From Lysobacterales bacterium (lineage in GTDB: Bacteria; Pseudomonadota; Gammaproteobacteria; Nevskiales; Salinisphaeraceae), in NCBI GenBank assembly GCA_002715985.1, contig PBAO01000015.1, forward strand, positions 4,978-68,977: 64,000 bases of DNA, read 5' to 3'. The notes beneath the pieces were generated by a model. That model had not been told where the DNA came from, made no database searches, and saw only the letters and a list, made by a program, of their open reading frames with translations. This document shows positions 1-64,000 of the stretch, piece after piece (positions within the stretch are counted from its first letter, which is position 1; each line of letters opens with the position of its first letter). Made by a program: the position numbers and the translations under genes.

Positions 1-710
1 TTGGGCGAGAAGACCGGCCAGTTCTCGGGAAACTTGATATAGGGCAGATGGTCGTACCAGACCGGATCGTGCAGGCACAGCGACTTGTAGCGCTTGCGCC
101 AGGAGTCGCCCGGGCGGGCGTTCTTCTCGACGATGAGCGCGGGTACGCCGTGTTGGCGCAGCCGCGCGCCGAGTGCGATGCCGCCCTGCCCGCCACCGAT
201 GATGAGCACGTAGGGCTGGGTGGTTACACCGAGCTCGGCCTGTTCGGCTTCGCGTTCCTCGGCCCAGGTGGGCTCGCCTAGTGCGGCGCCGTGGCGTGCG
301 CCCATCGGCCGCGCGTCGCCGGCGGGTTCTTCATGGCCTTTCAGCTCATGCATCGCGGTAAGCAGGGTCCAGACCAGCCCGTCCTTGAGGCGTATGTAGC
401 CGTGGCCGCGGGCCGCGGCCGTATCGAAGGTAAAGAAGCCTTCGGTGATGCCGTCGACGTGTGCGGCGTGCTCTTCGGCATCGACCGTCCAGTCCGCCGG
501 GGCCACGTCGGCCAGGCGCTGCTCGAGCATGTCGCGAATCGCGGGTTTGCCTTCGACGGTTTTGATGTTCCAGGTGAAGCTCAGCAGGTCTCGCCAGTAG
601 CAGTCGTCGGTGAACAGCTCCAGCGCGTCGTCGATCTTTTCGTTGGCAAGCGCGCGGTTCAGCGTAGACAGCACGTTCTGGATCTTGGTAGCAGCGGCCG
701 TATCGAGCAT
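1..710 (-). CDS. FAD/NAD(P)-dependent monooxygenase with N-terminal NTF2-like domain (partial, runs off the left edge)
   Basis: Minus-strand frame from ATG at 710 reads MLDTAAATKIQNVLSTLNRALANEKIDDALELFTDDCYWRDLLSFTWNIKTVEGK...VLIIGGGQGGIALGARLRQHGVPALIVEKNARPGDSWRKRYKSLCLHDP; Rossmann GGGQGG motif; no stop before the window edge. Confidence 0.85.
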   Translation of the reverse strand, partial: MLDTAAATKIQNVLSTLNRALANEKIDDALELFTDDCYWRDLLSFTWNIKTVEGKPAIRDMLEQRLADVAPADWTVDAEEHAAHVDGITEGFFTFDTAAARGHGYIRLKDGLVWTLLTAMHELKGHEEPAGDARPMGARHGAALGEPTWAEEREAEQAELGVTTQPYVLIIGGGQGGIALGARLRQHGVPALIVEKNARPGDSWRKRYKSLCLHDPVWYDHLPYIKFPENWPVFSP

Positions 711-854
711 GAGGTCGTCCTCTCAAGGGCACGGAGTCATTCGACACTGGCACCGGAAAAATACGGCCGACACCCCGACAATAGTCGGCCCCGGCCTCGT
801 GTACGGCCGCGACAGGCTCTAAACTAAGCCTGTTCGATTCGCCAGAGACTCGCC

Positions 855-2093
855 ATGGCCGACGTTCGTAATCCAGAACGCCCTGCACGCAATCTTGACC
901 GGCCCGCGCCGCCGTTGCCGGTGCCGGCCCTCGTGGCCGGGCTGACGGCCCTGGGCCTGGCGGTCGTGCTCTTCGGCGTCTACGGGCTGGCCCAGGGGCT
1001 GTTGTTCATGATCGCCCTGGCCTTGGGCGTGGCGCTTTATCACGCGCGGTTCGGCTTTACTTCGGCGTTTCGCCAGCTCATGGCGGTAGGTCAGGGGCAG
1101 ACGCTTCGCGCGCACATGCTCATGCTGGCCGTGGCCAGCCTGTTGTTCGCCCCGCTTCTGGCCACGGGGAGCACGATTTTTGGCGGGCCGCTTTCCGGCT
1201 ATGTGTTTCCGGTGGGGCTGTCGGTGGCGTTCGGCGGCTTCATTTTCTGTATCGGCATGCAGCTGGGCGGGGCCTGTGCCTCCGGCTCGTTGTATACGGT
1301 GGGTTCGGGCCAGACCTCGATTCTGATCACGCTGGCCGGCTTCATCGCCGGCTCGGTCTGGGGCGCACATGATTTCGGCTTCTGGCTGCAGCCGGATTTC
1401 GTCTGGAAGACCGTATCGCTGGCCGACACACGCTATGGCTATACCGGCGCGCTGATGATGCAGGCGATTCTGATCGGCGCGATCGTGCTGGCCACGCTGC
1501 TCGTGGAGCGCCGACTGAACCCACCGCCGCGCGTCGGCCCGCCGAGTGCCACCGGCTTCGCGCGATTGGTACGGGGCACCTGGCCCCTGTGGGTTGGCGC
1601 GCTGGTCCTGGCCGCGCTCAATGCCGCCACTCTGGCGATTTCGGGCAAACCCTGGGGGATCACCAGCGCGTTCGCACTGTGGGGCTCGAAGCTGCTGGCA
1701 GCCACGGGCATGGATGTCGGCAGCTGGTATTACTGGTCCGGCCCGCATGCCGGCGGACTGTCGGTGCCGATTCTGGCGGATCGTACCAGCGTGATGAATA
1801 TCGGCATCATCTTCGGGGCGATGGCGGCCTCCGCACTTGGCGGCACGTTCGCCCTGGCTCGGCGCATGCCCTGGCGTATCGTTGCCGCACGCCTGATCGG
1901 CGGTATTCTGATGGGCTATGGGGCACGCATCGCCTTTGGCTGCAATATTGGCGCTTATTTCGGCGGCATCGCCTCGTTCTCGTTGCACGGCTGGCTTTGG
2001 GGCGTGGTCGGTCTTGTCGGTACGATCGTCGGTATAAAGCTGCGCCCGCTGTTCGGCATGGGCGTGCCCAAACTCACCGATAGCAGCTGCTGA
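855..2093 (+). CDS. YeeE/YedE family sulfur-compound (thiosulfate-type) transporter
   Basis: 412 aa polytopic protein with two GxxxxxGxCxxG-like Cys motifs (MQLGGACASGSLYTVGSGQ; AFGCNIGAYFGGIASFSLHGW). Confidence 0.85.
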   Translation: MADVRNPERPARNLDRPAPPLPVPALVAGLTALGLAVVLFGVYGLAQGLLFMIALALGVALYHARFGFTSAFRQLMAVGQGQTLRAHMLMLAVASLLFAPLLATGSTIFGGPLSGYVFPVGLSVAFGGFIFCIGMQLGGACASGSLYTVGSGQTSILITLAGFIAGSVWGAHDFGFWLQPDFVWKTVSLADTRYGYTGALMMQAILIGAIVLATLLVERRLNPPPRVGPPSATGFARLVRGTWPLWVGALVLAALNAATLAISGKPWGITSAFALWGSKLLAATGMDVGSWYYWSGPHAGGLSVPILADRTSVMNIGIIFGAMAASALGGTFALARRMPWRIVAARLIGGILMGYGARIAFGCNIGAYFGGIASFSLHGWLWGVVGLVGTIVGIKLRPLFGMGVPKLTDSSC

Positions 2094-2147
2094 GGCTTCA
2101 CCATCACGAATTCAAAACAAAAGACGTTCGCCGGGCGTTGTATCGTC

Positions 2148-2627
2148 ATGGGCGTATCGGGCAGCGGCAAATCGGCGATCGGTAAGCGCATCGCCGAACG
2201 CGTCGGTGCCACATTTCTCGACGGCGACCGGTATCACCCGCGGGCCAATATCGAGAAAATGCAGCGCGGCGAGCCACTGACCGACGAAGACCGTGCCGGC
2301 TGGCTCGACGTACTCACCCAGCTGATCCGCGATTATCGCGACGATGAAATGGCTGTACTGATCGGCTGTTCGGCGCTCAAGCGCGCCTATCGTGATCAGC
2401 TGCGCCGCGGTGATCCCGCGTTGCGTTTCGTGTATCTGCACGGCAGCTACGAGGTGATTCTCGGGCGCATGCAGCAACGCGAGCATTTCTTCTCGCCGGC
2501 GATGCTACAGAGCCAGTTCGATACGCTGGAGGTGCCCGGCGCCGATGAGGCCCATCGCATCGATATCGATGCCGGTATCGATACCGTCGTTGATCGCAGC
2601 GTTGCTGCATTGGAAAACAAACCGTGA
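2148..2627 (+). CDS. gntK: gluconokinase (true start may lie upstream, see findings)
   Basis: MGVSGSGKSAIGKRIAERVGATFLDGDRYHPRANIEKMQRGEPLTDEDRAGWL; matches the GntK family P-loop and HP..NIEKM..G.PL.D.DR motif. Confidence 0.9.
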   Translation: MGVSGSGKSAIGKRIAERVGATFLDGDRYHPRANIEKMQRGEPLTDEDRAGWLDVLTQLIRDYRDDEMAVLIGCSALKRAYRDQLRRGDPALRFVYLHGSYEVILGRMQQREHFFSPAMLQSQFDTLEVPGADEAHRIDIDAGIDTVVDRSVAALENKP

Positions 2628-3514
2628 ACGACGCCGCACGATTCAAGGTCACGGTACCGCTGGCCATGGAACTGGGCGAAGGCCCGGCCTGGCATGCCGA
2701 TGAGGCCGCGCTCTACTGGGTGGATATCAAGGGCTTTGCCGTGCATCGCCTGGTACCGGAGACCGGAGCCCATACCCGCGTGGATTTCGATGAAGCGATC
2801 GCCTGCGTGGTACCCGACGCACGGGGTGGGTTCATCGCGGCCTGCCGCTCGGGCCTTTGGCAGTTGGACCGCCAGCTGATCAAGACAGCCCACATCAACG
2901 CGGCGCCGTACGAAACACGCCGGCATCGCTTCAACGACGGCGGCTGTGACCCGGCCGGGCGGTTCTGGATCGGGGCGATGAACGAAGATGTCGATAAAGC
3001 CGATGCCGATCTGTACTGCTACGACGGTCAGGCCCTGGTTTCGCGTGTACCGGCCATGACGATCACCAACGGCCTGGCGTTTTCGCCCGACGGCACCTGG
3101 CTCTATCACACGGATACGCCGACCCGCGTGATCCGGCGCCATGCGTTCGACGTGGCCACCGGCGAAATCGGCCCCGGCGAGTCGTGGATCGATTTGAATA
3201 AGACCGATCTCGACGGCTATCCCGACGGGGCGGCCGTCGATGCCCGTGGTCATTACTGGAGTGCCTTGTTCGGCGGCGCGGCCGTTGCTCGCTTCGACGA
3301 GCACGGCCAGCTCGTGGCGCGCTACCCCACCGCCGCGCTAAACCCGACCATGCCCTGCTTCGGCGGCCCGGACCTGAAAACGCTGTATGTAACCACCGCA
3401 CGCGAAGACATGACGGCTCGCGATCTGGCCCGCTGGCCGGAGTCCGGCGCCCTGCTGGCGATGGCCGTGGATACGCCCGGCCTGGCCAAAGCTTCGTTTC
3501 GCCCGGTTAGCTGA
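2624..3514 (+). CDS. SMP-30/gluconolactonase/LRE family sugar lactonase
   Basis: LGEGPAWHADEAALYWVDIKG, NDGGCDPAGRFWIGAMN, TNGLAFSPDGTWLYHTDT signature motifs. Confidence 0.9.
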   Translation: MNDAARFKVTVPLAMELGEGPAWHADEAALYWVDIKGFAVHRLVPETGAHTRVDFDEAIACVVPDARGGFIAACRSGLWQLDRQLIKTAHINAAPYETRRHRFNDGGCDPAGRFWIGAMNEDVDKADADLYCYDGQALVSRVPAMTITNGLAFSPDGTWLYHTDTPTRVIRRHAFDVATGEIGPGESWIDLNKTDLDGYPDGAAVDARGHYWSALFGGAAVARFDEHGQLVARYPTAALNPTMPCFGGPDLKTLYVTTAREDMTARDLARWPESGALLAMAVDTPGLAKASFRPVS

Positions 3515-3522
3515 GCACGCCC

Positions 3523-4455
3523 ATGCCTATCAAACTGGCCATCATCGGCGCCGGCAAGATCGCCACCGACGAACATCGACCGGCCATCGCTGCCGGAAAC
3601 ACGTTCGAGCTCGTGGCCCTGGTGGATCCCGGCCTCGATACGGATGAGACGGCAACGCCGGCCACCTTCACCTCCCTGAATGCATTGGCCGCAAGCGGGA
3701 TTGCGGTCGATGCCGTGACGCTGGCCGTGCCGCCACAGATCCGCCATACGGTGGCCACCCAGGCCATCGCGGCCGGCTGGCACGTGATGCTGGAAAAGCC
3801 GCCGGGCATCACGCTGACCGAGGTGATCGATCTGGAGCAGCGCGCCGAACGCGCCGGCGTGGTGTTGTATGCAAGCTGGCACTCACGCCACGCGCCGGGC
3901 ATTGAATCCGCCCGGCAGGCGCTGGCCGGGCGACGGATCGAGCGTATCGATATCGACTGGCGCGAAGACGTGACCGTAACCCACCCCGGCCAGGCCTGGA
4001 TCTGGCAGGCCGGTGGCCTGGGTGTGTTCGATCCCGGCATCAACGCATTCTCGATCCTGACAGCACTTGTCGATGCCCCCGTGCAGGCCACGCGCGCGCA
4101 TCTGGATATGCCCGAGAACTGCGATGCGCCGATCGCCGCCGATCTGGCCTTCGTCACGGGCGACGAGGTCCCGATCGCGGCCGTATTCGATTTTCGTCAT
4201 ACCGGAACGCCCGCCTGGACGATCGATATCCAGACCGATGCGGGCCCTGTCCAGCTTTCCGACGGCGGCGCACGACTACGCGTGGACGGTCAGCTCGTGT
4301 TGGATACCGACAAGGACGAATACGCAGGCGTTTACGCGCGTTATGCAGACTGTATCGAAAACGCCCGTTCAGACTGCGACATCGCGCCCTTCCGGCTCGT
4401 GGCTGATGCCTTTCTCATCGGCACGCGGGCCGTGGTGGACGCTTTTCACGAATAA
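3523..4455 (+). CDS. Gfo/Idh/MocA family oxidoreductase, probable D-galactose 1-dehydrogenase
   Basis: IAIIGAGKIATDEHRPAI Rossmann motif, EKPPGITLTEV, HSRHAPG; context with lactonase and galM. Confidence 0.8.
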   Translation: MPIKLAIIGAGKIATDEHRPAIAAGNTFELVALVDPGLDTDETATPATFTSLNALAASGIAVDAVTLAVPPQIRHTVATQAIAAGWHVMLEKPPGITLTEVIDLEQRAERAGVVLYASWHSRHAPGIESARQALAGRRIERIDIDWREDVTVTHPGQAWIWQAGGLGVFDPGINAFSILTALVDAPVQATRAHLDMPENCDAPIAADLAFVTGDEVPIAAVFDFRHTGTPAWTIDIQTDAGPVQLSDGGARLRVDGQLVLDTDKDEYAGVYARYADCIENARSDCDIAPFRLVADAFLIGTRAVVDAFHE

Positions 4456-4490
4456 CGGCACGCTGGGATATCCCTGATTCGAGCACGCGC

Positions 4491-5621
4491 ATGTCCGAAA
4501 CCTTGACCGAAACGCCGCGCCCGGCACTGGCCGTCACCCGGGAACCGTTCGGCCGGATGCCCGACGGCACCCCGATCTGGCGCTATCGGCTGACCAATCG
4601 TTGCCGTATGACGGTAGAACTTGTCACCTATGGCGCGCGGATCCATGCGATTCACGTGCCGGACATGCACGGCAACAACGAAGACATCACGCTCGGATTT
4701 GATTCGCTGGAGGGCTATCTCAGCGAAAACGATGCTTATTTTGGTGCCACGATCGGTCGTTATGCCAATCGAATCGGCGGCGCGCGTTTCGATGTCAACG
4801 GCACGACCCACGAGCTTTCGGCCAATGAAGGCGCCAACACGCTGCACGGTGGCCACAACGGATTAGACAGCTGCGTATGGGCATCGGAATCGTTCGATGC
4901 CGGCAGTGCCGTGGGCGTGGAAATGACCTATTTCTCGCCCGACGGCGAGATGGGCTTTCCCGGCAACCTGGCTGTGACCGTGCGCTATACGCTGGACGAT
5001 GCCAACCGCCTTGCCGTGCACTACTCGGGCGTTTGCGACCGGGCTACGCCGGTTAATCTGACCAATCATGTCTATTTCAATCTGGCCGGGGCCGGCATGC
5101 CGAGCGTGCTGGAACATGTGGTCAGCCTCAACGCCAGCCGCTTCACGCCCGTGGATGACGCCATGATCCCCACCGGCACGCTGGCGCCGGTCGCCGCCAC
5201 CCCGCTGGATTTCATGCGACCGCGGCGTATCGGCGATGCGATCGATGCCGATCACGAGCAGCTCACCCGCGCCGGCGGCTACGATCACAACTGGGTGCTG
5301 GATACCGAGGGCGATATCGCCCGACTGGCGGCGCGCGTGATCGAGCCGGAATCCGGCCGCGGGCTGGAGATGTTCACCACCGAGCCCGGCGTGCAGTTCT
5401 ATACCGGCAACAATCTACCGGGCGGCTTTGTGGCCAAGAACGACAAGACCTATCCGCCGCGCTCGGGGTTCTGTCTGGAAGCCCAGCGGTTTCCCGACGC
5501 GCCCAATCAGGCGGGGTTCCCGGACACGATTCTTCGCCCGGGCGCGAAATACGGCCAGACCACGATCTATCGGTTTCTGCCCGATCGGCCGCCGGCTAAT
5601 ACGTTTTTCGATGACCCGTAA
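4491..5621 (+). CDS. galM: aldose 1-epimerase
   Basis: TYGARIHAIHVPD, YFGATIGRYANRI, NLTNHVYFNLAG, YDHNWVLD motifs. Confidence 0.93.
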   Translation: MSETLTETPRPALAVTREPFGRMPDGTPIWRYRLTNRCRMTVELVTYGARIHAIHVPDMHGNNEDITLGFDSLEGYLSENDAYFGATIGRYANRIGGARFDVNGTTHELSANEGANTLHGGHNGLDSCVWASESFDAGSAVGVEMTYFSPDGEMGFPGNLAVTVRYTLDDANRLAVHYSGVCDRATPVNLTNHVYFNLAGAGMPSVLEHVVSLNASRFTPVDDAMIPTGTLAPVAATPLDFMRPRRIGDAIDADHEQLTRAGGYDHNWVLDTEGDIARLAARVIEPESGRGLEMFTTEPGVQFYTGNNLPGGFVAKNDKTYPPRSGFCLEAQRFPDAPNQAGFPDTILRPGAKYGQTTIYRFLPDRPPANTFFDDP

Positions 5622-8064
5622 CAGGGCGTATTCGTCGCAGGCCAAGAGAATGGACCAGCACGAAAACACTTGACAGGCTCATGGCCCCGGCCGCAATGGC
5701 CGGGTTCAGCAACCAGCCCGTCCAGGGGTAGAACAGGCCGGCCGCCAGCGGTATGAGCGCTGCGTTGTAGCCATAGGCCCAGACGAAGTTGCCACGAATG
5801 GTGTGCATCGTGCGCCGGGCAATCCGGCGCGCGTTCAACACACCGGCCAGCGCGGCCTGCATCAAGACAATGTCGCCGGCCTCGATGGCAATGTCCGTGC
5901 CTGTGCCGATCGCGATGCCGACTTCGGCCCGGGCCAGGGCCGGCGCATCGTTGATGCCGTCGCCCACGAACGCCACGCAGCGGCCGCTCTGTTGCAGAGC
6001 GGCGATCTCGCGGGCCTTGTCGGCCGGCCGCACGTCGGCGATGACGCACGCAATGCCCAGCTCATCGGCGATGGCCCGCGCCGTGGCGGGTTGATCGCCG
6101 GTGAGCATCGCCACGTCCAGGCCGGCAGCGCGTAGCTTCGATACGACCGAGCCTGCCTCGGCGCGTACCGGATCGGCCACGGCAACCAGGCCGGCCAGCT
6201 GGCCGTCGATGGCGACATGAAGCGGTGTGCGTGCCTGCGCGGCCAGCCGATCGGCCCTGGCAGGCCAATTATCTTCCACAGCAATATCCAGATGCCTCAT
6301 GTACGCCGCCGAGCCGATAGCCAGCGACGCGCCCGCCACCTGCCCGCGCACCCCCAGGCCGGTGTCGGTTTCGAAATCATCGACCGCGGGGATCCGCAAG
6401 CCGCGATCCTCGGCTGCCGTCACGATCGCCGCGGCCAGCGGATGTTCACTGCGGGCCTCCAGGGCGGCGAGACGCGCGAGCATGTCGTTTTCGTCGCGAC
6501 CCGCCACGCAGTGAATATCGGTCAGCGCGGCTCGGCCCTGGGTCAGCGTGCCGGTCTTGTCGAAGACCACGGTATCCACGCCGGCCAATGCTTCGATCGC
6601 CGTGCCGCGACGGAACAAGACCCCCAGGCGCGCGGCCCGGCCGGTGCCGACCATGATCGCCGTGGGCGTGGCCAGGCCCATGGCACAGGGGCAGGCGATG
6701 AGCAGCACCGCCACCGCAGCCACGAACGCATGCGAGAGCACCGGCGCCGGTCCGAGCAGCCACCAGCCGATGAACGTGGCCGCAGCGATCCCCATCACCA
6801 CCGGCACGAACACGCCGGCGATCCGATCGGCGATCGCCTGGATGGCCGGTTTCTCGGCCTGGGCGTCCTCGACCAGCCGAATGATGCGCGCCAGTGTGGT
6901 GTCATCGCCGACATGCGTGACTGTGGCTTCCAGCGTGCCGTTCTGATTGACTGTTCCGGCAATCAGCGTATCGGCTTCTCGCTTGGTCACGGCCATCGGC
7001 TCGCCAGAGATCATCGATTCATCGAGCATCGAGCGCCCGGCCGTGACCCGGGCATCCACCGGCACCCGCTCACCCGGGCGTATGAGCACCCGGTCATCGA
7101 CCGCAACGGCCTCGATCGCGGTCTCTTGCCAGGCCTCACCACGCCATACCCGCGCCGTACGGGCTTGAAGCGCCAGCAGTCCGCGTACGGCCTGTGATGT
7201 CCGTCCCTTGGCCACGGCTTCCAACCAACGGCCCATCAGAATCAGGGTCACGATCATGGCCGCAGCATCGAAATACGCGTGCGCGGTGCCGGGCGGGAAA
7301 AGGCCGGGGACCAGCCATACCGCAAACGAATACAAAAATGCGGCGTTCGAGCCGATCAGCACCAGGCTGTTCATGCCGGGCGCGCCGTGGGCCAGCTCAG
7401 CAAAGCCCGTGCGATAGAAGCGCCGCCCGGCCCAGAACTGTACTGGCAGCACCAGCAATAGCTGGATCGTCAGCCAGGTGGCCGACGAGGCGATCGCGGC
7501 CAGCATGGCACCGATACCGGGCAGCATCTGCCCCATGGCGATCACGAACACCCCCACAGTGAAGGGGGTGGCGATCAGCACCTCGCGCTTGAGGGCCGTG
7601 GCTTCGTCGTGAGCGCTGGCCGGCTCATTCACGGGCGCGCGCTCGGGCGAGGCGGCGGTATAGCCGGCCGCCTCGATCCGCGAGACGATTTCGGCGGTAT
7701 CGATCGCACCCGGAATATAGGCGATATCGGCCCGGCCGGTCGCCAGATTGACCGTGGCACGCCGTATACCCGGTGTTCTCGCAAGCGTTTTTTCGACCCG
7801 CGCCACACAGCCGCCGCAGTGCATGCCGCCGACCTCAAGCCGCAGTGCCGCGGCTTGTGGCTGATACCCCGCGGCGTCCACGGCTTCAAAAACGCCGGAT
7901 GCCCGCGTGGCGTCGTCGACGACAACGCGTGCGTTCTCGGTCGTGAGATTCACCGAGGCCGATATGACACCGGCCGCCCTTGTGATCTTCTTCTCGACGC
8001 GTGCCACGCAGGCCCCGCACATGAGGCCGTGGATGCCGAACTCGAGCGTGACGGTTTCGGGCAT
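5596..8064 (-). CDS. copA: Cu+-exporting P-type ATPase with two N-terminal HMA domains
   Basis: GLMCGACVARVEKK and GMHCGGCVARVEKT HMA motifs, CPC in LIACPCAMG, FDKTGTLT phosphorylation motif, GDGINDAPAL. Confidence 0.95.
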   Translation of the reverse strand: MPETVTLEFGIHGLMCGACVARVEKKITRAAGVISASVNLTTENARVVVDDATRASGVFEAVDAAGYQPQAAALRLEVGGMHCGGCVARVEKTLARTPGIRRATVNLATGRADIAYIPGAIDTAEIVSRIEAAGYTAASPERAPVNEPASAHDEATALKREVLIATPFTVGVFVIAMGQMLPGIGAMLAAIASSATWLTIQLLLVLPVQFWAGRRFYRTGFAELAHGAPGMNSLVLIGSNAAFLYSFAVWLVPGLFPPGTAHAYFDAAAMIVTLILMGRWLEAVAKGRTSQAVRGLLALQARTARVWRGEAWQETAIEAVAVDDRVLIRPGERVPVDARVTAGRSMLDESMISGEPMAVTKREADTLIAGTVNQNGTLEATVTHVGDDTTLARIIRLVEDAQAEKPAIQAIADRIAGVFVPVVMGIAAATFIGWWLLGPAPVLSHAFVAAVAVLLIACPCAMGLATPTAIMVGTGRAARLGVLFRRGTAIEALAGVDTVVFDKTGTLTQGRAALTDIHCVAGRDENDMLARLAALEARSEHPLAAAIVTAAEDRGLRIPAVDDFETDTGLGVRGQVAGASLAIGSAAYMRHLDIAVEDNWPARADRLAAQARTPLHVAIDGQLAGLVAVADPVRAEAGSVVSKLRAAGLDVAMLTGDQPATARAIADELGIACVIADVRPADKAREIAALQQSGRCVAFVGDGINDAPALARAEVGIAIGTGTDIAIEAGDIVLMQAALAGVLNARRIARRTMHTIRGNFVWAYGYNAALIPLAAGLFYPWTGWLLNPAIAAGAMSLSSVFVLVHSLGLRRIRPVTGHRKTY

Positions 8065-8074
8065 GTCGGCGCGC

Positions 8075-8383
8075 TCAGCGATACTTCAATACGTCCATCA
8101 ACTCGGCGACGATCGCTTCGTCATCGCCGCGCTCATGGGCCGTGACCACGTGATGCTTGAGATGCCCCCGCAGGATCGTATCCGAGGTTTTGGCCAGGCC
8201 GCCCTGCACCGCCTTGATCTGCTTGAGGGCGTCGACGCAGTAGACATCGTCGCGCTCCAGCATGCGTACGATGCCCTCGACATGCCCGCGGATCGAGCGC
8301 AGCCGGGCCAGCGCGTCACGCCGAATGGCCGGTTCGATGGCCAGTGCCTCGCACCCGCCGGGTGTCTCGGGCGCATCACTCAT
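8075..8383 (-). CDS. csoR: CsoR/RcnR-family metal-sensing transcriptional repressor
   Basis: MSDAPETPGG...RLRSIRGHVEGIVRMLERDDVYCVDALKQIKAVQGGLAKTSDTILRGHLKHHVVTA; adjacent to copZ and copA. Confidence 0.88.
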   Translation of the reverse strand: MSDAPETPGGCEALAIEPAIRRDALARLRSIRGHVEGIVRMLERDDVYCVDALKQIKAVQGGLAKTSDTILRGHLKHHVVTAHERGDDEAIVAELMDVLKYR

Positions 8384-8582
8384 GGGCAAGGCGCGCGGTA
8401 TAGCCCTCGGCCTCGACGGCGGCCACGAGCGCATCGCTGTCCGGGTTGCCTTCGATTTCGGCCGTGCCGTCGGCGCGGCTCACGTCGATGACCTGCACTA
8501 CCCCATCGACGTCGGTCAGCGCATCGCGCACGGCGGCCACACAGTGTCCACAGGTCATGCCATCTATTTTGAGTTTCATCAT
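8376..8582 (-). CDS. copZ: CopZ-like heavy-metal-associated (HMA) copper chaperone
   Basis: MMKLKIDGMTCGHCVAAVRDALTDVDGV; 68 aa, overlaps the start of csoR. Confidence 0.9.
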   Translation of the reverse strand: MMKLKIDGMTCGHCVAAVRDALTDVDGVVQVIDVSRADGTAEIEGNPDSDALVAAVEAEGYTARLAHE

Positions 8583-8592
8583 TCACCTCTTT

Positions 8593-8617
8593 TACCGACC
8601 CCACCTGGGGTGGGGTA
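8593..8617 (-). promoter_or_regulatory. putative CsoR operator upstream of copZ-csoR-copA
   Basis: TACCGACCCCACCTGGGGTGGGGTA: CCCCACC..GGGGTGGGG inverted repeat like known TACCCC-n-GGGGTA CsoR sites, ~11 bp upstream of copZ. Confidence 0.65.
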
Positions 8618-8741
8618 AGCGGACAATACGCCGTGACTCGCGGGCCCGTCAATTCTCCAGCACGGGCGTCTCCGGACTGCAGAGCGTGGGGCAATCGTGC
8701 TATCAAACACGCACTGATCCAGGCATTTACAAGGACCGTTC

Positions 8742-9692
8742 ATGTCGCTCACCCCGGAAGTCGCTGGCGTTGTCGCCAAAATGCGCGAAGCCGCGATCTC
8801 GTTCGAGGATCTCGGCCTGGCCGATGCACGTCAGTTCTATATCGATACCCTGGCCAAGAGTGGCGGCGAGCCGGTGCCGATGGCCATGGCCAGCGATCAA
8901 GAGATCGCGCTGGACGGCCGCACGATCGGTGCCCGGCGCTACCGCCCCGAGACCCTGGCCGAGGGGGCGGCCCCCACGCTCGTCTATTTCCACGGCGGCG
9001 GCTGGGTCCTGGGGGATCTGGACTCTCATGATCGCGTCTGTCGCCAACTGGCCGAGCGCGCGGCATGCCAGGTGATCGCCGTGGATTACCGCCTGGCGCC
9101 CGAGTACTGCCTGCCGGCATCGTCCGAAGACGCGATCGCGGCCTACGGCTATCTGGTCGAGCACGCTGCGGATTTCGAGATCGATGCCCAGCGCATTGCC
9201 GTGGGCGGCGACAGCGCGGGCGGGCATCTATCGGCCGTGGTGGCCCTGGCCGCGCGGGATGCCGGCTGGCCGCTGGCGCTGCAGGTGCTCATCTACCCGG
9301 CCACCGATCTACGAGAGGCCGCGGCCAAGTACCCGTCGAAAGGCCGCAATGCCAATTTCCCGCCACTGACGGCCGAGCTGATGGCCTGGTTCGGCGCCCG
9401 CAGCGTGGATGCCAACACCGATCCGCTGGACTGGCGTGTCTCGCCCATTCTGGCCGAAACGCTGGAACGCACAGCCCCGGCGCTGTTGATCACCGCCGGG
9501 GCCGATGTGCTCATGGATGAGGGCGTGCTCTACGCCGCGCGCCTGCGGGATGACGATGTCGAGGTCGATCATGCTCACTATCCGGGTGTGATCCACGGCT
9601 TCATCGAGATGCAGGCCTGGCTGGCGGCGACCGGCAACGCCATGGATCGGATCGCCGCGGCGCTGCGACAAAACCTGGCCATCAGTGACTGA
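8742..9692 (+). CDS. HSL-type alpha/beta hydrolase (carboxylesterase)
   Basis: VYFHGGGWVLGDLDSHD and GGDSAGGHLSAV signatures. Confidence 0.92.
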   Translation: MSLTPEVAGVVAKMREAAISFEDLGLADARQFYIDTLAKSGGEPVPMAMASDQEIALDGRTIGARRYRPETLAEGAAPTLVYFHGGGWVLGDLDSHDRVCRQLAERAACQVIAVDYRLAPEYCLPASSEDAIAAYGYLVEHAADFEIDAQRIAVGGDSAGGHLSAVVALAARDAGWPLALQVLIYPATDLREAAAKYPSKGRNANFPPLTAELMAWFGARSVDANTDPLDWRVSPILAETLERTAPALLITAGADVLMDEGVLYAARLRDDDVEVDHAHYPGVIHGFIEMQAWLAATGNAMDRIAAALRQNLAISD

Positions 9693-9992
9693 CCCGTGTG
9701 GCCGTGACGCGAGGGCACATCCGGCTCGCCCCGTTGTCTCCGGACTTTTTGGGGCCCGGCCGTAAGTCCGCGTCACCACCGGCGCCGAGACGGTGTTAGC
9801 GAGCCTTCAGGCCGATCTCGACGACCGGCGCGCGACATGGCCGCGCTTGAAGCGTTTCCGGCGGCGAGGCCGCCGTGCCGGGCGGCTCCGATCCGCCCGG
9901 CCTGGTCGATACCGGCCCCACACCGCGAACCCTGCCCGCTGGATCGACGATCCCAAGTGGGGCGCCGGCCTTCGAGTCGGCAATCGGCTGGT

Positions 9993-11141
9993 TCACCATT
10001 CGGCGAAACTGCCGTCAGCGTGGCGCCAGATCGGGTTACGCCAGCGATGCCCGACCGCGGCCCGCTCGCGTACATAGTCTTCGTCGATTTCAACGCCCAG
10101 GCCCGGCCCGTCGGGGATCGAGACGTAACCGTCGTTGTAGGCAAAGACTTCCGGGTTCTTGATGTAGTCCAGGATATCGTTGCCCTGGTTGTAATGAATC
10201 CCCAGCGACTGTTCCTGAATAAACGCGTTGTAACAGACTGCATCAAGCTGCAGGTTGACCGCCAGGGCGATCGGCCCCAGCGGGCAATGCAGAGCCACGG
10301 CGACGTCGTAGGCCTCGGCCATCGCTGCGATCTTGCGGGTTTCGGTGATGCCGCCCGAATGCGAGGGGTCGGGCTGGATGATATCGACGTGGCCGCCTTC
10401 GAGGATCGGCTTGAAGTCCCAGCGTGAATACAGCCGCTCGCCGAGCGCGATCGGCGTGCTGGTCAGACCCGCCAGCTCGGGCAACGCCTCGCGGTTTTCT
10501 GATAGCACGGGCTCTTCGATGAACATCAGTTTGTAGGGGGCCAGTTCGCGCATGAGGACCTTGGCCATGGGCTTGTGGACCCGGCCATGAAAATCCACGC
10601 CGATACCGAAATGCGGGCCACAGGCCTCGCGAATGGCCGCGACGTTGTCCAGCACCGCGTCGACCTTGGCGTGGCTGTCGATGAACTGCATCTCTTCCGA
10701 GGCGTTCATCTTGATCGCGGTGAAACCGAGATCCGCGCGTTCCCTGGCCATGGCGGCCGTATCGCCCGGCCGGTCGCCGCCGATCCAGGAGTAGACCTTG
10801 ATCGAGTCCCGCAGCCGACCGCCCAGAAGCTCATGGACCGGCACGCCCAGTGCCTTGCCTTTGATATCCCACAGTGCCTGGTCGATACCGGCCAGAGCAC
10901 TCATGTGGATCGGCCCGCCGCGATAGAAGCCGCCGCGATAAAGCACGGTCCAATGATCCTCTATACGCCGCGGATCGGTGCCGATCAGGTAATCGGCCAG
11001 CTCCTCGACCATGGCAGCCACCGCATGCGCCCGGCCCTCGACGACCGGCTCGCCCCAGCCGACGATGCCCTCGTCGGTGACAATCTTTAGAAAGCACCAG
11101 CGCGGCGGAACGATGAAGGTTTCGAGCTGTGTGATTTTCAT
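9993..11141 (-). CDS. dgoD: D-galactonate dehydratase
   Basis: [38 protein letters not shown]...[29 protein letters not shown]; DgoD-like enolase superfamily. Confidence 0.93.
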
Positions 11142-11155
11142 ACGGTTATCGCTCT

Positions 11156-11200
11156 TTGAATACAGGCATTTACCCGCAGATGGGCGCCGACTACGCAAAT
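11156..11200. repeat. copy of the dispersed intergenic repeat
   Basis: TGAATACAGGCATTTACCCGCAGATGGGCGCCGACTACGCAAAT, similar to arms at 30673 and 49850. Confidence 0.6.
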
Positions 11201-11397
11201 GTAGGCTTAGTGGGCTTTTGAAGATTAGCGCTGAATGACGGAATCGCGGTTTGGTTTGGATCGCGAATGATGATTCAAACACCGCTCATTCATGATGTCT
11301 TTATCGTCCACGGGTCGACGGAACGCCCCGCACGCGCATACAGCCGGAATACGCGCGTAACGCCCAGTCCGAATCTGCGTCCGTTCGCGGACGATTT

Positions 11398-12030
11398 TTA
11401 AAGCGCCGAACGAAGCCCTGCAAACGCATGGGCAAAGGCCCGGGCATTGGCGGCCACGGTATCGGCGTCCATGCCGGCCTTGTAGAGCGCCGACCCCAGG
11501 CCAAAGCCGGTGGCGCCGACCGTCATGTAGGGCTGCATGGTATCGGGCGATACCCCGCCCACCGGCATCAAGGGCACATGGTGCGGCACCACGGCGCGCC
11601 AGGCTTTTACGATCGCTGGCGTGATCGCCTCCGCGGGGAAGAGCTTCAAGGCGTCGGCACCGGCCTCCATGGCAGCGAACCCCTCGGTCGGGGTCGCCAC
11701 ACCGGGCGCACTGAACAGCCCGGCGGCCTTGGCCGCCTCGATCACCGAGGGCTTCATGTTGGGCGAGACAATCAGCCGCCCACCGACCGCGCCCACGGAG
11801 GTCACGTCGTCGGTGCTCAGCACCGTACCAGCGCCCACGACCGCCGACTCGCCCAGATGCGTGGCCAGGCGTTCGATGCTGTCCAGCGGTTCCGGCGAAT
11901 TCAGCGGGATCTCGATCACCCGAAAGCCGGCCGCGACCAGCGCATCGCCCACGTCGATGATCTCGTCGGGCCGAACGCCACGCAGAATCGCGATCAGCGG
12001 TAGATCGGCCAGATAGTCGTTCAATGTCAT
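11398..12030 (-). CDS. dgoA: 2-dehydro-3-deoxy-6-phosphogalactonate aldolase
   Basis: LPLIAILRGVRPDEIIDVGDALVAAGFRVIEIPLNSPEPLDSI...VGAGTVL, KLFPAEAITP, MPVGGVSPD. Confidence 0.92.
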   Translation of the reverse strand: MTLNDYLADLPLIAILRGVRPDEIIDVGDALVAAGFRVIEIPLNSPEPLDSIERLATHLGESAVVGAGTVLSTDDVTSVGAVGGRLIVSPNMKPSVIEAAKAAGLFSAPGVATPTEGFAAMEAGADALKLFPAEAITPAIVKAWRAVVPHHVPLMPVGGVSPDTMQPYMTVGATGFGLGSALYKAGMDADTVAANARAFAHAFAGLRSAL

Positions 12031-12986
12031 AGCTGTTCCTTGGTCAGCAGACCGGCCTGTTCCGCGATCTGCCATAGACCGTGGCGGGCCGCGTCTTCGA
12101 TCACTCGTGCGGGCGCACGATCGAACTGCATCAGGGCACGCTGGTAGCGCGCGCACAGATCGGCATCGCCGATAAGACAGATCGGTGTCTTGTGATCATC
12201 GTTGCTCAGTGCGCTGCGCAATTCCTCGCCGATCAAGAGCCCGGACAGATACGCCGAGGTATCAGCCGCCGGCAATTCACCCGCCAGCCAGCGGCTGCGC
12301 GCGGAAAACAAGGCCCGCATGCCGCCGGTCTCGCCTGTGTCGCGCGCCGTGGCCACACCGAGATCGAAGGCCGCCGGGTCGGGTGTCCCCGCGTGTGCTT
12401 GTGCCGGGCGGCCGAGAATCGAGTGGGCAGTAAGCAGCGCGTACAGCTCGCCGGTCATATAGGTGGCAAACGCGCCAAGACGACCGTCTTCGACCGTAAT
12501 CCATTTGCTGTGCGTGCCGGGGGTGATGAGCCGGGCCGAGGCGGCAAGCGTTGGCTCCAGCGCCAGCGCGCCGAGACTCTGGGTTTCTTCACCGCGCATG
12601 ACGTCGGCAAGCCGCCCGGCGGCCGGAGCCTGCATCACGCCGGGCACGATATGAAACGCCCCCGCCTCGGTATCGATGACCACCAATCGCTTGGCCAGTG
12701 AGGCCGGGGCAGCCGGTGTTTCGATATAAGGCACTTCTTGCCAGCCGCCCTGGCTGCCGATCATGCCGCAGGCGATCGCCGGACATCGGCCGTGGGCCCT
12801 GACCCACTCGCGCACCAAGGCGTGATACGTGCCCGCAAAATCGCTGTCTGTCACCTGCATGAGGCCTTGATCACTGCGGCGTGCGTCCAGCACCTGGCCG
12901 TCGGCATCGAGCAACCAGGCACGCAGGGACGAAGTGCCCCAGTCCACGGCGATCAGGGCCGCCGGCGATGTGTGGTTATCTGTCAT
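12027..12986 (-). CDS. dgoK: 2-dehydro-3-deoxygalactonokinase
   Basis: ALIAVDWGTSSLRAWLLDADGQVL, CGMIGSQGGW, LITPGTHSKWI; overlaps dgoA start by 4 bp. Confidence 0.92.
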   Translation of the reverse strand: MTDNHTSPAALIAVDWGTSSLRAWLLDADGQVLDARRSDQGLMQVTDSDFAGTYHALVREWVRAHGRCPAIACGMIGSQGGWQEVPYIETPAAPASLAKRLVVIDTEAGAFHIVPGVMQAPAAGRLADVMRGEETQSLGALALEPTLAASARLITPGTHSKWITVEDGRLGAFATYMTGELYALLTAHSILGRPAQAHAGTPDPAAFDLGVATARDTGETGGMRALFSARSRWLAGELPAADTSAYLSGLLIGEELRSALSNDDHKTPICLIGDADLCARYQRALMQFDRAPARVIEDAARHGLWQIAEQAGLLTKEQL

Positions 12987-13028
12987 ACGAAGCAAAGTCT
13001 AAGCCATTTCGTCTCTGGCGACGGGCAC

Positions 13029-13056
13029 AAAAAAGCCGGCGGGCAACCCGCCGGCT
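13029..13056 (-). terminator. rho-independent terminator downstream of betC
   Basis: Minus strand reads AGCCGGCGGG-TTG-CCCGCCGGCT followed by TTTTT. Confidence 0.85.
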
Positions 13057-13077
13057 CGTTGAGTCATGCCGCGCCGA

Positions 13078-14595
13078 TCATTCGCCGCGGGGGAAGCGCT
13101 GGGCTTCCTCGACCTCGTTGAGGTCCATATGGTTGCGCATATAGCGCTGGGACGCATCCTGCAGCGGCTGATGGTCCCAGGGATAGTAATGCCCGTTGCG
13201 CAGGGCCTCATAAACGATCAGGCGACGCGCCTGCGACTCGCGCACATCGGCGTCGAAGCTGTCCATGTCCCAGCGATTACGCATCTTGGCCTGATACTGG
13301 GCCAGCACTTCGGCGTACTCGGGGTCGTGGGCCAGATTGGTGGTCTCGCCCGGATCGGCTTCCAGATCGAACAGCTGGGGCGGATCGATCTCGCAGTGGT
13401 TGAACTTGTACTTGCCCTCGCGAATGGTCACCAACGGGGCATAGGTGCCCTCGGCGGCGTATTCCATGTAGACCGGGGCCTCGCGGGTCTCGCCCTTGGC
13501 CAGCGGCACCAGCGATTGGCCATCGGTCCAGGGCTCGATCTCGGCCAGATCGATACCCACGATATCGGCCAGCGTGGCATTGATATCGATGGTGGAGACC
13601 GGCGCATCGACGTTGGCCTGGGCCAGACCGGGGGCCGCAAGCATCAAGGGCACGCGCGAGCTGCCCTCGTAGGGGCTCATCTTGAACCACAGGCCTTTCT
13701 CGCCAATCATGTCGCCGTGGTCGGAGCAGACCACGATGATCGTGTTGTCGGCCATGCGCGTGCGATCCAGCACGTCCAGAATATCGCCGATCTTGTCGTC
13801 GACATAAGAGATGTTGGCGAAATACCCCTGGCGGGCATTGCGCACGTCCTGGGGCTGGATATCGAACTTCGTATAGTCGTTGGCCTCGAAGACCCGCTGG
13901 CTGTGCGGGTCCAGATCCTCGAAGGCCACCGCGCCCTGTTCTGGCTCGAGCTGGTCACAGTCGTTGTACAGATCCCAGAACTTGCGACGGGCCACGTACG
14001 GGTCGTGCGGGTGGGTGAAGCTCACACACAGCGCCCAGGGCCGCTCGTCGTGGCCGCGCGACAGATCGAAGAGCTTCTGCTCGGCGTGAAAGGCCACCTC
14101 GTCGTCGTATTCCATCTGGTTGGAAATTTCGGCCACACCCGCGCCGGTGACCGAGCCCAGGTTGTGATACCACCAGTCGATCCGCTCGCCGGGCTTGCGA
14201 TAATCCGGCGTCCAGCCGAAATCCGCCGGGTAGACGTCGGTCGTCAGGCGCGACTCGAAGCCGTGGAGCTGGTCAGGGCCCACGAAATGCATCTTGCCCG
14301 ACAGGCAGGTTTCATAGCCGGCGCGCCGTAGGTGATGCGCCCACGTCGGGATCGACGACTGGAACTCCGCGGCGTTGTCATAAACGCCGGTACGGCTGGG
14401 CAGCTGACCGGACATGAAGGCCGCCCGCCCCGGGGCACAGAGATAGCTCGGCGTATAGGCGTTGTTGAAGTTCACCGCGCGCTTGGCGAGTTTCTTCAGG
14501 TTCGGCGCATGCAGAAAATCTGCCGGGCCGTTTTCGAACAGCGTGCCGTTGAGCTGGTCAGCCATGAGCACCAGCACGTTGGGTTTGTCGGCCAT
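13078..14595 (-). CDS. betC: choline-sulfatase (type I Cys sulfatase)
   Basis: MADKPNVLVLMADQLNGTLFENGPADFLHAPNLKKLAKRAVNFNNAYTPSYLCAPGRAAFMSGQLPSRTGVYDNAAEF; CxPxR formylglycine motif; the longer listed ORF start (15501) is antisense-frame extension into abrB. Confidence 0.92.
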   Translation of the reverse strand: MADKPNVLVLMADQLNGTLFENGPADFLHAPNLKKLAKRAVNFNNAYTPSYLCAPGRAAFMSGQLPSRTGVYDNAAEFQSSIPTWAHHLRRAGYETCLSGKMHFVGPDQLHGFESRLTTDVYPADFGWTPDYRKPGERIDWWYHNLGSVTGAGVAEISNQMEYDDEVAFHAEQKLFDLSRGHDERPWALCVSFTHPHDPYVARRKFWDLYNDCDQLEPEQGAVAFEDLDPHSQRVFEANDYTKFDIQPQDVRNARQGYFANISYVDDKIGDILDVLDRTRMADNTIIVVCSDHGDMIGEKGLWFKMSPYEGSSRVPLMLAAPGLAQANVDAPVSTIDINATLADIVGIDLAEIEPWTDGQSLVPLAKGETREAPVYMEYAAEGTYAPLVTIREGKYKFNHCEIDPPQLFDLEADPGETTNLAHDPEYAEVLAQYQAKMRNRWDMDSFDADVRESQARRLIVYEALRNGHYYPWDHQPLQDASQRYMRNHMDLNEVEEAQRFPRGE

Positions 14596-14675
14596 GGAAT
14601 CGGTCCACGAAGTTGGAGTGCGGTGACGAATCATGCGTGTACCACCCCGCCCGCGACAAGCCGCGATGATTCGGA

Positions 14676-15755
14676 TTACCGTCGAGGCGCGTTGACGACC
14701 GGCTCGAACCCGGCGCGATACGTCAGCCAACGCGCCAGCGGCGGCCCGATGAGTGTGACCGCCAGAAAACGAGCCAGCTGCATGGCCATGACATAGGCCA
14801 CATCGACATGCGTGGTGCTGGCGATGATACCCACCGTATCCGCGCCGCCGGGGCTCGTCGCCAGGAACGCCGTCAACGGATCGACATCGGCAAAGACCAC
14901 GAGCAGGCCGGCGATACCGGCACATACCACGATCAACAACACGATCGAGGCCAGTACGGCCGGCAACGCCTTGATGGCATGGCGCACCGTCTCGCGCGTG
15001 AAGCGCAGCCCGATGCCCCAGCCCACGATCAGGAAGCTGAGCGCGAATATCGACGCCGGCAGCGTGAGCGTCAGCCCGCCGATATCCTGGGCAACGGCCC
15101 CCGCCACCAGAGCAACGATCAGCGCACCGGCTGGGAATCGCCATACACGCGCGACCAGCCAACAGGCCAGTCCGAGACCGATCGTCAGCGCCAGCGCTTG
15201 AACATCCAGCGCCACGAACCAATGCGCGAACATCGAGCTTTCCTGTGCCGGCACGCCCACCCAGGCCGCCACCAGCGACGCCGAGGACACCACCAGCACC
15301 ACTCGCAGATACTGCATGAAGGCCACCAGGCGCTCGTCCGCGCCGTAGGCCTGGGACATCAGCGTCATGGCAACGGCCGCCCCAGGCGAGGTCCCCCAGA
15401 TCGCCGTGGGCCCGGGCAGAATCTGGCGCGCGGCCAGCCACCAGCCCAGCGCGAAGCTGACCCCGATCACCGAAAGCACGCCGCCAGCGAACACCGGCCA
15501 TTCCAGCGCGATCTCGCCCAGCAGATCAGTGGTGATGCTGCGCGCGATCATCAGCCCGATGACGACCTGGGCCAGCTGAAACACGCCGCGCGGCACGGAC
15601 AACGACGTCCCGGCCAGCGCGAAGGCCACCGCCACGATCATCGGCCCGAGCAGAAACCCCGCCGGCAGGCCGGCAGCCGAAATCCCAAGCCCCGAGCCGG
15701 CCGACACGACACCAAAAACAGCAAAGACAAGGCCAGTGCCGACGCCCGGCCTCAC
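14676..15755 (-). CDS. AbrB-family (AbrB duplication domain) membrane protein, putative permease
   Basis: Polytopic: GLPAGFLLGPMIVAVAFAL...QVVIGLMIARSI...GTSPGAAVAMTLMSQAYGADERLVAFMQYLRV...ATSPGGADTVGIIAS. Confidence 0.82.
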   Translation of the reverse strand: MRPGVGTGLVFAVFGVVSAGSGLGISAAGLPAGFLLGPMIVAVAFALAGTSLSVPRGVFQLAQVVIGLMIARSITTDLLGEIALEWPVFAGGVLSVIGVSFALGWWLAARQILPGPTAIWGTSPGAAVAMTLMSQAYGADERLVAFMQYLRVVLVVSSASLVAAWVGVPAQESSMFAHWFVALDVQALALTIGLGLACWLVARVWRFPAGALIVALVAGAVAQDIGGLTLTLPASIFALSFLIVGWGIGLRFTRETVRHAIKALPAVLASIVLLIVVCAGIAGLLVVFADVDPLTAFLATSPGGADTVGIIASTTHVDVAYVMAMQLARFLAVTLIGPPLARWLTYRAGFEPVVNAPRR

Positions 15756-15847
15756 AGTCGCTCACCGACCGACCGGGACAAGCATCGTTTCCGGTCAACC
15801 AGGCAGCGCATCACGTCAAATGCCTGGACAGGCAAACGGCATACTTC

Positions 15848-16774
15848 GTGTCTCACCGAACCATCGTCAACGCCGTGAATACGAACATCATTCTAACCTG
15901 TGCCGTGACCGGCGCCGGTGATACGCCGGCCAGGAACCCCAACGTGCCGGTCACGCCACGTGCCATCGCCGACGACTGCCTGGCCGCAGCCCGGGCCGGC
16001 GCCTCGATCGCCCACGTGCATGTCCGCGATCCGGAAACCGGGGCACACCGTCACGACACCGCCTACTTTGCCGAGATCGTGGACCGGGTGCGCGATTCGG
16101 ATCGCGATATCGTGCTCAACTTCACCGCCGGCGGCGGCGGTGATCTGATCCCGGAGTTGAGCGGCACCTACAACGACGATCGCCAGATTCGGGCCGCGGC
16201 CGGCTCGGATCTGCAAACGCCGTCCGAGCGCCATGCGCCGATCGGCGAACTGCTGCCCGAAATCTGCACCCTGGACTGTGGTTCGCTGAACTTCGGCAAC
16301 GCGGTGTATCTCAACACCGCCGACTGGCTGCGCGAGCACGCAGCACTCGTGCGTGACGCCGGCGTCAAGCCCGAGCTGGAATGCTTCGACCTGGGCCATG
16401 TCTGGTTCGCACGCCAGCTCATCGACGAAGGCCTGATCGCCGGCGATCCGCTGTTCCAGCTGTGCCTGGGCATTCCCTGGGGCGCCGAGGCCGATCCCGC
16501 CACCCTGCTTGCCATGCGCAACAAGCTGCCGGCCAACGCCCACTGGGCGGCTTTTGCCATCGGACGCCTACAGATGCCGATGGTGGCCCAGGCCATGATC
16601 GCGGGCGGACATTGTCGCGTGGGCCTGGAAGACAACCTCTATCTTTCACGCGGCGTAAAAGCCGATAACGCCGGGCTGGTGGCCAAGGCCGTGGACATCA
16701 TCCAGGCGCTGGGCGGTGATGTCGTCACCCCGGCAGTCACCCGCCAAACGCTTGGCCTGCGAGGTGCCGTATGA
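15848..16774 (+). CDS. beta-keto acid cleavage enzyme (BKACE/DUF849), probable dehydrocarnitine cleavage
   Basis: IILTCAVTGAGDTPARNPNVPVTPRAIADDCLAAARAGASIAHVHVRDPETG; GHCRVGLEDNLYLSRG; directly followed by carnitine dehydrogenase. Confidence 0.9.
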   Translation: MSHRTIVNAVNTNIILTCAVTGAGDTPARNPNVPVTPRAIADDCLAAARAGASIAHVHVRDPETGAHRHDTAYFAEIVDRVRDSDRDIVLNFTAGGGGDLIPELSGTYNDDRQIRAAAGSDLQTPSERHAPIGELLPEICTLDCGSLNFGNAVYLNTADWLREHAALVRDAGVKPELECFDLGHVWFARQLIDEGLIAGDPLFQLCLGIPWGAEADPATLLAMRNKLPANAHWAAFAIGRLQMPMVAQAMIAGGHCRVGLEDNLYLSRGVKADNAGLVAKAVDIIQALGGDVVTPAVTRQTLGLRGAV

Positions 16775-17760
16775 GCACAGAAACCGACCCGCTCGTCATC
16801 ACGCCCGAACACGTGGCCATCGTCGGCGGCGGCGTTATTGGCTGCGGTTGGGCCGTACGCGCACTGGCTGCCGGTGCCCGTGTCACGGTCTTCGATACCG
16901 ATGTGGCCACGGCCGAGCGTCGCCTGAAACAGGCCATCGATATCGCCTGGCCGTCGATGGAAAAACGCGGGCTGGCCGCAGCGGCCGATAGTGGCGCCTG
17001 GCGCGTGACCGCTGACCTGGCCGATGCGCTGGCCGACGCTGATCTGGTTCAGGAGAATGTGCCCGAGCGCACGGCGCTCAAACAGCAAGTGCTCGCCGAG
17101 ATCGATACGCTCGTCCCCGAGCATGTGCTGATCGGCTCATCGACCTCCGGCATCAAGCCGAGCGAGCTGGCCGAAAAGGCCACCCGTGCGCCGGGGCGTA
17201 TCGTGGTGGCGCATCCGTTCAACCCAGTCTATCTCTTGCCGCTGGTGGAGATCGTGGGTAATACAGCCACCGACGAAGCAATGATCGAACAGGCCCGTGC
17301 GCTCTATCACGGCCTGGGCATGAAGCCACTCGTGGTGCGCGCCGAAATCGAAGGGCATATCGCTGATCGCCTGATGGAAGCGCTCTGGCGCGAGGCCCTG
17401 CATCTCGTCAACGACGGCGTGGCCACGACCGAAGAAATCGATGCCGCCGTGGTCTATGGTGCCGGGTTACGCTGGTCGCTGATGGGCACGTTCCTGACGT
17501 TTCATCTGGCCGGCGGCGAACAAGGCATGCGCCACATGCTCGAACAGTTCGGCCCGGCTCTGAAACTGCCCTGGACCAAACTCGAAGCGCCGGAACTCAC
17601 CGATCACCTGATCGATCGTGTGGTCACCGGCTGCGAGCACCAGGCCGCCGGGCGTTCCGTGGCCCAGCTCGAGGATCGGCGCGATGCGTTTCTCACCGAT
17701 CTGCTGAATCTGGTCGAGCGTTACTGGCCGGAGTCGGAAGGCTTGGCCGGGCGCATATAG
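16771..17760 (+). CDS. lcdH: L-carnitine dehydrogenase (3-hydroxyacyl-CoA dehydrogenase family)
   Basis: HVAIVGGGVIGCGWAVRALAAGARVTVFDTD; ENVPERTALKQQVL; VVAHPFNPVYLLPLVEIVG; 4-bp overlap with BKACE. Confidence 0.85.
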   Translation: MSTETDPLVITPEHVAIVGGGVIGCGWAVRALAAGARVTVFDTDVATAERRLKQAIDIAWPSMEKRGLAAAADSGAWRVTADLADALADADLVQENVPERTALKQQVLAEIDTLVPEHVLIGSSTSGIKPSELAEKATRAPGRIVVAHPFNPVYLLPLVEIVGNTATDEAMIEQARALYHGLGMKPLVVRAEIEGHIADRLMEALWREALHLVNDGVATTEEIDAAVVYGAGLRWSLMGTFLTFHLAGGEQGMRHMLEQFGPALKLPWTKLEAPELTDHLIDRVVTGCEHQAAGRSVAQLEDRRDAFLTDLLNLVERYWPESEGLAGRI

Positions 17761-17830
17761 CCGCCCGCGGCGTTTCTTTTTTTACGCGATTCGAAATCCC
17801 CGGTTTGTATCACCTGCGAGAACAATCGAT

Positions 17831-18298
17831 ATGGGTCAGCTGATCTACAACACCCGCGTGGCCAGTGCCTGGGTCGACTACAACCAGCACATGAACGACG
17901 CCGAATATGCACGGGTCTTTTCCTATGCCGTGGATGCCTTCTGGGCGGCGATCGGTCTGGGGGATGCCCAGCGCGATGCGCTAGGCGTAACCACCTTCAC
18001 GCTCGAATCACACGTCTGTTTTCTGGCCGAATGCGTCGAAGATGAAGCCCTGCGCGTCACGCTCGATATTCTCGATCGCGATACCAAGCGCTTTCATCTG
18101 TTCTTCTCGCTCTACCGCGCCGACGACACGCTGGCAGCGACGAGCGAACAGATGCTCATGGCAATCGATCCGGCCACGCATCGTGGAACCGCGTTTCCTG
18201 ACAGCGTATCGCGGGCTGCCGATATCTATCGGCACGTTGAGCGCTCGGATTGGCCGTCGCAGGCGGGACGGCAGATTGGCATTCGGCGACGGAGATAG
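17831..18298 (+). CDS. 4HBT-type thioesterase, probable betainyl-CoA thioesterase
   Basis: VASAWVDYNQHMNDAEYARVFSYAVDAFWAAIGLGD hot-dog thioesterase motif; third gene of carnitine operon. Confidence 0.83.
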   Translation: MGQLIYNTRVASAWVDYNQHMNDAEYARVFSYAVDAFWAAIGLGDAQRDALGVTTFTLESHVCFLAECVEDEALRVTLDILDRDTKRFHLFFSLYRADDTLAATSEQMLMAIDPATHRGTAFPDSVSRAADIYRHVERSDWPSQAGRQIGIRRRR

Positions 18299-18345
18299 GG
18301 TCTGTCGTTGCTTCACACTTTGAGTCGCGCCGCGTACGTGCGGTC

Positions 18346-18392
18346 TTGACCGGCCGGTTTCGCGCCGCAGCACGAAGAAACCGGCCGGTCAA
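18346..18392. terminator. perfect 16-bp-stem hairpin between convergent genes, probable bidirectional terminator
   Basis: TTGACCGGCCGGTTTC-(15 nt)-GAAACCGGCCGGTCAA; no classical T-tract beyond TTTT on the minus side. Confidence 0.5.
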
Positions 18393-18463
18393 AACCTTCT
18401 CGAAAGCATGCCAACTCGCAAAGTCACCGCCCCCTGAGCCACGCCGGAGCGCTCAAGAAACGA

Positions 18464-18958
18464 TCAGGCGTAGTCCGCCGCCATCTCGTTCGTGATCTTC
18501 AAATCCTTCTTCGTGTGCTTGGCGATCGGCCCGGCCACCGCTTTTTCGACCTTGCCGCCGATCAGGGGAATCGAGGCATCGATCTCGTAGGCCAGCGTCA
18601 TGCGCGATCCGTTGCCCCGATTTTCCAGATGCATGTCGGCATGGATGGCCACCGGGGCTTTTTCGATATCGATATCGATACGGCCACGGGCCTGGTCGAG
18701 CTGCCAGGCATCAGTCTGCTTGAGATAAAGATTGTCGCCCAGCCGGCTCTTGATGAAATCGGGAAAGCTCATGCGCGAGGCATCGAGGGCATGGCGCACG
18801 GTGATGGAGAACTTGTCGCCTTCGGCCTTGGTGTCCAGCACTTCGGGGGCGTCGCCGCCCATGCGTTCGTATTTCTTCAGGTAATAATCCTTGTCGCCGA
18901 ACATCTTGAGGATGGTCTCGGCGGGATAATCGAAATCGAAGGTTTCCTCGAACTTCAT
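18464..18958 (-). CDS. DUF2505/SRPBCC-like domain protein
   Basis: MKFEETFDFDYPAETILKMFGDKDYYLKKYERMGG; overlaps the next gene by 4 bp. Confidence 0.8.
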   Translation of the reverse strand: MKFEETFDFDYPAETILKMFGDKDYYLKKYERMGGDAPEVLDTKAEGDKFSITVRHALDASRMSFPDFIKSRLGDNLYLKQTDAWQLDQARGRIDIDIEKAPVAIHADMHLENRGNGSRMTLAYEIDASIPLIGGKVEKAVAGPIAKHTKKDLKITNEMAADYA

Positions 18959-20388
18959 ACGTCGTCCTTTGAAGCTTCAGATCCGGCGTCCGGCCGGATG
19001 CGTCCGTGTTCTTGATAGAGATAGTGGGCCAGCATGTCATGGGCGTTGTATTCGGCGTCGAGTACCGACATGAGCACGAACACACCGCCGAGCCGGCGAT
19101 GCAGGAACACGATCTCGCGCGGCGGGATCCGAAACCAGCGCGAGATGGCGGCATCCTGTACCGCCCGCGATACACGCCAGAACAGATCCGACTCGCCCCA
19201 TTTGTATTGATGATCCGTGGTGGCGAACTCCGCCGGCGGCTGTCGCATAAACGGCTCGATGATCAGCATGCCCACCCGGGCGAAGTCATCGAAGACCTGC
19301 TGCGGCGAGTCGCGGCGCAGCAGGCTGATGCCGATCGCCCCGTCGATGAGCTTCTGCTGGTCGTGCTCGAAGGCGCCGGCCACGGTGTCGTAATAGGCGC
19401 CCAGAAAACGGGGCGCGAATTCACGCGTGGCGCCGAAATCCAGCAGCACGAACTTGTCATCGTCGCCGGCCTCGTCCACGCGAATCTTGTAGTTGCCGAA
19501 ATGCGGGTCGGTCTGGACGATGCCCCAATCGAAGAATTCGAGAAAGAACAGCTCCAGCGCGGCGCCGCCCAGGCGATTGCGCCGGGGCTGTGGCAGGGCC
19601 TTCACGGCTTCGCTCTGAACATGACTGGCGGCCTCGAATGAGGTGACCAGTACGGTTTCGGTCGAATATTCGGGAAACACGTCGGGCACGACATAGCGAT
19701 CGTCGTCGGCCAGACGCTCGCCGAACTCGCGCGTCATGCGCAGCTCGCGGTCGTAATCGACCTCGCGATAGATCATCTCGCGCACTTCTTCCATGATCGC
19801 GTTGAGCTCGATGCCCTTGGGCACGAGCCGCGCCAGGCGCACGATATTGGTCAAAGTACGGATATCCGAGTCGATGGCATCAGCCAGCTGCGGATACTGG
19901 ATCTTGATACAGAGCTCGCGCCCGTCGGATTTGCGCCGTGCGCGGTGCACCTGACCGAGCGAGGCCGCCGCCAAGGGCTCCTCGTCGATCTCCAGTTCCG
20001 CCAGACGCTCGGCGCCCAGACGTTCGCGCACCACCGGGGCCAGATCGCCCCAGGCCACCGGCGGGCTGTCGTCCTGCAGGCTGCGCAGCACCTCGATGGC
20101 TTCCGGCGGCATGAAGTACTGGCCATAGACCGAGAGCATCTGGCCCACCTTCATGACGCTGCCCTTCAACTGGCCGAGCTCATCGGCCAGAAACTGGGCC
20201 TGGCGCACGTAGAACTCGCGGTTGCGGGCCTCACGATCGGATTTGCTGCGAAACAGATTGCCGAACGTATGCGTGGCGTACGACGCACCGGCCATCATCC
20301 CCATACGGGCCATCGCGGCGTTGCGATCGAACGACCCGGTCTTGAGTTTGAGCGGCTTGCGCTTGTCGCTCTTGGAGTTATTCGCCAT
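18955..20388 (-). CDS. ABC1/AarF (UbiB-like) atypical kinase family protein
   Basis: SVMKVGQMLSVYGQYFMPPEAIEVLRSLQDDSPPVAW, AAASLGQVHRA, QTDPHFGNYKI, LLDFGATREF; start at MANNSKSDKRK chosen over the upstream ORF start. Confidence 0.88.
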   Translation of the reverse strand: MANNSKSDKRKPLKLKTGSFDRNAAMARMGMMAGASYATHTFGNLFRSKSDREARNREFYVRQAQFLADELGQLKGSVMKVGQMLSVYGQYFMPPEAIEVLRSLQDDSPPVAWGDLAPVVRERLGAERLAELEIDEEPLAAASLGQVHRARRKSDGRELCIKIQYPQLADAIDSDIRTLTNIVRLARLVPKGIELNAIMEEVREMIYREVDYDRELRMTREFGERLADDDRYVVPDVFPEYSTETVLVTSFEAASHVQSEAVKALPQPRRNRLGGAALELFFLEFFDWGIVQTDPHFGNYKIRVDEAGDDDKFVLLDFGATREFAPRFLGAYYDTVAGAFEHDQQKLIDGAIGISLLRRDSPQQVFDDFARVGMLIIEPFMRQPPAEFATTDHQYKWGESDLFWRVSRAVQDAAISRWFRIPPREIVFLHRRLGGVFVLMSVLDAEYNAHDMLAHYLYQEHGRIRPDAGSEASKDDV

Positions 20389-20420
20389 GGCGTGTGCGGG
20401 CTGTCGGCATATCGACAAGT

Positions 20421-20734
20421 CTAGGGCCTGTTGCCGTTTCATGCGAGCGCCGCTTTCCTCGAGAGTCCGCAGTGTGTCCTGCAAGACGCGAGTTGCGGCT
20501 CTGGCTGTGCCACGGTCGAGACGCGCCGGCGCCAGTGCGTCCTTGTTCGGTTTTTCACGGGCGGCCGAAGTCTTCGGGACAAACGCCCTTCCATTCACAA
20601 CACGTCGGCCGTCCAGCGTCCCAGCCCACCGGCGCCGAATGACACGCCGAGCGAGCTACGCCTTGTCTGGACGCCTATAGTCAGTTTCATGGAGCGCTTG
20701 GCGCGGATTCGCATGAAACGGCAACAGGCCCTAG
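20421..20734. mobile_element. MITE-like non-autonomous element, 22-bp TIRs with CTAG flanks
   Basis: CTAGGGCCTGTTGCCGTTTCATGCGA at 20421-20446 is the exact reverse complement of 20709-20734 (TCGCATGAAACGGCAACAGGCCCTAG); no transposase ORF inside. Confidence 0.75.
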
Positions 20735-20783
20735 CCGCTCGTCCGCACAACACCGTCCGGTCGATTACGATGATGCACCCAAC

Positions 20784-20812
20784 AAAAAAGGCCCGGTCAT
20801 GGACCGGGCCTT
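20784..20812 (-). terminator. rho-independent terminator downstream of tRNA-Met
   Basis: Minus strand AAGGCCCGGTCCATGACCGGGCCTTTTTT. Confidence 0.88.
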
Positions 20813-20892
20813 CTCTCCGACAATCGGGCGATTGCCGGTGCACGTCAACCAAGCGTCGTGCGGGCCGATGAATACGATGATTCATCAGTGTC

Positions 20893-20968
20893 TGGTGGCC
20901 ATGGCTGGAATTGAACCAGCGACACCAGCATTATGAATGCTGTGCTCTAACCCCTGAGCTACATGGCC
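20893..20968 (-). tRNA. tRNA-Met (CAT), elongator-like
   Basis: Minus strand GGCCATGTAGCTCAGGGGTTAGAGCACAGCATTCATAATGCTGGTGTCGCTGGTTCAATTCCAGCCATGGCCACCA; full cloverleaf, CAT anticodon, encoded CCA. Confidence 0.95.
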
Positions 20969-21038
20969 TTGGAAAGCGCGAAATTATGTTCGCCCGAAGC
21001 TTTTTCGTCAAGGCGAATCTCGCAATTTCTGGCGGTGA

Positions 21039-22130
21039 TCAGACGTTGAAGCGAAAGTGCACGACATCGCCTTCGGCCATGATGTACTCCTTGCCTTCCA
21101 GGCGTTGCTTGCCGACTTCCTTGGCGCCTTTTTCACCGCCCAGATCAACATAGGTGTCGTAGTCGATGACCTCGGCACGAATGAAGCCGCGCTCGAAGTC
21201 CGTATGGATCACGCCAGCCGCCTGAGGCGCCGTCGAGCCGGTGCGTACGGTCCATGCACGCACTTCCTGCGGCCCGGCCGTGAAAAACGTCTGCAGGCCC
21301 AGTAGCGCATAGCCGGCACGAATCACACGGTTCAAGCCGGGCTCGGCCAGACCCAGATCCGCCAGGAATTCGTTCTTGTCGTCGCCCTCGAGCTGGGCCA
21401 GCTCGCCCTCGAGTGCGGCACAGACCGGCACGACGCGCGCATTCTGTGCCTCGGCGTGCTCGTGAATACGGTCCAGCAGCGGGTTGTCTTCAAAACCGGA
21501 TTCGTCGACATTGGCCACGAACAGGGCCGGTTTGGCCGTGATCAGGTGTAGCTCGCGGAGTGCCAGCTGCTCGTCTTCGGACAACGTCATCGCCCGAACG
21601 GGCGCGCCCGTGTCCAAGTGATCACGCACGCGCTCGAACAGTTCGACGTTGCGTTTGGCCGTCTTGTCGCCGGATTTGGCGGCCTTGGCCGCGCGTTCGG
21701 CGGCTCGCGTCACGGTCGTCAGATCCGCCAGGGCGAGCTCGGTATCGATCGTTTCGACGTCGGCAATGGGATCGACACGGCCGGCCACATGCATGACGTC
21801 ATCGTTTTCGAAACAACGCACCACATGAAGGATGGCATCGGTTTCGCGGATATTGGCGAGAAACTGATTGCCCAACCCCTCGCCCGTGGACGCCCCGGCC
21901 ACGAGACCGGCGATATCCACGAACTCGATATTCGTGGGCAGAACCTTGGCCGGCTTGACGATCGCGGCCAGCTTGTCCAGTCGTGGATCCGGCACGGGCA
22001 CCACGCCCACGTTGGGATCGATCGTGCAGAACGGATAATTCTCGGCCGGAATCTCGGCCGCCGTGAGCGCGTTGAACAACGTGGATTTGCCGACGTTCGG
22101 CAAACCGACGATACCGATCTGAAGCGCCAT
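21039..22130 (-). CDS. ychF: redox-regulated ATPase YchF
   Basis: [51 protein letters not shown]. Confidence 0.97.
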
Positions 22131-22183
22131 GGTCTGACCTCTCGATGATTGCGCTGCTCGCAGCCGGCGAGCGGCGATACTGT

Positions 22184-22765
22184 TTAGAGCTTGCGCGAGT
22201 TGAGTTGTTGCGCACCGCGCATCCAGCCACTGGCCAGCGCGGTTTCCACGGCCTCGATGGCCGCATCGATGGCTTGATCTATGGCGATCGCCTCGTCACG
22301 CGACGGCTTGCCGAGCACGTGGGACAACACCCCGGCACTGTTGCCGGGGTGCCCGATACCGATACGCAGCCGACGATAGCCCGAGCCGATCACGCGATGG
22401 GTATCGCGCAGGCCATTATGGCCGCCATGGCCACCGCCGTCTTTCAGACGCGCTGTGCCGGGGCCGAGATCGAGCTCGTCATGCACGACCAGAATTTCGG
22501 CCGGCTCGATCTTGTGAAACGCGGCGAGCGGCTGGATCGCCTGCCCGCTGGCGTTCATGAACGTCATGGGCTTGAGCAGCCAGACCGTGTCGTCGCCGCG
22601 GCCGGCACGGGCCAGATCACCCTTGAATTTCTTCTCGGACGAAAAGCTGGCGCGCCAACGCTCGGCCAGCCGGTCGATGAACCAGAAACCGGCGTTGTGA
22701 CGATCGCCGGCGTGGTCGGCACCGGGATTGCCCAGTGCCACGATCGCGCGCAAGCGCTCACTCAT
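22184..22765 (-). CDS. pth: peptidyl-tRNA hydrolase
   Basis: [63 protein letters not shown]. Confidence 0.96.
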
Positions 22766-22800
22766 CGTGCGGCCCGCTCAAGCGTTGACAGGCGTGTGAC

Positions 22801-23511
22801 TTACTTGTCCTCGCCTTCGCCGTCCGCATCGCTGTCGTCGTTGCTTTCGCCGTCTTCGGCTTCGGCGTCCTCGGCAGCAGCCGCCTCGGCCTCGGCTTCT
22901 TCCTCGGCCTCGAGCTCGACCGCAGCACGCGGAATCTGAACCGTGACCACGGTCTGATCGTTCTGCTCGTCTTCGTCGCCCATCAGGTCGACGATCTGCA
23001 CGCCGGCCGGCACGACCAGATCCGACAGATGCACCGAGTCGTTCAGGTTGAGCTTGGAGCAGTCGACCTCGATGTACTCGGGCAGGTCACGCGGCAGACA
23101 TTCGATCTCGACGTCATTCATGTTGTGCGAGATCACGCCGTCTTCATCGATCACGCCCGGGGCGACCTCTTCACCGATGAAGTGCAGCGGGATGCTCATG
23201 CGCAGCGCTTCGCCGGCCACGATGCGCAGAAAATCCGCGTGTTCGATGAACGGCTTGGCCGGATGACGCTGGAGCGCACGCAGCACGGCTTCTTCGGTCT
23301 CGTCACCTTCGACGTTGATCTTGATGATGTGCGAGAAGAATGCCTCGTTGTCCAGATGATGGCTGAGGTCGTTATGGTTGAACGACACCATCTTGGGATC
23401 GCCGTTACCGCCGTAGATGATGGCCGGCACACGGCCCGTCTTGCGCAGGCGCTTGTTCTCGGCACGGCCGGTGGACTGACGTTTCTCGGCGTTGAGCTCG
23501 AAGGCTTCCAT
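22801..23511 (-). CDS. rplY: 50S ribosomal protein L25/general stress protein Ctc
   Basis: MEAFELNAEKRQSTGRAENKRLRKTGRVPAIIYGG...; acidic C-terminal tail. Confidence 0.95.
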   Translation of the reverse strand: MEAFELNAEKRQSTGRAENKRLRKTGRVPAIIYGGNGDPKMVSFNHNDLSHHLDNEAFFSHIIKINVEGDETEEAVLRALQRHPAKPFIEHADFLRIVAGEALRMSIPLHFIGEEVAPGVIDEDGVISHNMNDVEIECLPRDLPEYIEVDCSKLNLNDSVHLSDLVVPAGVQIVDLMGDEDEQNDQTVVTVQIPRAAVELEAEEEAEAEAAAAEDAEAEDGESNDDSDADGEGEDK

Positions 23512-23677
23512 AGTCTGGCTCCAGCTGGCTATGAGGCCGCCGGGAATTGCTCCGCGGCCGCGGTTTGAAGGTGTTCGTGGCTCCCGGCCTGTCGGGCCGA
23601 GGGCGTTAAAAGACCGCGTAGTATACGCGTTTGATCGGTTTTTGCACGAGCCGGAACGCTCATCGACGCCTGTCGTG

Positions 23678-24640
23678 CTAGGCGTCCTTGTACAGCGTCG
23701 ACACCGACTCTTCTGCACTCACGCGACGAATCGTCTCTGCGAGCAGGGCCGCGATGTGCAGCTGGCGGATCTTGCCGCAGGCTGCGGCATCGCCGGACAG
23801 CGGAATGGTGTCGGTGACCACCAGCTCGTCGAGGCGCGAGTTGCGGATGTTCTCGACCGCCTTGCCCGAAAGCACGGGATGCGTGACATAGGCCCGCACC
23901 TTGGTCGCGCCCTGATTCTTCAGGGCATCGGCTGCGGCACACAGCGTGCCGGCGGTATCGACCAGATCATCGACCATGATGCAGCTCTTGCCATTCACAT
24001 CGCCAATGATGTTCATGATCTTGGCTTCGTTGGCCCGCGGCCGGCGCTTGTCGATAATGGCCAGATCGGCTTCATCAAGGCGCTTGGCCAACGCACGTGC
24101 ACGCACCACACCGCCAACGTCCGGCGAGACGACGACCAGGTTATCGTCACGCTGCTTCTGGCGCCAGATATCGCCCAGCAGCACCGGCGAGGCATAGACG
24201 TTGTCCACGGGCATATCGAAAAAACCCTGGATCTGGTCGGCGTGCAGATCGACGGTCAGCACGCGATCGGTGCCGACCGTGCCGAGCAGGCTGGCAGCCA
24301 CCTTGGCCGAGATCGGCACGCGCGCGCTGCGCGGACGTCGATCCTGGCGGGCATAACCGAAATACGGAACCACGGCCGTGATGCGGCCTGCCGATGCACG
24401 ATGCAGGGCATCGATCATCATCAACAGTTCCATCAAGTTGTCGTTGGTGGGCTGACAGGTCGACTGGACCACGAACACGTCGCGCCCGCGCACGTTTTCG
24501 TCGATCTCGACCTGGCATTCGCCATCGGAGAAACAGCCCACGGTCGCCTTGCCGATCGGCAGCTTCAGATAGCCCGCAACATCACGCGCCAATGCCGGGT
24601 TGGCATTGCCGGTAAAGACCATCAATCGGGTATCCGCCAT
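23678..24640 (-). CDS. prs: ribose-phosphate pyrophosphokinase
   Basis: [66 protein letters not shown]. Confidence 0.97.
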
Positions 24641-24709
24641 GGGAAACTGTCGGTTGGGGAATTGGCCATGACGCTCGAGGCGCGCCTGCACTCGGGCATC
24701 AGGTTGATT

Positions 24710-24784
24710 TGGCTGGGGCGGCAGGGATCGAACCTGCGCATGACGGGATCAAAACCCGTTGCCTTACCGCTTGGCTACGCCCCA
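24710..24784 (-). tRNA. tRNA-Gln (TTG)
   Basis: Minus strand TGGGGCGTAGCCAAGCGGTAAGGCAACGGGTTTTGATCCCGTCATGCGCAGGTTCGATCCCTGCCGCCCCAGCCA; TTG anticodon, encoded CCA. Confidence 0.95.
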
Positions 24785-24894
24785 ATCCAGAGGCGCGTAT
24801 TGTCTTTGCAACGTATTCATGTGTCAATTCACCGCCGCCGGTTTTCCGCTTGCCACAACCGGCGACGCCGAGAGAACGCCCGATGCCGACCGCG

Positions 24895-25524
24895 CTAGGG
24901 CGTGTCGAGATCGAACCAGCGATCGACGACCAGCCGGATTCGGGTCTCGTCATTGTCGAGCACGATCTTTCGGGGCAGCGCGCTCGGCGCACCGATCGGT
25001 GTCGTGTAGGCCTGGTAGGACACACGCCAGCCGTCCTGGGTGATCGACTGCAGACGGCCGTCTTCCCCGACCGAGATCCGCGCATAGTCGCCCGGGGCTG
25101 GCAGACCGCGTACCCAGTAACGCAACGGGGCCAGCGGAAACGACCAGCCGAGCGTGCGCTCGACCAGCACGTCGGGCTGCCGGGTCACCAGATGCTCGCC
25201 CTTGTCGGTATCGATCGTGACCTGATCGAGCGTGCCCTGGGCCCGCATCCCGCCGGCGCCGAGCGGGCCGGCCAGCCGCACATCGAAATGCTCGCCGCGC
25301 TCGCGCCAGCTCAGATTGCCCGTCCAGCCCAACAGCTGGCCGGTGGCCACCCGGCCCTGTAGCGACCAGGTCGTGAGATCCGCCAGTTCGGCGCGATGCG
25401 CTTGCCAGGCCGTGCCGTTGGCGATGCCGGCCGCGCGCTGATCGGGCTTGGTGATGATGGCACAGCCGGGCAGAACAGCCGCCATGGCCATGAGAGTGGT
25501 CGCAACAGCGATGAATCGTTTCAT
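24895..25524 (-). CDS. lolB: outer membrane lipoprotein LolB
   Basis: LPGCAI lipobox, WSLQGRVATGQLLGWTGNLSWRERGEHFDVRLAGPLGAGG. Confidence 0.85.
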   Translation of the reverse strand: MKRFIAVATTLMAMAAVLPGCAIITKPDQRAAGIANGTAWQAHRAELADLTTWSLQGRVATGQLLGWTGNLSWRERGEHFDVRLAGPLGAGGMRAQGTLDQVTIDTDKGEHLVTRQPDVLVERTLGWSFPLAPLRYWVRGLPAPGDYARISVGEDGRLQSITQDGWRVSYQAYTTPIGAPSALPRKIVLDNDETRIRLVVDRWFDLDTP

Positions 25525-27344
25525 GGGCGATGAGCCTTCAGGGTCTGTTTCAGATCCGCGTCGTGCGGGTGGGCATCCAGCGCGTCTTGCCAGATCCGGC
25601 GCGCTGCCTGGTGATCGCCCTGCGCCCAGCGGACCGTGCCCAGATGCCGCGCGATTTCAGGGTGGCCCGCGCGTTCGTGCGCCTGCTCGAGGTGACGGCG
25701 CGCGGCCGCCAGATTGCCCTGCTTGTACTCCACCCAGCCCAGGCTATCGAGCATGGAGGCGTCGTTGGGCTGCTGCTTCAAGGCGCGACGAATCAACGTC
25801 TCGGCCCGGGCGTAATCGCTGGAATGATTGGTCAGCAGATAACCGAGCGCGTTCAGCGCCATGGCGTTGTCCGGCTCGATCGTCAATATCTGATCGAGAT
25901 CGGCCCGGGCGGCGTCGATGTCCCCCATCGACTCGTGCGCCAGCGCTCGGCCATACAGCAGAGCGGGCTTGCCCGGGCGATGCGCCAAGGCGTCGTTATA
26001 CAGCGTGAGTGCACGCGCTGCCTGCCCGGCCGACATAAGCAGCTCGGCCTTGGCCGAGAGCAGCTCGTCGGCCCTGGAAGGTGTTTGCTCGGCCAGCGTA
26101 TCCAGCGTGTTCAGGGCCGCGTCGAGTTCGCCGCTACCGGCCTGGACAACAGCCAGACGCAGACGGGCCCGGAACAGATGATCGCCGGCACCGACCTGCT
26201 CATAGCGCTGGCGCGCCACCTCGGCCGCGCCCCGCTGCTCGGCGATCCGGCCGAGATAGTAGCTCGCGGCATCGCCATGCGCGGCGTCATCGGTGAGTGT
26301 CTTGAAAACCCTGGCCGCCTTGTCCGGCTCGTGGTTGCCAAGACGCGCCAGCGCGAGCCCGAAACGGATATCGCTGTCCTTCGGGGCCAGAGAAACCGCG
26401 GTTTCAAACTCGGACAGCCCGGCCGTGGTCTTGCCGATGGACAACAGATACCGTGCCAGGCGTGCGTGATAGCTCGCTTTCTCGTCGGCCGAACCACTCA
26501 GCTCGGCCAGAGTCTGGCGTGCGCGTTCGATGTGCAGATCACGGGCTTCGATGAACGCCGCCAGCAGATGCGCATCCGCCCAGTCGGGTGCGGCGGCAAT
26601 CACCGGTTTGATCGCCTGTCGGGCCGTGGCCAGCTCGTCGTAGCCAAACGCCACCAGGGCCAGCGCGTAGCCGGCCGCGGTCTTGTTGTCCGAAGACGCC
26701 CGGATCTGTTTCGCCAGGGCGATGGCCTTTGCCGACTTCGCCGGTTTGCCCGACAACAGATCCGCGATTCTCTGATAGGCCTGACGTGTCTTGGCGATGC
26801 CCGGCCCGACGGCACGGGCGAATCGTGGCGCGAACTGGATCACGCCATCGGCATCGTCGTTGACAAAGGCAAGCTCGAGTGCGGCCTGCTGGGCTGCGAT
26901 ATCGTCGGGCTGTCGGACCGCCCAGAGCTTGACCGCGGGATAGGCCAGATCCGGCCGATCCGCGGTGATCGCTACCTTGGCCGTACGCTCGGCCAGATCG
27001 GTTGGCCCATCGACCGGCTGATCCAGACGCGCATTCAGCGCCAGCGCGGCCGCATATTGTTCCGCGGCCTCGCTCATGTTGTCGCGCGACAACGCCATCT
27101 CTGCGGCCAGCACGTGATAGGCGATCCGCGCGGCCGGCGCGTTCGCCGCCGTGGTCATCGATTCTTCGATGGCCGCCTGCCAGCCGGGGATACGTGCATC
27201 ATCAGCACGTATCGCTGCCTGGCTCGGCGTGGCCACAGAGGCGATGACCATGGCGCTGGCGAGCACCGTGGCTGTCGCCCCGAGCCGGCCGGCCATACGG
27301 CTCGGCCAATGGCCACGATTGTTTTTGTAATGCCTGATTCGCAT
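25521..27344 (-). CDS. tetratricopeptide repeat protein with signal peptide
   Basis: Repeated TPR units (e.g. DNAMALNALGYLLTNHSSDYARAETLIRRALKQQPNDASMLDSLGWVEYKQGN); signal peptide MRIRHYKNNRGHW...PSQAA; overlaps lolB by 4 bp. Confidence 0.88.
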   Translation of the reverse strand: MRIRHYKNNRGHWPSRMAGRLGATATVLASAMVIASVATPSQAAIRADDARIPGWQAAIEESMTTAANAPAARIAYHVLAAEMALSRDNMSEAAEQYAAALALNARLDQPVDGPTDLAERTAKVAITADRPDLAYPAVKLWAVRQPDDIAAQQAALELAFVNDDADGVIQFAPRFARAVGPGIAKTRQAYQRIADLLSGKPAKSAKAIALAKQIRASSDNKTAAGYALALVAFGYDELATARQAIKPVIAAAPDWADAHLLAAFIEARDLHIERARQTLAELSGSADEKASYHARLARYLLSIGKTTAGLSEFETAVSLAPKDSDIRFGLALARLGNHEPDKAARVFKTLTDDAAHGDAASYYLGRIAEQRGAAEVARQRYEQVGAGDHLFRARLRLAVVQAGSGELDAALNTLDTLAEQTPSRADELLSAKAELLMSAGQAARALTLYNDALAHRPGKPALLYGRALAHESMGDIDAARADLDQILTIEPDNAMALNALGYLLTNHSSDYARAETLIRRALKQQPNDASMLDSLGWVEYKQGNLAAARRHLEQAHERAGHPEIARHLGTVRWAQGDHQAARRIWQDALDAHPHDADLKQTLKAHRP

Positions 27345-27387
27345 CCCGATTGCCCCAGAGCTATGACGCGCACGGTAGAATACGCGC

Positions 27388-28707
27388 ATGTCGCTGCTCA
27401 CCGTGGGCCTGAATCACAATACCGCCGCCCTGTCGATTCGCGAAGCAGTGGCGTTTCCGGCCGATCAGTTTGCCAGTGCCCTGGATGATTTTCTGCGTCT
27501 GCCGCAAATCCGGGAAGGGGCGATTCTGTCGACCTGTAATCGCACCGAACTCTACGCGATCATCGACGACGAGCTGACAACAGACGACGACGCCGGCCTG
27601 CGCGCGTGGCTGGCCGCCCAGCGCGGCCTGGAGCTGGCCACGCTTCAGGATTGTTTCTATATCCACCACGGACGCGAGGTGGTGCGCCATAGTCTGTGCG
27701 TGGCCGCCGGGCTGGATTCGATGATCCTGGGCGAGCCCCAGATTCTCGGCCAGATGAAGGACGCCTATCGCACCGCCCAGGCAGCGCGCGGCACCGGCAC
27801 CCTGCTCACCCGTTTGTTCGAGCACAGCTTCACGGTCGCCAAGAGCGTGCGCAGCCAGACCGAAATCGGCGCCAGCCCGGTGTCGGTGGCCTATGCCGGT
27901 GTCTCGCTGGCCCGCCAGATCTTCACCGACGTTTCCGAATCCTGCGCGCTGATGATCGGCGCCGGCGACACCATCGAGCTGACCGCGCGCTACCTGGCCG
28001 AGATCGGCGTCTCGCGCATGATCTTTGCCAATCGCAGCCTGGACAAGGCCCAGGAACTGGCCACGCGATACCACGGCTATGCGCTGTCGCTGGCCGATGT
28101 ACCCACGCATCTGGCCGAGGCGGATCTGTTGATTGCCTCCACCGCCGCGCCCGGCCATATCGTGACTGCCGATCAGATCAAGAAAGCGCTGCGCAAGCGT
28201 CGCCGCAAACCGATATTCGCGCTCGATCTGGCCGTGCCGCGCGATATCGAGCCCCGCGCGGCAACGCTCGAGGATCTGTATCTGTACACGGTCGACGATC
28301 TGCAGAGCGTGATCGACGACAACAAGCGGTCGCGCCAGGCGGCGGCCCAGGCCGCGCATGCGATCATCGACCAGCGGATCGATGAATATCTGGAATGGGT
28401 GGATTCGCGCCAGGCCACCGCCACAATCCGCGAAATACGCGCCGACGCCGAGGCCAAGCGCGATCGGGCCGTCGCCGGTGCCCGCCGGCGCCTGGCCCGC
28501 GGCGAGGATGCCGATACGGTGATGGCCGATATGGCGCGTATCCTGACCAACAAACTCATGCACGAGCCGACGGCCACGCTTCGCAAAGCAGTCGGCGCCC
28601 GCCAACAACGCCTGCTCGGCCCGGCCCGAGAGCTGTTCGAGCTGGGCGACGAGGCCGACGACACGCCGTCTGCGCCCGGCCCGGACAACCCCCGCGAGAC
28701 CCGATGA
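27388..28707 (+). CDS. hemA: glutamyl-tRNA reductase
   Basis: [52 protein letters not shown]. Confidence 0.97.
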
Positions 28708-29789
28708 AAGATTCTCTACGCGCCAAACTCGATGAACTGATCGAACGCCACGAAGACCTGGCCTATTCGATGTCGGACCCCGACGTCATCAACGATCAGG
28801 ACAAGTTCCGGCGCATGTCCCAGGAATACGCCCAGCTCGAGTCACTGGCCCAGGACTATCGGGCCTGGCGCGATCTGACCGACGAGGTCGAAGGGCTGGA
28901 AGACATGGAGAACGGCGATGATGGCGAGCTGGCCGAGATGGCCGAAGCCGAGCTGGCCGAGGCACGCCCGAAGATCGCCGCCCTCGAAGAAGCGCTGCGT
29001 CGTCATCTGATTCCCAAGGATCCCAACGACAACGCCAACCTGTATCTGGAGATCCGGGCCGGCACCGGCGGCGATGAAGCGGCTCTGTTCGCCGGCGACC
29101 TGTTGCGCATGTACACCGCGTATGCTGAAAAACAGGGCTGGCGGGTCGAGCTGCTATCGGCCTCGGCCGGCGAGCACGGCGGTTACAAGGAGGTCATCTC
29201 GCGGGTGATCGGTACCGGCGCATTCTCGCAGCTGAAGTTCGAATCCGGCGCGCATCGTGTTCAGCGCGTACCGGCCACCGAATCCCAGGGGCGCATCCAT
29301 ACCTCGGCCTGTACCGTGGCCGTGCTGCCCGAGATGGATGAAGTCTCCGAGATCAAGATCGATCCCAGCGATCTGCGTGTGGATACCTTTCGTTCGGCCG
29401 GTGCTGGCGGCCAGCACGTCAACACCACCGATTCGGCGATCCGGATCACCCACCTGCCCACGGGCGTGGTGGTCGAATGTCAGCAAGAGCGCTCCCAGCA
29501 CAAGAACCGCGCCCAGGCCATGAGCCTGCTTCAGACCAAACTGATGACCGCCGAGCAGGACAAGCAGGCCAACGAACAGGCCGCCGCGCGCAAGCGTCTG
29601 GTCGGCAGCGGAGATCGCTCCGAGCGGATTCGCACCTACAACTATCCGCAGGGGCGGGTGACCGATCACCGCATCAATCTCACCCTCTACAAGCTGGAAC
29701 AGATCGTCCAGGGTGATCTCGACGAGGTGGTGCAAGCACTGACCAGCGAGCATCAGGCCGATCTGCTGGCCGAAATGGGCGCCGCCTGA
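28704..29789 (+). CDS. prfA: peptide chain release factor 1
   Basis: [43 protein letters not shown] (GGQ motif); ATGA overlap with hemA. Confidence 0.97.
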
Positions 29790-29793
29790 CCCC

Positions 29794-30657
29794 TTGGCCG
29801 AGCCCGCGACAACACTGGCCGATTGGCGTCGCGCCGCGGCCGGGCGCCTGGCCGGCGACAACGCCACCGACAACGCCGAAGCCGAAGCCCGGTGGCTGGC
29901 CGAGCACGTGCTCGGCCTGACCACGACCCAGCTCATCCTGGCCGATCCCCGGACGCTGGCCATCGTGGATCACGAGCGCCTGGAAGCGGCCCTGGCGCGT
30001 CGCCTGTCCGGTGTACCGCTGGCTCAGATCATCGGCCGGGCCGATTTCGGCCCGCTGGAACTCCGGGTGACGCCTGACGTGCTGATCCCGCGGGCCGATA
30101 CCGAGGTGCTTGTGGAAACGGTGCTCGCGACATTTGCCGCCGAGCGCGATCTGCATGTGATCGATCTGGGCACCGGCAGCGGCGCGATCGCCTTGATGCT
30201 GGCCGACGCGCGCCCGGGCTGGCACATCACCGCGACCGATCGCAGCCCGGCCGCACTGACCGTGGCCCGCGACAACGCGGCCGCCTTGGGCCTGGGCCGC
30301 GTTGTCTTCATCGAATCGGACTGGTTTGCGAATCTGGGGCATCAGCGCTTTGATGTCGTCGTGGCCAATCCGCCCTATATCGCCCCCGAAGACACGCATC
30401 TGGCGGCACTCACACACGAGCCGCGCCAGGCCCTGGTCGCCGCCGACCATGGCCTGGCCGATCTGGCTGTCATTGCCACCACGGCTCCGCAGCATCTGCG
30501 GCCCGGGGGCGGGCTGTTCGTCGAACATGGCTATGATCAGGGACAGGCTGTACGCGCCCTGCTCCTCGCCGCCGGCTTTTCGGATGTGCTCACCCGGGCC
30601 GACCACGCCGGTCGCGATCGCGTAACCGGTGGCCTGGTCAATCGCGGGGATGAATAG
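29794..30657 (+). CDS. prmC: release factor glutamine methyltransferase
   Basis: VLIPRADTEVLVE, DLGTGSGAIALMLA, VVANPPYI (NPPY); TTG start. Confidence 0.95.
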   Translation: MAEPATTLADWRRAAAGRLAGDNATDNAEAEARWLAEHVLGLTTTQLILADPRTLAIVDHERLEAALARRLSGVPLAQIIGRADFGPLELRVTPDVLIPRADTEVLVETVLATFAAERDLHVIDLGTGSGAIALMLADARPGWHITATDRSPAALTVARDNAAALGLGRVVFIESDWFANLGHQRFDVVVANPPYIAPEDTHLAALTHEPRQALVAADHGLADLAVIATTAPQHLRPGGGLFVEHGYDQGQAVRALLLAAGFSDVLTRADHAGRDRVTGGLVNRGDE

Positions 30658-30672
30658 ACGCAGGATTGTCTT

Positions 30673-30898
30673 CTATCCGCCGATGGGCGCCGATTGAACG
30701 CAGATAGCGAGAAGACAGAATGTTCTGACAAGACGCTGACGATCGTGCTCGGCCGCCAACGCTGTACGCTCTGTTCGTGCCTGTTCGCGAACAGTTGAGC
30801 AACAGCGCCTTGAGTCAAACGGCGCCAAGACGCATGACGGATTTTCCTGCCCGGCAGTCCATTATCTGCGTTTCATCAGCGTGCATCGGCGGATAAAC
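30673..30898. repeat. intergenic element with long imperfect terminal inverted arms
   Basis: CTATCCGCCGATGGGCGCCGATTGAACGCAGATAGCG (30673 on) versus reverse complement of the right end GTTTATCCGCCGATGCACGCTGATGAAACGCAGATAATGG. Confidence 0.65.
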
Positions 30899-30912
30899 GA
30901 TTTATCGCCCGA

Positions 30913-31926
30913 TCACTGCAGCCGCGAAATGACGGCCTCGGTGAACGACGATGTGCTGCCCTCGCCGCCCAGATCGGGCGTGGTGCGATCGCCTTCGGCA
31001 ATGGCCCCGCGTACGGCCTCGCGGATCCGACGGGCGCGCTCGGGCTGGTCGATATGATCGAGCATGAGGGCGGCCGCCAGGATCACGGACGTGGGATTGG
31101 CGATGCCCTGGCCGGCGATATCCGGCGCACTGCCGTGCACGGCCTCGAACATGGCGCATTCGTCACCGATGTTGGCGCCGGGCGCCAGGCCCAGACCGCC
31201 GATCAGTCCGGCACAGAGATCGGACAGGATATCGCCGAACAGATTGGTGGTGACGATGACGTCGAAGTTCTTCGGCTCCATGACGAGCTTCATGGCACAG
31301 GCATCGACGATCAGCTCTTCGTGCTCGAGATCCTCGTACTGCTCGGCCAACTCTCGGCCCACTTCGAGAAACAGCCCCGAGGTGGATTTCATGATGTTGG
31401 CCTTGTGCGCCAGCGTGACTTTCTTGCGCCCGCGTGCGCGCGCCATCTCGAAAGCGAACTTGATGATGCGCTCGCACTGTTCACGGGTGATCACCGACAG
31501 GGCTTCGGCGCGCTGCCCGTCGTCAGAGACGGTCTGGCCTTCGCCGGAATACATGCCGCCCTTGTTTTCACGAACGGTGATGATGTCGAGATCGTCGTAG
31601 CGCGATTTCGTGCCCGGCAGGCTGATCGTGGGCCGCACGTTGGCATACAGATCGAAATGCTTGCGCATGGCCACGTTGACCGAGCGATACCCGCCGCCCG
31701 AGGGCGTGGTTACCGGGCCTTTCAACACCAGGCCCGTGCGCTCGATCGAGGTCAGCGCCTCCTCGGGCAGGGGGTCATCGGCACCGCCGTCGAGCGCGGC
31801 CTTGCCGACGGCGACTTCCTCGATATCGAATTCGGCGCCCACGGCGTTCAGCACCGACAGTGCCGAGTCCACGATATCGGGGCCGATTCCATCACCCTTG
31901 ATAACGGTCAGGGGCCTTTGCGCCAT
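30913..31926 (-). CDS. isocitrate/isopropylmalate dehydrogenase family protein, probable NAD-type isocitrate dehydrogenase
   Basis: LTVIKGDGIGPDIVDSALSVL, TVRENKGGMYSGEGQTV, NLFGDILSDLCAGLIGGLGLAPGANIGD. Confidence 0.9.
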   Translation of the reverse strand: MAQRPLTVIKGDGIGPDIVDSALSVLNAVGAEFDIEEVAVGKAALDGGADDPLPEEALTSIERTGLVLKGPVTTPSGGGYRSVNVAMRKHFDLYANVRPTISLPGTKSRYDDLDIITVRENKGGMYSGEGQTVSDDGQRAEALSVITREQCERIIKFAFEMARARGRKKVTLAHKANIMKSTSGLFLEVGRELAEQYEDLEHEELIVDACAMKLVMEPKNFDVIVTTNLFGDILSDLCAGLIGGLGLAPGANIGDECAMFEAVHGSAPDIAGQGIANPTSVILAAALMLDHIDQPERARRIREAVRGAIAEGDRTTPDLGGEGSTSSFTEAVISRLQ

Positions 31927-32025
31927 ATGATCCTTGCCTTGACGGCGTACGAACGCCTGTCGTGTGAGCTTTATGGCATCCTATCAGTTGTCTCATCGCG
32001 GCATCGTTTCAACCGGCGGATCCTC

Positions 32026-32521
32026 TATGCGAGGCCTGTTTCAAACACTGCTCGCCCTCATTCTGATAGCCGGGTCCGGGGGCCAGGCCGCGGCTGCCAG
32101 CCCCTCGACGTCGACCGATCTGGTGGTCGTGATGAAATCAGAGCGGGTGCTTTATCTGTATCAGGCGGGGCATGTGGTGGCTCAATATCCGGTCGCCCTC
32201 GGCGCATCGCCCCGGGGCACGAAACAGATGGCAGGCGACAACAAGACCCCCATCGGGGCCTATACCCTGGACTGGCGCAACCCGAACAGTGATTTCCACC
32301 GCTCGCTGCATATCAGCTATCCGGACACCGAAGACCGGGCACAGGCGGCTGTTCTCGGCGTGCCGCCCGGCTCGAACATCATGATCCACGGCCAGCCGAG
32401 CTACGATGATCGTCTGCGTACCGGCGACTGGACCAACGGCTGTATCGCGGTCTCGGATGCCGCCATCGACGATATCTGGTCGCGCGTGGCCGACGGCACG
32501 CCGATCCATATCTATCCGTGA
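32026..32521 (+). CDS. L,D-transpeptidase (YkuD domain) with signal peptide
   Basis: SERVLYLYQAGHVVAQYPVALG...IMIHGQPSYDDRLRTGDWTNGCIAVSDAAIDDIW (HG....NGCI catalytic motif). Confidence 0.9.
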
Positions 32522-32525
32522 GTCG

Positions 32526-33530
32526 ATGAGCCGGATGTCGAGATCGGCACCGTGTTCGGCGGGCGCATCGCATCAACGCCGGCTGCCCGCCGACAAAGAG
32601 ACAGAGCTCGCCGCCGCACGGCGTCAGGAATGGGCCACATGGGTTCTGCGCCTGACGGTGATCGCTGCACTGTACGGCGTGATCGGCAACAGTCAGGCGC
32701 TGTCGGCCATTTGGTTCAAGAGCCTGTGGGCGCTCTGGCCACCGCTTGCGTTTCTCGCTGCCTCGGCTCTTGAGCGGCGCCCGCCGACCCGGCGGTTTCC
32801 GTTCGGCTTCTATCGCGCGGTAAGCATCGGTTTCCTGACCTCGGCATTGTCGCTGGTGGCCATGGGCGCGTATCTGATCGTCTCCGGCCTGCAATCACAC
32901 CTGATGAACGATCCCGACAAGCTGGCCACGATCAGCGCCATGACGGCCTGGTGGCAATGGCCCGGCTGGTGGGTGATCGCTGCCCTGGCCTACAGCATGG
33001 CCGTGCCGCTGGTGATTGGTCGACGGCGCAAGGCCCATGCCATCAATCTGCACGACAAGGGCCTCTATGCCGATGCTTCGATGGGCCAGGTGAACTGGAT
33101 GGCCGCGGCCACGGCGATCTGCGGTGTCCTGGGTATCGGCCTGGGCGCGGCGTGGCTGGATATCGCGGCCACCCTGCTCATTGGCGTGACCGTGTTCGGC
33201 CAGGGACTGCGTCATGTCTATACCGCGATCTGCGATCTCATGGACGAAGTGCCACGCGAGATCGGCACCAATCATGTCGTGCCGCTGGTCGCCACGATCC
33301 AGCGCCGGATCCAGGCCGAGCCCTGGGTCGAGACGGTACGCGTGCGTCTGCGCGAAGAAGGCCGGATGCTGACTGGGATCGCGCTGGTGTGTCCGGACGA
33401 AAGCCGTGCCCGGCTCGTCGACATGGAAACCCTGCGGGATACGATCACCGATCTCGACTGGCGGCTGCTGGATTTTCAACTGGTGCCGGTCTCTCGAGCA
33501 GACTTCGACCGAGAATGCAGCGCGCGATGA
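32526..33530 (+). CDS. cation diffusion facilitator (CDF)-like membrane protein
   Basis: FPFGFYRAVSIGFLTSALSLVAMGAYLIVSGLQ and GAAWLDIAATLLIGVTVFGQGLRHVYTAICDLMDE resemble the CDF core. Confidence 0.72.
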   Translation: MSRMSRSAPCSAGASHQRRLPADKETELAAARRQEWATWVLRLTVIAALYGVIGNSQALSAIWFKSLWALWPPLAFLAASALERRPPTRRFPFGFYRAVSIGFLTSALSLVAMGAYLIVSGLQSHLMNDPDKLATISAMTAWWQWPGWWVIAALAYSMAVPLVIGRRRKAHAINLHDKGLYADASMGQVNWMAAATAICGVLGIGLGAAWLDIAATLLIGVTVFGQGLRHVYTAICDLMDEVPREIGTNHVVPLVATIQRRIQAEPWVETVRVRLREEGRMLTGIALVCPDESRARLVDMETLRDTITDLDWRLLDFQLVPVSRADFDRECSAR

Positions 33531-33970
33531 GCCGGGCTGTGCCGGGCCTTCACCTGCCCCATGAGCTGGCAGCGGGTCTGCTCACGCGCGCCCGGGGCGC
33601 GGCCGGCCATGAGATATGCGGCCTGCTGACCGGGGCCGAGGCCGGCCGGGCACGCCACGATATGACGATCGCCAACCGGGCTACGCGCGCCGCCGATCGT
33701 TTTCAGATGGATATCGGCCAGCAGATCGACGCGTTTCGAACGACTCGTTGTGCCGGGCGTCTGATCGTTGCCATCTATCACTCGCACCCGGTCGGCGAGG
33801 CTGTGCCGTCGGCGCATGATCGCCGCGGCCACGGCTACCCGGCCATTCCCGCCATCATCGTCGCACCCGGCGCCGATGCCGATGTTATCCGGGCCTGGTG
33901 GCTCCAGCCCAGCTCGGCCGCGGAATGCCCGCTCATCATCGAGCCGGCCGAACGCACTGCTTTTTTGTAG
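33527..33970 (+). CDS. JAMM/MPN+ domain metallopeptidase-like protein
   Basis: AAGHEICGLLTG and YHSHPVGEAVPSAHD (HxHP-x6-SxxD JAMM motif); ATGA overlap with upstream gene. Confidence 0.85.
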   Translation: MSRAVPGLHLPHELAAGLLTRARGAAGHEICGLLTGAEAGRARHDMTIANRATRAADRFQMDIGQQIDAFRTTRCAGRLIVAIYHSHPVGEAVPSAHDRRGHGYPAIPAIIVAPGADADVIRAWWLQPSSAAECPLIIEPAERTAFL

Positions 33971-34003
33971 AATCGTGCTCTGTTCTCCCGATTAAGACCC
34001 GCG

Positions 34004-35710
34004 ATGCGCTTATCCCGTCTGGCCCTGGCCACCACCAAGGAAACCCCGGCCGATGCCGAGATCGTCTCGCACCAGCTGATGCTGCGTGCCGGCATGATCC
34101 GGCGGCTGGGGGCCGGGCTGTATACGTGGTCGCCGCTGGGCATGCGGGTACTGCGCAAGGTCGAGGCGATCATCCGGGCCGAGATGGCCGCCATCGACGC
34201 GCTCGAGATCCTCATGCCGGCGGTACAGCCCGCCGAGCTATGGCAGGAATCCGGACGCTGGCAGGCCATGGGCCCGCTCATGCTGCGCATGACCGACCGG
34301 GCCGAGCGCGAGTACTGCTTCGGCCCTACGCACGAGGAGGTCGTTACCGATTACATCAAACGCGACGTGCGCAGCTACAAGCAGCTGCCGCTGACGGTCT
34401 ATCAAATCCAGACCAAGTTCCGCGACGAGATCCGGCCGCGCTTCGGCCTGATGCGCGCGCGCGAGTTCATCATGAAGGACGCCTACTCCTTCCATATGGA
34501 TGAGGCCGGCCTGGACCGCGAATACCAGGCCATGCGCGGGGCCTATGCCCGCATTCTCGATCGCATGGGCCTGGATTATCGCGTGGTCGCCGCGGATTCG
34601 GGCGCCATCGGCGGGGCCAAGTCGGAAGAGTTCCATGTGCTTGCCCACTCGGGCGAGGACGAGCTGGCCGTGGCCAGCGAAGGCGGCTATGCCGCCAATA
34701 TCGAGGCCGCGGTCACCCGGGCCGGTGATGGCCCCCGCGCAGCCCCCGGCGCGGCGCTGAAAAAGATCGACACGCCCGGCGTGACCACGATCGCCGGCCT
34801 GGCCGAGCACTTGAAGGTGCCCGAGCGCGCAACCGCCAAGGCGATCGTGGTGATGGGCGAGTCGGGGGACCCCGTACTGCTCATGCTGCGCGGTGATCAC
34901 ACGCTCAACGCGATCAAGGCCGAACAGCTGCCCGGTATCGCCGCGCCGCTGACCATGGCCGATGAAGCCACCATCCGTAATCATTTCGGTGCCGGGCCCG
35001 GATCGCTCGGCCCGGTGAATGCCACGGTCGAGGTCATCGCCGATCATGCACTGGCCAACGCAGCGGACATGGTCGTGGGGGCCAACTACGACGGCGCCCA
35101 CTTCACCGGCTTCAACTGGGGCCGTGATCACCCCGAGCCCCGGTTTGCCGATCTGCGCAATATCGTGGCCGGCGATACCAGCCCCGACGGTCAGGGCACG
35201 ATCGATATTCTGCGCGGTATCGAGGTCGGCCATGTCTTCCAGCTGGGCGACAAATACAGCCGCGCGCTGAATCTGACCGTGCTCAACGAATCCGGTGCGG
35301 AGGTCGTGCCACAGATGGGCTGCTACGGCTTTGGCGTCTCGCGCGTGGTGGCCGCGGCCATCGAGCAGTGCCACGACGACGCCGGCATCGTCTGGCCCGC
35401 GGCGATCGCTCCGTTCGAGCTGGTGATCGTGCCGATCAAGGCCGACAAGTCCCAGGCGGTGCGCGATGCCTGCGAGGCACTTTACGGCGAACTGAAAGCC
35501 GCCGGCGTGGACGTGGCCTATGATGATCGCGGCCTGCGCCCCGGCCCGATGTTCGCCGATGCCGAGCTGATCGGCATCCCGCATCGGATCGTGGTCTCGG
35601 ACCGGGGCCTGGAAGCCGGCCGGCTCGAATACAAGGGCCGCGCCGACGCCGAAAACAGCGACGTGGCTCATGATATCGACGCTATTCGGGACAGGATCGG
35701 CCACCGTTAG
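34004..35710 (+). CDS. proS: prolyl-tRNA synthetase
   Basis: MRLSRLALATTKETPADAEIVSHQLMLRAGMIRRLGAGLYTWSPLG; GPTHEEVVTD; KFRDEIRPRFGLMRAREFIMKDAYSFH. Confidence 0.97.
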   Translation: MRLSRLALATTKETPADAEIVSHQLMLRAGMIRRLGAGLYTWSPLGMRVLRKVEAIIRAEMAAIDALEILMPAVQPAELWQESGRWQAMGPLMLRMTDRAEREYCFGPTHEEVVTDYIKRDVRSYKQLPLTVYQIQTKFRDEIRPRFGLMRAREFIMKDAYSFHMDEAGLDREYQAMRGAYARILDRMGLDYRVVAADSGAIGGAKSEEFHVLAHSGEDELAVASEGGYAANIEAAVTRAGDGPRAAPGAALKKIDTPGVTTIAGLAEHLKVPERATAKAIVVMGESGDPVLLMLRGDHTLNAIKAEQLPGIAAPLTMADEATIRNHFGAGPGSLGPVNATVEVIADHALANAADMVVGANYDGAHFTGFNWGRDHPEPRFADLRNIVAGDTSPDGQGTIDILRGIEVGHVFQLGDKYSRALNLTVLNESGAEVVPQMGCYGFGVSRVVAAAIEQCHDDAGIVWPAAIAPFELVIVPIKADKSQAVRDACEALYGELKAAGVDVAYDDRGLRPGPMFADAELIGIPHRIVVSDRGLEAGRLEYKGRADAENSDVAHDIDAIRDRIGHR

Positions 35711-36287
35711 CGCCACGCGCCGCGCCGGCGCGATATTGGCCTGTCTGCTCGTCTGGGGCACGGCCTGGCCGGCCGCCCGCGCGCCGGCCTTGCTGGATCC
35801 GGCCACGCGGGCGACTCTGGCCCGCGCGATCGCGGCCAGCCCCGGCTTCGACAATCGTTTTGCCGCCGAAGTCTGGCTGGTCGACATGTCGCGCCGGCTG
35901 GCGCATTTCGTACCCGACGTGACCCGACGCCTGGCGCTGTTGCGTGATGTACACGCCGCCGCCAGCCAGGCCGGCGTGTCCCCGGAGCTGGTGCTGGCCA
36001 TCATCGAGGTCGAGTCGCATTTCAAGCGTTTCGCGCTCTCGTCAGCCGGTGCCCGCGGGCTGATGCAGGTCATGCCGTTCTGGCGCAACGAAATCGGCGC
36101 GGCAGACGACAACCTGTTCGCCCGAGCCACCAACCTGCGCTATGGCTGCGCGATTCTGGCGGTCTATCTAGAGCGTGAACACGGCCGACTCGCCCCCGCG
36201 CTGGCGCGCTACAACGGCAGCACGGGCCGTACGGTCTATTCCGATCGTGTCCTGGCCGCACTCCGCCGTCACTGGCGCACCGATTGA
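35670..36287 (+). CDS. lytic transglycosylase (SLT domain)
   Basis: VSPELVLAIIEVESHFKRFALSSAGARGLMQVMPFW; signal-peptide-like N-terminus; start overlaps proS end by 41 bp. Confidence 0.85.
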   Translation: MISTLFGTGSATVSATRRAGAILACLLVWGTAWPAARAPALLDPATRATLARAIAASPGFDNRFAAEVWLVDMSRRLAHFVPDVTRRLALLRDVHAAASQAGVSPELVLAIIEVESHFKRFALSSAGARGLMQVMPFWRNEIGAADDNLFARATNLRYGCAILAVYLEREHGRLAPALARYNGSTGRTVYSDRVLAALRRHWRTD

Positions 36288-36288
36288 T

Positions 36289-36987
36289 CTAGCGGTTGTC
36301 CAGCGTCTGCTTGACAAACGGAATGGTCAGCCGGCGCTGGGCGGCCAACGAAGCCCGATCCAGCGTATCCAGCGTGGCCATCAGCGTGGGCACGTCGCTG
36401 TCGGCGTGCTTGAGGATCCAGCGCGCCGTGGGCTCGGGCAGCGTCATCCCGCGCTGGGCGCCGCGCTCGACCAGCAGGGCGATCTTGTCCTCGTCGTCCA
36501 GCGCGCGACAACACACCGCCCCGCCCCAGGCCAGGCGCGTGGCCAGATCGGGCAGCGCCAGGCCCAGCTCGCGCGGCAGGCGCGAGCCTGCCGCCACCAA
36601 TCGGCTACCGCGAGCGCGCAGCGCATCGGACAGCCCCACCAGGGCGATTTCCGCCTCGCGCTGGCCCGCGATGACATCGATATCGTCAATACAGACACAG
36701 TCCATTTCGGCCAGGTTCTCGATCAACGGCTGCAGGCGCTGGCGCACTTGGCCCAGCGGCAGATAGCAACTGCGCTTACCGGCGTCGCCGACCGCTCGAC
36801 AGGCCGCCTGCAACAGATGCGTCTTGCCGCTGGCCTCGGGCCCAGCCAGATAAAGCCGCTCGGCGCGGCCGGCGATGATCTGGGCGATCGAAGCCCGTGC
36901 CTCGGCGTTGACGTCGCCCACGAACGCTTCGAGCGTGGCCGAAGCCGGCAACTGAACACCGAGCACAAGCTGAACGGTCATAGGCAC
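36289..36987 (-). CDS. hda: DnaA regulatory inactivator Hda
   Basis: AERLYLAGPEASGKTHLLQAACR; VCIDDIDVIAGQREAEIALVGLSDALRARGSRLVAAGSRLPRELGLALPDLATRLAWG. Confidence 0.9.
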   Translation of the reverse strand: MPMTVQLVLGVQLPASATLEAFVGDVNAEARASIAQIIAGRAERLYLAGPEASGKTHLLQAACRAVGDAGKRSCYLPLGQVRQRLQPLIENLAEMDCVCIDDIDVIAGQREAEIALVGLSDALRARGSRLVAAGSRLPRELGLALPDLATRLAWGGAVCCRALDDEDKIALLVERGAQRGMTLPEPTARWILKHADSDVPTLMATLDTLDRASLAAQRRLTIPFVKQTLDNR

Positions 36988-37083
36988 ACACGCCCGATGA
37001 GAAAAACGAAGGCAGGTCGTCGACGGCCGTCAGCATGCCGGCCCAAGCCGGCCGCCACAACCGAGCCGCCCCGGCCGAGACAC

Positions 37084-38130
37084 TCAATCCTGCAGATACA
37101 GCTGGCTGTCGCGCCATCGACGCCCGCCGTAACGCACCAGCACGGCCAGAACCGCAGCCGTGGGCAGCGCCAGCAATACACCGATGAAACCGAACAGCTG
37201 GCCGCCGGCCAGCACCGCGAAGATCACCCAGACCGGATGCAGCCCGATGGCATCGCCCAGCAGTAACGGCTGAAGTACGACCTGCTCCATCACCTGGCCG
37301 ATACCGAAGACCAGAAAGACCCAAAGCACCTGTATCGGGTCGCCGGTCTGGACCAGCATGGCCAGCGAGGCGAACGATACGCCGGACAAGACGCCGACAT
37401 AGGGCACGAAGCTCACGATACCGGCCCCCAGCCCGATGACCAGCGCCAGATCCAGCCCGGCAAGCCACAGCCCGACAATATAGATCGTGCCCAGCACCAG
37501 CATGACCAGGCCCTGCCCTCGCAGAAAATGGCCCAGCACGTTGTCGGTCTCGCAGGCCAGCTCGGTGACCGTATCGACATAACGCCGCGGCAGCTGGTCC
37601 CGGATGAAACCGGTCATCTGGTCCCAGTCGCGCAGCAGATAGAACATGATGACCGGGATCAAGAGCAGATTGATCGCCCAGGAGAACAGCGCGGTTCCCG
37701 AGGTCAGTGCTTTTTTGAACACCGTGGTGGCCACACCACTGGCCGAGCCCCAGTTGTTGGTCACCAGATTCTGGATCGAACGCGCATCGATGCCGCCCAC
37801 CCCCGGGGCCACTCGCTGGATCCAGGGGTTGAGCGTGCTCTGAACCCAGTCCAGATAGCGCGGCACGTTGCGCAGCAGTGTTTCGAACTGGGCCTGGAGC
37901 ACCGGAAGGACCAGAAACACCGCCAGCGTGGTGGTCAGGATCATGACCAGAAACACGATGATCACGCCCAGCGTGCGGCCCAGTTTGAGCCGTTCCAGCC
38001 GGTCCACGATCGGATCACAGACATAGGCCAGACCGGCGCCCAGCACGAACGGCAGGAGCATCCCGTGCAGCAGTACGATGATCGCCACGAAACCGGCGAT
38101 TGCAATAGCAGCAAGCGTGCGACCGCGCAT
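37084..38130 (-). CDS. AI-2E family transporter (PerM-like)
   Basis: Polytopic; PYVGVLSGVSFASL, LQPLLLGDAIGLHPVWVIFAVLAGGQLFGFIGVLLALPTAAVL. Confidence 0.92.
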   Translation of the reverse strand: MRGRTLAAIAIAGFVAIIVLLHGMLLPFVLGAGLAYVCDPIVDRLERLKLGRTLGVIIVFLVMILTTTLAVFLVLPVLQAQFETLLRNVPRYLDWVQSTLNPWIQRVAPGVGGIDARSIQNLVTNNWGSASGVATTVFKKALTSGTALFSWAINLLLIPVIMFYLLRDWDQMTGFIRDQLPRRYVDTVTELACETDNVLGHFLRGQGLVMLVLGTIYIVGLWLAGLDLALVIGLGAGIVSFVPYVGVLSGVSFASLAMLVQTGDPIQVLWVFLVFGIGQVMEQVVLQPLLLGDAIGLHPVWVIFAVLAGGQLFGFIGVLLALPTAAVLAVLVRYGGRRWRDSQLYLQD

Positions 38131-38252
38131 AGTTTCAGATCCGATCGGTCATGGACCGTGCCCGATCCACGAAAAGATATCGAAGCGGTACAATAGCACG
38201 CACATCCCGGCGCTCTGCCGATCCAATTCTTTCAGCAACAGGCCTGCCTCAC

Positions 38253-39320
38253 GTGAGCGAGCGTTCTACATCATCGGGCGATGCGCCCGGCCTGACCTAT
38301 GCCGACGCCGGCGTGGATATCGATGCCGGCAACCGTCTGGTCGATGCCATCCGCGGGCCGGTCGAAGCCACGCGCCGGCCCGAAGTCATCGGCACCCTGG
38401 GCGGTTTCGGTGGCTTGTTCGAGCTGCCGGTCGATCGCTACAAGCGGCCCGTTCTGGTCTCGGGCACCGATGGCGTAGGCACCAAGCTGCGTCTGGCCAT
38501 CGACCACGGCCGCTATGAGGGCATCGGTATCGACCTGGTCGCCATGTGCGTCAACGATGTGCTGGTCACGGGCGCCGAGCCTCTGTTCTTTCTCGATTAC
38601 TACGCCACGGCCCATCTGGATCCGGCGGTGGCCACGCCGGTGATCCAGAGTATCGCCGAAGGATGTCGCCAGGCGGGCGCGGCGCTGGTCGGCGGAGAGA
38701 CCGCCGAGATGCCGGGCATGTATCGCGACGGTGACTTCGATCTGGCGGGCTTCTCGGTCGGCGTGGTCGAGTACGACAAACGCATCGACGGCAGCGCCTG
38801 TGGCGTGGGCGACGTGGTGCTCGGCCTGGCCTCCAGCGGACCGCATTCCAACGGCTATTCGCTCGTGCGACGGATTCTCGAGCACGCCGGGATCGATCCC
38901 GCAGCCGAAACACTGGGCGAGACCCGTCTGCTGGATGCCCTGATGGCACCGACGCGTATCTACGTGCAGGCCGTCCAAGCACTGCTGGGCGCCTGTGAGG
39001 TACACGCCATGGCGCATATCACCGGCGGCGGTCTGGCCGAGAACTTCGCGCGCGTGCTGCCCGAGGGCATTGGGGCACGGCTGGATCAGCGGGCATGGCG
39101 CCGACCGCCGGTGTTCGACTGGCTGGCCGCGGCCGGCCAGGTCGCCGACGGCGAAATGGCGCGCACGTTCAATAACGGCATCGGGTTCTGTGTCGTCGTG
39201 CCGGCCGACCAAGCAGACACCGCGATCGAGACGCTGCGCGCTGCCGGCGAGACGGTGGTCACCCTGGGTGAGCTCTGCGCGCGTGCGGATGAACAGCCGG
39301 CCGTCGTGTTTTCTTCATGA
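38253..39320 (+). CDS. purM: phosphoribosylformylglycinamidine cyclo-ligase
   Basis: [54 protein letters not shown] start. Confidence 0.97.
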
Positions 39321-39985
39321 GCGATATACCAGCCCCAAAACCGCGGATCGTGGTGCTGATCTCCGGGCGCGGGCGCAATCTCGAAGCGATCCACCAGGCC
39401 ATCGAGCGCGACGAGCTGAACGCCGAAATCGTGCTTGTGGCCAGCAACAAGACCCGGGCGCCGGGCCTGGGATATGCCCGTCTGGCCGGGCTGCCCACGG
39501 TTGCCATTTCGCCAACGGCGTTTGCCGATCGCGAAAGCTACGATGCCGCCCTGGCCCGACGCGTGGCCGCAGCGCGCCCCGACTGGGTGGTTCTGGCCGG
39601 CTTCATGCGGGTGCTCAGTGATGCATTCATCGCCCCGTTTGCCGGGCGGATCGTGAATATCCACCCGTCGCTGTTGCCCAAGTACAAGGGCCTGCATACC
39701 CATGCCCGCGCGCTTGCGGCCGGCGATACCCATCACGGGGCCAGCGTACATCTGGTCATTCCCGCGCTCGACGAGGGCCCGGTCGTGCGCCAGGGGCGAA
39801 TCCGCATCACGGCCGACGATACCGAGCAGACACTGGCCGATCGCGTGCTGGATCGAATCGAGCGCCCGTTGTATGCCGCCGCGCTGGCCGATCTGTTCGA
39901 GGCGCGGGTCACGGCCGCGGACGACGGCGCGCTGTATCGCGACGGCGTCCGCCAGCACACCCCGCCCATTCAGGATTACGATTGA
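39317..39985 (+). CDS. purN: phosphoribosylglycinamide formyltransferase
   Basis: [54 protein letters not shown]. Confidence 0.96.
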
Positions 39986-40749
39986 TGCACCGGCTGATTC
40001 TCGCGCTTACCACAGGGCTGACGTTGGCGGCCAGTGCGTCGGTCGTGGCCAAGACCAGCCCCCCGGACCGGCCGTCATCGGCCGCGCTGGCCAGCGCGAC
40101 CACGCCGTTTACCGCCAGCTTTACAGTGAACAAGGCCGGGCTGCCGCTCGGTGACACACGATTTTCACTGCGCGCGGCCGATGAGCCCCACTGCTTCATC
40201 TATCGGGGCCAGGCCAACCCCAACGCCTTCGTCAAACTCTTTCTCGGCGATATCGACGAGCGCTCGCGGTTCTGCCTGGTCGATGGCCGGGTACGACCCA
40301 TGCGGTTCTCCCATGCCGAGAAGGGTGAGCCGCGCAAGAGCTATACGCTGGTCTTCGACTGGTCGGCGGCCAAGATCCGCTATACCGACAAGGCCGGGCG
40401 CAAACGCGTGTTCGATACCCAGCCCGGCGTACAGGATCCGTTATCGCTACAGATCGCCGCCCGTGCCTGGGTGGCCGGGCTGTCCCGGCCGGCGCGCGCT
40501 GACAAGACCTTTCCACTGGCCGACGATGACGGCATCAAGATGTTTGCGCTGACGACCGCGCCGGCCGGCACGGTCAAGACCGCTGCCGACAACTACGACA
40601 CACAAAAGGTCAGTCGAACCGACAGCGCCGATCACACGCTGGAACTCTGGTTGGCGCCCGAAGCGCATTACATCCCGGTGAAGGTCACGACCGGCAAGGA
40701 CGGCCGAGTCTTCACCATGAGCGCTGATCAGATCGTCGTCGAGGACTGA
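39985..40749 (+). CDS. DUF3108-type exported protein
   Basis: Signal peptide, TPFTASFTVNKAGLPLGDTRFSL...; conserved position downstream of purMN. Confidence 0.78.
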   Translation: MHRLILALTTGLTLAASASVVAKTSPPDRPSSAALASATTPFTASFTVNKAGLPLGDTRFSLRAADEPHCFIYRGQANPNAFVKLFLGDIDERSRFCLVDGRVRPMRFSHAEKGEPRKSYTLVFDWSAAKIRYTDKAGRKRVFDTQPGVQDPLSLQIAARAWVAGLSRPARADKTFPLADDDGIKMFALTTAPAGTVKTAADNYDTQKVSRTDSADHTLELWLAPEAHYIPVKVTTGKDGRVFTMSADQIVVED

Positions 40750-40853
40750 CCGGGGGCGTGTCGCGATCAAACAAGACGGCGCGCCGGCCGCCCGCGCCCT
40801 GCCTGGCGCACCCGGCACGGGCCATGCCGCGACTTATAGCCTGACGATAAGCC

Positions 40854-41420
40854 CTAGGTGCGCGGCAGGGTGACGCCGCGCTGGCCCTGATACTTACCGC
40901 CCCGATCGGCATATGAGGTTTCGCAGACCTCATCGGATTCGAGAAACAGCATCTGGGCCACGCCTTCATTGGCATAGATCTTGGCCGGTAGCGGCGTGGT
41001 GTTGGAGAACTCCAGCGTGACGTGGCCTTCCCACTCCGGCTCCAGCGGCGTGACGTTGACGATGATGCCGCAGCGGGCATAGGTCGATTTGCCCAGGCAG
41101 ATCGTGAGCACGTTGCGCGGAATCCGGAAATACTCGATGGTCGAGGCCAGCGCGAACGAGTTCGGCGGGATGATGCAGACATCGCCCTCGAAATCCACGA
41201 ACCCCTTCGAGTCGAAGGCCTTGGGATCAACCATCGAGGTATTGATGTTGGTGAACAGCTTGAAATGCGGCGAGCAGCGTACGTCGTAGCCATAGCTGGA
41301 CACGCCGTAGGACACGATCTTCTCGCCGTCGCGCTCCTTGACCTGGCCAGGCTCGAAGGGCTCGATCATGCCTTCGGATTCAGCCATGCGACGAATCCAT
41401 TTGTCGGCTTTGATACTCAT
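40854..41420 (-). CDS. dcd: dCTP deaminase
   Basis: [59 protein letters not shown]. Confidence 0.96.
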
Positions 41421-41705
41421 GTTGTGCTGCTCGGCGCCGGTGGTAGCGCAACAGTCTAACGATGCGCGGCACGCACGCCCAGCCATTGTTGTTGCAGGCA
41501 CACGGCCCGGCGAATCAGCGGATCCGACTGGGCACGCAGCCTTCGGGCCTGTCGTCATGAAATATGCCGTCGCCTTGCCCGCGCCCGGCGTGCCCGGCAG
41601 GGCGCGAGCCACCCCCAAGATATGACGACGGGTCGGCTTGTCTTATGACGACGGGCCCCAAGCTGTCGTATCGTGCCGGGCATCGCCAACCAACGGGTTC
41701 TTTCC

Positions 41706-42701
41706 ATGAAGGTCCAGCAGATCAACGAATTCGGCACGCCCGATGTCTTTCACGCCGCCGACGTCGAGGCCCGCGAGCCGGGCCCGCGCCAGATCCGTGT
41801 CCGTCAGATGGCCACCAGCGTCAACCCGGTCGATACCAAACTGCGCGCGGCCGGCCCGCCGATCGCACCGGCATTGCCCGCGGTCCTGGGCTGTGATGTG
41901 GCCGGTATCGTGGAAAGCGTCGGTGACGGCGTACGCGCGTTTCAGGTCGGCGACGAGGTTTATGGCTGTGCCACGGGTGTCATCGGGCACGACGGGGCCT
42001 ACGGCGAGTACGCCGTGGTCGACGCAGCCTTCATGGCCGCCAAGCCCCGCAACCTGGATTGGCGCCAGACCGCGGCCCTGCCGCTGGTGACCATCACCGC
42101 CTGGGAAGCCCTGGTCGATCGGGCCGGTGTCCGCCCCGGCGATCATGTTCTCGTGCACGGCGGTACGGGCGGCGTGGGCCATATCGCGGTCCAGCTGGCC
42201 AAGACGCTCGGGGCACGGGTGGCCACCACGGTATCGACGACAGAAAAAGCCGATATCGCCGCGCGTCTGGGCGCCGACGACATCATCTACTACACCGATG
42301 AGGCCGTGGCTGATTACGTGGCCCGGGTGACTGGCGGGCGTGGTTTCGACGTGGTCTTCGATGCCACCGGCGGCTCGGATATCGCCAAATCCTTCGAGGC
42401 CGCGCGCGTCAATGGCCAGGTCGTGACGATCGTGTCGCAGTACACCGCCGATCTGTCGCCGATGCATACCAAGAGCCTGTCGCTGCATGTGGTCCTGATG
42501 CTCACCGCCATGCTCAACGGCATCGACCCGGGACATCACGGCGAAATCCTCACCAAGGCCGCGCACCTGGTCGATACCGGCGAGCTCGACCCCTTGCTGG
42601 ATACGGCACGCTTCACCCTGAACGATGTCGCCGATGCTCATCGTCGTCTGGAATCCGGCAAGGCCGTGGGCAAGATCGTGATTGATATCGCCACCGCTTG
42701 A
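41706..42701 (+). CDS. zinc-binding alcohol dehydrogenase/quinone oxidoreductase family (MDR)
   Basis: MKVQQINEFGTPDVFHAADVEAREPGPRQIRVRQMATSVNPVDTKLR; VLVHGGTGGVGHIAVQLAKTLGA. Confidence 0.9.
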   Translation: MKVQQINEFGTPDVFHAADVEAREPGPRQIRVRQMATSVNPVDTKLRAAGPPIAPALPAVLGCDVAGIVESVGDGVRAFQVGDEVYGCATGVIGHDGAYGEYAVVDAAFMAAKPRNLDWRQTAALPLVTITAWEALVDRAGVRPGDHVLVHGGTGGVGHIAVQLAKTLGARVATTVSTTEKADIAARLGADDIIYYTDEAVADYVARVTGGRGFDVVFDATGGSDIAKSFEAARVNGQVVTIVSQYTADLSPMHTKSLSLHVVLMLTAMLNGIDPGHHGEILTKAAHLVDTGELDPLLDTARFTLNDVADAHRRLESGKAVGKIVIDIATA

Positions 42702-42949
42702 AACCGCCGCGGCACGTGACGTATTGCGCGCGTGCCGCTCGAGCGCAGGATAAGCGCCATTGTCCGGCCATATTCCTATTCATAGGCACGACCGAACGTT
42801 ACTTTCGAGACCGGGGCTTGCGCGGCACGATTGATGGTCACGCGTATCGCTATCGTTCGAGGCCCGGTTTGTACGCAACGCCGACACATCGACCCGTCAT
42901 TCACGCGCCGGGTGACCGGGCGCCGTCGATCGTCTGACCGTTCCCGCTC

Positions 42950-45562
42950 GTGCCACAGACCACACGTGATTTCTGGCTGGCGTTTTTGGAAACCTTCGAA
43001 AAGGGCAAACTCGATGCCGCGTTCGAAGCCGGCTGGCAGGATATGCTGGCCGCCAACGCGCCCGAGCTACCCGGCGTATTGCGGCACATCGCGGCCCATC
43101 TGGGCGTTACACCACGCCAGCTACGCAAGATGGCCCCGCGGCGACGGGCACGCTGGCTCTTGCCCAAGCTCCCGGACATCAGGCTGCTCATGGAATACGT
43201 CACCGATGCTTATTATCTTCGTCGGCGCGGGCGATCGGTGAGCCGATTTCTTGATCTTTTGGGCAAGCCGCACGACGAACGCAACGTTGTGGCGAAAAAC
43301 ATATCCTTGCCCGCAGCCGATGACGTATTCGCCGCAGTCGAGCGCTGTATGGTCGAGGCGCGCTCGGTGCGAGCGATTTACCGCTATCTCGCGCTGCAGT
43401 CGGCGCTCGTCATGGACTGGCAACACCGGGCACGTGGGGCAATCGCGCATATCGAGGCCTGTCATCCCAATCTCGCAACCAGCTTTGACGACGATTACAG
43501 CGTGCCCGTCGAGCCGAGCGAGGCCGAACAGCGCCAGCAGACGATCGCTGACCTTGAAGCCGCGCTCGCCACCGCAATTGCCGCCGATCAGTACGGCACG
43601 GGCGTCGTCGATACAGCCACGCGCCTGTTGGCCGAGGCGCCGAGCCACGCCGAGGCAGCGTGTGCATTGGGGCGCTGCCGGGCCGGCAATCAGAAGACAT
43701 GCGAGGTGGCAGGCGCGGCCACGACGTGCATCGCCCGTGATTGGCTTTTGATGGCTTATCTCGTCGAAACACAGGCAGGCGCGCCGGCGGTCGTATTCGA
43801 CGCCCGGGCACAGGCGCACCGCAAACATCTTCTGGATATCGCCGGCCGCGGCGAAGCGCCGGCAGGATGGGCCGCCGATCAATTGCTTGCCCCGCTCTGG
43901 CGGGCCGGGCACGGCGACGTTGTGGTTCGGTTGGTTCAAACCGTGTTTTCAGCCCTTGGCCAGAGTAATCGCCGGGCCGTGCTCGACTGGGTGGACGATG
44001 GATCATCGACCGATCCGATCATTCATCGCGGCCTGCTCGATGCGCTCGTGGTGCACGTCGAGACTGTCAAGGGCGCACCGATCGGCGAGCTGGGCCTGGC
44101 GGCCGGACGACGGCTGGCACGACGCCTGAACCGCGAGGGTCACTACGCAGTGGCCGCGCGTCGCTACCGTGTTCTGCAGCGATACGACAAAAGCGATTCG
44201 CTACGCCTGGAAACGGTTCTGAACGATCTCGAGGCCGACGCCGTCGATACGGTCGTTGGCATGATTCTCGCCGGCGATGCCTCGTCCTGGCGTGCCCGTC
44301 TTGCCGGCGTAGAAAAACCGCTCTGTCGGTTGGCGCGTATCGATGATCCGGCGTTGGCCGGCCCGGCGGCCTATCTTCTGGCGGTATACGGCTGGCTGGC
44401 GATGAACCGGGCGCGTCCGCCGCGGCGGGTGGCCGCCCGCCTTGCCGAGGCCTTGCGCCACAGCGCCGGCGGCTCGAGCACGTCGTTATGGGCAGCACAC
44501 GCTTGTTATCTGCATCGGTTGGCGGCCTTTCAGCGCCGGCGGTGTGGCGGCCCGGGCCTGCCGCCACTCGACTGTCATCGGCTTGGCCCGCTCGTGGGGC
44601 GGCTCTCCGGCACGCACTGGCGTGCCCTTTTTCGGGCGGCCGACCGGGCCGATACCGCGCACGCCACGGTGCTTGCCCAGTGGTTGATCGAGCAGTCTGT
44701 CGATCTGCCGATACGGCCCGGCCTGCATCGTGTTTATCTGGAACACAGCCCGGCGATCCGAGAACATTGGACACGGCGAGCCACGGCCTGCGACATCAAG
44801 CCGGCTCAAGCGGTGTTGGTCGAGTGCCGACTTGTCGAGGCCCATCAGGCAACAGACGAGATCGAAGCCGCGCGCGCTGCGCTGGATCGCCTGGAACGAT
44901 GGGCCGAGCGACCGGCACCGGCCGCCACGATTGCAGCCTGGCTCGACGCCGGGGCCGAGCTGCGCCCGGCGTGGTCCCGGCGCTCGATTCTGTGGTTCCG
45001 CCTGCGCCTGGCCCGCTACTGCCATGATCGGGCCAGTCTGCCGGCCATACTCACGCGGCTGTTCTACACGATTCGTGATACGGACCGCTTCGGCGCCGGC
45101 GAGCTGATCGCCCTGGCACGCGACTGGGAACTGGCGGATGTTGCCGATCGGCTGGCAGCTGCGCTGCCCCCGGATACGGCCGAACAGAACACCGACGATG
45201 CGCCGGTGGCTTCTGCTGCACCGGTATCGATCGTGTTCGTCGGTGGCAACGAGGTCCAGGCCCGTCGCGACGATGCCGCGCGTGACCGGCTGCTTGCCGA
45301 GGACCCGGGCATAACAGCCACGTTTCATCATGTGGGCTGGGACGCCCACTGGGCACGCCGCCTGCCGCAGCTGCTGGCTACCTGCAACAACGCCGACGCC
45401 GTCGTGCTCATGCCGTATATCCGAACGCACTTCGGCCGCGCCGTGCGCGCCGGGCTGGAACGCCCCTGGATCGCCTGCCCGGGCACGGGCACGGATGCCA
45501 TGGTTCGCAGCATCCGCCATGCCGGGCGCGTGGCGCGCCGCCGGCATGGCAATGCCGGCTAG
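42950..45562 (+). CDS. 870-aa hypothetical protein with possible C-terminal DUF2325-like Rossmann domain
   Basis: Long single ORF (GTG start), mostly alpha-helical; C-terminus VSIVFVGGNEVQARR...NNADAVVLMPYIRTHFGRAVRAGLERPWIACPGTG. Confidence 0.75.
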   Translation: MPQTTRDFWLAFLETFEKGKLDAAFEAGWQDMLAANAPELPGVLRHIAAHLGVTPRQLRKMAPRRRARWLLPKLPDIRLLMEYVTDAYYLRRRGRSVSRFLDLLGKPHDERNVVAKNISLPAADDVFAAVERCMVEARSVRAIYRYLALQSALVMDWQHRARGAIAHIEACHPNLATSFDDDYSVPVEPSEAEQRQQTIADLEAALATAIAADQYGTGVVDTATRLLAEAPSHAEAACALGRCRAGNQKTCEVAGAATTCIARDWLLMAYLVETQAGAPAVVFDARAQAHRKHLLDIAGRGEAPAGWAADQLLAPLWRAGHGDVVVRLVQTVFSALGQSNRRAVLDWVDDGSSTDPIIHRGLLDALVVHVETVKGAPIGELGLAAGRRLARRLNREGHYAVAARRYRVLQRYDKSDSLRLETVLNDLEADAVDTVVGMILAGDASSWRARLAGVEKPLCRLARIDDPALAGPAAYLLAVYGWLAMNRARPPRRVAARLAEALRHSAGGSSTSLWAAHACYLHRLAAFQRRRCGGPGLPPLDCHRLGPLVGRLSGTHWRALFRAADRADTAHATVLAQWLIEQSVDLPIRPGLHRVYLEHSPAIREHWTRRATACDIKPAQAVLVECRLVEAHQATDEIEAARAALDRLERWAERPAPAATIAAWLDAGAELRPAWSRRSILWFRLRLARYCHDRASLPAILTRLFYTIRDTDRFGAGELIALARDWELADVADRLAAALPPDTAEQNTDDAPVASAAPVSIVFVGGNEVQARRDDAARDRLLAEDPGITATFHHVGWDAHWARRLPQLLATCNNADAVVLMPYIRTHFGRAVRAGLERPWIACPGTGTDAMVRSIRHAGRVARRRHGNAG

Positions 45563-46650
45563 TTCTCCTCGACCTTGATATTCGGGAACTTGCTGGCGTA
45601 ATCCTTTTTCTGGCGCGCCAGACGGGCGCTGGTGCGGCGCGCGATATCGAAGTACGCCGCGGCCACCTGGGACTCGGGCGCGGCCACCACGCTGGGCGTA
45701 CCGGCATCGGCGTTCTCGCGGATGCTGATATCCAGGGGCAGCTGGCCGAGCAGCGTGGTGTCGTAGTCGTCGGCCAGGGTCTGGCCGCCGTGCTCACCGA
45801 AGATATGCTCCTCGTGGCCACACTGTGAGCAGATATGCGTGCTCATGTTCTCCACGATACCCAACACCGGCACGTTGACCTTCTTGAACATCTCTACGCC
45901 CTTGCGCGCATCGATGAGCGAGAGATCCTGCGGTGTCGTGACCACCACGGCCCCCGAGACCGGGATCTTCTGGGCCAGAGTCAGCTGGATATCGCCGGTG
46001 CCCGGCGGCAGGTCGATGATCAGATAATCCAGATCCGCCCAGGCGCTCTGGAACAGCATCTGCTGGAGTGCCGAGGTGACCATCGGCCCGCGCAGGATGG
46101 CCGGGCTGTCCTTGTCGATGAGATAACCGATCGACATGGTCTGGATCCCGTGCGCCTCGACCGGCAGCAGCGTGTTCTCGCCGGCGGCCTTGGCCTTGGT
46201 GTCCATGCCCATCAGCCGCGGCTGGCTGGGGCCATAGATATCGGCATCCAGCAGGCCGACGTTGGCCCCGTCGGCCTTGAGCGCCAGCGCGAGGTTGGCC
46301 GCGACGGTGGATTTGCCCACGCCGCCCTTGGCCGAGGCCACGGCAATGATATTGGCCACGCCGTCGATGCGCTTGATGCTCGGCTGCACGGCCCGTGCTT
46401 GCACGGAGAAGCCCACCGTCACATCGGCCTGGGTCACGCCGTCCATGCCCTGGAGCGCGGTCTGGACCTGCTCGGCCAGGCGCTGGCCGTGATCGCCACA
46501 GGGAAAGCCCATATCGAGCTCGAGCGTGACGTGGCCGTTGTCGATCTCCAGCGAACGCACGGTTCGTGCGCTGGCCAGGTCGGTATCCAGATGCGGTTCG
46601 TGAATCGTCGCCAGTTTGGCTTCGATATCTTGTCTCAGCGTATCGCTCAT
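45559..46650 (-). CDS. apbC: Mrp/ApbC family Fe-S cluster carrier ATPase
   Basis: IIAVASAKGGVGKSTVAANLALALK, GLLDADIYGPSQPRLMG, C-x-x-C in SQCGHEEHIFG. Confidence 0.96.
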   Translation of the reverse strand: MSDTLRQDIEAKLATIHEPHLDTDLASARTVRSLEIDNGHVTLELDMGFPCGDHGQRLAEQVQTALQGMDGVTQADVTVGFSVQARAVQPSIKRIDGVANIIAVASAKGGVGKSTVAANLALALKADGANVGLLDADIYGPSQPRLMGMDTKAKAAGENTLLPVEAHGIQTMSIGYLIDKDSPAILRGPMVTSALQQMLFQSAWADLDYLIIDLPPGTGDIQLTLAQKIPVSGAVVVTTPQDLSLIDARKGVEMFKKVNVPVLGIVENMSTHICSQCGHEEHIFGEHGGQTLADDYDTTLLGQLPLDISIRENADAGTPSVVAAPESQVAAAYFDIARRTSARLARQKKDYASKFPNIKVEEN

Positions 46651-46789
46651 GGGGCTTTGCCGATGGTCGGGCAAATGATGATGATCACGATGATAGCAAT
46701 TCGCGCCGCCAGAGCGGTGGCCGCCGGCCGTGGCCTGGCTGGGCTATGGCATACTGCGCGGCTGACTTGACGGCGTCCGCGACACGACC

Positions 46790-48850
46790 ATGGCACGCGA
46801 TATTCTCGTTACATCCGCCCTGCCCTACGCCAACGGCGCAACCCATCTGGGCCATATGCTCGAGCATATCCAGACCGATATCTGGGTGCGTTTTCAAAAG
46901 CAGCGCGGTCACAACTGTATCGCAGTCTGCGGCGACGATGCCCACGGCACGCCGATCATGCTCAAGGCCCGCGATGCGGGGATCACCCCCGAAGAGCTGA
47001 TTGCCGGCGTGTCCGCCGAGCGCCAGCGTGATTTCGCCGATTTCCATGTGGTCTACGACAAGTACCACTCGACCCATTCGGACGAAAACCGCGAGCTGTC
47101 GAGCGCGATCTACAACAAGCTCAAGGACGCCGGCCACATGACCAGCCGGACCATCAAACAGGCGTTCGATCCCGAGCAGCAGATGTTCCTGCCGGATCGT
47201 TTCATCCGCGGCGAGTGCCCGAAATGTGGCGCGCCCGATCAGTATGGCGATGCCTGCGAGGCCTGCGGGGCGACCTATCAGCCCACGGAGCTGGGCAACC
47301 CGGTCTCGGTTCTGTCCGGGGCGACACCGGTCGAGCGCGAGTCCGAGCATTATTTCTTCAAGCTGGCGGATTTCGAGGCCTTCCTGCGCGACTGGACGCG
47401 TAGTGATCATCTCCAGGAAGCCATCACCCGCAAGCTGGACGAGTGGTTTACCGCCGGCCTGCGCGACTGGGACATCTCGCGCGATGCGCCTTATTTCGGC
47501 TTTCAGATCCCCGGCACCGAAGACAAGTATTTCTATGTCTGGCTGGATGCGCCGATCGGTTACATGGCGGCTTTCCAGGCACTGGTGGACGAGCGGGCCG
47601 ATCTGTCCTTCGACGGCTTCTGGGGCCAGGAGTCGACCGCCGAGCTGTATCACTTCATCGGCAAGGACATCGTCTATTTCCATGCGCTGTTCTGGCCGGC
47701 CATGCTGGAAGGCGCGGGCTATCGCACGCCCACGGCGATCCATGCCCATGGGTTTGTCACCGTCAACGGCGAGAAGATGAGCAAGTCGCGCGGGACATTC
47801 ATCAAGGCCCGCACCTGGCTGGATCACATCGAGCCGGAGTTTTTGCGCTATTACTTTGCGGCCAAGCTCACGCATCGGGTCGAGGACCTGGATCTCAACT
47901 TTGACGACTTCATGGCCCGGATCAACTCCGATCTGGTCGGCAAGTACGTCAATATCGCCTCGCGCTCGGCCAATTTCATCACCAAGCGTTTCAACGGGCG
48001 ACTGGCCGGCGAGCTGGATCGCCCCGAGCTGGCCCAGCGTTTCGCCGACGAGGGCGAGACCATAGCGGCACACTTCGAAGCCCGGCGCTACTCCCAGGCC
48101 ATTCGCGCGATCATGGCACTGGCCGACGAGGCCAATGCCTATGTCGCCGAGCGCGCGCCCTGGCAGCTGGCCAAGGAAGACGGCCGCGAGGCCGAGCTAC
48201 AGGCGATCTGTACGACCGCGCTCGAGCTGTTCCGTCAGCTCACGATCTATCTCAAGCCCGTGCTGCCGGCCACGGCCGAGCGCGCCGAGGCGTTTCTGCA
48301 GGTGGCCCCGCTGACCTGGGCCGATCTCAAACAGCCGCTGCTGGACCACAAGATCGCCAAGTTCAAGCCGCTGCTGCGCCGGGTGGAACAGCCGGCCATC
48401 GACAAGATGATCGAGGCCAGCAAGGACGATCTGGCGGCGGCCGCCGCGCCGGCCACAGAGGCCCAGGCCGAGCCGAAGAAGACAGCCAAGGCCGAGAACA
48501 AAGAGTCCGATGCGCCCACGCCGGACGACGGCATCATTGGCATCGAGGATTTCGCAAAGGTCGATCTGCGGGTCGCCAAAGTGGTGGCGGCCGATCATGT
48601 CGAGGGCGCGGACAAGCTGCTGAAGCTGACGCTGGATGTCGGCGAGCTGGGCCAGCGTCAGGTCTTTGCCGGCATCAAATCGGCCTATGCCCCGGAAACC
48701 CTGGAAGGCCGACATGTCGCGCTGGTGGCCAACCTGGCCCCGCGCAAGATGCGCTTTGGCATCTCCGAAGGCATGGTGCTGGCCGCCGGCGACAGCCCCC
48801 ACGTGCTGGCCCCCGACGAAGGCGCCAAGCCGGGGGATCGAATCAAGTAG
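46790..48850 (+). CDS. metG: methionyl-tRNA synthetase
   Basis: [63 protein letters not shown]-terminal tRNA-binding domain. Confidence 0.98.
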
Positions 48851-49027
48851 TTCGGCGTGTTTCAAGCCAGTCCGCAGATGAGCGCTGATCGGAGACCGAC
48901 ATGAAGCACGACATCGGTGCCGACGCGGGTCTGACACAGATCGATGGTCGTCGTTGGCGTGCTCGACGTTCATCGAGCGGATTGTCTTCACGACCGATGC
49001 CTTGGCGCATGAGCGGAGCGATGAGCG

Positions 49028-49690
49028 ATGACTGACGCGTTCGTGAACGACATCGACGCGCTATTGCCACAGACCCAGTGTCGACGCTGTGGTTATGACG
49101 GTTGCCGACCTTACGCCGAAGCGATCGCCGCCGGCGAAACCGATATCAATCGCTGCCCGCCCGGCGGGCCGGAGACGGTCGAGGCCTTGGCCACGCTGAC
49201 CGGTCACACCGTCAAACCGATCGATCCGGAATGTGGCGATGCCAGCGTGGCCAAGGTCGCCTTCATCCGTGAAGCCGAGTGTATCGGCTGTACCCGTTGT
49301 ATCCAGGTCTGTCCGACCGATGCCATCGCCGGGGCCGCCAAGCAGATGCACACCGTGATCGGTGCCGACTGCACGGGTTGCGAACTGTGCGTGCCGGCCT
49401 GCCCGGTAGACTGTATCGACATGCCGGAATCCACGGCCGAAACCGGCCAGCCACTCTGGCCGCCGCCGCGTGCGATTGACGCCGAGCGCGCCGCCCGTGC
49501 CCGCGACCTGTTCGAGGCCCGCCAGGCACGCCTGAACATGACCACCACGCGCCGACGGCGAGCCAACCGACACGACCAGACCTACGACGCCCGCGAAGAC
49601 GCCATCGCCACCTCACCGGAAAAACAATCGACGATCGCCGATGCCATCGCTCGGGCCAGGGCCCGTCGTGCGTCACGCGAGAATGAATAA
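49028..49690 (+). CDS. RnfB/RsxB-like ferredoxin lacking the N-terminal membrane helix
   Basis: [68 protein letters not shown]. Confidence 0.88.
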
Positions 49691-49731
49691 TCGTCTGCAA
49701 CTGAACGCGCATACGAGAGAAGAAGACACTC

Positions 49732-49880
49732 CACCGATTGACGCAGATGGCCGCAGATAAAAGAGAGATGATTTCTAGGCGTTTCGTGACTGCAGAGCGC
49801 TCTCATTCTTCTGTCTTCCATCTGATTTCAGTCGGCGCCAACCGGCGTGCACCAGCGGATAAATGCCTGTATTTATTCAT
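49732..49880. repeat. copy of the dispersed intergenic repeat (CGCAGATGGCCGCAGATAAA ... CACCAGCGGATAAATGCCTGTATT)
   Basis: Reverse complement AATACAGGCATTTATCCGCTGGTG matches 11155-11183 AATACAGGCATTTACCCGCAGATG. Confidence 0.6.
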
Positions 49881-49929
49881 TGGCGTTCATGCGCGGACTG
49901 AAAAAACGCGCCTCCAGGCCCGATAACCC

Positions 49930-50580
49930 ATGAACAAAGACAAACGCACGGCGATCTTCGAACGGCTCAAATCGGCCAACCCGGCGCCCCGGACCGAACT
50001 GGAATACAGCTCGAATTTCGAGCTGCTGATCGCCGTGATTCTCTCGGCCCAGGCCACGGATGTCGGTGTGAACAAGGCCACGCGCCGGCTTTATCCCGTG
50101 GCCAACACCCCGCAGGCGATCTGGGATCTGGGCGAGGCCGGGCTGATCGAGTACATCAAGACCATCGGCCTGTATCGATCCAAGGCCGCCAACGTGATCA
50201 AGACCTGTCGGGCACTGCTTGATGATCATGACGGCGTCGTGCCGGCCACGCGCGCCGAACTGGTCGCTCTGCCCGGCGTGGGCCGCAAGACCGCCAATGT
50301 GGTGCTCAATACCGCGTTCGGCCAACCCGCCATGGCCGTGGACACGCATATCTTTCGTGTGTCCAATCGTACCGGCATCGCCACCGGCAAGACGGTGCGA
50401 GCCGTCGAGGACCGACTGATGCGTCTGGTGCCAAAGCCTTATCTGCAGGATGCGCATCACTGGCTGATTCTGCACGGACGCTATACCTGTCGCGCCCGAT
50501 CACCGGCCTGTAGCGCGTGCGTGATCCTCGATCTATGTGAATATCGGCACAAGAATCTGCCCACGAACAACACGCCATGA
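49930..50580 (+). CDS. nth: endonuclease III
   Basis: ELEYSSNFELLIAVILSAQATDVGVNKATRRLY; LPGVGRKTANVVLNTAFG; HHWLILHGRYTCRARSPACSACVILDLC. Confidence 0.97.
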   Translation: MNKDKRTAIFERLKSANPAPRTELEYSSNFELLIAVILSAQATDVGVNKATRRLYPVANTPQAIWDLGEAGLIEYIKTIGLYRSKAANVIKTCRALLDDHDGVVPATRAELVALPGVGRKTANVVLNTAFGQPAMAVDTHIFRVSNRTGIATGKTVRAVEDRLMRLVPKPYLQDAHHWLILHGRYTCRARSPACSACVILDLCEYRHKNLPTNNTP

Positions 50581-51239
50581 CCCACACCCAGGCCGCTGCC
50601 TTTGCCCATCGCCAGACGCCGCGTATCTTCTGTATCGGGCGTAATTACGCCAAGCATATCGCCGAGTTGAACAGCACCCTGCCGGGGGCTGAATGCGTCA
50701 TCTTCATGAAGCCGCTCGCCAGCCTGGTCGCGCCCGACGATGCGCTGATGCTGCCCCTGGAGCGCGGCGAGATCCATCACGAGGCCGAGCTTGTCATCGA
50801 GATCGGCCGGGGCGGACACGAGATCCCGAGCGATTCGGCACGCGACCATATTGCAGCCCTCGGGCTGGGCCTGGATCTGACGGCCCGCGATGTCCAAACC
50901 GAGCTCAAGTCCTCCGGCGAGCCCTGGGAGCGCGCCAAGGCCTTCGAGCAGAGCGCACCGCTGGGTCCGATGACGCCGTTGACCGAAGATATCGATCTGG
51001 CCGACCTGCACTTCGAGTTGACCATCGACGGCCAGACCCGACAGGTCGGACATACCGCGAACATGATGGTCGGCATCACCCGCCTGGTGGCTGTCGTCAG
51101 CCAAACCTGGACGCTGCGCCCCGGCGATCTGATCTTCACCGGCACACCCGAAGGCGTCGGCCCGGTCGTGCCGGGACAGCGTCTGTGCCTGTCGGGCCCG
51201 CAATTCCAGCCCGCGACCTGGACGATCGGCACCTCCTGA
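50577..51239 (+). CDS. fumarylacetoacetate hydrolase family protein
   Basis: IFCIGRNYAKHIAELN, FMKPLASLV, HHEAELVIEIG, GDLIFTGTPEGVGPV. Confidence 0.92.
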   Translation: MTHTQAAAFAHRQTPRIFCIGRNYAKHIAELNSTLPGAECVIFMKPLASLVAPDDALMLPLERGEIHHEAELVIEIGRGGHEIPSDSARDHIAALGLGLDLTARDVQTELKSSGEPWERAKAFEQSAPLGPMTPLTEDIDLADLHFELTIDGQTRQVGHTANMMVGITRLVAVVSQTWTLRPGDLIFTGTPEGVGPVVPGQRLCLSGPQFQPATWTIGTS

Positions 51240-51315
51240 TCCGAAAAGAAATCTTGTCATTTCGCCGATCCTGGAGGAGGATCAAGCTCACGGTATCGCC
51301 ACCCTGAGGCGTTGC

Positions 51316-52425
51316 TTGAGTCCCAAGAAGAAGATCATCGTGGGTGCCGGTATGGCACTGGTCGCGATCGCCGTTATCGCGATCGGTGTCTCGTACCATC
51401 TAGCCGAGCGAAACCGCCATGCCCGCAATTCGCCGCTGGTCGCTGCCAAGCAACAACAGCTGGCCAATCTGAAACAGCTCGACGCACAGATGCTCGCCCC
51501 CGGCGAAGCCGCCTGGAATCCGGCCACGCGGACAGCCACCCTGCGCGATTCAGGTCGTGCGGGCGTGGGGTTGTTCATCCGTCATACGTTTTTTCATATC
51601 GTCGGCGATATCGGCTTTGATGTCGCTACGCTTTCTGCCCTGCTCGAGCCGACAACCAGCGGCGCACCGGTCGTTCTGGACGATCCGACATCGTTCATCT
51701 TCAAGCCGCTGCACGGTGACGTGGTGATGCCGGATTCGGCACTGACCGCGCTGTTCAATGATTATCTGATCGATTATCCCGACACTCAGCTGCGGGATCT
51801 GACGATCACGAGCAGCGACGACGGCACGCTGCGCGTGACCGGCCAGACCCAGAAGATCCCCGGGCTGTGGCTGGATTTTGAAATGGCCGGGCCCGTGCGC
51901 CTGGTCGACCATCATCTGTTCGTCTACGAGCCCACCCGGATCGAGATCGCCAAGATTCCGGCCAAGGGGCTGCTCAAGGTGGTTCGTCTTCAGCTTTCCA
52001 ATCTGGTGCAGATCGATACCGAAGGCGCCGAGCTGTCGGGCGACGCCATCGTGCTCGACCTCAATCATTCCCTGCCACCGCCCACACAGGCTGTCCACGT
52101 CGCCGACATGAGGCTCGACGCCGCCGGCCTGCATCTGAGTTTTACCAGCGAGCATCGCCCGGCCTGGCCCGAGCCGGTCATCGACCGGGACAGCTATGTG
52201 CTGCTCGAAGGCGGCGATCTGAAGACCTTTCGTGCCTTGATCACGCATGTCCGGATGCAGCTGGTGGCTGCCGGCGGCGGCAAACTCGACACCTCGCTCT
52301 ATGACTATCGCCAACAGATCGTGGGCGGACATTTCCAGGCCACCCGCGCCGGCGAGCTGATCGCGTTCATGGCCCCGCTGCCACCAACGGCAAGCGCACC
52401 GTCCGAGAGCCCCGCTCATGACTGA
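51316..52425 (+). CDS. hypothetical exported/membrane-anchored protein, paralogue of the following gene
   Basis: N-terminal TM (KKIIVGAGMALVAIAVIAIGVSYHLA) then GDIGFDVATLSALLEPTTSGAPVVLDDP...IDRDSYVLLEGGD...LYDYRQQ; TTG start. Confidence 0.8.
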   Translation: MSPKKKIIVGAGMALVAIAVIAIGVSYHLAERNRHARNSPLVAAKQQQLANLKQLDAQMLAPGEAAWNPATRTATLRDSGRAGVGLFIRHTFFHIVGDIGFDVATLSALLEPTTSGAPVVLDDPTSFIFKPLHGDVVMPDSALTALFNDYLIDYPDTQLRDLTITSSDDGTLRVTGQTQKIPGLWLDFEMAGPVRLVDHHLFVYEPTRIEIAKIPAKGLLKVVRLQLSNLVQIDTEGAELSGDAIVLDLNHSLPPPTQAVHVADMRLDAAGLHLSFTSEHRPAWPEPVIDRDSYVLLEGGDLKTFRALITHVRMQLVAAGGGKLDTSLYDYRQQIVGGHFQATRAGELIAFMAPLPPTASAPSESPAHD

Positions 52426-53560
52426 TCGCTTATTATCGTCGTGGCTCGTGATGGGGCTCGTGGCCACCCTCTGGCTGGTGGCCGGGCCCGCCGATGCGGC
52501 TGACGAGCAGGCCAATACCCTCGATCCCCAGGATGCGGCGCATGTCCCCGCACTCGTGGAGAAACAACAACAGCGCTATCGGGCGCTACAGGATGAATGG
52601 CAGGCCCGACACGTACCGCGCGGCCTGGCGCGCCCGACAGACGCGCCCACGGCGCGGGATTCCAACGTGCCGACGGTCGGCATCAGGCTCCAGGATGTCG
52701 ACTATGAAATCGCCGACGGTATCGGCTTCTATGTGAAATCGCTGGTCGGGGCACTCGTGCCCAATACCGCCGGCGCGCCGGTCGACTTCGACGACCCCGA
52801 TCAGTATCGGATTCAAGTGCATGCCGGCGAAGTCACGCTGAGCCCGGCGCAACTGGATGCGGTGTTCAACCGCTACGTGCTGACCCATGCACCGCGCTCG
52901 CTGTCCAGCGTCACCAACCACACCCGCGACGGGCGTCTGATTGTCGATGTTGGCGCGCGCCTGCGCGGCTTTCTGCCCCCGATCGGCGGCCTGCCGACAC
53001 GCTTGTCCGGCCCGGTTCATGTAACCGAGGACAACCGTCTGGCCTATACGCCGGACCGGGTCAGCAGCTTCGGGGTATCGCTTCGCCCGTTGCTGAACGC
53101 CACCGGGCTCACACTCGCCGATCTCACGCCGCTCGATCGCCCCGGGGCCCATCTCCAGGACAATACGTTGCTGATGGACCCGGAAACACTGTTTCCTGGC
53201 CCACGGCTCGAAATCGACACGATCGAGAAGGTCACGCTGTCCGAGCGCGGGATGACGCTCGTTTTCACCAGCGACGCCCCCGAGCCGACGTTCAACGATC
53301 CGCCGGTCGAAGCCGACAGCTATATCTGGCTACAGTCCGGCGATGCACGGTTCTACGGGACAGTGCTGGTCAATGCCCGCCTGGCACTCGTCAACGAAAA
53401 CAATAAGCGCCTGCATTTTCATCTTTACGATTACCGGGCCCAGACCGCGGCCGGCCGTATCGACGGGCTGGCCGACGGTACGTTGATTGCTCGGGTGCCG
53501 AATACCGCCCCGAGCGCCAACGACAAGATCGTCATCACCGAAAACCGAACGCCGGATTAA
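52418..53560 (+). CDS. hypothetical secreted protein, divergent tandem paralogue of the preceding gene
   Basis: Signal peptide (LLSSWLVMGLVATLWLVAGPADAA); DGIGFYVKSLVGALVPNTAGAPVDFDDP...VEADSYIWLQSGD...LYDYRAQ. Confidence 0.8.
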   Translation: MTDRLLSSWLVMGLVATLWLVAGPADAADEQANTLDPQDAAHVPALVEKQQQRYRALQDEWQARHVPRGLARPTDAPTARDSNVPTVGIRLQDVDYEIADGIGFYVKSLVGALVPNTAGAPVDFDDPDQYRIQVHAGEVTLSPAQLDAVFNRYVLTHAPRSLSSVTNHTRDGRLIVDVGARLRGFLPPIGGLPTRLSGPVHVTEDNRLAYTPDRVSSFGVSLRPLLNATGLTLADLTPLDRPGAHLQDNTLLMDPETLFPGPRLEIDTIEKVTLSERGMTLVFTSDAPEPTFNDPPVEADSYIWLQSGDARFYGTVLVNARLALVNENNKRLHFHLYDYRAQTAAGRIDGLADGTLIARVPNTAPSANDKIVITENRTPD

Positions 53561-53719
53561 GGCGTGTCGCACGCGCCGCACGACGGTTGAGAACAGGAAA
53601 TTGCGCCCCGGAACCGATCCCATGATCGATTCGGGACATAAGGCGTTGCGCCCAAAACCCTTCTTTTCTAGTCTTCTGATCTTTTGCGACACGACGCCGG
53701 CCGTCGACGGAGATTGTGC

Positions 53720-55369
53720 ATGACATTGACTCGGGAACTGGAGCACTCGCTGGGATTGGCCGGTATCGAGTTCCGGCACAACCTGGCCCGCCCTGCCTTG
53801 TTTGCCGAGGCGATCGCCAACGACCGCGGGCGTGTACGCGCCGATGGCCCGGCCGACGAACACAAGGCCTTCGCCACCCGGATGGGCGCCGATGGTCCAC
53901 TGGTCTATTACTCCGACCCCAGCTGTACCGGACGCCCCGTGGGCGATACGTTCGCCGTGGCCCGCGATTCGGTCATCGACACGGTGTGGTGGAAACGTGA
54001 TTTCCAGCCGTTCTCGGCCGATGCCTTCGATGCGCTGTTGCCCCGCGTGGTGGCGCATCTGAATGCGCGTGGCGGTCATCTCTACGTACAGGACACGTTC
54101 TGCGGCTGGGACCCGGATTACGCGGTGCCCTATCGGCTGGTCAGCGAGTTCGCCACCCATGCCCTGTTCGCTCAGAACATGTTTGCCAGCGACGTCCCCG
54201 TGGCCGACCCAAAGTCGCGCCGCTGGACACTGATCAACGCCCCCAGTTTCATGTGTGACCCGGCCCGTGACGGCACGCTCTCCGAGCGCGCGGTGATCGT
54301 GGATCTGGAAAATCGTGTCGCCCTGGTGCTGGGCCCGGCCGACTATTGCGGCATCGTCAAGAAGACGATGTTCACCGTCATGAACTATCGCCTGCCGGCG
54401 CGCGGTGATCTGCCCATGCACTGCTCGGCCAATCTGGGCGACGCCGATGACACGGCCGTGCTGTTCGGTCTGTCCGGTACGGGCAAGACCACGCTGTCGG
54501 CCGATCCGGCCCGACAGTTGATCGGCGACGACGAACACGCCTGGACGGCGAACGGCGTATCCAACTTCGAGGGCGGTTGCTATGCCAAGCTGATCGATCT
54601 GAACAAACAAGCCGAGCCGGTGATCGCACGGGCCCTGTCCATGCCCTGCTCGATCATCGAAAACGTGCCGCCACTGCCGGACAAGCCGTTGGCCGAAACC
54701 GATCCTCAGGATCTGGATCTCACTGACGACTCGATCACCGAGAACACGCGCCTGTCCTATCCGCTGGCCGCCAACGACAACGTCGCCGCCGGCGCACGGG
54801 GCCCGCACCCGACCACGATCGTGCTGCTGACCGCCGATGCCTTCGGCGTACTGCCACCGATCTCGATCCTGTCGAGCGACGAGGTCATGTATCACTTCGT
54901 CTCGGGCTTCACCGCCAAGCTCGCGGGCACGGAAGTCGGTGTGACCGAGCCCCAGGCCGCATTTTCGGCCTGCTACGGCGCGCCGTTCATGCCCCGCCCG
55001 GCAGCGGTGTATGCCGAGCTGCTGGCTGCCAAGATGAAGACCCACGGCGCACGCTGTGTGCTGCTCAATACCGGCTGGACAGGCGGGCCACACGGCGTGG
55101 GCAAACGGATATCCATTGCGCACACCCGGAATCTGTTGTCTGCCGCCCTGTCGGGTGCGCTGGATGATGTGGCCTGTGACACCCATCCCGTCTTCGGCCT
55201 GGCCATGCCGCGCGAATGCCCGGACGTGCCCAGCGAGATTCTCGACCCGCGCAACACCTGGGCCGACCAGGACGCCTACGATGCCCAGGCACGAACGCTG
55301 CGCGATATGTTCCAGGCGAACTTCAAGACCAACGATTTCGCCTCGATGGGAATCCGTGCCGTGATGTAG
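53720..55369 (+). CDS. pckA: ATP-dependent phosphoenolpyruvate carboxykinase
   Basis: MHCSANLGDADDTAVLFGLSGTGKTTLSADPARQLIGDDEHAW; ENTRLSYPL; LNTGWTGGPHGVGKRI. Confidence 0.95.
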   Translation: MTLTRELEHSLGLAGIEFRHNLARPALFAEAIANDRGRVRADGPADEHKAFATRMGADGPLVYYSDPSCTGRPVGDTFAVARDSVIDTVWWKRDFQPFSADAFDALLPRVVAHLNARGGHLYVQDTFCGWDPDYAVPYRLVSEFATHALFAQNMFASDVPVADPKSRRWTLINAPSFMCDPARDGTLSERAVIVDLENRVALVLGPADYCGIVKKTMFTVMNYRLPARGDLPMHCSANLGDADDTAVLFGLSGTGKTTLSADPARQLIGDDEHAWTANGVSNFEGGCYAKLIDLNKQAEPVIARALSMPCSIIENVPPLPDKPLAETDPQDLDLTDDSITENTRLSYPLAANDNVAAGARGPHPTTIVLLTADAFGVLPPISILSSDEVMYHFVSGFTAKLAGTEVGVTEPQAAFSACYGAPFMPRPAAVYAELLAAKMKTHGARCVLLNTGWTGGPHGVGKRISIAHTRNLLSAALSGALDDVACDTHPVFGLAMPRECPDVPSEILDPRNTWADQDAYDAQARTLRDMFQANFKTNDFASMGIRAVM

Positions 55370-55382
55370 GCCTTGTTGGCGC

Positions 55383-55415
55383 AAAAAAAAGCCGCCGGAT
55401 GATCCGGCGGCTTTT
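55383..55415. terminator. bidirectional rho-independent terminator between pckA and FKBP gene
   Basis: AAAAAAAAGCCGCCGGATGATCCGGCGGCTTTT. Confidence 0.92.
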
Positions 55416-55439
55416 CGCTATCCAACGGGCGTGCCCGGT

Positions 55440-56261
55440 TTACTGACCGCTGTTGGCGCTATCCGTGCTATCGGCACTGTCGCTGTCTTCGCCCGTGCCC
55501 TTGTTCTTGTCCACGCTCACCAGCGTGACGTCGAAGATCAGGGTTTCGTTCGGGCCGATCTTGGCGCCGGCGCCGCGCTCGCCATAAGCCAGATCCGGCG
55601 GGATGAACAGCTTGTACTGGCCGCCCGCGTGCATCATCTGCAAGGCTTCCGTCCAGCCCGGGATCACGGCGTTGACCGGGAAGGTCACCGGCTTGCCGCG
55701 CTCTTCGGAGCTGTCAAAGACCGTACCGTCGATCAGCTTGCCGGTATAGCGGACCGTCACGCTGTCGTTGGCATCCGGTTGGGGGCCATCGCCTTTCTCG
55801 ATGACCTTGTACTGCAGGCCATCCTCAAGCGTCTTGACGCCGTCTTTCTTCTTGTTCTCGGCGAGAAATTCCTGACCCGCCTTCATGTTGGCCTGAGCTT
55901 CCTTGTTCTGTTCCTTCTGCTGGGCGGCCTGCATGTCAGACACCACGCCCTGCATCACGGTCTGGAGCTCGTCCTGGCTGATCCGGGTCGGGCCTTGGCC
56001 GACCACGTCGCGTACGCCCTGGGTCAGTTGATCCAGATCGAGATTCATCGGCAGATCCTTAAGAGAGTTGCCGATATCCATGCCCAGCGCATAGCTGCGT
56101 TTGGCGCTTTTGCTGGTGAACTGCTGGTCGCCCGAGCTGGTGTTGCTCGCCGTATTCGAGGCCGTGGTGTCAGTGCTCGTGTTGTTCGATGCACCTTCAT
56201 TGCCACAGGCGGTCAGTGCCAGCGCGCAGGCACACAGTACAAACGTTTTCTTCATGGCCAT
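55440..56261 (-). CDS. FKBP-type peptidyl-prolyl isomerase (Mip/FkpA-like lipoprotein)
   Basis: LTACG lipobox; SYALGMDIGNSLKDLP; DSVTVRYTGKLIDGTVFDSSEERGKPVTFPVNAVIPGWTEALQMMHAGGQYKLFIPPDLAYGERGAG. Confidence 0.94.
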   Translation of the reverse strand: MAMKKTFVLCACALALTACGNEGASNNTSTDTTASNTASNTSSGDQQFTSKSAKRSYALGMDIGNSLKDLPMNLDLDQLTQGVRDVVGQGPTRISQDELQTVMQGVVSDMQAAQQKEQNKEAQANMKAGQEFLAENKKKDGVKTLEDGLQYKVIEKGDGPQPDANDSVTVRYTGKLIDGTVFDSSEERGKPVTFPVNAVIPGWTEALQMMHAGGQYKLFIPPDLAYGERGAGAKIGPNETLIFDVTLVSVDKNKGTGEDSDSADSTDSANSGQ

Positions 56262-56370
56262 TTCCTGTCCTTGTTGAACGTCCCGAGACTACGTGAAAGA
56301 AGACCGGGGCAAAAGCTGCATGCCCGCTCGGCGGACATGCGTCTTCAAAGGTCAACCACGATCCGTCGAA

Positions 56371-57582
56371 TCAGCCCTGGCGGTGCCCCAGGCGCAGACG
56401 CAGCGCGTTCAGGCGGATGAAACCCTCGGCGTCTTTCTGATCATAGGCCCCACGGTCATCCTCGAAGGTGGCGATAGCCGAATCGAACAGGCTATCGCGC
56501 TCGGAGGCCCGGCCCACGATCGAGACACTGCCCTTGTAGAGCTTGACCCGAACCGTGCCGTTGACGTGGTGCTGGGACTCATCGATGGCCGCCTGCATCA
56601 TGCGACGCTCGGGCGAGAACCAGTAGCCGTTGTAGATGAGCTTGGCATAGCGCGGCATCAGCTCGTCTTTCAGATGCGCGGCCTCGCGGTCCAGCGTGAT
56701 CGACTCGATGGCGCGATGCGCGCGCAGCATGATGGTCCCGCCCGGGGTTTCGTAGCAGCCGCGCGATTTCATGCCGACGTAGCGGTTCTCGACGATATCG
56801 ATCCGTCCGATGCCGTGGGCCCCGCCCAGTTCGTTGAGCTTGGCCAGCACCTGGTACGGGCTCAGGTCCTGACCGTCCACGGCCACGATGTCGCCGGCGG
56901 CGAAGGTCAAGTCGACCTCCTGGGGCGTGTCGGGCGCGTCCTCGGGTCTGACCGACCACTCCCACATGACATCTTCGGCCGGGGTCCAGGGGTCTTCGAG
57001 TACGCCGCCCTCGTAGGAGATATGCAGTGCGTTGGCATCGGTGGAATACGGCGAGCCGCCGTCGGCCTTCTTGCGGATATCGATGCCGTTGTCCTCGGCA
57101 TAGGCCAGCAATCGCTCGCGCGAGTTCAGATCCCACTCCCGCCAGGGCGCGATGACCTTGATGTCCGGGGCCAGCGCATAGGCAGACAGTTCGAAGCGCA
57201 CCTGATCATTGCCCTTGCCGGTGGCGCCGTGGGCGATGGCGTCGGCCCCGGTCTCGCGCGCGATCTCGACCAGGCGCTTGGAGATCAGGGGCCGGGCAAT
57301 GGAGGTGCCCAGCAGATATTCGCCTTCATAGATGGCGTTGGCCCGGAACATCGGGTACACGAAATCGGCCACGAACTCTTCGCGCAGATCGTCGATGAAA
57401 ACCTGGCTGACCCCCAGCGCGCGTGCCTTGGGTTCGACTTCGGACAGCTCCTCGCCCTGGCCGATATCCGCGGTGAAGGTCACGACTTCGCAGTCGTATT
57501 CGTCTTGCAGCCATTTCAGAATGACCGAGGTATCGAGTCCGCCCGAATAGGCCAGGACCACTTTGGCAACGTCGCCGCTCAT
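56371..57582 (-). CDS. argG: argininosuccinate synthase
   Basis: [54 protein letters not shown]. Confidence 0.97.
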
Positions 57583-57670
57583 GGGTGCGCTCCGCTCAAG
57601 GGTTGTCGCAAAGCCACCGAGTATACAAAACCAGCGCTCGGCACGTGCCCGGCAGTGCTACCATCCGCAT

Positions 57671-58327
57671 ATGAATGACTTATCCCAGACGAGTGAGACA
57701 TCGCCGCGCATGGCCACGCGCTTCCGTGGGTTTCTGCCGGTCGTCATCGATGTCGAGACCGGCGGTTTCAATTCGGCCACCGATGCCCTGCTGGAGATCG
57801 CCGCCGTTACGGTGGGGTTCACCGAGGATGGCAGCCTGGACCTGATGGAATCCATCTCCTACCACGTTACACCGTTCGAGGGCGCGAACATCGAAGCTGC
57901 CTCGCTCGAGGTCAACGGGATCGATCCGCATCACCCGCTGCGCCCGGCCATTCCGGAACGCGATGCTCTGGGCCGGATCTTTCGGCTCGTGCGCGAAGCC
58001 ATGAAGACCACCGGATGCAAGCGCGCGGTACTGGTCGGGCATAACGCCCACTTCGATCTGGGGTTCTTGAACGCCGCGATCGCCCGAACAGGCATCAAAC
58101 GCAGCCCGTTTCATCCGTTCTCGTGCTTCGATACGGCCACGCTGGCCGGCGTGGCCTATGGCCAGACCGTGCTGCGGCGTGCGGCCACAGCGGCCGGCAT
58201 GGACTGGGACAACCAGGCCGCCCACTCGGCACTTTATGACACCGAACAGACCGCGCGTCTGTTCTGTCGTATCGTCAATCGCTTTCAGCCGGTCTACGAT
58301 GCCGTGCCGCCCGAGCCACAAAGCTAG
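57671..58327 (+). CDS. rnt: ribonuclease T
   Basis: [71 protein letters not shown]. Confidence 0.95.
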
Positions 58328-58384
58328 GCACTGGCACGATCTTCAAAGCCGACTTTCTCGATCTCTGGCTGACACAACCGATCT

Positions 58385-59194
58385 ATGTCCGCGACCCAAT
58401 CCTCGTTTTCCAGTGACCGTCCGTTGCTCGGGCGGGCCCGCCTGATCCTCAAGGGCATCCACTTTGCCGGCGTGCTGTTGCTCGGCGTGGTGCTGTTGCC
58501 CAGCGTTGCGCTGCTGGGGCGCCACGCCAAGCATCTGATCAACTGGTGGCTGGGTCGCATGCTGGCCGCACTCGCGGTCGATGTCGAACTCGATGGCCAG
58601 GCGCCGGCCGCGCCCATGCTGGTGGTTGCCAACCACTGCTCGTGGCTGGATATCCTGGTGCTGGGCTGGGCGTTCAACACCGCGTTCGTTTCCAAGGCCG
58701 AGGTCGGCAAATGGCCGATCGTGGGTTCGTTTGCACGCGCCGGTGGCACATTGTTCCTCTCGCGCGGGGCCGGCAAGACCGGCGAGACCAGCGCGCGGAT
58801 TCGCGAGGTACTGGATAACGGGCGCTCGGTGTTGTTCTTTCCCGAAGGCACGACCACTTGCGATCCCAGTCCGCAGCGTTTTCATGCCCGTCTATTTGCG
58901 GCCGCGATCGACGGTGGCTATTCGGTTCTGCCCGTGGGGCTTCGCTACTGCGACGACACCACCCCGCCCGGCATGCACCACGCGCTGGCGCCCTGGGTGA
59001 ACGAGGCGCCGCTGGGCCCGCATTTCAAGGATCTGTTTCGGCTGCGGGGCATCACCGCCCAGCTGCGCATCTGCGCGCCCATCAATCCGCGCGGCTATGA
59101 TCGACGCAGCCTGGCCGAAGCGGCGCGCACGGCCGTGGCGCATCGCCAGGCCGTGGCCACCGCCAAGGAATTGCGCAGCGACTCACTCAGTTAG
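58385..59194 (+). CDS. 1-acyl-sn-glycerol-3-phosphate acyltransferase (PlsC-like)
   Basis: MLVVANHCSWLDILVLGW (NHxSxxD variant), VLFFPEGTTTCD (FPEGT). Confidence 0.92.
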   Translation: MSATQSSFSSDRPLLGRARLILKGIHFAGVLLLGVVLLPSVALLGRHAKHLINWWLGRMLAALAVDVELDGQAPAAPMLVVANHCSWLDILVLGWAFNTAFVSKAEVGKWPIVGSFARAGGTLFLSRGAGKTGETSARIREVLDNGRSVLFFPEGTTTCDPSPQRFHARLFAAAIDGGYSVLPVGLRYCDDTTPPGMHHALAPWVNEAPLGPHFKDLFRLRGITAQLRICAPINPRGYDRRSLAEAARTAVAHRQAVATAKELRSDSLS

Positions 59195-60152
59195 CCTCGT
59201 CGCGCGCAGGCGGTGCGATATGGCCATCGCCCGGCAGGCCACGTAGCGCGTAATAATCGGCGTTGTCGGTGCCGTCGTAGCGCCGCTCGTTGATGAATCG
59301 CTGAATCACCGCGGCGCATTCATTGGCACGCAGCAACAGGAACAGGTGCCCGCCACCGCGCACGATATGAACGTGCGATTTGGGGATCAGCCAGTACAAC
59401 AGACGGCTCTGATACAGCGGAGCGATCGGGTCATCGTCGCCAGCCATGACCAGCGTGGGACACATCAGATTGTGTAGCCGATGGATCGTCATCCAGCCCA
59501 CACGCGCCACCAGCTGATTGATATAGCCATGCAGCTCTGGCGCGGCCAGATGCTCGCGCGCGGTCGCTGTCTCGACCGGCGTCTGTTGTACCAGGCCGCT
59601 ATAAAACCCGGACATGCCGTCCGGGGTGGCCTCGTCGGCATGGAAACGCCGTATCGCCCTGAAGCGTCGCAGGCTGTTGGTATTCAGCGCGTTGATGCCC
59701 ACGCCAACGGTACCCGCTGCCAGCACCAGGCGATTGACCGGATGGCTGTCATCCAGGGCAAACGACTGGGCCAGTGCGGCGCCCCACCCCAGGCCGACAA
59801 CGTTGACAGCGCTGTCATACCCCAAGCGCGCCAGAAATGTCTTTAGAAGCCGGGCATGCCAGCCCATGCCGCGCGGTATCCGTCGCGCGGGCGAGGCCCC
59901 CGAGCCCGGCATTTCGGGGATGATGACCTCGATATCATCCAGGGCATCGACCAGCGGCAACAGCATATCCAGGTGCGTCCCCACGGTGCCGAGCAGTACC
60001 ATCGGCCGCCCGGCCCCGCGACGCACGCCATAGCGCAGCCGGACGCCGTCGACATCCAGCCAGTCGATCTGCATGCGGGTACGCCGACGCAGCGCGCTCT
60101 GTGCCGGGGGCAGTGCGCGGCGAGCGCCGCGTGCGGAGGCTTGTGCCATCAT
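59187..60152 (-). CDS. PhaZ-like alpha/beta hydrolase fold protein (nucleophile elbow GLGWG)
   Basis: WLDVDGVRLRYGVRRGAGRPMVLLGTVGTHLDMLLPLVDALD; VVGLGWGAALAQSFALDDSHPVNRLVLAAGTVGVG; DDDP and GGGH present. Confidence 0.8.
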   Translation of the reverse strand: MMAQASARGARRALPPAQSALRRRTRMQIDWLDVDGVRLRYGVRRGAGRPMVLLGTVGTHLDMLLPLVDALDDIEVIIPEMPGSGASPARRIPRGMGWHARLLKTFLARLGYDSAVNVVGLGWGAALAQSFALDDSHPVNRLVLAAGTVGVGINALNTNSLRRFRAIRRFHADEATPDGMSGFYSGLVQQTPVETATAREHLAAPELHGYINQLVARVGWMTIHRLHNLMCPTLVMAGDDDPIAPLYQSRLLYWLIPKSHVHIVRGGGHLFLLLRANECAAVIQRFINERRYDGTDNADYYALRGLPGDGHIAPPARDEAN

Positions 60153-61000
60153 CGTTCCTCGAAAAGCGCCAGGAATGCCTCGATTCGTCGCAGCGATTCG
60201 CTGCGACGCTCGATCAGCAGCCAGTGCCCGGCCCCGTGCAGCACGGACAGCTCGGCGCGCGGCATGAGCAGTTGTAGCAGCCGCGCGTTGGCCAACGGCA
60301 CGATTCGATCATCGTCGCCGGCCAGTATCAGCGTCGGCATGCTGATGCGGTGAGCAAACATCAGACTGGAAAAACCGACCACGGCATAGAGCTGACCGGC
60401 CAGCGCGGCCGCGCTCGGCGTGCGGGCCCCCGCCAGGGCAAGCGCCACGTCGCGACAATCGCGTTCGCAGCGCCCGCCGAAGATCTCGCGCGCTTGGCGG
60501 GCATCCACGTTCAGACCGGCCCGCCCGGCGATACCGGCCAGGCCCTTCAGAGCTCGCCAGCGCCCGGGCAGCATCGTCTGGCCACAGGACGTGGCCACCA
60601 GTACGAGCGCGTTCACGCGTGCTGCCTCACGATAGGCCAGCTGCTGGGCCAGCAGGCCGCCCCAGCCCATGCCGAGGACGTTGACCCGGGCCAGTCCCAG
60701 CTCATCAAGCAACCTGGCGATCTGATCCGCGCGCGCAGGCATGCGCTGACGTGCCGCGGCGAACGAGACGCTCTGCGTGCCGTGCATGCCCGGCCAGTCG
60801 AATATCACCGTGGGACAGGACAAGGCCCGGCAGAAGGAAGCCAGAAGCGCGCGATCCGCGCCGTAGTCGCTGCATAGAAGCAGCGTGGTGCCCTGGCCGG
60901 CGGTGCGGGTCACACCCAGCCGCTGACCGGCCAGATCGATCTCGAGGTCGACCTCGAGATCGCCGGCCGTCGCGCGGCTCGATTCAGCGTTGTCGGACAT
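60149..61000 (-). CDS. PhaZ-like alpha/beta hydrolase fold protein (nucleophile elbow GMGWG)
   Basis: VNVLGMGWGGLLAQQLAYREAARVNALVLVATSCG; LILAGDDDRIVPL; LHGAGHWLLIER; overlaps flanking genes. Confidence 0.8.
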   Translation of the reverse strand: MSDNAESSRATAGDLEVDLEIDLAGQRLGVTRTAGQGTTLLLCSDYGADRALLASFCRALSCPTVIFDWPGMHGTQSVSFAAARQRMPARADQIARLLDELGLARVNVLGMGWGGLLAQQLAYREAARVNALVLVATSCGQTMLPGRWRALKGLAGIAGRAGLNVDARQAREIFGGRCERDCRDVALALAGARTPSAAALAGQLYAVVGFSSLMFAHRISMPTLILAGDDDRIVPLANARLLQLLMPRAELSVLHGAGHWLLIERRSESLRRIEAFLALFEER

Positions 61001-62702
61001 AACGCCCCGGTGCGATATCGATCGGGGCAAGGCCCGTGGCCGTATCGCCGTAGTGAACGGGGGCGGGGCGCGCGGCTGCACCGTGCGCCTGGCACCAGGC
61101 CAGCCATTCGTGCCACCAGGACTCATGATAGCCCGGCGCCCCGGCCCGCCAATCAGCGGCCGTCTCCCCCTGACCACAGACATCACTGGCATACATCGTG
61201 CCCTCGCCCGGTGGACAGACCAATGACTGCACGTGCCCGGCCCCAACCAGCACGAAACGAGAGGGCGCACTCAGACGTGCGGCGCTTTCGTGACAGGCGC
61301 GCCACGGGGTGATGTGGTCTTTTTCCCCGGCCATGACGAACACATCGCAGTCGATCGCCGACAGGTCGATCGCGATATCGTCGATCATGATCCCGCCGGG
61401 GCGCGCCAGCGCGTCGTCGCCATAGATGCGCAGCAGATCGGCGTGCAGTCGCGCCGGCAGCCGGGTGGTATCGGCGTTCCAATACAGGATATCGCTGGCC
61501 GGCGGGCGCTGGCCGAGCACGTAGTTATTGGTCACGAACCGCCAGATCATGTCCTCGGGGCGCAGCCAGGCAAAAGCCCGTGCCATGTCGGCCCCATCGA
61601 GTACGCCCGTCGTCGAGGATCGCGCCAGGGCGTGTCGCACGGCGCGTTCGTCATGGGCCCGGCCGGCGTCGTCGGTTGCCAGACTCTTGCCCAGCAGCGT
61701 GACGAACAACGACAGACAGGCCACATCGGCCGATGCGGCCCCGGGCGCGACGTCGCGGGCGCGACGATAGGCCAGCGCCACGGCCGCGGTGAGCCCGCCG
61801 GCACAGGCGCCCACGAGCTTGACCGCGGCGCCGTCATTGAGGGTGGCCACACGCTCGATCGCTTGATCCACGGCCTTGACGTAATCCGCCAGCCCCCAGT
61901 GCTTCTGGGCAGCCGTGGGGTTGCGCCAGGACAGCATGAAAACCGGCTGACCGGCGGCCAGCGCATAGCGCACAAAGCTGTTCTCGCCCGATAGATCGAA
62001 GACATAGAACTTGTTGATCTGAGGCGGCACGATGAGGATGGGCGATGCATCCTGCTCGGGCGTGGCCGGGGCGTACTGGATCAGCTCGACCAGTGCATCA
62101 CGATAGATGACCGCCCCCGGCGTGGCCGCGATGTTCTTGCCGATCGTGAATGCGGACGTGTCGACCTGGCGCGGCAGCCCGTGGTGACGCGTCATGTCAT
62201 CGACGAACTGCACCAGCCCGGTGAGCATCGATGCGCCCTTCGTGGCCCGGGCGCGCGCATAGAAACCGGGATGCAGGAAGAAAAGATTGCTCGGCGCCCC
62301 GGCTGCCATGGCATGACGCACGACAAAGCGCAGGCGATCGCGCGTGGTGTCGTCGACCGTGAGTGCGTCGACCAGATCGGTCAGCGCCTGTGACCAGGCC
62401 AGATAGATCTGCAGGGTGCGCCGGAACACCGGATGCGCCTGCCAGGAGTGATCGGTGAAACGTCGGTCGCCGGCGTGCGGGGCGAGCGGCGCACGCCCCA
62501 AGGCGATGAGCGCCAGACGGGCAACCAGGGCCATCTCGATGCGTGCCACGGTCAAGGGCTGGCGCGCACTGGCCGCCACGAGTTCGGACATCGAGCGCGA
62601 CAACGAGGGCCACTCCGCTCGACGGCTGGGATCCATGACCTCGGGCTCGGCCGAGGGCAGTTCGGGGGAGCTAGCAGCTGAGCGGGGCCTGGCAATCGGC
62701 AT
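60984..62702 (-). CDS. phaC: poly(3-hydroxyalkanoate) synthase
   Basis: KLVGACAGGLTAAVALAYRR (lipase-like box with catalytic Cys), VFMLSWRNPTAAQKHWGLADYV, VLVGAGHVQSLVCPPG. Confidence 0.93.
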   Translation of the reverse strand: MPIARPRSAASSPELPSAEPEVMDPSRRAEWPSLSRSMSELVAASARQPLTVARIEMALVARLALIALGRAPLAPHAGDRRFTDHSWQAHPVFRRTLQIYLAWSQALTDLVDALTVDDTTRDRLRFVVRHAMAAGAPSNLFFLHPGFYARARATKGASMLTGLVQFVDDMTRHHGLPRQVDTSAFTIGKNIAATPGAVIYRDALVELIQYAPATPEQDASPILIVPPQINKFYVFDLSGENSFVRYALAAGQPVFMLSWRNPTAAQKHWGLADYVKAVDQAIERVATLNDGAAVKLVGACAGGLTAAVALAYRRARDVAPGAASADVACLSLFVTLLGKSLATDDAGRAHDERAVRHALARSSTTGVLDGADMARAFAWLRPEDMIWRFVTNNYVLGQRPPASDILYWNADTTRLPARLHADLLRIYGDDALARPGGIMIDDIAIDLSAIDCDVFVMAGEKDHITPWRACHESAARLSAPSRFVLVGAGHVQSLVCPPGEGTMYASDVCGQGETAADWRAGAPGYHESWWHEWLAWCQAHGAAARPAPVHYGDTATGLAPIDIAPGRYVRQR

Positions 62703-62803
62703 GAGCAACTCACGGCTCGACGAGGCCACGGGAATGGCTCGTCGCAGGGAATACCCTGTCAATCGTTACAATGCGCCGAGCATCAATTCAAGCGAAACCG
62801 GTC

Positions 62804-64000
62804 ATGGCATCTTTCGGCGCGATCAAACAAGGCTACGAACGCATCGTTTGGGCGCGCGACCCCGAGGATCTGGCGCTCTACAAGCGCGTGCCCCTGCGTG
62901 CTGCGCGTATCATCATCGCGCTCATCGGCGATTTTCGTGACGGCGATATCACGCTGCGCGCCATGAGCCTGGTCTATACCACGCTCGTCTCGCTGGTTCC
63001 GCTTCTGGCACTGGCGTTCTCGTTGCTCAAGGCCTTTGGCGCGGACAATGCCCTGCGGCCGACGCTGGCCCGTTTTCTGGCGCCGTTGGGCAGTGGCAGC
63101 ACGGCCATCGTCGACAAGATCGTGGATTTCGTCTCCAACGTGCAGGTCGGCGTTCTCGGGGCGATCGGCGTGGTGGCCCTGATCTATTCCGTGCTGTCGC
63201 TGATACAGAAAGTCGAGGCCGGCTGCAATTTCATCTGGCGGGTGCGCCAGCCCCGCCCGCTGGGCCGACGTGTCACCGAATACATCAGCGTGCTGGTCGT
63301 CGGGCCTCTGGTCATCCTGGCGGCAGCGAGTCTCACGGCCAGTGTGTCGAAGAATTCGACCGTGGTGTATCTGTCGCAGTACCAGGGCTTTGGCATGGCG
63401 CTGTATGCAGCCGGCCACGTCCTGCCCTATGTGCTCTACAGCATCGCCTTCACGGCACTGTTCAAGTTCATTCCCAACACGCGCGTCAAGCTTGTACCCG
63501 CAATCGGCGGCGGCATTTTCGCCGGCGTGCTGTGGCAGACCGCCAGTATCGGGTTTTCCGTGTTCGCCAGCAACGCCGGTAACGTCAACGCGATCTACTC
63601 GAGTTTCGCGATTCTCATCCTTCTGCTGATCTGGCTGTATGTGTCGTGGATGATCGTGTTGCTGGGGTGCCGGGTCGCGTTCTGGATTCAGCACCCCGAG
63701 CGTTTGATGCCCGGCGACTACCCGCCACGGCTGGGCAGCCGCGAAGCCGAGCGTCTGGTGCTTCGTATCGCGACCGAGATCGCGCGTCGCTTTTCGCTCG
63801 GCGAGCCCGCCACCGATGTAGCGCATCTGTCACAACAGCTGCATGCCGCCCCCGATCATGTCCATCGCGCGGTCGAGCGTCTGGTCGTCGCGGATGTCCT
63901 CATCGAAACCGAACAGGGCTCTGCCACCCAGGCCCTGGTCCCCAAACGCGATATCCGGCGCATCCGCGTGGCCGATATCGTCGCCGTGGTGGCCAACGGC
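62804..64000 (+). CDS. YihY/virulence factor BrkB family membrane protein (partial, runs off the right edge)
   Basis: From ATG 62804: MASFGAIKQGYERIVWARDPEDLALYKRVPLRAARIIIALIGDFRDGDITLRAMSLVYTTLVSLVPLLALAFSLLKAFG; no stop before the window edge. Confidence 0.9.
   Translation, partial: MASFGAIKQGYERIVWARDPEDLALYKRVPLRAARIIIALIGDFRDGDITLRAMSLVYTTLVSLVPLLALAFSLLKAFGADNALRPTLARFLAPLGSGSTAIVDKIVDFVSNVQVGVLGAIGVVALIYSVLSLIQKVEAGCNFIWRVRQPRPLGRRVTEYISVLVVGPLVILAAASLTASVSKNSTVVYLSQYQGFGMALYAAGHVLPYVLYSIAFTALFKFIPNTRVKLVPAIGGGIFAGVLWQTASIGFSVFASNAGNVNAIYSSFAILILLLIWLYVSWMIVLLGCRVAFWIQHPERLMPGDYPPRLGSREAERLVLRIATEIARRFSLGEPATDVAHLSQQLHAAPDHVHRAVERLVVADVLIETEQGSATQALVPKRDIRRIRVADIVAVVANG

Follow-up and report, generated by a model that had tools for sequence, protein, structure and literature searches.

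The ABC1/UbiB-like gene in the 64,000-bp window, the whole stretch of Salinisphaera DNA that was analysed, is preceded by a long inverted repeat. This raises the question whether a mobile element has entered the promoter of the gene, and what would have moved it there. A preliminary description had read the repeat as a MITE-like element, with a CTAG duplication as is frequent in the IS5 group, and had proposed to look for further copies, for empty sites in relatives and for a full-length IS with the same ends. The 26-bp inverted match CTAGGGCCTGTTGCCGTTTCATGCGA that it reported is real and exact at 20421-20446 and 20709-20734. With up to 3 mismatches allowed, the sequence was not seen elsewhere in the window, and it did not occur in 100 shuffles. 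The match had been parsed as a 306-bp element with 22-bp terminal inverted repeats (TIRs) and a 4-bp duplication of CTAG. A 308-bp element with 23-bp TIRs and a TA duplication is the better parse (Table 1), and the inner G and C of the flanking CTAG can belong to the element because CTAG is palindromic.

Those ORFs over the 308-bp element that were tested gave no Pfam match even at E<=1, in line with the earlier statement that it holds no transposase ORF. No Rfam family covered the element. With 308 bp and TIRs of 23 bp it falls within the size definition of a MITE (under about 500 bp, TIRs of about 4-30 bp; PMC10969869); the transposase gene is absent, copies occur at multiple unrelated loci, and a target duplication and empty sites in relatives were found. 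The element in the window is a genuine MITE, and the earlier MITE-like reading is supported by the many copies, the empty sites and IS5-family elements with near-identical ends.

Table 1. Positions of the MITE and of neighbouring features in the window.
Feature	Position	Strand	Remarks
MITE, 308 bp, 64% G+C, without transposase	20424..20731	none	bounds set by the TIRs, by flank variants and by empty sites
Terminal inverted repeat, gene-proximal end	20424..20446	+	23 bp, perfect
Terminal inverted repeat, distal end	20709..20731	-	23 bp, perfect
TA target duplication, gene-proximal copy	20422..20423	none	within flanking CTAG; from flank variants and empty sites
TA target duplication, distal copy	20732..20733	none	within flanking CTAG; from flank variants and empty sites
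TAGACT, predicted -10 hexamer of the ABC1 promoter	20418..20423	-	rebuilt by the duplicated TA; from congener comparison
Interior hairpin region	20474..20540	none	alignment columns 51-120; pairing kept across copies
ABC1/UbiB-like atypical kinase gene	18955..20388	-	477 aa + stop; downstream of insertion
Terminator-like hairpin with T run	20790..20805	-	between tRNA-Met and MITE
tRNA-Met(CAT)	20893..20968	-	upstream neighbour, conserved in relatives

The window copy is one member of a genus-wide non-autonomous MITE of Salinisphaera, a new family of a known kind. Among 61 genomes searched in the order, the family was present in 14/14 of Salinisphaera and in 0/47 of the others. The draft genome of the window (G000, 82% complete) contained 62 matching pieces and 37 TIR-like sites, and 109 TIR sites were found in the closed genome of a relative (G008), so that the search for multiple copies was answered in the own genome and in congeners. 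When 84,980 species genomes were scanned for the exact TIR, at least 80 stretches were obtained; the matches listed belonged to Salinisphaera and to one set labelled Endozoicomonas sp. G2_2. No match to the MITE was found in plasmid records. We compiled 134 copies with both ends; their lengths lie mostly in the range 257-318 bp. The TIR consensus of the full copies (about 257-318 bp) was close to GGGC(C/G)TGTTG(CC/AG/AT)GTTTC(A/G)T(G/A)CGA, and the G+C content of the family was 63-64%. Among the copies seen, the nearest to the window copy reach about 78% identity within the draft genome of the window and 83% in S. japonica (G013), the closest genome. Judged by these identities, the window copy stands outside any visible recent burst, and its source copy is none of those seen.

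Some further observations were made on the copies. The records labelled Endozoicomonas sp. G2_2 (NZ_JAGHQU; L249, L272, L297, L304 and L314) carry the MITE family and match the genus member G009; the label is probably wrong. Two copies in the draft genome have the same flank of roughly 85 bp in opposite orientation, to the right of L006 and to the left of L020, which suggests a duplication, a rearrangement or an assembly effect. Within the window, a 25-bp stretch at 41589-41613 matches a portion of some MITE copies at 88% identity (E about 0.005) and is possibly a MITE fragment or a chance match. In G008, two TIR-bounded segments, L135:7438-8426 (989 bp) and L134:6677-8904 (2228 bp), contain host-type genes and no transposase. 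A reading of these 1-2 kb segments as mobile gene cassettes was rejected, since the L135 genes were matched without the TIR in most other species, the matches starting just inside the TIR. The L135 segment is probably half of an element that sits next to resident genes.

The target site was analysed from the flanks of the 134 copies. CTAG was present on both sides in 44/134, followed by the YTAR classes TTAG...CTAG (9), CTAG...CTAA (8) and TTAG...CTAA (5), together 22 copies with variant flanks. None of the 134 copies had the same YTAR 4-mer, other than CTAG, in its two flanks. A 4-bp CTAG duplication, tested by comparing left and right k-mers for identity and by permutation, was rejected, no such non-CTAG pair being present. 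Permutation tests of the flanks alone did not fix the duplication length. For one copy in the draft genome flanked by TTAG...CTAA, the empty site in S. japonica is clean and reads GCGTTAAACT, with TTAA, as predicted by a TA duplication. The 22 variant YTAR flanks and this clean TTAA site argue for a duplication of TA and not of CTAG. The results are best read as entry of the family into the TA of YTAR (mostly CTAG) with duplication of the TA, the inner G and C being part of the element. Several other empty-site comparisons were not clean, the S. japonica allele showing TIR remnants or other changes. At the S. japonica sites L317 and L333, which are orthologous to two MITE copies of the draft genome, short TIR-like remnants were seen (CAACAGGCCCTAA, CAACAGGTCCTAA). 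CTAG was observed 15 times in the window vs about 37 expected from trinucleotides, so the preferred target is scarce.

At the window locus, the insertion was absent in 13/13 other Salinisphaera genomes, and the empty sites that had been sought are present in all of these congeneric relatives. Upstream of the ABC1 gene they read TGCTAGACT (6) or TGATAGACT (7), and in the three relatives outside the genus but within the family this position reads TGCTACAAT or TGCTAAACT. The empty-site motif conserved in the congeners is TG(C/A)TAGACT, which we take to be an extended -10 element; the MITE is inserted at its CTAG. In front of TAGACT, the 13 congeners have TGC or TGA and the window has the CCC of the TIR (GGCCC-TAGACT). 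TAGACT and most of the sequence down to the ATG are kept in the window copy, and the TG extension is lost.

We propose that the lineage of the window acquired the MITE after its split from S. japonica, and that the insertion cut through TGCTAGACT, the extended -10 promoter of the ABC1/UbiB-like gene. On the gene side TAGACT was rebuilt by the duplicated TA, and the TG extension was displaced by 310 bp, together with the native promoter DNA upstream. By this comparison of sequences, the ABC1 promoter may have been weakened or rewired. The earlier claim of a changed 5' region is thereby sharpened to an insertion inside a conserved extended -10 element with a predicted effect on the promoter.

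Alternatively, the MITE could be a real but neutral passenger that leaves the ABC1 promoter effectively unchanged, the TIR or the interior giving sufficient upstream contacts. The retained TAGACT and downstream sequence agree with this, and other MITE copies also abut TAGACT, TAAACT or TAGAAT just upstream of ORF starts, so that insertions seem to be tolerated. However, the lost TG extension is common to all 13 congeners and the three relatives from other genera, and a search around the MITE/ABC1 junction gave no pair of sigma-70-like hexamers. Since a terminator-like hairpin lies between the tRNA-Met and the MITE, read-through is unlikely to serve as a replacement. An unchanged promoter is possible, and we consider it somewhat improbable.

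Since the YTAR/CTAG target looks like the beginning of a -10 box (TAGACT, for example), the family may, beyond the cut promoter of the ABC1 gene, in general prefer to enter promoters or survive in them; the TA duplication regenerates the -10 hexamer there, and the family would be a genus-wide promoter-rewiring module. The flank contexts were compared with mechanical ORF calls. Where a flank looks towards an ORF start within 100 bp, position 6 from the TA was a T in 28/80 cases, vs 9/64 where it looks towards an ORF end (p = 0.007, uncorrected). Fourteen flank positions were tested, of which two others had p of about 0.02-0.03, and the position-6 signal is weak after correction. Enrichment of strict -10 hexamers at the MITE junctions was not significant. 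The T bias at position 6, on which the proposal is based, is suggestive only, and we think a genus-wide module unlikely. If true, promoter DNA upstream would be exchanged again and again by the family, with the start point kept.

The likely mobiliser was found in congeners. DDE_Tnp_1 loci in G001, G003, G006 and G007 lie between paired TIRs at a spacing of 859-864 bp. These IS5-family elements have flanks of the form C-TA...TA-G or C-TA...TA-A and the ends TAGGGC(C/G)TGTTG(CC/AG/AT)GTTTC. Their transposases were assigned to NCBIfam IS5_3 with 258 and 267 bits (cut-off 110) and contain the domains DUF4096 and DDE_Tnp_1; stops or frame changes interrupt some of the IS copies, and open frames of 269-271 codons are present. 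The elements presumably resemble the IS427-type subgroup. The earlier pointer to the IS5 group is supported, with bracketed transposases of the IS5_3 type and a YTAR/CTAG target with TA duplication.

The MITE has the terminal 17-18 bp, the TIR variants and the C-TA..TA-R flanks in common with the IS5_3 elements (L105, L106, L116, L118, L119 and L133). Further similarity was short and at chance level. Whereas the ISs carry a transposase, the MITE has none, and its interior shows no visible IS origin and was not recognisable as a deleted IS. Variation at one end of a MITE copy goes with that at the other, with 116/134 matches at TIR positions 11-12 vs 70 by shuffling, a figure that partly reflects the relatedness of the copies. 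Ends are thus shared with an IS5-family transposon of the same genus. An autonomous partner was not found in the 82% complete draft genome of the window; no IS5_3 relative with MITE-type ends was present there, in G008 or in G013, all of them copy-rich. The proposed search for a full-length IS led to near-identical ends in congeners, but no full IS with the exact TIR of the window copy was found. From the shared ends, the MITE would be mobilised by an IS5_3-type IS, whose transposase most likely acts in trans. Taken together, we consider it highly probable that a Salinisphaera-wide MITE, which targets the TA of YTAR and is moved in trans by an IS5_3 mobiliser, has cut the extended -10 promoter of the ABC1 gene.

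An IS630/mariner-type transposase was also considered as the mobiliser. A TA duplication, often in CTAG, is typical of this type as well, and DDE_3 transposases are encoded in 5/14 genomes. However, the DDE_3 element that is multicopy in G008 has ends unrelated to those of the MITE, and among the loci fetched no DDE_3 gene was bracketed by a MITE-family TIR pair; the bracketed genes were IS5_3. By its ends, this mobiliser is disfavoured and very improbable. An ancestral, immobile inverted repeat conserved in the intergenic region, for which nothing but the intergenic position speaks, is refuted by the empty locus in the 13 congeners and the same element at many unrelated loci, and its probability is negligible.

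On contig C9 of G013 (L093:41-110), the sequence leading to a DDE_3 (IS630-type) gene starts at a CTAG beside a MITE end. This suggests that both types of element use CTAG.

The description of prokaryotic MITEs in a 2024 review (PMC10969869) fits the window element, and promoter effects are reported there for Correia and others. The Correia elements of Neisseria are short, transposase-less, bounded by TIRs and high in copy number, are often near genes and have known promoter effects (PMC10969869). The Salinisphaera MITE is likened to them by description in all but the last feature; it differs in the host group, and no internal promoter was found in the MITE. Likewise by description, it resembles Chunjie of Geobacter and QMITE of Coxiella (tens of copies, about 40-400 bp, many truncated, TIRs best conserved; PMC10969869) in copy number, size, truncation and TIR conservation. 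Prokaryotic MITEs are typically AT-rich (PMC10969869), whereas this family is G+C-rich (63-64%). Our literature search found no paper joining Salinisphaera and miniature inverted-repeat elements, and the family is apparently undescribed. Two papers in which Salinisphaera and insertion sequences are both named have other subjects by title and abstract. The MITE is documented here as a genus-wide family, for which an IS5-type mobiliser is likely and the target is exact. The window copy is a clean but fairly ordinary case of a known kind of mobile DNA. It offers a natural experiment, with one clean insertion in a promoter core that the genus otherwise conserves, in front of a gene for an ABC1/UbiB kinase, a family that is poorly understood.

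Strong folding was predicted for both strands of the 308-bp element (z -5.3 and -7.0). In an alignment of 40 copies, pairing was above that in controls made by shuffling and sliding; the excess lay chiefly in the TIR stem and also in an interior hairpin, where columns 51-58 with 113-120 showed changes on both sides in 4/8 pairs. The conserved pairing could reflect constraint or subfamily descent.

The product of the downstream gene contains the ABC1 domain (PF03109, 174 bits), which upholds its earlier identification as an ABC1 kinase; its score against the UbiB equivalog model falls well short of the cut-off. The likely start of the gene is the ATG at 20388 on the minus strand, at a measured 35 bp from the MITE edge instead of the ~32 bp given before. 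The frame is open back through the MITE to a GTG at 20598 (18955-20598, minus strand), and automatic annotation may add about 70 false residues to the ABC1 protein.
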